This document shows, piece after piece, positions 1 through 24,181 of a stretch of DNA of 24,181 nucleotides. Each line of letters begins with the position of its first letter. The first letter of the stretch is position 1. This DNA is from a virus, in the IMG/VR virus record IMGVR_UViG_3300025625_000003, positions 1 to 24,181 of that record. One strand, given 5' to 3'. Both the position numbers and the translations under genes were made by a program. Under the pieces are notes generated by a model. The model had not been told where the DNA came from. It did not search any database and was given only the letters and a program-made list of their open reading frames with translations.

Positions 1-136
1 CAGGGCAGGGCCGGGCAAGGCGAGGCGAGGCAGGGTTCGTGGCTAGGCAAGGCAGGGCAGGGCGTGGCAGGGCGGGGCGCGGCTTGGCCAGGCAGGGCAG
101 GGTTCGCGGCCTGGCAAGGCGGGGCGCGCCGTGGAT
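1..136. repeat. Degenerate pentanucleotide (NNGGC) tandem array
   Basis: The first ~136 bases consist almost wholly of units of the form NNGGC (AGGGC, AAGGC, GAGGC, CGGGC, GTGGC), interrupted twice by a GGTTCG-type spacer. The two spacer-centred blocks (about 24-60 and 90-127) resemble each other over about 35 bases, so a longer imperfect repeat is built on the pentamer. The array has a strong G/C strand bias, with G-rich sequence on the plus strand. It runs off the left edge, so its full length is unknown. It may be the 3' end of a low-complexity gene (see the partial CDS at 3-227) or a non-coding repeat. Confidence 0.8.
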
Positions 137-227
137 CGCGGGCAGCTTGAGCGACCTGGCGGAAGCCACCGTGCTTGAAGGCGAAGCCCATGCCGGAAGA
201 GACGTGGATCAAAGAAAGGAGGACTGA
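3..227 (+). CDS. Possible 3' end of a Gly/Arg/Ala-rich low-complexity protein (partial)
   Basis: This frame is open from the left edge to a TGA at 225-227, whereas the other two plus frames meet stops at 44-46 and 151-153. The translated pentamer array gives a Gly/Arg/Ala-rich stretch (ARQGR- and AGRGR-like units) followed by about 27 ordinary residues (SLSDLAEATVLEGEAHAG, then a charged end). The stop lies one base before the well-supported ATG at 229, a spacing typical of the tightly packed genes here. Against it, a pentamer array without stops can stay open by chance, and no start is visible in the window. No function is assignable. Confidence 0.3.
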   Translation, partial: GQGRARRGEAGFVARQGRAGRGRAGRGLARQGRVRGLARRGAPWIAGSLSDLAEATVLEGEAHAGRDVDQRKED

Positions 228-228
228 T

Positions 229-486
229 ATGCGACCGGTGATTGTGTGTACAAGCTATCGCGGGGTGTTTTTCGGGTACGCGGCAGACACGACGGGCGAC
301 CGTGTGCAGCTCTGCGGAGCGAAAATGGCGATCTACTGGGGCACGACGCGCGGGGTGATGGAGCTGGCGCACACGGGCCCCACGGCGAAAAGCCGGGTTT
401 CGGCGCCCGCTGACATTGAGGTTCGGGGCGTGACCGCGGTGTTCGAGGTCTCTCCGGAGGCTTTGTCCCGGTGGAAGGAGGCGTGA
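229..486 (+). CDS. Small phage protein, DUF6948-like
   Basis: This 85-residue protein begins RPVIVCTSYRGVFFGYA and ends in a VTAVFEVSPEAL segment. That layout matches my memory of the DUF6948 family of short proteins common in phages: an 'RGVFFGY' strand, a central 'W(G/S)TTRGVMELA.TGPT' and a terminal 'VTAVFEV'. Their function is unknown. The start was chosen at ATG 229 because a near-perfect Shine-Dalgarno, AAAGGAGG at 215-222, precedes it by 6 bases. A longer in-frame ATG at 175 has no such site. The stop is followed one base later by the next ATG. No signal peptide or membrane segment is visible, so a soluble early or accessory protein is likely. Confidence 0.7.
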   Translation: MRPVIVCTSYRGVFFGYAADTTGDRVQLCGAKMAIYWGTTRGVMELAHTGPTAKSRVSAPADIEVRGVTAVFEVSPEALSRWKEA

Positions 487-487
487 C

Positions 488-947
<460 letters not shown>

Positions 948-958
<11 letters not shown>

Positions 959-1202
959 TGAGCTCGCCGGCAGTCTGCGCCAGGGCTGCCAGTGGATCGC
1001 CGAGGCGCTGACCGATGTGGCCGGCGCCATGGAGACGGCGGCGAGCGGCGGCAGCCTCCACGAAGTCGCGCTGTCCTTGCACCGGATCGGCGCCGCGCTG
1101 GAGCGGCAGGCCGGGGCTCTGGAGCGGCAAGCAGCGGCGATGGAGGCCGCGCCGGAGAGGCGCCGGCAGACGGATAGGGAGGGGACGGAGCGTGACGGCT
1201 AA
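948..1202 (+). CDS. Small helical protein, unknown function
   Basis: This 84-residue protein (begins PDDELAGSLRQGCQWIAEAL) starts inside the 3' end of the Gly-X repeat gene, preceded by the G-run GGGGGGG. It is predicted mostly helical. Residues ~45-68 carry a short internal repeat, ALERQAGALERQAAAMEAA, compatible with a coiled coil that could oligomerise. The C-terminus is highly charged. It overlaps the following gene by 11 bases. No known family was recognised. The gene is believed because its start and stop fit the overlapping operon pattern and the Ala/Leu/Glu/Arg composition is protein-like. Confidence 0.55.
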
Positions 1203-1611
1203 GCAGCGAGAACTCGCGCCGCCCTCGTGGCGCTGGCGACAGACCGCGCCGCGCGCCGGCGCTTCGCACCGCGAGGCCGGCCGGGAAGGCGGCCGGGCCC
1301 GGAACTGGCGCGCGCCCCTCGCCGCCGAAACACGCCAGGAAGTCGCGCTGCGCTGGCATCTGGGCGAAGCCTCCCAGGCTGACCTCGCCGCCGAGTACGG
1401 CGTGGCCCTCTCCACGGTGCGCCGCTGGTGCGCCCAGTTTGAGCCGGAGACGGCGCCGCCCCGCGCGGATCAGGATCGCCGGGAGGCCGTGCGGCGCTGG
1501 CAAGCCGGTGCTGGATCGCAGGGGGCACTGGCGCGGCAATACGGGGTCGCCGAAAGTACGTTTCAGCTCTGGTGCGCGCGGTTCAAGGAGGAAGAAGACG
1601 GAGCCGGTTGA
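1192..1611 (+). CDS. DNA-binding protein with two tandem helix-turn-helix units
   Basis: Started at GTG 1192 (G-rich SD about 7 bases upstream), the protein has 139 residues. After a basic N-terminal ~40 residues come two homologous HTH units: about residues 45-83 (core SQADLAAEYGVALSTVRRWC) and about 92-131 (core SQGALARQYGVAESTFQLWC). Both have the Hin/transposase-like pattern of a small helix, Gly-Val turn, S/T-x-V/F and Trp-Cys in the recognition helix, so this looks like an internal duplication. It may be a regulator or a degenerate transposase-like or terminase-small-like DNA-binding protein. An ATG at 1015 lies much further upstream, inside the preceding gene, and is less likely. Confidence 0.7.
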   Translation: MTAKQRELAPPSWRWRQTAPRAGASHREAGREGGRARNWRAPLAAETRQEVALRWHLGEASQADLAAEYGVALSTVRRWCAQFEPETAPPRADQDRREAVRRWQAGAGSQGALARQYGVAESTFQLWCARFKEEEDGAG

Positions 1612-1633
1612 AACGGCAAGCGGGAGCCCAGGG

Positions 1634-2020
1634 ATGGCGTTCAACAAGCAGGATTACCCCCCGGAGTGGCAGGAGATTCGCGCGCGCATCTTAGCGCGAG
1701 CGGGGAACTGCTGTGAAGGCAGCCCGTTGTACCCCGACTGCCGCGCGAAGAACCACGAGCCGCACCCGGTGACCGGGAGCCAGGTCGTCTTGACCATCAG
1801 TCACTATCCGGACCCTAATAAGGCTAACTGCGACGACGCCAACCTCGCGGCCAATTGTCAACGCTGTCACCTGTCAAAAGACCGTCCGCACCATCTCGCG
1901 GTGCAGCGCCGCAACCGGCAGGCGAAACGCGACCGCATTCAACCGCGGCTGCCGCTGGAGGAGGAACGCGGCGTTGTGCGGAGAACTATTTCCGGGTATG
2001 CTCATGGTGAGGAGAACTGA
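1634..2020 (+). CDS. HNH endonuclease
   Basis: The 128-residue product carries an HNH-type core. A Cys pair (NCCEGSPLYPDCRAK, about residues 25-39) is followed by an LTISHYPDPNKANCDDANL segment holding the first His and the Asn, and by ANCQRCHLSKDRPHH, the closing Cys-x-x-Cys-His and basic helix. This order is characteristic of phage HNH nucleases, in which the beta-beta-alpha-metal fold nicks or cuts DNA; many sit near terminase modules and aid packaging, others are homing enzymes. ATG 1634 is chosen because the domain begins directly after it; a GGGAG 8 bases upstream is a modest SD. The basic C-terminal tail probably contacts DNA. The stop TGA overlaps an ATG at 2020. Confidence 0.8.
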   Translation: MAFNKQDYPPEWQEIRARILARAGNCCEGSPLYPDCRAKNHEPHPVTGSQVVLTISHYPDPNKANCDDANLAANCQRCHLSKDRPHHLAVQRRNRQAKRDRIQPRLPLEEERGVVRRTISGYAHGEEN

Positions 2021-2076
2021 TGGCTGCCCTCAACGCTGACCCGCCATCGGCCCATTCTTGGGGGAAATCCGCTTGA
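2020..2076 (+). CDS. 18-codon leader ORF, or the true N-terminus of the peptidase in another frame
   Basis: ATG 2020 overlaps the HNH stop (TGATG) and follows a strong GAGGAG Shine-Dalgarno at 2009-2014, a better initiation site than any in the next gene's frame. It reads MAALNADPPSAHSWGKSA and stops at TGA 2074-2076, which overlaps an in-frame TTG (2073) of the peptidase. The tract GGGGGAAA at 2060-2067 lies just before the stop. A -1 slip on GGG there, or a one-base error in the G run, would join this start to the peptidase frame (continuing GEIRLNPDP). It is either a coupled leader peptide or the displaced 5' end of the peptidase gene. Confidence 0.45.
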   Translation: MAALNADPPSAHSWGKSA

Positions 2077-2996
2077 ACCCTGACCCCGTTTTCCTTTCTG
2101 GTTTAGTGAAGCCTCCGCCCGACTGGGGCGGAATGGGCGCGACGCCGATCTCCCTCGATCCGCGAGATTTCGATCTGCGCTCGATGCCGAAAGTAGCGGC
2201 CCAGTTGGCCGCCGGAGTGCCGGCGGCGGCCGATCTGACCGGGCTCATCCGGGGCCCCATCTACGATCAAGGCAGCACGTCCGCCTGTGTGGCCTATAGC
2301 ACCGCTGGGCTCTGCTCGATGGATGATGTCGCGGAAACCGGCCAGTGGCAGACAATGGACGCGCGGGCGATGTACCAGGCGGCGGGCGGGACAGGCCAGA
2401 ATGGCGTGGATACGAGATTAGTGCTGCAGCAAGCGACGGACAACGGTGTGCCGCTGTTGGGCCTGAGTAATCGGGTGAAGGTCATGAAGAGCTACGCTTT
2501 CGTGCCGCAGCAGCCAGGGGTCTTTCGCGACACGATCAAAGCTGCCCTCGCGGCGGAACAGCCGCTGGTCATCGCCCTGCTGCTGCCGACGGACTGGGGC
2601 TGGCAAAGCGGCCACGGCAGCGTCACCTCGGGATACCACCAGGTGTGCGCTTGTGGATATACAACGGATGGATACCTGGTTTGCCTCAATAGCTGGGGAG
2701 CGAGTTGGGGGCACAACGGCGTCGGGAGCGTCAGCTTTGACTACCTCGAACAGCAGAATCTCTTGAATGGCTACGTGTTCAGTTACACCGTGAGCCCGAT
2801 AGCTATTCCGAGCCCCACGCCGCTCCCTGTGCCGCAGCCCCAGCCGCTCCCGCAGCCGCTGCCGCAGCCGCAGCCGCTGCCGCAGCCGCTCCCGCAGCCG
2901 CTCCCGCAGCCCCCGCCGCCGGCGGGGCTCGGCGTGACGATCAACGTGCAGACTGATGACGGCCGCCGCGGCGCCGCGCGGCTGACGGTTTCTTGA
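2073..2996 (+). CDS. Papain-like (C1 family) cysteine peptidase with Pro/Gln/Leu tail
   Basis: The catalytic pattern of C1 peptidases is complete. Counting from TTG 2073, these are oxyanion-hole Gln66 and nucleophile Cys72 (QGSTSACVAYS, the same 6-residue spacing as papain), His189 (SGYHQVCACGY) and Asn206 in LNSWGASWG. The DPRDFDLRSM segment before it is typical of bacterial homologues. After the domain comes a ~38-residue PQPLPQP repeat, probably an extended spacer, and a short beta-rich end (GVTINVQTDDGRRGAARLTVS). No signal peptide or membrane helix is evident. The start is uncertain: TTG 2073 is stop-coupled to the 2020 ORF, TTG 2058 lacks an SD, ATG 2133 is internal, and a frameshift from 2020 is possible. 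It could act in lysis, entry or on a host protein; the substrate is unknown. Confidence 0.85.
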   Translation: MNPDPVFLSGLVKPPPDWGGMGATPISLDPRDFDLRSMPKVAAQLAAGVPAAADLTGLIRGPIYDQGSTSACVAYSTAGLCSMDDVAETGQWQTMDARAMYQAAGGTGQNGVDTRLVLQQATDNGVPLLGLSNRVKVMKSYAFVPQQPGVFRDTIKAALAAEQPLVIALLLPTDWGWQSGHGSVTSGYHQVCACGYTTDGYLVCLNSWGASWGHNGVGSVSFDYLEQQNLLNGYVFSYTVSPIAIPSPTPLPVPQPQPLPQPLPQPQPLPQPLPQPLPQPPPPAGLGVTINVQTDDGRRGAARLTVS

Positions 2997-3002
2997 GGAA
3001 AG

Positions 3003-3047
3003 CCTCCGGTTCGGAGGAGGAGACGAAACATCGCTCTCATTGAGAGC
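3003..3047 (+). promoter_or_regulatory. Twin perfect hairpins in the 3' flank of the peptidase gene
   Basis: Two stem-loops of identical geometry (6-bp perfect stem, 3-nt loop) stand 15 bases apart: CCTCCG-GTT-CGGAGG at 3003-3017 and GCTCTC-ATT-GAGAGC at 3033-3047. The first begins 7 bases after the peptidase stop. Neither is followed by a U-tract, so they are more likely mRNA-stability, processing or translational elements than intrinsic terminators. The first stem contains a GGAGG motif, though no good start codon lies at the right distance from it. Confidence 0.5.
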
Positions 3048-3065
3048 AGAGAGGCGGGTAGTCCC

Positions 3066-3563
3066 GTGCCTTTGACGACCAACGAGCAATTAGTTGACAC
3101 TGTAAATTCCGGAAATTTGAAGATCCTGGCAGACATGAGTCAGACGGCCATGGGCCTCAGTGTCCAGAACAGTGTGGCGAACCAACAGTATATCCAGAGC
3201 ATCGTCAACGCCAACCTGCAGAACGGCTTGACCATCGCCCAGAACGCGATGCAGAATGGGATGCAGATCGCGCAGGCGGTCACGGTCCGCTCGCTCCGCA
3301 TGGCGCTGGATACCAGTGCCGAGGAGGCGGTGGCCTTCACGAAGCAGATCGGCTCGGATATTCAGGACAAGTTAACGAATCTGGAGGCCACGTTATCGGC
3401 GGCGCAGCAATTCGAGAAGACGGCCCTCACCTCGCCGCCGCAGACCGGGACGGGCGGCGCGTTCGGCTCCGACAGCGGCTCTGCGCTCGCGCAGCAACTG
3501 GCGAATATGCAGGCGCTGCTCTCCGACCTGTCCGCCCGGCTGGCTACCGCGAAGATTGCCTGA
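3066..3563 (+). CDS. Helical Asn/Gln/Ala-rich protein, faintly RebB ('killing trait')-like
   Basis: This 165-residue protein starts at GTG 3066, with only a weak GGCGGG site upstream. Residues ~5-85 form a helical, Asn/Gln/Ala/Met-rich region (NEQLVDTVNSGNLKILADMS, then VANQQ, NANLQNGLTIAQNAMQNGMQ). The opening N-x-Q-x-x-D-x-V...N-x-K, the later Q-Q and the 'A..NGM.IA' pattern recall RebB-type proteins, small helical subunits of R-bodies (coiled protein ribbons). This is pattern memory only, and a phage structural or coiled-coil protein is equally possible. Residues ~95-165 are helix (QDKLTNLEATLSAAQQFEK), a Gly/Ser/Thr linker and a second helix. No cysteines and no membrane segment. Its stop overlaps the next start (TGATG), linking it to the L,D-transpeptidase-like gene. 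Confidence 0.6.
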   Translation: MPLTTNEQLVDTVNSGNLKILADMSQTAMGLSVQNSVANQQYIQSIVNANLQNGLTIAQNAMQNGMQIAQAVTVRSLRMALDTSAEEAVAFTKQIGSDIQDKLTNLEATLSAAQQFEKTALTSPPQTGTGGAFGSDSGSALAQQLANMQALLSDLSARLATAKIA

Positions 3564-4093
3564 TGCACGCGGTGACGCAACTCGGCCTGCACGATCTTCA
3601 CTGGGTGTTCGCGCGGGCGGCCCGCACGCTGAAAGCGTATGACAACGCCGGCCGCGAGGTCTTCGCCTGCGAAGCCAGGAACAGAACGACCGCCGACGGG
3701 CAACTCGGGCACTTCGGTAATTGTCCGCCGGGGGAATACGTCTTCGGGTACCCGGCCCCGAAAGGAACAGCGCCGTTCGGGCCGTGGTTCGTCCCGATCC
3801 ATGACGCGCCGGGCCATGACGCCGCCGCGGCGCACCACCGCGCCGGGCTCGGCTGGCACGGCGGCGGCAGCGGCCTCCAGGAGCCACTGCGGGCCATCCA
3901 GAGCCCCCCATGGATACCCACGCACGGCTGCTGGCGCAGTATCAACCGGGACCTGGAGCGGGGCGTGGCGCTGATCCACGCGACCCTGGTGGCGGGCGGC
4001 ATGCACTTCGTGACCGTCGAAGCTCCCGTGCCGGGGGAGGCGGCCGAGCCGGACGACTGGGGGCCGGCCGACGCGATCACCGAGGATGAGTGA
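3563..4093 (+). CDS. L,D-transpeptidase (YkuD)-like protein, possible wall-active enzyme
   Basis: The 176-residue product contains a PPGEYVFGYP segment (residues 55-64), like the substrate-loop TPxGxF of YkuD domains. It also has the catalytic-type motif: His99 in GWHGGGSG and THGCWRSINRD (residues 120-130) with His121, Cys123 and Arg125. YkuD enzymes use Cys in S/T-H-G-C to form or cleave L,D peptidoglycan crosslinks. The His-to-THGC distance (~21 residues) is slightly long but acceptable. No signal peptide is seen, as with many phage enzymes that need a holin or act from the virion. ATG 3563 overlaps the previous stop without a strong SD, suggesting translational coupling. Its neighbourhood with the peptidase suggests a lysis or wall-remodelling role. 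Substrate and reaction direction are inferred. Confidence 0.65.
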   Translation: MHAVTQLGLHDLHWVFARAARTLKAYDNAGREVFACEARNRTTADGQLGHFGNCPPGEYVFGYPAPKGTAPFGPWFVPIHDAPGHDAAAAHHRAGLGWHGGGSGLQEPLRAIQSPPWIPTHGCWRSINRDLERGVALIHATLVAGGMHFVTVEAPVPGEAAEPDDWGPADAITEDE

Positions 4094-4314
4094 TGCTGGT
4101 CGTCTGCAGGAATGCCGCGGCAGCCTTCGACCTCGCGGACAAAGCCGGCCGGGGCCGCGGCGCGGCGCAGGTGCGGTGTATGCCGGCCCGGCAGGTCCGC
4201 CTCCCGGGCGGCACGAACGTGCTGATTCCCCTGCGCTGGCTGGTGACGGTGCGCGGCCTGACGATTCGCCAGGAGCAGCGCCTCTTGCGCGAAGCGGGCC
4301 TTGACTCTGACTAG
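4093..4314 (+). CDS. Small basic protein, unknown function
   Basis: ATG 4093 overlaps the previous TGA (TGATG). The 73-residue product (MLVVCRNAAAAFDLADKAGR) has a beta-rich middle (AAQVRCMPARQVRLPGGTNV) and an amphipathic C-terminal helix (LTIRQEQRLLREAGLDSD). It has two cysteines, is net basic, and shows no membrane segment. No family was recognised. It overlaps the next reading frame by up to 14 bases. The case for a real gene rests on position and coupling, with no better competing frame over this stretch. Confidence 0.5.
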   Translation: MLVVCRNAAAAFDLADKAGRGRGAAQVRCMPARQVRLPGGTNVLIPLRWLVTVRGLTIRQEQRLLREAGLDSD

Positions 4315-4657
4315 CACGGTCCTGGCGCTGGTGGATCACGTCGCCGCCCTGGCGGCGGCCCACGTCAAACTGGTCAAACACAATGAGGAGGCGCACTTAC
4401 TCATGGCGACGCGAGCGGACCTGGACTCGGCGTTGACGCAGTTGGAGGCAGCCCTGCGCGCGACGGTCGCGACGATTGGCACGGCGGTCTCGGACCTGGC
4501 GGCGAAGGTGGAGCCCGCGATGGACATGGCGCCGGAGATGCAGCGCATCACGGCGGCGACCCAGATGCTGACGCAGTTGGCGGAGGCGGTCCAGGCGGCC
4601 GGAGTCGATGGGACGGGACTGGTGCCGCATCCGCCGCCGGCATGGCCGGCGCCTTGA
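4301..4657 (+). CDS. Alanine-rich coiled-coil protein, unknown function
   Basis: Counted from TTG 4301 the protein has 118 residues and is almost wholly helical, with heptad-like Leu/Ala/Val spacing (LDSALTQLEAALRATVATIG; MAPEMQRITAATQMLTQLAE), so a coiled coil or helical bundle is likely. It ends in a Pro-rich tail (PHPPPAWPAP). The start is uncertain. TTG 4301 overlaps the previous gene; ATG 4403 sits 11 bases behind a good GAGGAGG at 4385-4391 and would give 85 residues. The N-terminal part of the long form (VLALVDHVAALAAAHV) is mildly hydrophobic but not a clear membrane helix. It could be a spanin-like or structural accessory protein, but nothing shows this directly. Confidence 0.5.
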   Translation: MTLTSTVLALVDHVAALAAAHVKLVKHNEEAHLLMATRADLDSALTQLEAALRATVATIGTAVSDLAAKVEPAMDMAPEMQRITAATQMLTQLAEAVQAAGVDGTGLVPHPPPAWPAP

Positions 4658-4693
4658 GCCACTCCGGCTAAGGCGAGCAAGGAAACGTTTTGG

Positions 4694-5452
4694 ATGGGCT
4701 CTCGCAGCGTTAACCCTCCGCTCTCGCCGGCTGACGCCCGCGAGTGCGCGCGTCGTTACGCGGCGGGCGAGCCGCTGGCCGCGTTGACGCAGGCGTTCCG
4801 AGTGTGGACGCTGACGGTCAAGGCTGCCGTCAAGCGGTATGGCGTGTCCCTGCGTCCGGAGGACCGCGTCCCCCGGGTGTGTCGCCTCTGCGGTCAGCCG
4901 GCCGCGGGGAACACGAAGCGGCTGCTGTGCGCGGCGCACATCCGCCGGTTCTGCTCGCGGTGCGAGGACGAGTTGCCCGAGGGGCGTTCGGACCGCTGGT
5001 GCGCGGCCTGCCAGGCGGCCCAGCACGAGCGCCTCTACGCGCGCCGGAACCGGCCCTGCCCGACCTGCGCCACCGGCGTCGTGAACGGCCGCGCGTGCCG
5101 CTGTCCGGATTGCCTGCACGCCGACTACGAAGCGGATTGCCGGCTGCGGGCGACCCTCTCGCTCCCCTGCCGGGAATGCGGCGTGAAGATGCCTCGGGGC
5201 CGTCGCGGCGCGCGCTGCGTCGATTGTCAGCGGCGGCGCGTTCGGGACCTCGCCCGCCAGCGCCGGGACCGGGGTGACGATCACTGCCGGATGTGCGGGG
5301 CCGAGCTCGGCCTGCGGCCGCGCACCTACTGCCGCGGCTGCGAGACGATGCTCGCCAATTGGCGGCGCTCGTACCACGCGGGCTGCACGGTCGCGGCGCG
5401 CTTCGGGACGGTCGCGAAGCGGCAGCGGCGGCAGGAGGAGAAAGCGGCGTGA
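4694..5452 (+). CDS. Multi-zinc-ribbon protein with N-terminal HTH-like region
   Basis: This 252-residue protein is dominated by five successive Cys-x-x-Cys modules spaced about 35 residues apart: C63/C66 with C79, C87/C90 with C103/C106, C122/C125 with C137/C140, C159/C162 with C175/C178, and C198/C201 with C213/C216. The first lacks a second CxxC and may use the nearby His. Residues ~11-52 look like a helix-turn-helix (SPADARECARRYAAGEPLAA, then TVKAAVKRYG). Arg-rich linkers make the protein very basic, so nucleic-acid binding is the natural reading. ATG 4694 has an AAGGAA site. Its end overlaps the ParB-like gene (GTGA). It could be a transcription regulator or a nuclease-associated DNA-binding array; I do not recognise the family. 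Confidence 0.7.
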   Translation: MGSRSVNPPLSPADARECARRYAAGEPLAALTQAFRVWTLTVKAAVKRYGVSLRPEDRVPRVCRLCGQPAAGNTKRLLCAAHIRRFCSRCEDELPEGRSDRWCAACQAAQHERLYARRNRPCPTCATGVVNGRACRCPDCLHADYEADCRLRATLSLPCRECGVKMPRGRRGARCVDCQRRRVRDLARQRRDRGDDHCRMCGAELGLRPRTYCRGCETMLANWRRSYHAGCTVAARFGTVAKRQRRQEEKAA

Positions 5453-6090
5453 GCACCCCGGAGTTCACGGTCGAATATAGGGCGCCCGCTGAGCTTTCGC
5501 CACACCCGCTGAACTTTCGCCGGCACCCGTCCCCCCAAAAGGATGCCCTGGCAGCTTCGCTCCGGGAGCATTCATGGTTGGCGGCCCCGATCTGGAATCG
5601 TCGCACGGGGCGCTTACTTGACGGCCACCTGCGGGTGGAGATCGCGGCTGCTGACGGACAGCCGGCTATTCCCGTGCGGGTGATCGACGTTTCCGAGGAG
5701 CAGGAGCGCCGCATCCTGGCTTCGTTCGATCGCATCGGATCGCTGGCCTTGCAGGACGAGCAGCAGCTTGCGGCGCTCTTGCAGGAATTGGCAGCCACGG
5801 AAGCAGGACTGCCGGCGGGCTGGGAGCAAGGGGACCTGGACGCACTGCTGGAAGAGTTGGGACCACCAAATGTCTCCTTTAAGGAGTTTGATGAAGAGAG
5901 TTTCCAGGGCATTGAGGATGAATGGACAGAGGTGAAGTTCCGCGTGCCCCTCGGAACGGTGCCCGTTATTGAACAGCAGGTAGAACGTATCTGTGCTGTG
6001 TGCGGCTTCAAGGAGAAGGCTAAAGGCATGGCACTTGAACGGTTAGTGCAGCTGGCGGCGACGGTGACTGATGATGAACTCGCGGGATGA
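5449..6090 (+). CDS. ParB-like nuclease-domain protein
   Basis: From GTG 5449 (CAGGAGGAGA site upstream, stop-start overlap GTGA) the protein has 214 residues. Residues ~10-105 match the ParB/Srx-like fold as found in phages: HPLNFRRHPSPQ, then LREHSWLAAPIWNRRTGR and the box LLDGHLR (residues 56-62), then IPVRVIDVSEEQERRILASF. In this phage branch the domain usually sits beside or fused to a DNA methyltransferase, and a methyltransferase follows here, overlapping by 20 bases. The C-terminal ~70 residues (VKFRVPLGTVPVIEQQVERI, CAVCGF, AL.RLVQLAATV) are a separate small domain also seen at the end of such phage proteins. Likely roles are DNA binding or NTP-dependent clamping, or nuclease activity coupled to modification. 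The C-terminal half is AT-richer than the genes before it. Confidence 0.8.
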   Translation: MSTPEFTVEYRAPAELSPHPLNFRRHPSPQKDALAASLREHSWLAAPIWNRRTGRLLDGHLRVEIAAADGQPAIPVRVIDVSEEQERRILASFDRIGSLALQDEQQLAALLQELAATEAGLPAGWEQGDLDALLEELGPPNVSFKEFDEESFQGIEDEWTEVKFRVPLGTVPVIEQQVERICAVCGFKEKAKGMALERLVQLAATVTDDELAG

Positions 6091-7036
6091 GCCGACTTTT
6101 ATTAGCCTGTTTAGTGGCTGTGGTGGCAGCTCCTGGGGTTACCAGATGGCCGGATACCGGGAATTACTGGCCGTAGAATGGAATGACGATGCAGTGATGA
6201 CATTCCGACTGAACTTTCCGGAGGTCCCTGTCCATCACGGGGACATTAAGTTACTGTCCGTTGCGCAGTGCCTGCAGTTGGCTGACGTGCAGCCAGGGGA
6301 ACTGGACGTATTAGATGGCTCACCGCCCTGTCAGGGATTCTCGACAGAAGGAAAGAATCGTTTATCTGACAGTCGTAATCAGTTGTTTCAGGAGTACTGT
6401 CGGCTGTTGCAGGGACTGCAGCCCAAAGCATTCATCATGGAAAACGTTCCCGGAATGATCCGGGGCAAGAACCGGCTTATTGCAAAAGTCATCTTCAAAG
6501 AGTTAGTTGCATGCGGCTATCATGTCCGGATGCAAGTCATGAATGCCATGTACTTTGACGTGCCACAGTGCCGACAGCGGCTTATTTTTGTCGGGACGCG
6601 CCATGATCTGGGAGTATTGCCCAGTCATCCGCGCGCATTATCACGGCCGCGAACGGTGGCAGAGGCACTGCACGGCGTTCCGGCTGATCCAACAGCTTTC
6701 ATCGTCGGTAAGCACACCCGAATCTTTCAGGCGATGAAGAGCGTTCCTGCCGGTCAGCGTCGGCCGGGACATCACTCTCATCTGCGGCTGCCGCTGCACA
6801 GACCGTCACCGACGCTGATGGCTGGTCTGATTGGGGGTATTTATCATTATTGGCATCCCACGGAGCACCGGACGCTGACCTTCAATGAGGCAAAGCGTTT
6901 GACCTCATTTCCTGATCACTTCCAACTGGTAGGAAGCCCCAGTGCTCGTTGGCAACAGATCGGCAACAGCGTGCCGCCGCTCTTCATGAAGGCCATCGCA
7001 TTACACGTCAAGGATGAGATCCTGTTCCGGTGTTGA
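6071..7036 (+). CDS. C5-cytosine DNA methyltransferase
   Basis: This 321-residue protein transfers a methyl group from S-adenosylmethionine to C5 of cytosine in a target sequence. Motifs are complete and ordered: I FSGCGGSSWG (residues 14-23, SAM binding), IV SPPCQGFS (84-91, catalytic Cys87), VI ENV (124-126), VIII QCRQR (166-170), a target-recognition region about 180-265, IX LTFNEAKRLTSFP and X IGNSVPP (297-303). The length is typical of compact single-domain enzymes. ATGs at 6071 and 6074 are both possible starts inside the end of the ParB-like gene. No paired restriction endonuclease is seen, so it is probably an orphan protecting phage DNA. One 60-base stretch (6181-6240) counts 53% GC against 67% in the capsid gene (14341-14400), suggesting recent acquisition. 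Target specificity cannot be read. Confidence 0.95.
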   Translation: MMNSRDEPTFISLFSGCGGSSWGYQMAGYRELLAVEWNDDAVMTFRLNFPEVPVHHGDIKLLSVAQCLQLADVQPGELDVLDGSPPCQGFSTEGKNRLSDSRNQLFQEYCRLLQGLQPKAFIMENVPGMIRGKNRLIAKVIFKELVACGYHVRMQVMNAMYFDVPQCRQRLIFVGTRHDLGVLPSHPRALSRPRTVAEALHGVPADPTAFIVGKHTRIFQAMKSVPAGQRRPGHHSHLRLPLHRPSPTLMAGLIGGIYHYWHPTEHRTLTFNEAKRLTSFPDHFQLVGSPSARWQQIGNSVPPLFMKAIALHVKDEILFRC

Positions 7037-7611
7037 GAGAAACGCAGCGTCACCAGTCTGCTTTTGAGCTTTGGCACAGTACAGACCGAAGTTATGCCCA
7101 AGTCCAGCAGGAGTTTGGCATTTCACAGACATCAGTGATGAAGTGGGCCAGGGAGTTCCACTGGCATGACCGTGCCGACGGCCGCGATGCTGAAGCAGCA
7201 CGGTTAGCTGAGCGAGAGGCCATCAAAAGACGCGCGGCTGTCCTTCAAGAGCAGCGCAAAGCCGGGGAATTACTCCGCCGCCGGGGCACCGAGCACTTCG
7301 TCAAGCACGAGATCGAGCAGGCGGGTGACGCGATCCGCGCCATCAAGGAAGGCGTGGCGCTGGAGCGATCGGCGGAAGGAATGCCCTCCTTCGTTTTGGA
7401 ATTGATGAGCTTAACCGACGATGAACTCCGCAGTGAACGCGAGCGTGTACTCCGACGACTTCCGGCTGTTACTGATCGAGCGCCTGCTCTCGGAGCGGGA
7501 GAAGCAGCAGCCGCAGACGAAGCAGGCAGTGACGGTGAAGGGGCCGATCCCGTTCTGCCCGCACGTTCCGACCCCGCGGCAGGCCCAATTTCTGGCCCTG
7601 AGCGGCCGTGA
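7030..7611 (+). CDS. terS: Terminase small subunit (TerS)
   Basis: The 193-residue protein opens with an HTH unit (residues ~10-50: HQSAFELWHSTDRSYAQVQQ, EFGISQTSVMKWAREFHWHD). Long charged helices follow (AARLAEREAIKRRAAVLQEQ; HFVKHEIEQAGDAIRAIKEG), the usual TerS layout of a DNA-binding head and oligomerisation helices that recognise the packaging site and present DNA to the large subunit. It lies directly before the TerL ATPase. It starts at GTG 7030 or TTG 7033; the latter makes a TTGA overlap with the methyltransferase stop. The first ~220 bases share the AT-richer composition of the methyltransferase. The last ~60 residues are low complexity and overlap the TerL frame by up to 190 bases, so they may be dispensable. 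Confidence 0.75.
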   Translation: MLRETQRHQSAFELWHSTDRSYAQVQQEFGISQTSVMKWAREFHWHDRADGRDAEAARLAEREAIKRRAAVLQEQRKAGELLRRRGTEHFVKHEIEQAGDAIRAIKEGVALERSAEGMPSFVLELMSLTDDELRSERERVLRRLPAVTDRAPALGAGEAAAADEAGSDGEGADPVLPARSDPAAGPISGPERP

Positions 7612-8254
7612 GGCGCTGTTTGGCGGGGCCGTCGGCGGGGGAAAGAGTGATTGCTTACTGATGGCAGCCCTCCAGTACGTGGAAACCCCGGGCTACGCCG
7701 CGCTGCTCTTTCGGCGCACCTATGCCGACTTATCGCTGCCGGGAGCGCTGATGGACCGGGCGGGGGACTGGCTGCGGCCCACGGCGGCACGGTGGCACGA
7801 GTCAGAGAAGACCTGGACCTTCCCCTCCGGCGCTTCGCTGACGTTCGGCTATTTGGAGAATGAGAATTCGAAGTACCGGTATCAAGGGGCAGAGCTCCAG
7901 TGTTGTGCGTTCGATGAGCTGAGCCAATTCAGTGAGAGTTCCTATCGCTACCTGTTCAGCCGCCTGCGCCGCAAAGAAGGCGTGCCCGTCCCGATCCGGA
8001 TGCGGGCTGCCAGCAATCCCGGCAGCGAATGGGTCAAGCAGCGTTTCATCGTCGAAGGGGAGGCAGCCGGCCGCGTCTTTGTGCCGGCGCGACTTGCTGA
8101 CAATCCGTTTCTGGATGCCGATGAATACCGGCTGGCGCTGGCTGAGCTCGACCCGGTGACGCGCCAGCAGTTGCTCGAAGGCGATTGGGACGTGCGGCCG
8201 GAAGGGAAACTCTTCAAGCGGGAGTGGTTTCCCCTTATCGAGGCAGCCGATTGA
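7421..8254 (+). CDS. terL: Terminase large subunit, ATPase half (TerL-N)
   Basis: This 277-residue protein holds the packaging motor ATPase. It shows a TPRQAQFLAL adenine-side segment, Walker A GGAVGGGKS (residues 68-76), Walker B CCAFDE (161-166, Asp165/Glu166) and the coupling motif AASNPG (196-201). It then has the segment LLEGDWDVRPEGKLFKREWF that normally leads into the nuclease domain. It stops right there: the RNase H-like nuclease half is absent and appears as a separate ORF at 8722-9240. Together the two sum to about 449 residues, a normal TerL size. No strong SD precedes ATG 7421; GTG codons at 7433, 7445, 7529 and 7535 are alternatives. The stop overlaps the next start as TTGA. Confidence 0.9.
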   Translation: MNSAVNASVYSDDFRLLLIERLLSEREKQQPQTKQAVTVKGPIPFCPHVPTPRQAQFLALSGREALFGGAVGGGKSDCLLMAALQYVETPGYAALLFRRTYADLSLPGALMDRAGDWLRPTAARWHESEKTWTFPSGASLTFGYLENENSKYRYQGAELQCCAFDELSQFSESSYRYLFSRLRRKEGVPVPIRMRAASNPGSEWVKQRFIVEGEAAGRVFVPARLADNPFLDADEYRLALAELDPVTRQQLLEGDWDVRPEGKLFKREWFPLIEAAD

Positions 8255-8448
8255 GGACAGCGATTTTCCCGCCGATCACGTTGGACGCGGGTCGCCCCGA
8301 CTGGACGCCGTGCGACAAGCTGGCGCGGCTCGTCGCGCTCTCTCGCCGGGTCGGCTATGGGACCCAAGCCGATGCCGATCCGCAGGACCTGGCGGAAGAG
8401 AAAGCTCTGTTCGCGGAGCTTTGCGCGCTGCTCAAGGAGGTCAGATGA
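8251..8448 (+). CDS. Small protein between the terminase halves
   Basis: TTG 8251 overlaps the TerL-N stop (TTGA). The 65-residue product begins RTAIFPPITLDAGRPDWTPC and ends with two helices (KLARLVALSRRVGYG; LAEEKALFAELCALLKEV). Its stop overlaps the next ATG (ATGA). No intein, homing-nuclease or intron motif is present, so it is not an obvious splicing element. No family was recognised. Lying between two parts of one enzyme and translationally coupled to both sides, it could bridge or regulate the split terminase, but that is conjecture. Confidence 0.55.
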   Translation: MRTAIFPPITLDAGRPDWTPCDKLARLVALSRRVGYGTQADADPQDLAEEKALFAELCALLKEVR

Positions 8449-8729
8449 GCGCGAAAGAAGCCGGCAGCATCGCGGTATTGACCCGCGAGCGGGATCAGCA
8501 GCGCCGGCGGGCTGAATTACTGGCAGAGGCTTTGCACGGCAGCTACGGCACTGAGCATCGCTGGCGGTTGGCGTGCGAGAAAGCGGAAGCCGAGCGCGAT
8601 GCGGCGCGGTGCTGGGCGATCCGGCTCGTGCGAATGGACTGGCAGGACGAGCTGGCTGCGGAAGACATCGAAGCCATGCCGGATTGGCTGGCTGCCGCGG
8701 CCCAAACGGAGATGAAGCGGGATGGCTAG
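8445..8729 (+). CDS. Coiled-coil-like small protein between the terminase halves
   Basis: ATG 8445 is preceded by a perfect AAGGAGG (8434-8440), one of the better ribosome sites in the window. The 94-residue product is helical and highly charged (LTRERDQQRRRAELLAEALH; RLACEKAEAERDAARCWAIR) and ends with an acidic helix (AAEDIEAMPDWLAAAAQTEM). It resembles small phage accessory helical proteins but no named family. It overlaps the start of the TerL nuclease ORF by 8 bases. Its strong SD suggests it is made in quantity. Confidence 0.6.
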   Translation: MSAKEAGSIAVLTRERDQQRRRAELLAEALHGSYGTEHRWRLACEKAEAERDAARCWAIRLVRMDWQDELAAEDIEAMPDWLAAAAQTEMKRDG

Positions 8730-9240
8730 GCACGTGCGCTTCTGGGACTTATCCAGTACGTTGACGGGAGACTATACGGCTGGAATCAAGATGGCGAAGG
8801 ACGGCCGTCTGTACACCGTGGAGCATCTCATCCATGGCCGGTGGACACCCTTTGATCGCGACCAAGTGATCCTCCAAACCGCGCAGGCGGACGGTATCGG
8901 CTGCGAGGTGGTGATCGAGCAGGAGCCGGGCTCTTCGGGCGTCTCGCAGGTCGACTCGCTCGTCGCGCTCCTGGCCGGCTACAAGGTGAGCGGGAAGCGC
9001 AGTACCGGGGACAAGGTCACGCGGGCGGCACCGCTGGCCTCGCAGGCGGAGGCGGGGAACGTGCGGCTGGTGAACGGTCCCTACGTGCGGGCTCTGCTCG
9101 ATGAAATTTGCAGCTTCCCCACGGAGGGCGTCCATGACGATATCGTCGACGCCATGAGCGGAGCATTCCTGGTATTATCAGCAAGACCGGAGAACCCGCT
9201 GGCGGGGCTGGTGAGTTTCACGAAGGCGAGGGGCTGGTAA
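8722..9240 (+). CDS. terL: Terminase large subunit, nuclease half (TerL-C)
   Basis: The 172-residue product is the RNase H-like nuclease domain that cuts concatemeric DNA during packaging. It begins RHVRFWDLSSTLTGDYTAG with the first acidic residue Asp9, has VVIEQEPGSSG (acidic Glu66 or Glu68) and ends with GVHDDIVDAMSGAF (Asp139/Asp140 and Asp143). The conserved TGDKVTRAAPLASQAEAG and RLVNGPY segments are also present. This is exactly what normally follows the WFP segment where TerL-N stops. ATG 8722 has a GGAG site about 10 bases upstream. The catalytic residues look intact, so it is probably functional, working as a separate chain with TerL-N rather than as a decayed remnant. Confidence 0.9.
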   Translation: MARHVRFWDLSSTLTGDYTAGIKMAKDGRLYTVEHLIHGRWTPFDRDQVILQTAQADGIGCEVVIEQEPGSSGVSQVDSLVALLAGYKVSGKRSTGDKVTRAAPLASQAEAGNVRLVNGPYVRALLDEICSFPTEGVHDDIVDAMSGAFLVLSARPENPLAGLVSFTKARGW

Positions 9241-9250
9241 AGGAGAAATC

Positions 9251-9403
9251 ATGCCGATGAACGTCGCATGGCCGGCTGTTTCGTTGGGCTCAGTGATCGC
9301 CCTGGTCGTCCTGCTGCTGGCGATTGTGTTCGTGGTGATGGGCAAGCTGCCGCTGCTGGACGGGACGCTCTTGGGTATGCTCGCGCTGGCGAGGTTGACC
9401 TAA
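9251..9403 (+). CDS. One-helix small membrane protein
   Basis: This 50-codon gene lies between TerL-C and portal, with an AAAGGAGA site immediately upstream of ATG 9251. The product MPMNVAWPAVSLGSVIALVV continues as a single hydrophobic helix (about residues 10-30, ending VVMG), then a short loop and a second less hydrophobic stretch (LPLLDGTLLGMLALARLT). It has no cysteines and few charges. Size and helix would suit a small holin-like, antiholin-like or membrane-anchoring protein, but no family is recognisable and location next to head genes argues neither way. Confidence 0.65.
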   Translation: MPMNVAWPAVSLGSVIALVVLLLAIVFVVMGKLPLLDGTLLGMLALARLT

Positions 9404-9425
9404 TCGCCACGGGGCCGGAGATACG

Positions 9426-11057
9426 ATGACACTCAAGGAACGCGCTCGTCACTGGCTCGGCGTCAAAGACGCGCCCCCGCCGCCGGAACCGCCCCGCGCT
9501 GCGCCCTCCACGCCCACCCGTCCCGGCTCACACGTAGTCGAGAAGCGGTTTCGCTTGTCTGAGGACAACCCGACCGTCAACTATCTCCAGGGCTTGACCA
9601 TCCTGGCCCCCTTCGACCCGGAGAACCGCTGGCGCAACCTCCAGCTCGACGAGAACAGCCTGGACACGATGTCCTCGGCGCAGATCCTGGAACTCCTCTG
9701 CGACCTGTCCCCGGAGATCAGCCGCGCGCATTGGGACTTGCTCCGTCTGTGTAACCCTGGCTGGCAGTGTCACGCCTATAAGCCGGGCACGGAGACGGAG
9801 GACAAGAAGGCGCAGGCGTGGCTCGATCAGTTTCTGAACGGGCAACTGCGAGGCCTCTACGGCTCACCCGACGTGCCGATCAACCGCATTTACACGAACG
9901 CTTTCCTGCGCGGCGCGTTCATGGCGGAACTGGTGCTGGACAACCGGGGGAAGGTCCCGTTGGACATCGCCGTCCCGGACGCGCAGTGGACCTACTTTCG
10001 GATTGCGGTCGACCCGCAGCGCGGGCCCGTCTGGCAGCCGTACCAGTTCCAGCACGGCCGCCCGGTGCCGCTGATCCTGGAGACGATCCGCTATATTCCG
10101 TTAGACCCGCTTCCGGCGTCCCCCTACGGGCGGCCGATGTGCTCGCCGGCCCTCTTCACCACCCTCTTCTCGCTCGGCTTGCTGCACGACCTGAAGCGCG
10201 TCGTGCAGCAGCAGGGCTACCCGCGCATCGACGTGGCGATCAAGCTGGAGGAGTTGGCGAAAGCGATGCCGGCCGATTTAGCCGACGATCCGGCGCAGTA
10301 TCAGGACTGGCTGAACGCGTTTGTGGCCTCAGTCGGGAAGGCGTACGCGTCTCTTGAGCCCGATGACGCCTTCGTTCACAGTGACGTGATCGAGGTCAAC
10401 CGCCCGATCGGCACCCTCGACAGCAGCAGCCTGGGCGCGATGGACGGCCTGACGCATTTCCTGGAGCGCCAGGTCGTCCGGGCGCTGAAGACCATGCCGC
10501 TGCTGATGGGCGTGAACGAGGCATCCAGCGAGACGCACGCGAACCGCCAGTGGGAGGTCCACGTCGCCGGCATCCGCTCGGTACAGCGGCTGCACGAGTC
10601 GCTCATGGAACACATGCTCTCCGTGGGCTTGCGCGTGCAGGGCATGCAGGCCACGGTCGAGTTCCGCTTCGATGAACTGCGCAACAGCGAGCTTTTGCGG
10701 GACGGCCAGGTCGAGCAACTTCGGACGCAGAACGCCGCGCTGCAGTACGATAGGGGGTATTTATCGCAAGACGAAGCTTGCCAGCTAGCTACAGGAAAAC
10801 CCAAAGCAGACCAGGCCGCCCCTCGTATCGAAGGAGTTGGCACGCAAGGAGGAAGCACCCCACCTCCCTCTTCACCAGGATCACCCGCAGCTATTGAACC
10901 TGAACCGGGCAGCAAGAAGTCTATGGCTGGAAACGGACGACGAATGTCGTCAGAGTCGGTCGGGATACCTGATGGGGTCGATGGCCTGATCAAAGAATCT
11001 GATCAGGCCATGCCCACGAACGGGCATCCCGACCTGCTGGAGGCACTGCGGCGATGA
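9426..11057 (+). CDS. Portal protein
   Basis: This 543-residue protein occupies the portal position between terminase and prohead protease and has portal-like features. It has an N-terminal Pro-rich lead, then SSAQILELLCDLSPEISRAH, AYKPGTETEDKKAQAWLDQF, RIYTNAFLRGAFMAELVLDN and the wing/clip-type text YIPLDPLPASPYGRPMCSPA. A long helical part follows (LTHFLERQVVRALKTMPLLM, NEASSETHANRQWEVH). The portal forms the dodecameric ring through which DNA enters. ATG 9426 has a GGAG site 7 bases upstream. The last ~110 residues (after QYDRGYLSQDEACQLATG) are Pro/Ser/Gly-rich, AT-richer at DNA level, and contain strong inverted repeats. The exact portal subfamily cannot be fixed by eye. Confidence 0.85.
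   Translation: MTLKERARHWLGVKDAPPPPEPPRAAPSTPTRPGSHVVEKRFRLSEDNPTVNYLQGLTILAPFDPENRWRNLQLDENSLDTMSSAQILELLCDLSPEISRAHWDLLRLCNPGWQCHAYKPGTETEDKKAQAWLDQFLNGQLRGLYGSPDVPINRIYTNAFLRGAFMAELVLDNRGKVPLDIAVPDAQWTYFRIAVDPQRGPVWQPYQFQHGRPVPLILETIRYIPLDPLPASPYGRPMCSPALFTTLFSLGLLHDLKRVVQQQGYPRIDVAIKLEELAKAMPADLADDPAQYQDWLNAFVASVGKAYASLEPDDAFVHSDVIEVNRPIGTLDSSSLGAMDGLTHFLERQVVRALKTMPLLMGVNEASSETHANRQWEVHVAGIRSVQRLHESLMEHMLSVGLRVQGMQATVEFRFDELRNSELLRDGQVEQLRTQNAALQYDRGYLSQDEACQLATGKPKADQAAPRIEGVGTQGGSTPPPSSPGSPAAIEPEPGSKKSMAGNGRRMSSESVGIPDGVDGLIKESDQAMPTNGHPDLLEALRR
10961..11031 (+). repeat. Nested inverted repeats at the 3' end of the portal gene
   Basis: A perfect 12-bp inverted repeat, ATGGCCTGATCA (10981-10992) and TGATCAGGCCAT (11000-11011), has a 7-base loop. 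It is followed by TGCCC-ACGAAC-GGGCA (11011-11026). An outer CGGGAT/ATCCCG pair (10961-10966 and 11026-11031) brackets both. The region is in-frame coding sequence with no U-tract. It may be a protein-binding palindrome or an mRNA structure affecting the coupled next gene at 11054. Confidence 0.6.
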
Positions 11058-11302
11058 GTGAGCCGGTGAAGACTGATCCTGGCCCCGAAGCGAAAGCTCC
11101 CGAGCGGCGCAAGGCTTTTGCCGTCCCGATCACTGTCTGTAAGGAGGGTCACGTCGTCAGTGAGAACGGACCTGCCCAAGAACGCTGGCAGATGCGCTGC
11201 CCGCGGTGCGGTGATTGGACCTGGGAGGATGGCAATTACTGCACCGGCTGCGGAAATATGCTGAAGGAGCCGCTGTTTCAGAAGAGAGCGCCCCATGAGT
11301 GA
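11054..11302 (+). CDS. Small zinc-ribbon protein
   Basis: The 82-residue protein starts in an ATGA overlap with the portal stop, with GGAGG about 10 bases upstream. Its C-terminal half carries a clear zinc ribbon, CPRCGDWTWEDGNYCTGCG (two Cys-x-x-Cys pairs about 13 residues apart); the N-terminal part is Pro/Lys-rich. Such short ribbons usually bind nucleic acid or stabilise a small adaptor. No closer assignment is possible. It overlaps the next gene by 8 bases. Confidence 0.65.
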   Translation: MSEPVKTDPGPEAKAPERRKAFAVPITVCKEGHVVSENGPAQERWQMRCPRCGDWTWEDGNYCTGCGNMLKEPLFQKRAPHE

Positions 11303-11498
11303 TCTGGATATCATCGCCGACGCGGGGCGCGTGCAACAGTTCCTCGACGAGAATGCGGAGGTACACGTCAGGCTGAAATGCTTCAACCAGAGCGAAGCGA
11401 CGGAAATCATTGCCTTGATCCGTACCGCCGACCGGCATCGCGTCCATGCGACGTGGCTCGTCTTCCGCCCCAAGCCGCTGGGGGTGCCCATTGAGTGA
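11295..11498 (+). CDS. Small protein, unknown function
   Basis: This 67-residue product (MSDLDIIADAGRVQQFLDEN) has alternating helix and strand, with one Cys and a basic, Trp-containing end (VHATWLVFRPKPLGVPIE). ATG 11295 overlaps the zinc-ribbon stop (ATGAGTGA arrangement). No family was recognised. Its support is the coupled position and plausible composition in a gene-dense operon. Confidence 0.5.
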   Translation: MSDLDIIADAGRVQQFLDENAEVHVRLKCFNQSEATEIIALIRTADRHRVHATWLVFRPKPLGVPIE

Positions 11499-11703
11499 GC
11501 GTGAGCAAGCCCTGAAGAAAGCCCGAGTCGCCATGGAAAAGGCCCGGGATCGCTATCACGCCGCCGCCGGCAGCGATGCCGAGCCCCAGGCCGAGCGCGA
11601 CTACCGCGCGGCCGAAGAGCATTACCGGATGCTGCGGCAGCGGCCGGACGTGCGGCAGGCCTTCAAGAGCGATCCACGGCAGGAGCACGGAGGGAGCGGT
11701 TGA
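11491..11703 (+). CDS. Charged helical small protein
   Basis: From TTG 11491 the product has 70 residues (SEREQALKKARVAMEKARDR, then AERDYRAAEEHYRMLRQRP) and is almost entirely charged helix, consistent with a coiled coil. TTG lies 5 bases before the previous stop; an in-frame ATG at 11446 inside the previous gene is an alternative. It ends in TGA 11701-11703, which overlaps the next TTG. The function is unknown. Confidence 0.5.
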   Translation: MSEREQALKKARVAMEKARDRYHAAAGSDAEPQAERDYRAAEEHYRMLRQRPDVRQAFKSDPRQEHGGSG

Positions 11704-11951
11704 GCTTCGTCCGCACGGTGGATCGCGGCCTCAAGGGCCATGCCATCGTCTGCAGCACCGCGGCCGAGGACGCGGTCCCCCACTCCCGCTTTATGGCGCG
11801 CTGCGACCGTGAGGGAATCTGGCTGTGGTGCCGCTACTGCCGCGCCGAGCACCGCTGGGGCTGGCCGGACGTGCTGACCTTCCTCTTGCTGCTCCTCGGT
11901 GAAGGCGATCTGCAGCGACTGCTGAAAGCGGCGGTTGCAAGCGGCCCCTGA
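11700..11951 (+). CDS. Small Cys-containing protein, unknown function
   Basis: TTG 11700 overlaps the preceding stop (TTGA) and has a strong GGAGGGAG site just upstream. The 83-residue product contains CDREGIWLWCRYCRAEHRWG, a possible single zinc knuckle (Cys...Cys-x-x-Cys...His), and a hydrophobic C-terminal helix (DVLTFLLLLLGEGDLQRLLK). It is the last gene before a putative promoter and hairpin, so it probably ends this small-gene block. No family was recognised. Confidence 0.6.
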   Translation: MSFVRTVDRGLKGHAIVCSTAAEDAVPHSRFMARCDREGIWLWCRYCRAEHRWGWPDVLTFLLLLLGEGDLQRLLKAAVASGP

Positions 11952-11964
11952 TATCTGCTACACT
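11935..11964 (+). promoter_or_regulatory. Putative sigma70-type promoter for the head operon
   Basis: TTGCAA (11935-11940) and TACACT (11959-11964) are separated by 18 bases. They match bacterial -35 and -10 consensus at 4-5 and 4 of 6 positions, in an otherwise GC-rich background. The placement is apt: the preceding gene ends at 11951, and the prohead protease starts about 75 bases below the -10 element with a hairpin between. Inference from pattern only. Confidence 0.45.
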
Positions 11965-11999
11965 GAAGCCAATCGTACTCCCGTGATTCCCTTTCCGCT

Positions 12000-12042
12000 G
12001 AGCCCTCTGAGCCGCCAACCGGTTCCAGAGGGCTCTTTGTTG
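12000..12042 (+). terminator. Hairpin with T-rich tail just before the prohead protease (attenuator-like)
   Basis: A perfect 10-bp stem, GAGCCCTCTG (12000-12009) with CAGAGGGCTC (12026-12035), has a 16-base loop containing the palindrome AACCGGTT. It is followed directly by TTTGTTG. It looks like an intrinsic terminator or attenuator. The right arm also contains AGAGGG, the only SD-like run before the probable TTG start at 12037/12040, so the stem could also mask ribosome access. Confidence 0.6.
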
Positions 12043-13761
12043 CCTGTCATCTGCAGCGCCGCGAAAGACCTGCCGCTCGATCAGGGCTCTGCCTGGAACG
12101 GCGCCGCAGCCGAGGCCTCGCTCTTCGCCGCAGCCGGCTATCCCGATCATCCCGACCCGGCGAAAGCCGCGCGGGGTTTCCTCTGCTGGGACAATAGCGC
12201 GGGCGATAAGCAATCCTCTTTCCACCTCCCCTTCGCCAAAGTCGTCGAAGGCAAGCTGACCGCCGTCGCTGCCGGCATCCGGGCTGCTGCTTCCCGGCTG
12301 CCCCAAACGGACGGCGTTCCCGATGACGTGAAGGCCAAGGCGCGGGCCGTGATCACCGCCTACGAAGCCAGGATGGGTTCCGGCGATAACGCTCGCCCGG
12401 CCGCGGAAGACGATCTCGCCGGCCTGGACGATGAGAACCGGGGCCAATTGACCATCTTCCAGACGCGCGCGCCGCTCTTGCGGGCCTCCGAGATCGCCCT
12501 TCCCGATCAGGAGAAGGTCGCCTTAGACCCCGACATCTTCGCGCAAAATCCGCCGTACACGTTTCGCGCCCAGATCAGCAATAATCAGATGGACGCCTAT
12601 TATACCCGCATGGCGCCCTCCACCCTCAAGAACTACGCGGCCGACGCCCAGGACGGGGTTGCCTTCCAAAACTCCCACCGCAGTGACGAATTGCCCATGG
12701 GCCGCTCATTCGCGGGTAAATATATCGGCCCGCAAGGCGATAACATCGCCAAGACGCACGCGGACTTCTACGTCCTGCCGGGCTTGAAGCTGAACGAGGT
12801 CCACTCTGACGACCTCATCCGCGGCATTCGCGGGGGAATCGTCAAAGACGTTTCGGTGGGCTTCTACGGCGGCAAGTTCCGGTGCACGCTGTGCGGCCGG
12901 GACATGCTCTCTGACTGGCAGGCGTGCGAGCACATCCCCGGCATCTCCTACAAGGTGCGCAGCGCGGACGACACGGGCGAGGAAGAAAAGCCGGCCGCCG
13001 CCTGGGTGGAAGACGCCCATCTTGCGGAAGTTTCCGGGGTCTACGACGGCGCCACCCCCGGCGCGGCGATCCTCAAAGGGCGATGCCTGTCGGAAGCCGG
13101 CCGGTTAGCGCCGGCCGTGGCCCGCCTGCTGGAGAGCCGCTATCGCATCCGGCTGCCGGCCTCCCAGCCGCGCTGGGCCGGCGCCGCTTTCCCCCGTCAC
13201 GAGGAACCTGACATGGCAGAGAACCGCGGCCTGGACTCCCTCACCGGCACGACCGCCGCCGGCCTCTCCCCCACCACGCAGGCCGGGGCGGGGATGCCGG
13301 CCGCCCAAGACCCGAGCGCGAACCTGCCGGAGGCGACGACCCGGGCGCTGGAAGCCGGCAGCGCCGTGCGGGGCCTCCTCCAGGAAGCCGGCATCGAAGC
13401 CGGCGCCGATCTGCTGGCGGGCGTCCGCTGGCTCGTGACAGATTGGCAGCGGTTGAAGGAATTGGCCCGCGAGTCGGAGGCGCTGCGTGCCCTGGCCGAC
13501 GAGGGCCGTCAGTACCGGAGCGCGCTCGTGGAAGACGCCCTCGCGGAAGGCGTGCGGGCGCTGGGGAGCGGCTTCGACCGCCCGGTGTACGAACAGATGT
13601 TTGCGACCACGCCGCTCGCTTTGATCCGCACCATGCGGGACACCTGGGCGAGAGAGGCGGCGCTCCAGTTTCCCGGCGGCCGGGTCACGGTTGACGTGGC
13701 CGCGCCGCCCCCGGGCGACCGGCCGCCCGCGCAGGTCCCTGACTCGGCCTACAGCGCCTGA
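12037..13761 (+). CDS. Prohead protease with scaffold-like C-terminus
   Basis: This 575-residue protein has several parts. Residues ~10-115 are an N-terminal domain seen ahead of some phage head proteins (AKDLPLDQGSAWNGAAAEAS; LPFAKVVEGKLTAVAAGIRA). About 165-350 is an HK97-type serine protease domain with His214 in QNSHRSDELPMG and Ser273 in VKDVSVGFYGG. Inserted after it is a Cys cluster, CTLCGRDMLSDWQACEH, probably a zinc site (C283, C286). The remainder is Ala/Glu-rich helix resembling a scaffold. It would cleave scaffold and capsid during maturation. The start is uncertain: TTG 12037 or 12040 is preferred because the N-terminal domain begins there and a promoter lies upstream. The long frame from TTG 11935 would overlap the promoter and is less likely. 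Confidence 0.85.
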   Translation: MLPVICSAAKDLPLDQGSAWNGAAAEASLFAAAGYPDHPDPAKAARGFLCWDNSAGDKQSSFHLPFAKVVEGKLTAVAAGIRAAASRLPQTDGVPDDVKAKARAVITAYEARMGSGDNARPAAEDDLAGLDDENRGQLTIFQTRAPLLRASEIALPDQEKVALDPDIFAQNPPYTFRAQISNNQMDAYYTRMAPSTLKNYAADAQDGVAFQNSHRSDELPMGRSFAGKYIGPQGDNIAKTHADFYVLPGLKLNEVHSDDLIRGIRGGIVKDVSVGFYGGKFRCTLCGRDMLSDWQACEHIPGISYKVRSADDTGEEEKPAAAWVEDAHLAEVSGVYDGATPGAAILKGRCLSEAGRLAPAVARLLESRYRIRLPASQPRWAGAAFPRHEEPDMAENRGLDSLTGTTAAGLSPTTQAGAGMPAAQDPSANLPEATTRALEAGSAVRGLLQEAGIEAGADLLAGVRWLVTDWQRLKELARESEALRALADEGRQYRSALVEDALAEGVRALGSGFDRPVYEQMFATTPLALIRTMRDTWAREAALQFPGGRVTVDVAAPPPGDRPPAQVPDSAYSA

Positions 13762-13773
13762 GAGGAGAGCCCG

Positions 13774-14211
13774 ATGCCTTCTGACCCCCGTAACGTCGTC
13801 TCCTTCGAGAGCATCGACGCGGCGTACGCGACCTTCATTCCCGACGGCACGAGCATCGTCTACGACGGCACGCAGATCGACGGCGCGGCCGTCGCGATCA
13901 TCGGGCAGGCCGTCTCACTGTCCGCCGGCTCGACCGTGCAGTTGACCAATGACGGTGACGGCGTCTCCGGCAAGCTGATCTTAGTCGAGAGCGATCTGAA
14001 GTGCAACGTCCAGTTCGAGGGCTTCATGCGCCTGCCGGGCGGCCTCGCGGCGGCGTTGACCGTCGGCAAAAGAATCGTCGGCGCGACCGGCGCGTCGGCG
14101 GCGCGCGGCTTCATTCGCGAGGTGAACACGGCGACGGCCGCGGAGCTGGGCCGGATGGCCGGCCGCATCATCGACGCGACCGACGCCACCAACGTCATCG
14201 TTGACTTCTGA
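13774..14211 (+). CDS. Head decoration-like protein
   Basis: This 145-residue protein lies between the protease/scaffold and the major capsid protein, where phages commonly encode a cement or decoration protein. It is beta-rich: VVSFESIDAAYATFIPDGTS, IIGQAVSLSAGSTVQLTND, then RLPGGLAAALTVGKRIVGAT and an end GRIIDATDATNVIVDF. The closing 'G.(I/A)..AT...N.I.V' resembles the ends of DUF2190-type capsid proteins. ATG 13774 has GAGGAG upstream. No signal peptide or cysteine cluster. The function rests mainly on position and strand pattern. Confidence 0.6.
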   Translation: MPSDPRNVVSFESIDAAYATFIPDGTSIVYDGTQIDGAAVAIIGQAVSLSAGSTVQLTNDGDGVSGKLILVESDLKCNVQFEGFMRLPGGLAAALTVGKRIVGATGASAARGFIREVNTATAAELGRMAGRIIDATDATNVIVDF

Positions 14212-14244
14212 CGCTCATTCGTCTCCTTCGGGTCTTGAGCCGCT

Positions 14245-14273
14245 GAGCCTCCCGCACCACATCGTGGAGGTTT
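14245..14273 (+). promoter_or_regulatory. Hairpin sequestering the capsid gene ribosome-binding site
   Basis: CCTCC (14248-14252) pairs with GGAGG (14266-14270), extendable by G-U and A-U pairs into the T-run at 14271-14274. GGAGG is the Shine-Dalgarno of the major capsid gene (ATG 14277, 6 bases away), so the stem would hide it; the TTTT tail also resembles a weak terminator. The 10-mer CCGCTGAGCC (14240-14249) just upstream also occurs at 11995-12004 in the protease leader. Confidence 0.45.
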
Positions 14274-14276
14274 TCC

Positions 14277-15539
14277 ATGGCTGCTGCCGCTCCCGCGCTG
14301 CACGGCGAACATCTGCCCGCCGACCGCGCCACCGTGACCGAGATGCGGCCGCGCGCCGCGGAAATCTACAAGACGCTTTCCGTGGAGACGTTCCGCGCCG
14401 CCTTCGATAAGGGGATGCAGCTCTCCGCGTATCTGGAGATGCAGGACCCCTCCAGTAATTACCGGGACGGGCTCGACAGTTTCGAGCGGCTCCTGAAGAT
14501 CGCCGGCATCAAGGTGAACTCTTCCGAGGACCACGGCTATTACGCCAACACCTGGGAAGACTTCCAGGAGACGGAGCAGAAGCGGGCCTTGTGCGCCGAG
14601 TGGTGCATCCGCACCTGGCGCCGCACCGCGCTCGGCCGGCCGGTGAACACCCGCGCTCTGTATGCTTCGACCGATCAACCGGCCGGCTCGGTCATCGAGC
14701 CGTTCGTGTCCGCGGCGCAAGCCCGCTACACGCAGATCGCCCCGGCCATCCCGTTGAATGAGATCGTCGCACTCACCACGCCGATCGTGGGGGACGCCTA
14801 CCGGGCGTTCTATCTGACCTCGGACGCGCCCTCGCAGCGGTTCGTCCGTGTGGCGCAGGGCGCGGAGGTGCCCGTCGCGAAGCTGGTGGGCGCCGATCAT
14901 CCGGTGCGGCTGCACAAGTACGGCCGCGCGCTGGAAGCCACCTACGAGCAACTGCGGCGGCAGCGGATCGACCTCGTGGGCTTGCACATCGCGCGCATCG
15001 CGATCCAGGCGGAAATCGACCGGGTCGCGGCCGGGATCAACACCATGATCAACGGCGACGGCAATACGGGCACCGCGGCCACGAATTTCAACCTGACCGC
15101 CCTCGACGCCGCGGCCACGCCGCCGAACCCGACCATCAAAGCCTATCTCACGTTCAAACTCAAATGGCTGAACCCCTACGTGATGACGCACGTCCTGGTG
15201 CAGAGCGACACCGGCGTCTCCTTGCAATTGCTGAACACCGGCACCGCGAACATTCCCCTGGCCCACATCCAGACGCCCCTGGGTTTGGGCGAGTTCGAGA
15301 TCATCAACCCGCAGCTCGGCGACCGCGTCCGCTTCGGGGTCACCGCGGACGCGCCCGCCACGACCGTGCTCGGCTTCGACGCGCGGTTCGCGTTGGAGCG
15401 CGCCGTCGAGATCGGCAGCGACATCACGGAGATTGCACGATTCGTCGAAAGGCAGACGAACCGGATCGTGATCAGCATCGTCGAGGGATTCCTAGTCCTC
15501 GATCAATTCAGCGCGAAGACGCTTTCACTTAGTAGTTGA
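14277..15539 (+). CDS. Major capsid protein (HK97-fold)
   Basis: The 420-residue protein follows the protease/scaffold and decoration-like genes and has the size of an HK97-type capsid. An N-terminal helical arm (MRPRAAEIYKTLSVETFRAA, LLKIAGIKVNSSEDHGYYAN) precedes a region with VIEPFVSAAQARYTQIAPAI and AFYLTSDAPSQRFVRVAQGA. The P-domain spine helix is around YEQLRRQRIDLVGLHIARIA, with A-domain strands to the end (VTADAPATTVLGFDARFALE, RFVERQTNRIVISIVEGFLV). These phrases match capsid proteins in which 'V..GA.vP..' and 'E.(I/L)RR.r.DL' mark the fold. ATG 14277 has a GGAGG site within a hairpin. Its 3' end faces the antisense endonuclease gene 17 bases away. Confidence 0.85.
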   Translation: MAAAAPALHGEHLPADRATVTEMRPRAAEIYKTLSVETFRAAFDKGMQLSAYLEMQDPSSNYRDGLDSFERLLKIAGIKVNSSEDHGYYANTWEDFQETEQKRALCAEWCIRTWRRTALGRPVNTRALYASTDQPAGSVIEPFVSAAQARYTQIAPAIPLNEIVALTTPIVGDAYRAFYLTSDAPSQRFVRVAQGAEVPVAKLVGADHPVRLHKYGRALEATYEQLRRQRIDLVGLHIARIAIQAEIDRVAAGINTMINGDGNTGTAATNFNLTALDAAATPPNPTIKAYLTFKLKWLNPYVMTHVLVQSDTGVSLQLLNTGTANIPLAHIQTPLGLGEFEIINPQLGDRVRFGVTADAPATTVLGFDARFALERAVEIGSDITEIARFVERQTNRIVISIVEGFLVLDQFSAKTLSLSS

Positions 15540-15556
15540 TGCATGAGTGTCTTCTA

Positions 15557-16543
15557 TCACTCGACATGAGACCAAACCCGCCTCCGAATGACGCGCTGAA
15601 TGGTACTGGGGCTGACCCGGTGTGCCTTCGCCATCGCTGCCTGTGTGGCGAGCCGATGCTCCCACAGATAGCGAATGACGCGGACTGCGACTGGGTTAAG
15701 TTCACCCGACCCTTTCGGGCCGCTATAACCTGGCCGTCCCTTTCGAAGCCGGTCCTGTGCATTGTCCTTCTTCGTACCAAGAAAGAGATGCTCTTCGCGA
15801 ACGCACGGCGGATTGTCGCAGTGATGCAGGACGTACTGTCCCTTGGGAACCGGACCGTGGACCATCTCCCAGTCGATACGGCTGGCGTAGGTTTGCTGAT
15901 GCCAGTCCTCTCCCTGGGCGATCCCATACCCTTGCTCGTGTCGAGCGCCGATCCACTCCCAGCAGGGGCCCAGTTCGGGACGGTGCGGCGGAACGGGTCC
16001 ATTCTTGTTTACTTTGTCCCAGAATCGCTGTGGCCATGGCTTCTTTGTCCCCTCATGGCGGCATTTCAGACTGCAGTAAAGGCCGGTTCGATACTGTGCT
16101 GCCTTGGCTGGCTGCAACGTAAACGTGCCATCGCACACTTGACAGACTCTCTCGACGCGGTCCGGTCGCTTCTTCACTTCTGGGGGAGTCGTGCCATCGG
16201 GATCGACGTGAGCCCAGACGCGCCGCAGGATAATAGCGCCGATAGTTCCCTGTGTAATACCAAACCGAGCGGCCAGCGCTTTCTGGCTGACGTCGCCAAC
16301 GGCATAGGCGCGGCGAATCTCACGCACGATATCGACAGTGACCTTGCTGTTCTTGTGAGACTCACCGTGAGGCTGGGACGCTGGATTGCTGGCGCGGCAG
16401 GGGACGGAACAGTAAAGGCCGCCGCCCTTGGCGAGTACGGAGGGGTAAGTCTCAAAGGTCCGGCCGCAGGTGGCGCACGTCCGTTGGACGCGAGTGAACG
16501 GCCGCCCCACCTTGCCCTTGGGCGTGTTAGAATTATCTTGCAT
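15557..16543 (-). CDS. HNH homing endonuclease with duplicated zinc-finger and HTH modules
   Basis: The only clear minus-strand gene encodes 328 residues. Module order is: zinc ribbon 1 (CATCGRTFETYPSVL, C23/C26 with C45/C49), HTH 1 (about 66-112, SQKALAARFGITQGTIGAII), zinc ribbon 2 (CQVCDGTFTLQPA, C134/C137 with C157/C161), an HNH core (CWEWIGARHEQGYG, then VLHHCDNPPCVREEHLFLG with His240/His241 and Asn244/His252), and HTH 2 (about 282-327). Both HTH units end in the same RRVW(A/S)HV. It would cleave a specific site to spread itself. ATG 16543 (minus) has AAAGGTGG 8 bases upstream; an ATG at 16600 is less likely. Composition is less GC-rich than the capsid gene, and it sits antisense between structural genes, as homing genes often do. 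Confidence 0.9.
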   Translation of the reverse strand: MQDNSNTPKGKVGRPFTRVQRTCATCGRTFETYPSVLAKGGGLYCSVPCRASNPASQPHGESHKNSKVTVDIVREIRRAYAVGDVSQKALAARFGITQGTIGAIILRRVWAHVDPDGTTPPEVKKRPDRVERVCQVCDGTFTLQPAKAAQYRTGLYCSLKCRHEGTKKPWPQRFWDKVNKNGPVPPHRPELGPCWEWIGARHEQGYGIAQGEDWHQQTYASRIDWEMVHGPVPKGQYVLHHCDNPPCVREEHLFLGTKKDNAQDRLRKGRPGYSGPKGSGELNPVAVRVIRYLWEHRLATQAAMAKAHRVSPSTIQRVIRRRVWSHVE

Positions 16544-16569
16544 CTCAAAAACCACCTTTCTGATGCCGC

Positions 16570-16598
16570 GCCTCGGGCAGTTCACGCTGCCGCGAGGC
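16570..16598 (-). promoter_or_regulatory. Strong stem-loop in the 5' leader of the homing endonuclease
   Basis: GCCTCG-GGCAG (16570-16580) pairs with CTGCC-G-CGAGGC (16587-16598), giving an 11-bp stem with a one-base bulge and loop TTCACG. On the minus strand it lies 26 bases above ATG 16543, upstream of the AAAGGTGG site. It has no U-tract in either direction, so a role in translation control or mRNA stability of the homing gene is more likely than termination. Confidence 0.5.
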
Positions 16599-16670
16599 AT
16601 TTACCTACCACTTCCTTAGACGGTTTCCTGCCTGCCAGCGTTCCTATTGTTCCTGTGACCTTCCTTCCGG

Positions 16671-16712
16671 GCCGCCGGCCGTCTTCCAGGCCGGCCGGCG
16701 GCTCCCTTTTTT
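16671..16712 (+). terminator. Rho-independent terminator
   Basis: A perfect 10-bp GC stem, GCCGCCGGCC (16671-16680) with GGCCGGCGGC (16693-16702), has a 12-base loop and is followed by TCCC and six T. It probably ended the capsid transcript before the homing gene was inserted between them. The Shine-Dalgarno of the next gene (CAGGAG) begins right after the T-run, so read-through or a start inside the loop region would be needed for 16725. Confidence 0.8.
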
Positions 16713-16724
16713 CAGGAGCTATCC

Positions 16725-17159
16725 ATGCTAAAAACTGATACCGAGCTGGTCTTGACCCGCGACGAGGCGGGCCAGTTAGCCGAGCACCTCAACGGCCAGG
16801 CCGAAGGCCGGCCGCAGGAAGCGCCGGGGGGAATGTCGCCGGTTCTCAAGGGACTGTTGGGGGCGCTGGGGCAGGCGCTGATGGCCTACCTGCACGTCCG
16901 CTGTGCCGGGCCGGGTGACGCGGCGGGGACGACGAGCGGCACCGTTCCGGCCACCGTGATCGCCGACGGCCACCCGAACGTCTCCGGGGACCGGGCAACG
17001 GTCTCCATGGGCGGCGCTCCAGCAGTCGCCGGCACCGATGGGCCGCGAGCCGTCGACGCCTCCATTCCCGCGGGCGATCTTTCTGAAGAGGAGCAAAAGC
17101 GGCGCGAGCGGTTCCCGCACGGCGACGCCGGGCGCGCGGGAGACCAGGATCGGGCTTGA
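16725..17159 (+). CDS. Hypothetical phage protein after the capsid gene
   Basis: ATG 16725 follows CAGGAG at 8 bases. The 144-residue product has an N-terminal helix (VLTRDEAGQLAEHLNGQAEG), a hydrophobic helical stretch (SPVLKGLLGALGQALMAYLH, about residues 38-57), then a long Gly/Ala/Thr/Asp-rich, probably disordered part and a charged end. The hydrophobic stretch could be amphipathic or weakly membrane-seeking. No family was recognised. Its stop overlaps the next start (TGATG). Confidence 0.55.
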   Translation: MLKTDTELVLTRDEAGQLAEHLNGQAEGRPQEAPGGMSPVLKGLLGALGQALMAYLHVRCAGPGDAAGTTSGTVPATVIADGHPNVSGDRATVSMGGAPAVAGTDGPRAVDASIPAGDLSEEEQKRRERFPHGDAGRAGDQDRA

Positions 17160-17695
17160 TGCTCGACCTGTTCCTCAAATGGGAAAGCTGTTACTTTCTG
17201 CCCGAAGACGGAGCGGAAGCGGAGCAGTGCTTCCTCTCCCTGCTGCGCAGCCCGGGTGAGACTTACATCAGTGCCTACGCCTGCAACCTGGCGCCGTTGT
17301 TCGCCGCGATCATCGCGGCGGACGCGTCCGGGGTCATGATCCACATGCTTCTTGATCACAGCCAAGCAGTGAGTGAATACGAGCGCGCCCCTTTGCAGGC
17401 GCTGGTCAACGCGCTGCGCTACAGCGACGTGACGATTACCACCGCCGGCTCGGGATCGAGCTGTCCGGCCGGCATATGGCACGCGAAAACGATGGTTGTC
17501 CTCGACCCGCCGCGCGAGCCGTCGATCTGGCGCGGCTCGGTGAACTTCAGCAAGAGCGGGTTCCAGCAGGGGAACACGGCCGAGCACTTCAAGAGCGCGC
17601 CGTACGCCCGCAAGGCCATCACGCAGTTTCAGATCCACCGGGCCTGGGCGCTGGCCCAGGAGCCCCAATACCAGTTAAAGAAAGCGAACGCCTAG
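17159..17695 (+). CDS. Phospholipase D-like domain protein
   Basis: The 178-residue protein carries one HKD-type site. IWHAKTMVVLD has His108, Lys110 and Asp116, and WRGSVNFSKSGFQQGNTAEH supplies the G-S-x-N (residues 126-129) and downstream Asn/Glu. The N-terminal half (SPGETYISAYACNLAPLFAA, VMIHMLLDHSQA) matches the opening strand and helix of the fold. PLD-like proteins with one motif act as dimers, often as nucleases or phosphodiesterases. The gap from Lys to Asp here is five residues instead of the usual four, so activity is uncertain. ATG 17159 overlaps the previous stop; a TTG at 17156 also exists. A role in phage head-to-tail modules is not established. Confidence 0.75.
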   Translation: MLDLFLKWESCYFLPEDGAEAEQCFLSLLRSPGETYISAYACNLAPLFAAIIAADASGVMIHMLLDHSQAVSEYERAPLQALVNALRYSDVTITTAGSGSSCPAGIWHAKTMVVLDPPREPSIWRGSVNFSKSGFQQGNTAEHFKSAPYARKAITQFQIHRAWALAQEPQYQLKKANA

Positions 17696-17863
17696 ATGAG
17701 CGAAGAACTGTCCGCGTCCGAGGTCAAGGAGCTGGGCGAGAAGCTCCTGAAGCTGGCGGAGAACCCGGTCATGGACCGGTACCCGCATATCAACGCGCAC
17801 ACGCTGGCGCACTATGCGAAGCAGTTGTGCGCCGGGCACGCCAAGGCGCCCAAGGAGGAGTGA
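17696..17863 (+). CDS. Short helical protein (55 aa), unknown function
   Basis: ATG 17696 directly follows the PLD-like gene's TAG. The product (MSEELSASEVKELGEKLLKL, then a His-rich HINAHTLAHYAKQLCAGHAK and KEE) is two helices with an unusual concentration of His (five) and one Cys. The gene fills a gap that would otherwise be empty in this packed array, and its stop is one base before the next ATG, whose SD (AAGGAGG, 17852-17858) lies in its last codons. No family was recognised. Confidence 0.6.
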   Translation: MSEELSASEVKELGEKLLKLAENPVMDRYPHINAHTLAHYAKQLCAGHAKAPKEE

Positions 17864-17864
17864 G

Positions 17865-18305
17865 ATGGCCGACGTACCGGAGCCGACCTGGCAAACCGAC
17901 TGGGTGGAAGCGACGAATACGGACGGCCGCGTCGTCCTCTGGGAAACGCACCCGCAGCATCCTGGCGGCGAAGTGTTCCTCGCGCCCGGACCGCCGCGGT
18001 TGGCGGCGCTGACGCCCGAGGTCGCGCTGCGCCTGCGGCTGGGCCTTCTGCGCCTGGCTGACGAGCCGGCCGAAGTGCAGCCGGAGCAGCCGTGGATCGG
18101 CCTGCTGCCGCCCGCGGAGCGGCCGCACCCGCCGCGCGTGAAAGCGACGGCCGCCCGCCATCAGCCGGAGGGCAGTCAGCGCCTGCCGGAGCCGCCGGAA
18201 GGCCGCCCGGAGCCGGCTGCCGCCGCCGGAGCCCCGGCCGGGGCGCGCCAGCCGCCGCAGCCGGAACTCACGCCGCCGGAGCCGCGCCGGGATGCCCGGC
18301 GTTAA
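17865..18305 (+). CDS. Hypothetical protein with Pro/Ala/Glu-rich tail
   Basis: ATG 17865 has a perfect AAGGAGG 6 bases upstream; the product has 146 residues. Residues ~1-65 look folded (EPTWQTDWVEATNTDGRVVL, ETHPQHPGGEVFLAPG, TPEVALRLRLGLLRLA). The rest is Pro/Ala/Glu/Arg-rich and probably disordered (PEPPEGRPEPAAAAGAPAGA). No family was recognised. It lies between the PLD-like gene and head-completion genes. An alternative start at 17814 overlaps the previous gene and is not favoured. Confidence 0.6.
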   Translation: MADVPEPTWQTDWVEATNTDGRVVLWETHPQHPGGEVFLAPGPPRLAALTPEVALRLRLGLLRLADEPAEVQPEQPWIGLLPPAERPHPPRVKATAARHQPEGSQRLPEPPEGRPEPAAAAGAPAGARQPPQPELTPPEPRRDARR

Positions 18306-18308
18306 GCC

Positions 18309-18743
18309 ATGGCTCAAGCCCTGGTCATCCTCACGGCTGACGCGTACGACCAGATTCGCGGCGCGCTGGACGGCGCGTTAGATGAAAGCACCCTGCCGAA
18401 CGAGGTGATCGACCAGGGCGGGTTCGCCGCGGCCGCGGAGCAGGAGGTCCTCGCGCGCGAAGCGAGGATCTATCCGACGCCGATTGACCCGGTGGCGCAA
18501 GGCTTGCACCGGGAGCAGGCGGCGATCTACCTGACGGCGGCCCGGCTCGCCCAGGCACTGCCGGCGCTGCTCTCCCAGCAACTGGGAGACGCCCGCTACA
18601 CGCGCACCGGGTTCGACGCTGCCAGGCGGCACGCGAGCTTGCGGTCCCTGGCAGAACGGGAACTGGCGGCTTATCTGGACGGCACGTTCCGGCCGCACAT
18701 TATGCCGGCCATGTGGCTCGCGGCCGGAAGGCGCGGCGCTTGA
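18309..18743 (+). CDS. Putative head-tail connector/adaptor-type protein
   Basis: The 144-residue protein is helical (ILTADAYDQIRGALDGALDE; HREQAAIYLTAARLAQALPA; HASLRSLAERELAAYLDGTF) and precedes a head-closure-like protein by a TGATG overlap, the usual place of the head-tail adaptor (gp15/gp6-like) protein. The helical make-up and size fit an adaptor ring subunit, but no diagnostic motif is visible. No membrane segment. Assignment by position. Confidence 0.5.
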   Translation: MAQALVILTADAYDQIRGALDGALDESTLPNEVIDQGGFAAAAEQEVLAREARIYPTPIDPVAQGLHREQAAIYLTAARLAQALPALLSQQLGDARYTRTGFDAARRHASLRSLAERELAAYLDGTFRPHIMPAMWLAAGRRGA

Positions 18744-19129
18744 TGCCGTCCCTTCTCGATACCGGCCTGCCGTTCATGCGGGCGATCACCGGCGCGCTTT
18801 TGCCCGACAGTGCGATCGTTTCGCGGCCGGTGTTCGTCGATGACGGACAGGGCGGGAAGGCTCAAGGAACGCCGCTCTCCCTGGGGCCGTATCCCGTCCG
18901 GTTGGAGGCGCGGCGGCGGACGCCGATCGAGCAGCCCGAAGCAGGGCGCGTGGTTTCGGTGATGGAGTGGACGGCCTATCTGCCGCACGGAACCGACGTG
19001 AAGGCAACCGATCAACTGACGATCACGAGCAGCGCCTTTTATCCGGGACGAACTTTTGAGGTGTTGGGTGACAATGACGCCCGGAGCAGCAGCGTCGTCA
19101 TGGCCGTAAATCTGAAGGAGGTCCGCTAA
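18743..19129 (+). CDS. Putative head-closure protein
   Basis: The 128-residue product is beta-rich. It reads SAIVSRPVFVDDGQGGKAQG (a strand-turn-strand that typically opens stopper proteins of the SPP1 gp16/HK97 gp10 class), PVRLEARRRTPIEQPEAGRV, EWTAYLPHGTDVKATDQLTI and RTFEVLGDNDARSSSVVMAV. The 'Y.P.gtdvk..D.l' and 'feV.g...' spacing is characteristic of head-tail joining proteins. It would seal the DNA-filled head. ATG 18743 overlaps the previous stop. Its end is followed one codon later by GTG 19130, with AAGGAGG between. Confidence 0.6.
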   Translation: MPSLLDTGLPFMRAITGALLPDSAIVSRPVFVDDGQGGKAQGTPLSLGPYPVRLEARRRTPIEQPEAGRVVSVMEWTAYLPHGTDVKATDQLTITSSAFYPGRTFEVLGDNDARSSSVVMAVNLKEVR

Positions 19130-19765
19130 GTGGCGGTCGTCAGTCCCGTTTTTCTTGATAACCAATCGGTGATCGCCGCGCAGACCTTGACGCTGGGCAG
19201 CACGGCGCGGGGGGCCCTCGACCTCAGGAGCGCCTTCGGCGCGTATGCCTTCGTCAAGCTGGGCCGGGGTGGGACGACGGCCCTGACGAACAGCCTGACG
19301 TTCCGCTTGAGCCGCGTGCTGAACAATGATACGGCCGCCGCCGGGTCCGTCCATCCGGTCGGAGCGCCGGCCCTGGCCTCGCAGATCGCCGCCGCGGCTT
19401 CGACGACGTGCGCGACGAGCGACTCCGCGGCCGGACAGCCGGCGCTGAACGTGACCTCCGTCACCGGCTTCGCGGCCGGCGACGTGGTCCTGGTCCAGGA
19501 CTCAGGCGGCGGGTTCACCCGGCTGGAATGGCAGCGGGTCTCGAAGACAGCGGCCGGGGTCCTGACTCTGGATCGCAACCTGGCCTTTACGCACACCGCC
19601 GCGGGCGCTGACACCGTCCGCAACAAGGCCGACGTGTTCGCGCCTCTCTGGCTAGCGGGCGGCTCTTTGTGGGAAGTGATCGCGGATTATGGCGCCGCCG
19701 GCACGGGAGAGAGTGCCGTCGTTCAGGTGCTCGCTCAAACCTACTCAAGCGACCAAATCGTTTGA
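19130..19765 (+). CDS. Probable virion structural protein, beta-rich
   Basis: From GTG 19130 (AAGGAGG about 9 bases upstream, immediately after the previous TAA), the 211-residue protein is Ala/Thr/Val/Gly-rich with alternating strands: SVIAAQTLTLGSTARGALDL, AYAFVKLGRGGTTALTNSLT, VTSVTGFAAGDVVLVQDSGG, WLAGGSLWEVIADYGAAGTG. The middle phrase (G-F-x-A-G-D-x-V-L-V-x-D) is typical of phage capsid-surface or tail proteins. There are no cysteines apart from one (TTCATS). Location after head closure suggests a structural role, possibly a tail or decoration component. No named family. Confidence 0.55.
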   Translation: MAVVSPVFLDNQSVIAAQTLTLGSTARGALDLRSAFGAYAFVKLGRGGTTALTNSLTFRLSRVLNNDTAAAGSVHPVGAPALASQIAAAASTTCATSDSAAGQPALNVTSVTGFAAGDVVLVQDSGGGFTRLEWQRVSKTAAGVLTLDRNLAFTHTAAGADTVRNKADVFAPLWLAGGSLWEVIADYGAAGTGESAVVQVLAQTYSSDQIV

Positions 19766-19788
19766 TCGTTCGGAAAGGATAACATCAC

Positions 19789-20235
19789 ATGGCTGCTCTT
19801 CTTCTTCACGTCAGCTCCGGTGAGGTCGCCATCGCCAACGGCAAGACGCTCCTGCAGATCGTCGCCGCGACGAACGACCGCCTCCGCATCCAGGGCTGGG
19901 GGGTCGCCATCAAAGGCACCAGCGCTACCGACCCGCCCGTGCTGATGCAGGTCGTCCGCCAGTCCACCGCCGGCACCATGACCGCCGGCACCGTCGCCAA
20001 AAAGAACGACGCGGACCCGGAAACGGTGCAGACGACCGCACAGGTCAACGCCACCGTCGAGCCCACCACCGGCGTCGTCGTCGAGAGCTTCGAAGTCCAC
20101 CCGCAGACGGGCTACCGCGTCTTCTATCCCATGGGCCAGGAGATCATCGTCCCGAACGGCGAACGGCTCGGGTTCAAAGCAACCAGCGCCACGCTGACGT
20201 ACTCCAGTGTCACAGAAGTTGACCTGGAAGAATAG
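19789..20235 (+). CDS. Conserved phage structural-type protein, function unknown
   Basis: The 148-residue product begins AALLLHVSSGEVAIANGKTL and continues as a beta-barrel-like pattern (LRIQGWGVAIKGTSATDPPV; VLMQVVRQSTAGTMTAGTV; VHPQTGYRVFYPMGQEIIVP; FKATSATLTYSSVTEVDLEE). I recall a family of similar short proteins next to capsid genes of environmental phages, so a surface or decoration role is plausible. ATG 19789 follows GGAAAGGATA. It ends at an intergenic strip carrying the second homing gene's leader. Confidence 0.55.
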   Translation: MAALLLHVSSGEVAIANGKTLLQIVAATNDRLRIQGWGVAIKGTSATDPPVLMQVVRQSTAGTMTAGTVAKKNDADPETVQTTAQVNATVEPTTGVVVESFEVHPQTGYRVFYPMGQEIIVPNGERLGFKATSATLTYSSVTEVDLEE

Positions 20236-20370
20236 TTAGTTTGACTATTGACAGAATAACACTACCGGAGGAATTTAGGCACAGTTTGGCGAACTTACAG
20301 GGGTAAGAGATTGCTCCCGCGCCGCTAGTAACGACCGGGAGCATGGTCCAGCCGTAGGAGGCGGCTTGAC
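20236..20370 (+). other. Intergenic leader of the second homing endonuclease gene
   Basis: This 135-base non-coding strip is AT-richer than its flanks. It contains TTGACT and TTGACA hexamers (20241 and 20248) without a convincing -10, and a perfect 8-bp inverted repeat, TGCTCCCG (20312-20319) with CGGGAGCA (20336-20343). AGGAGG at 20356-20361 is the Shine-Dalgarno for ATG 20371. No ORF is apparent. A promoter here is possible but weak. Confidence 0.5.
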
Positions 20371-20940
20371 ATGCCTATATTATCCCCTTGTGACACCGCC
20401 GAACATGACATCTTCCTGGCAGCCGGGACGCGCTTTCATCACTGGACCGTAGTGGGAACGCCCGAGCGAAGCCAGCCGGGGCACCGCCCCGCACTCTATC
20501 CATGCCAGTGTGACTGCGGCGAGATTCGGATGGTCGGCCTTTATGATCTGCTGAAAGGCCAGACGAAGCACTGCATTCGCTGCCGGAGTCGGGGAGAGGC
20601 CAACAGTAACTATCGGCACGGGCACAGCCCCGCCGGCAAGCAGTCAAAGCTCTACATGGTCTGGAACGGGATGAAGCGACGCTGCGCCAATCCGAATACC
20701 AAGGACTGGGCAAACTACGGAGGCCGGGGCATCAAGGTCTGCAATGCATGGCTTGACTACCGGACCTTTCGAGCTTGGGCAACAGCCAACGGATATGCAG
20801 AAGGCCTCTCCTTAGAACGTAAGGACAATGACGGCAACTATGAGCCGGCGAACTGCTGCTGGATACCGCAGAGCCAGCAGTCATCGAACCGCCGCAGTAA
20901 GTGGCGAGATCGAATTACCGGCTCACTATTCCAGGAATAG
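20371..20940 (+). CDS. Homing-type endonuclease with zinc-ribbon N-terminus
   Basis: The 189-residue product has an N-terminal RFHHWTVVGTPE segment and a Cys cluster (CQCDCG, then CIRC), the DNA-binding ribbon seen in phage 'L.V....C.CG....SCGC'-type nucleases. Its core is YMVWNGMKRRCANPNTKDWA, YGGRGIKVCNAWLDYRTFRA, GLSLERKDNDGNYEPANC and W(I)PQSQQSSNRR. This block is a widespread phage-associated homing nuclease family; I assign it by motif memory, possibly EDxHD or HNH-related. ATG 20371 has AGGAGG at 20356-20361. Composition is AT-richer than neighbours (one counted 60-base line, 20701-20760, is 57% GC). It sits between structural genes as a free-standing insertion; no intron boundaries are visible. 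Confidence 0.8.
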   Translation: MPILSPCDTAEHDIFLAAGTRFHHWTVVGTPERSQPGHRPALYPCQCDCGEIRMVGLYDLLKGQTKHCIRCRSRGEANSNYRHGHSPAGKQSKLYMVWNGMKRRCANPNTKDWANYGGRGIKVCNAWLDYRTFRAWATANGYAEGLSLERKDNDGNYEPANCCWIPQSQQSSNRRSKWRDRITGSLFQE

Positions 20941-20951
20941 GCTTGGTTACC

Positions 20952-21182
20952 ATGCCCGAGACATTCACCGATGAGGAACTCCAGACAGCCATCGACATGG
21001 CCGCGCACCCGGAAGACCTCTTCGACCAGAAGGGGCGGGTCTGGAGCCGCTGGCAGACGTTCGTGCCGGGCCACTTCCGCTCCTGCAAGAAGTGCGGGAA
21101 GAAGCTGCAGCAGGGCTACATCCTGCAGCCGAACCTGGAGACGACCATCTGTTCGGAGCACGTCAAGCGGCCGTGGATCTGA
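20952..21182 (+). CDS. Small zinc-knuckle protein
   Basis: From ATG 20952 the 76-residue product begins PETFTDEELQTAIDMAAHPE and holds CKKCGKKLQQGYILQPNLE followed by TICSEHVK, a Cys-x-x-Cys...Cys-x-x-His pattern that suggests one zinc site. A GTG at 20901 would extend it into the preceding gene and is less likely. It has only a weak SD. Function unknown; a small adaptor or DNA-associated protein is possible. A strong GAGGAGG for the next gene overlaps its end. Confidence 0.6.
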   Translation: MPETFTDEELQTAIDMAAHPEDLFDQKGRVWSRWQTFVPGHFRSCKKCGKKLQQGYILQPNLETTICSEHVKRPWI

Positions 21183-21196
21183 GGAGGTAGGCACCC

Positions 21197-22018
21197 ATGG
21201 CGGACCGGCGACCGAACCCGCGCGGCGCCGGCAAGCCGCCGGGGGGCGCGATCCTGGACTTCGCGCACCCGCTCGCCCTGGGGCTCGTCGCGGCCTTCAA
21301 CTTCGCGGACGGCGCCGGGCTCCAGGCGAGTGAAAGCTGCGGCTGTCCGAACGCGACGTTAGGCGCGGGCGTCACCTGGAGCGCCTTCGGGAACTACACC
21401 GGCCTCAAACAGCCGATCACGAGTGCGGTCACCACGGCGCCGGACACGCCCGCCTTCAATCCGCCGCTGCTCTCCGCGTTCGTGCTGGTGAGCTTCCACA
21501 GCCTGAACGGGACCAACAACAACCACATCTTCAACCGCACGGCCGCGGTGGCCGGCTTTCGCATCTACCTGAACCCCAACGGACCCAACATGAAGGCGTA
21601 CGTCTCGGACGGGGCGACCTCCCTGACGGCGACCACGGCACCGTCCACCATCAAGACCTTCACCCTGTATCATTTCGGCCTGACCTTTGACGGCAAGACC
21701 CTGCGGGGCTATCTCAATGGACAGGCCAACGGCACGGCGTCCGGCACGCCGGCCCTGAACCTCGCCGCCACGAACCTCGCGTTCATGAACCTGGGCTCCG
21801 GGCCCGCGTCGACGGCCGCCGTCGACGGCTGGCTGCACCAGGCGCTTTTGTATAACCGCCCGCTGGCCGCCGATCACGTGGCGCTTCTCGCCGCGGACCC
21901 GTTTGGGATGTTTCTGCCCGAGCGGCAGCAGGGGAGCGTCACCGGGGGGCTGGCCGCCAGTGCGCGGCCGTTCTCCTCGTACGTGCCCGAAACCCGCCCG
22001 CCCTGGCCGCTGCTCTAG
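21197..22018 (+). CDS. LamG/concanavalin-like jelly-roll protein
   Basis: The 273-residue protein has the alternating-strand pattern of a LamG (laminin G-like) sugar-binding jelly-roll. It begins with LALGLVAAFNFADGAG, then SAFVLVSFHSLNGTNNNHIF, the diagnostic YHFGLTFDGKTLRGYLNGQA (about 166-186) and LGSGPASTAAVDGWLHQALL followed by YNRPLAADHVALLAADPF. LamG domains often end in that 'G.ld.vriYnrals..Ei..L' text. It probably recognises host surface glycans or stabilises the virion. ATG 21197 has GAGGAGGTAGG just upstream. No signal peptide is visible, as expected for a phage structural protein. The short tail after residue ~250 is unique. Confidence 0.8.
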   Translation: MADRRPNPRGAGKPPGGAILDFAHPLALGLVAAFNFADGAGLQASESCGCPNATLGAGVTWSAFGNYTGLKQPITSAVTTAPDTPAFNPPLLSAFVLVSFHSLNGTNNNHIFNRTAAVAGFRIYLNPNGPNMKAYVSDGATSLTATTAPSTIKTFTLYHFGLTFDGKTLRGYLNGQANGTASGTPALNLAATNLAFMNLGSGPASTAAVDGWLHQALLYNRPLAADHVALLAADPFGMFLPERQQGSVTGGLAASARPFSSYVPETRPPWPLL

Positions 22019-22032
22019 AAAAGGAGACCCGC

Positions 22033-22356
22033 ATGGCCGCGATCAGTGATCCCGCCGCCGTCGCGTTCGCTAACACAAAGATTCGTCCCATGGCGGACGC
22101 CATGGCCCAGTCCTACTTCACCGCGAAAGCCCTGGTCGACGCCTGGAACGCCCTCGCCATGTCGGCCAAGATCACGAACACCGCCGACCTCATCGTCGAC
22201 GGCAGCGCCCAGGACGGCCGCAATCAGATCACCGGCGCGCAGGCGACGACCGTCGTGACGCGGGCCATGGAGATCATTGCGGACTATGAGGCGACCTCTT
22301 CAGCAAAGCTGAACACCGTCCTGGCCGCCGCGGTGAACAGTCAGGGCAAGTTCTAG
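22033..22356 (+). CDS. Conserved phage structural-region protein
   Basis: The 107-residue product (ISDPAAVAFANTKIRPMADA, QSYFTAKALVDAWNA, then IVDGSAQDGRNQITGAQATT and an end KLNTVLAAAVN) matches a short protein family I recall from phage structural regions, with 'ISDPxxVxFxNxxIRPxAD' at the start and 'DGRxxITGxxV' in the middle; no function is known. AAAGGAG precedes ATG 22033. It is helical and has no membrane segment. Its place between the LamG and beta-helix proteins suggests an accessory structural role. Confidence 0.65.
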   Translation: MAAISDPAAVAFANTKIRPMADAMAQSYFTAKALVDAWNALAMSAKITNTADLIVDGSAQDGRNQITGAQATTVVTRAMEIIADYEATSSAKLNTVLAAAVNSQGKF

Positions 22357-22377
22357 CCTGCCCGGGGAGCTTCTTAG

Positions 22378-23814
22378 ATGGCGTTGTCGACGAGTTTGGT
22401 TTGGGAATGCCGCGCCTCCGGAGCGAGCGACAGCAATGGGGGCGGCTTCGTCGCCGGTGGCTCCGGAACTGATTATTCGCAACAGAACAGCGCGCAGCTT
22501 TCCCTGACCGATCTGGCGACGACCGGCGTCGTGACCACCCTGACGAGCGCGACGGGCGGGTTCACCGCGGCGATGGTGGGCAACGTCATCAATATCGGCA
22601 GCGGGACCAATTTCACTGCCGGGTTCTATCAGATCACCGCGCGCACGAACAGTAACACCGTGACCCTCGACCGCGCGCCCACGACGGCGGCCGGCTCGGC
22701 GGGCCATGGCTCGGTTGGCGGCGCGCTGGCGACCCTCAACAAACTCGCCGGGGCCATGGTCGCCCGCAACAAGGCGTACGGCACGGGAGCGTTCACGACG
22801 ACCGCCACGATCACGTTCGCTCAATCCGTGACGTCCGACTCAGCGGACCCGATGACACGCCTGATCGGTTACGGCACGACGCGCGGGGATAGCGGGCAGG
22901 CAACCCTGACGCTCCAAACGAATACGGGCCTCACCGGCATCTTGATGTCCGGCAACGGTTTCTCGGTGGAGCAGATCGCCGTCGACTGCGCCTCGCTGGC
23001 CACTTCGACCGGGATCAGCTTCGGCAGCCTGCAATACTCGCGGGTGCTCAACTGCAAGGTCGCCAATTTCACCAGCGCGGGGATCTCCAACTCCGGCGCT
23101 TACGACTGCCTGGTTGACGCCTGCGAAGTGACCGGCGGCACGTCCGCCGCCACGGCGGGCATCAAGGGGTACAGCATCTGGTTCATCCGCGGCTGCTTCG
23201 TCCACGACAACGCCTGCCCGGGAATCATTGTCGGCGATCAAGGCATGGCGATGCGGAATCTGGTAGTCAATAACACCGGCGCCAGCGCGGATGGCATCCG
23301 GGTTTCCTTCGGCTGCTTCGTCATGGCCAACACCATTCACGGCAATGGCCGGGACGGGCTGCAGCTCATCGCGGATAACGACATCATCAACGACTTCCGC
23401 TACAACCTGCTGACCAGTAACGGCCGCTATGGGCTGTCCGCCGTCTCGGGGGCCAACCTGCCCGCCCACCCGCTGTATGACGGCAACGGGTACTGGAACA
23501 ACACCTCGGGGGCCCGGAACGGCTTCGACAATACGACAGGCATCTACGCCGTCGCTCCGTATACGAACGTCTATGACGTGCTGCTGACGGCGAACCCCTA
23601 CGTCGGCCCCACCACCGGGACCAGCAGCAACTTCGCCCTGAACAACACGGCCGGCGGCGGGGCGGCCTGTCGCGCTGCCGGCCAACCCGGCACGTGGCCG
23701 GGCAATACCGGCACGACCTCATCTTTCGACCTGGGAGCGGTCCAGCACCAGGACACCCCCGGGGCGGGGCCTCCGGCGCTGGTGGTGCGCGGCGACCGGT
23801 TCCCGGCTTATTAG
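22378..23814 (+). CDS. Right-handed beta-helix protein (adhesin/depolymerase-like)
   Basis: The 478-residue protein shows successive short repeats of the pectate-lyase type in about residues 180-350: ISFGSLQYSRVLNCKVANFT, GAYDCLVDACEVTGGTSAAT, MAMRNLVVNNTGASADGIRV, CFVMANTIHGNGRDGLQLIA, then NDFRYNLLTSNGRYGLSAVS. Such parallel beta-helices build phage tail spikes that bind or degrade polysaccharide, and some surface-decoration proteins. The N-terminal ~150 residues (VWECRASGASDSNGGGFVAG; GNVINIGSGTNFTAGFYQIT) are a separate beta-rich domain, possibly the attachment part. No catalytic acid pair can be fixed by eye, so an enzyme role is open. ATG 22378 has GGGGAG upstream. It ends at TAG 23812-23814. 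Confidence 0.8.
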   Translation: MALSTSLVWECRASGASDSNGGGFVAGGSGTDYSQQNSAQLSLTDLATTGVVTTLTSATGGFTAAMVGNVINIGSGTNFTAGFYQITARTNSNTVTLDRAPTTAAGSAGHGSVGGALATLNKLAGAMVARNKAYGTGAFTTTATITFAQSVTSDSADPMTRLIGYGTTRGDSGQATLTLQTNTGLTGILMSGNGFSVEQIAVDCASLATSTGISFGSLQYSRVLNCKVANFTSAGISNSGAYDCLVDACEVTGGTSAATAGIKGYSIWFIRGCFVHDNACPGIIVGDQGMAMRNLVVNNTGASADGIRVSFGCFVMANTIHGNGRDGLQLIADNDIINDFRYNLLTSNGRYGLSAVSGANLPAHPLYDGNGYWNNTSGARNGFDNTTGIYAVAPYTNVYDVLLTANPYVGPTTGTSSNFALNNTAGGGAACRAAGQPGTWPGNTGTTSSFDLGAVQHQDTPGAGPPALVVRGDRFPAY

Positions 23815-23823
23815 GGGGCGGCT

Positions 23824-24181
23824 TTGAAAGATACCCGCCCCCTGCGCAGCCGGGGCACCCAGTGGATCGGAGCGCCGCAAGGAGCCGCCGCGGCCCCGGT
23901 GTCTCGGGTGCCCCGCGCGGTCCTCCTCGTCGCCCTCGCCGGCGCGGCCGTTCCGCAGGGACAGCCGCGCGCCCGGGTCATTCTGCCCCCGGCGCCGCCG
24001 GCGCGCACGGTGCGCCTCGCTGCCTTCCAACTCGCCGCGACGGTCGCGTCGCCTCCGGCCCGGGAGACGCGGCGCGGCCTGGCGTCGATCAGCCGCCCGC
24101 ACCAGAGCACCGATCCGCGCCCCGGGAAGCGGCCCCTGATTGTCGCGCTCGTGGCGCCGGGCGTGACCTTCCGCGTCACCC
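23824..24181 (+). CDS. Ala/Pro/Arg-rich protein, truncated by the window end
   Basis: After the beta-helix stop, AGGGGGCGG leads into TTG 23824, and the frame stays open to the last base (119 codons plus one base). It reads (M)KDTRPLRSRGTQWIGAPQ, then LLVALAGAAVPQGQPRARVI, VRLAAFQLAATVASPPARET and RPLIVALVAPGVTFRVT. The short LLVALAGAAV stretch is mildly hydrophobic but not a convincing signal. Minus-strand frames are also open here, but every neighbour except the homing gene is plus-strand. No family was recognised. The rest lies outside the window. Confidence 0.5.
   Translation, partial: MKDTRPLRSRGTQWIGAPQGAAAAPVSRVPRAVLLVALAGAAVPQGQPRARVILPPAPPARTVRLAAFQLAATVASPPARETRRGLASISRPHQSTDPRPGKRPLIVALVAPGVTFRVT

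Follow-up and report, generated by a model that had tools for sequence, protein, structure and literature searches.

The large terminases (TerL) of T4 (gp17), D6E, Sf6 and G20c/P74-26 are single chains in which the ATPase and nuclease domains are connected by a covalent hinge. The complementary surface between the two domains of T4 gp17 exceeds 1000 square angstroms, and a cut at the linker leaves both ATPase and nuclease activity in place while abolishing translocation (PMC3012670; PMC9958956). Extra DNA inside terL is found in Bastillevirinae, in cyanophage Mic1 and in several of the relatives retrieved here, where it is an intron or an intein and a single chain results after splicing. TerL is also encoded by two genes in cultured actinophages, a precedent that we draw from PMC9030533, in which Nyceirae is cited as carrying terL in two ORFs, and from GenBank annotation. 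Gordonia phages (Nyceirae, Meyran, Ewald, Dogfish, Phishy) and Arthrobacter phages (Faja, Isolde, Sakai, Gorpy) carry adjacent ATPase-domain and nuclease-domain genes next to TerS and portal, which overlap or lie ~10 bases apart with nothing between them; those of Nyceirae match neighbouring stretches of phrog_9 (74-469 and 476-666). The statement in the original prediction that introns or inteins account for most known split terminases is thus incomplete. In the literature, no paper was found under the phrase 'split terminase'.

We analysed a window of 24,181 bases, the whole stretch of DNA examined from an uncultivated virus record, which contains a packaging operon in the order TerS, TerL-N, ORF2, ORF3, TerL-C, small ORF and portal. 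TerL, of the phrog_979 type, is here carried by two chains with their own starts and stops, without a hinge, whereas in psiM2/psiM100-like and metagenomic phages of phrog_979 it is a single uninterrupted chain. TerL-N ends with EGKLFKREWFPLIEAAD, and the 467 bases that separate it from TerL-C are filled by ORF2 and ORF3. The joints are exactly as they had been described, TTGA between TerL-N and ORF2, ATGA between ORF2 and ORF3, and an 8-base overlap between ORF3 and TerL-C. The same boundary is split in a second uncultivated, metagenomic phage, IMGVR_UViG_3300035704_000007 (66,945 bases), referred to as L002. The coordinates of all these features are collected in Table 1.

Table 1. Features of the packaging locus in the window and of the split TerL in L002.
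Feature	Position	Strand	Evidence or remark
TerS, small terminase	7030..7611	+	phrog_6299 terminase small subunit, 1.9e-11; L002 TerS 59% identical
TerL-N, large terminase ATPase chain, 277 aa	7421..8254	+	Terminase_6N; phrog_979 150-422; AlphaFold2
Walker A GGAVGGGKS, TerL-N residues 68-76	7622..7648	+	invariant or near-invariant, 50 aligned sequences
Walker B acid and catalytic glutamate, TerL-N D165-E166	7913..7918	+	50-sequence alignment
Coupling motif ASNP, TerL-N residues 197-200	8009..8020	+	alignment
ORF2, 65 aa, TTG start	8251..8448	+	coding-like GC; without known relatives
ORF3, 94 aa, AGGAGG upstream	8445..8729	+	homologue in L002, 3' of TerL-C
TerL-C, RNase-H-fold nuclease chain, 172 aa, N-terminus MARHVRFWDL	8722..9240	+	Terminase_6C; phrog_979 433-602; AlphaFold2
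TerL-C nuclease acid D9	8746..8748	+	near-invariant
TerL-C nuclease acids E66 and E68	8917..8925	+	invariant in A2 alignment
TerL-C nuclease acids D139, D140, D143	9136..9150	+	invariant in A2 alignment
Small ORF between TerL-C and portal	9251..9403		
Portal protein, next gene of the packaging operon	9426..11057	+	phrog_3753 portal, 3.2e-42; L002 portal 59% identical
L002 TerL-N	1987-2826		74% identical to window TerL-N
L002 insert ORF, 62 residues, Cys pairs, zinc-finger-like	2823-3011		ATGA overlap
L002 TerL-C	3034-3561		65% identical to window TerL-C

We verified the identity of the two chains by family and by fold. TerL-N is a Terminase_6N (6.5e-10) and TerL-C a Terminase_6C (1.1e-12) in Pfam, and both match phrog_979 side by side, on the adjoining stretches given in Table 1, which bears out the cut at the ATPase/nuclease boundary that had been read from the sequence. 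The ATPase motif set and the RNase-H nuclease acids of a Terminase_6/phrog_979 TerL are thus both present, distributed over two ORFs rather than placed in one polypeptide. Across 50 aligned sequences, the Walker A lysine K75, the Walker B pair D165-E166 and the NP of the coupling motif are all intact in TerL-N; in TerL-C, E66, E68, D139, D140 and D143 are invariant and D9 is near-invariant, so that the nuclease chain does keep its acidic residues, as had been proposed. A sequence-only search for solved structures returned nothing useful. When each chain was modelled alone with AlphaFold2 (pLDDT 89.1 for TerL-N and 91.6 for TerL-C), the predicted fold of TerL-N gave D6E, Sf6 and P74-26 TerL ATPase as its best PDB matches, and that of TerL-C was closest to the terminase nuclease domains of PhiV-1, RB49, T4 (gp17) and G20c. 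The linker from the WF of the ATPase domain to the R-x-W-D of the nuclease domain is most often 13 residues long in single-chain relatives; summed over both chains, it has 11 residues for the window and 13 for L002, indicating that the cut sits in the hinge and that nothing structured was lost. Judged from sequence and predicted folds, both chains look functional. A 3-residue deletion after the coupling motif is common to the window and L002; we rejected it as a mark of the split, as it is also found in seven single-chain sequences.

We then compared the locus with its relatives. Both domains lie in one ORF at 213 of the 283 retrieved loci (many of them overlapping); among internal loci, only the window, L002 (retrieved repeatedly) and L026 have them distributed over different ORFs. 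The intein-bearing terL of L026 displays a deletion and a frameshift at the ATPase/nuclease junction (~4380-4620) with loss of the first nuclease acid, and probably represents either a dead copy or an error of assembly. That leaves the window and L002 as the only contigs with this split among the retrieved loci, and no third member came to light in scans of viral contigs and of genomes, nor in 400 genomes from the phylum to which one match belongs. Both halves have homologues in the single-chain TerLs; TerL-N of the window is 52-53% identical to methanophage sequences and up to about 67% to other single-chain contigs. The window and L002 group as sisters in trees of both chains (N, quick tree, SH-aLRT 98; C, FastTree, support 1.0), and the simplest reading of these placements is that the split arose once, in their common ancestor. 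Differences between them at codon positions 1/2/3 are 0.23/0.18/0.43 for TerL-N and 0.30/0.23/0.55 for TerL-C, that is mostly at third positions, as expected for genes held by selection. The idea of a settled two-chain terminase, as opposed to a recent break, is thus well supported, L002 being split too and both halves being under purifying selection. In both split phages, TerL-C has diverged somewhat further than TerL-N predicts, though within the spread of the other sequences, and a faster evolution of TerL-C after the split was rejected as no more than a weak trend. Five single-chain relatives (L029, L031, L032, L033 and L092) carry long in-frame insertions at the TerL P-loop, which are probably inteins.

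The two small coupled genes announced for the gap are present, and their GC content by codon position (0.68/0.50/0.79 for ORF2 and 0.71/0.51/0.77 for ORF3) matches that of their neighbours (0.66/0.47/0.78 for TerL-N), so that on coding statistics both are probably real genes. Together with the sharing of the split with L002 and the purifying selection, this neighbour-like profile indicates that the split is more than chance. ORF2 has no family match in Pfam or PHROG and no relatives anywhere searched, viral contigs included; ORF3 has none in cultured phages. A comparison of gene order with related metagenomic phages, which had been proposed as a check, showed that the split recurs in L002, but with a single unrelated gene as the insert. 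No similarity was seen between the gaps of the window (467 bases) and of L002 (207 bases), whose local score of 20 compares with a shuffled mean of 19, whereas the ORF3 region matches L002 DNA located 3' of TerL-C (score 64, shuffled maximum 39), where a homologue sharing the motif LLA(E/D)ALHGSYGTEHRW lies among the small ORFs between TerL-C and portal. L002 has several such ORFs in this interval (3562-4685), two of them with paired cysteines resembling zinc ribbons; the window has one. The simplest reading is that the space from TerL-N to portal gathers small cargo genes, 5' or 3' of TerL-C alike. We conclude that the gap in the window is an ordinary intergenic site taking up small genes, and not an intron, an intein or a recoding signal.

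We consider it likely that the locus encodes a two-gene TerL whose chains reassociate non-covalently, the small ORFs being cargo. One polycistronic message would yield a complete TerL-N and a complete TerL-C, and translational coupling of all four ORFs is suggested by how closely their stops and starts overlap. TerL-N would form an oligomer and pump the DNA; the chains would most likely reunite at the portal, without a covalent link, with TerL-C docking on TerL-N to make the initiating and headful cuts. ORF2 and ORF3 would have entered a permissive intergenic site, as small genes have also done in L002 between TerL-C and portal. From the locus we infer that both chains are made, reassociate and form a working motor. 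Note that there is no assurance that two chains make a working motor, given that the linker cut in T4 gp17 stops translocation; a natural one would need a stronger non-covalent contact between the chains, or else a nuclease used for cutting only.

The latter possibility leads to a different reading, in which TerL-N packages DNA alone and TerL-C is recruited only to cut, with no TerL-like particle rebuilt. Linear DNA is still packaged by T4 nuclease-site mutants (PMC3012670), the nuclease domain of phi29-type motors is vestigial and inactive (PMC9410871), and each half of TerL is confidently predicted to fold by itself. However, translocation is lost when the T4 domains are separated, and the halves remain encoded together in both split phages, so that we regard this reading as unlikely. 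The original prediction had also raised the possibility that the inserted proteins tether or regulate the halves of the motor; this would concern chiefly ORF3, as a helical protein that would substitute for the covalent hinge by joining the ATPase chain to the separate nuclease chain. ORF2 and ORF3 are closely coupled in translation with both halves, and ORF3-type proteins, which look charged, helical and able to bind, have so far been found only in the window phage and L002, both split. This restriction is nevertheless weak evidence for a partner role, because the two phages are sisters with other shared genes and the sharing of ORF3 is expected by descent. Moreover, L002 carries the unrelated zinc-finger-like ORF between the halves, its ORF3 homologue stands after TerL-C, ORF2 is without a relative, and the actinophage two-gene TerLs have nothing between the ATPase and nuclease genes. 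Since the inserts differ between the split phages, the tethering idea is left unsupported, and we hold it to be quite improbable, for ORF3 as for the inserted proteins in general.

Explanations that deny two separate chains, or a working terminase, fare worse against the same evidence. That terL is broken or mis-assembled, in a defective phage, might be suspected because the window is a metagenome contig and because the terL of L026 is damaged at this very junction; but a second contig has the same boundary with a different insert, every catalytic residue is kept in both halves, and the window-L002 changes are concentrated at third codon positions, which makes such damage very unlikely. An intron spliced out to give a single TerL chain is likewise very unlikely: the halves join seamlessly as protein and terL genes of other phages contain introns (PMC11878797), yet the inserts are unrelated and of different length, ORF3 has a free-standing counterpart elsewhere in L002, ORF2 and ORF3 have coding GC periodicity, and both split phages give TerL-C a start codon of its own. 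In addition, Rfam searches of the window and L002 contigs at permissive thresholds gave only chance matches, with no intron or near-threshold family, and neither a recognisable intron (Rfam) nor an intein (Pfam, PHROG) was matched in the gap, in agreement with what had been claimed from the sequence. An intein was rejected on the stop codons and separate ORFs, and on the lack of any intein family in ORF2 and ORF3 in Pfam and PHROG. Finally, recoding by frameshift or ribosome bypass could in principle fuse the chains, and a -1 frameshift has been proposed for terL of Microbacterium phage vB_MoxS-R1 (PMC9030533); with a 467-base gap that contains two complete ORFs, start codons that are separate, and a gap of another length in L002, this is hardly credible.

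The split lies at the same domain boundary in the actinophages and in the window, but the TerL family is phrog_9 in the former and phrog_979 in the latter, and two genes stand between the halves only in the window. From the different family and the empty actinophage junctions, the split in the window is probably independent, and it appears that at least two TerL families gave rise to two-chain terminases independently. A two-gene TerL is already known; new here, among the records surveyed, are its occurrence in the phrog_979 lineage and the genes lodged between the halves. The split is of interest because T4 TerL is reported to lose DNA translocation when cut at this linker: whether the terminase engine needs a covalent hinge to its nuclease is a mechanistic question, and natural two-chain terminases are test systems for whether the nuclease domain takes part in the power stroke or is only a tethered cutter. 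For annotation, TerL-based markers can show up as two short genes.

Other features were observed around the packaging genes. TerS and TerL-N overlap in different frames, by 191 nt in the window (7421-7611) and 179 nt in L002 (1987-2165). Over the first 58 codons of TerL-N, differences between the window and L002 are 0.26/0.21/0.26, and the absence of the usual third-position excess is consistent with dual coding by TerS and TerL-N. The ORF that overlaps the TerS start (6071-7036) has, by eye, the look of a cytosine-5 DNA methyltransferase. Further 5' of the packaging genes, the translation of 2058-2996 resembles, also by eye, a papain-like cysteine protease with a Pro/Gln-rich tail, and the ORF at 488-958 consists mostly of repeats of the Gly-Asp-Gly-Tyr type.
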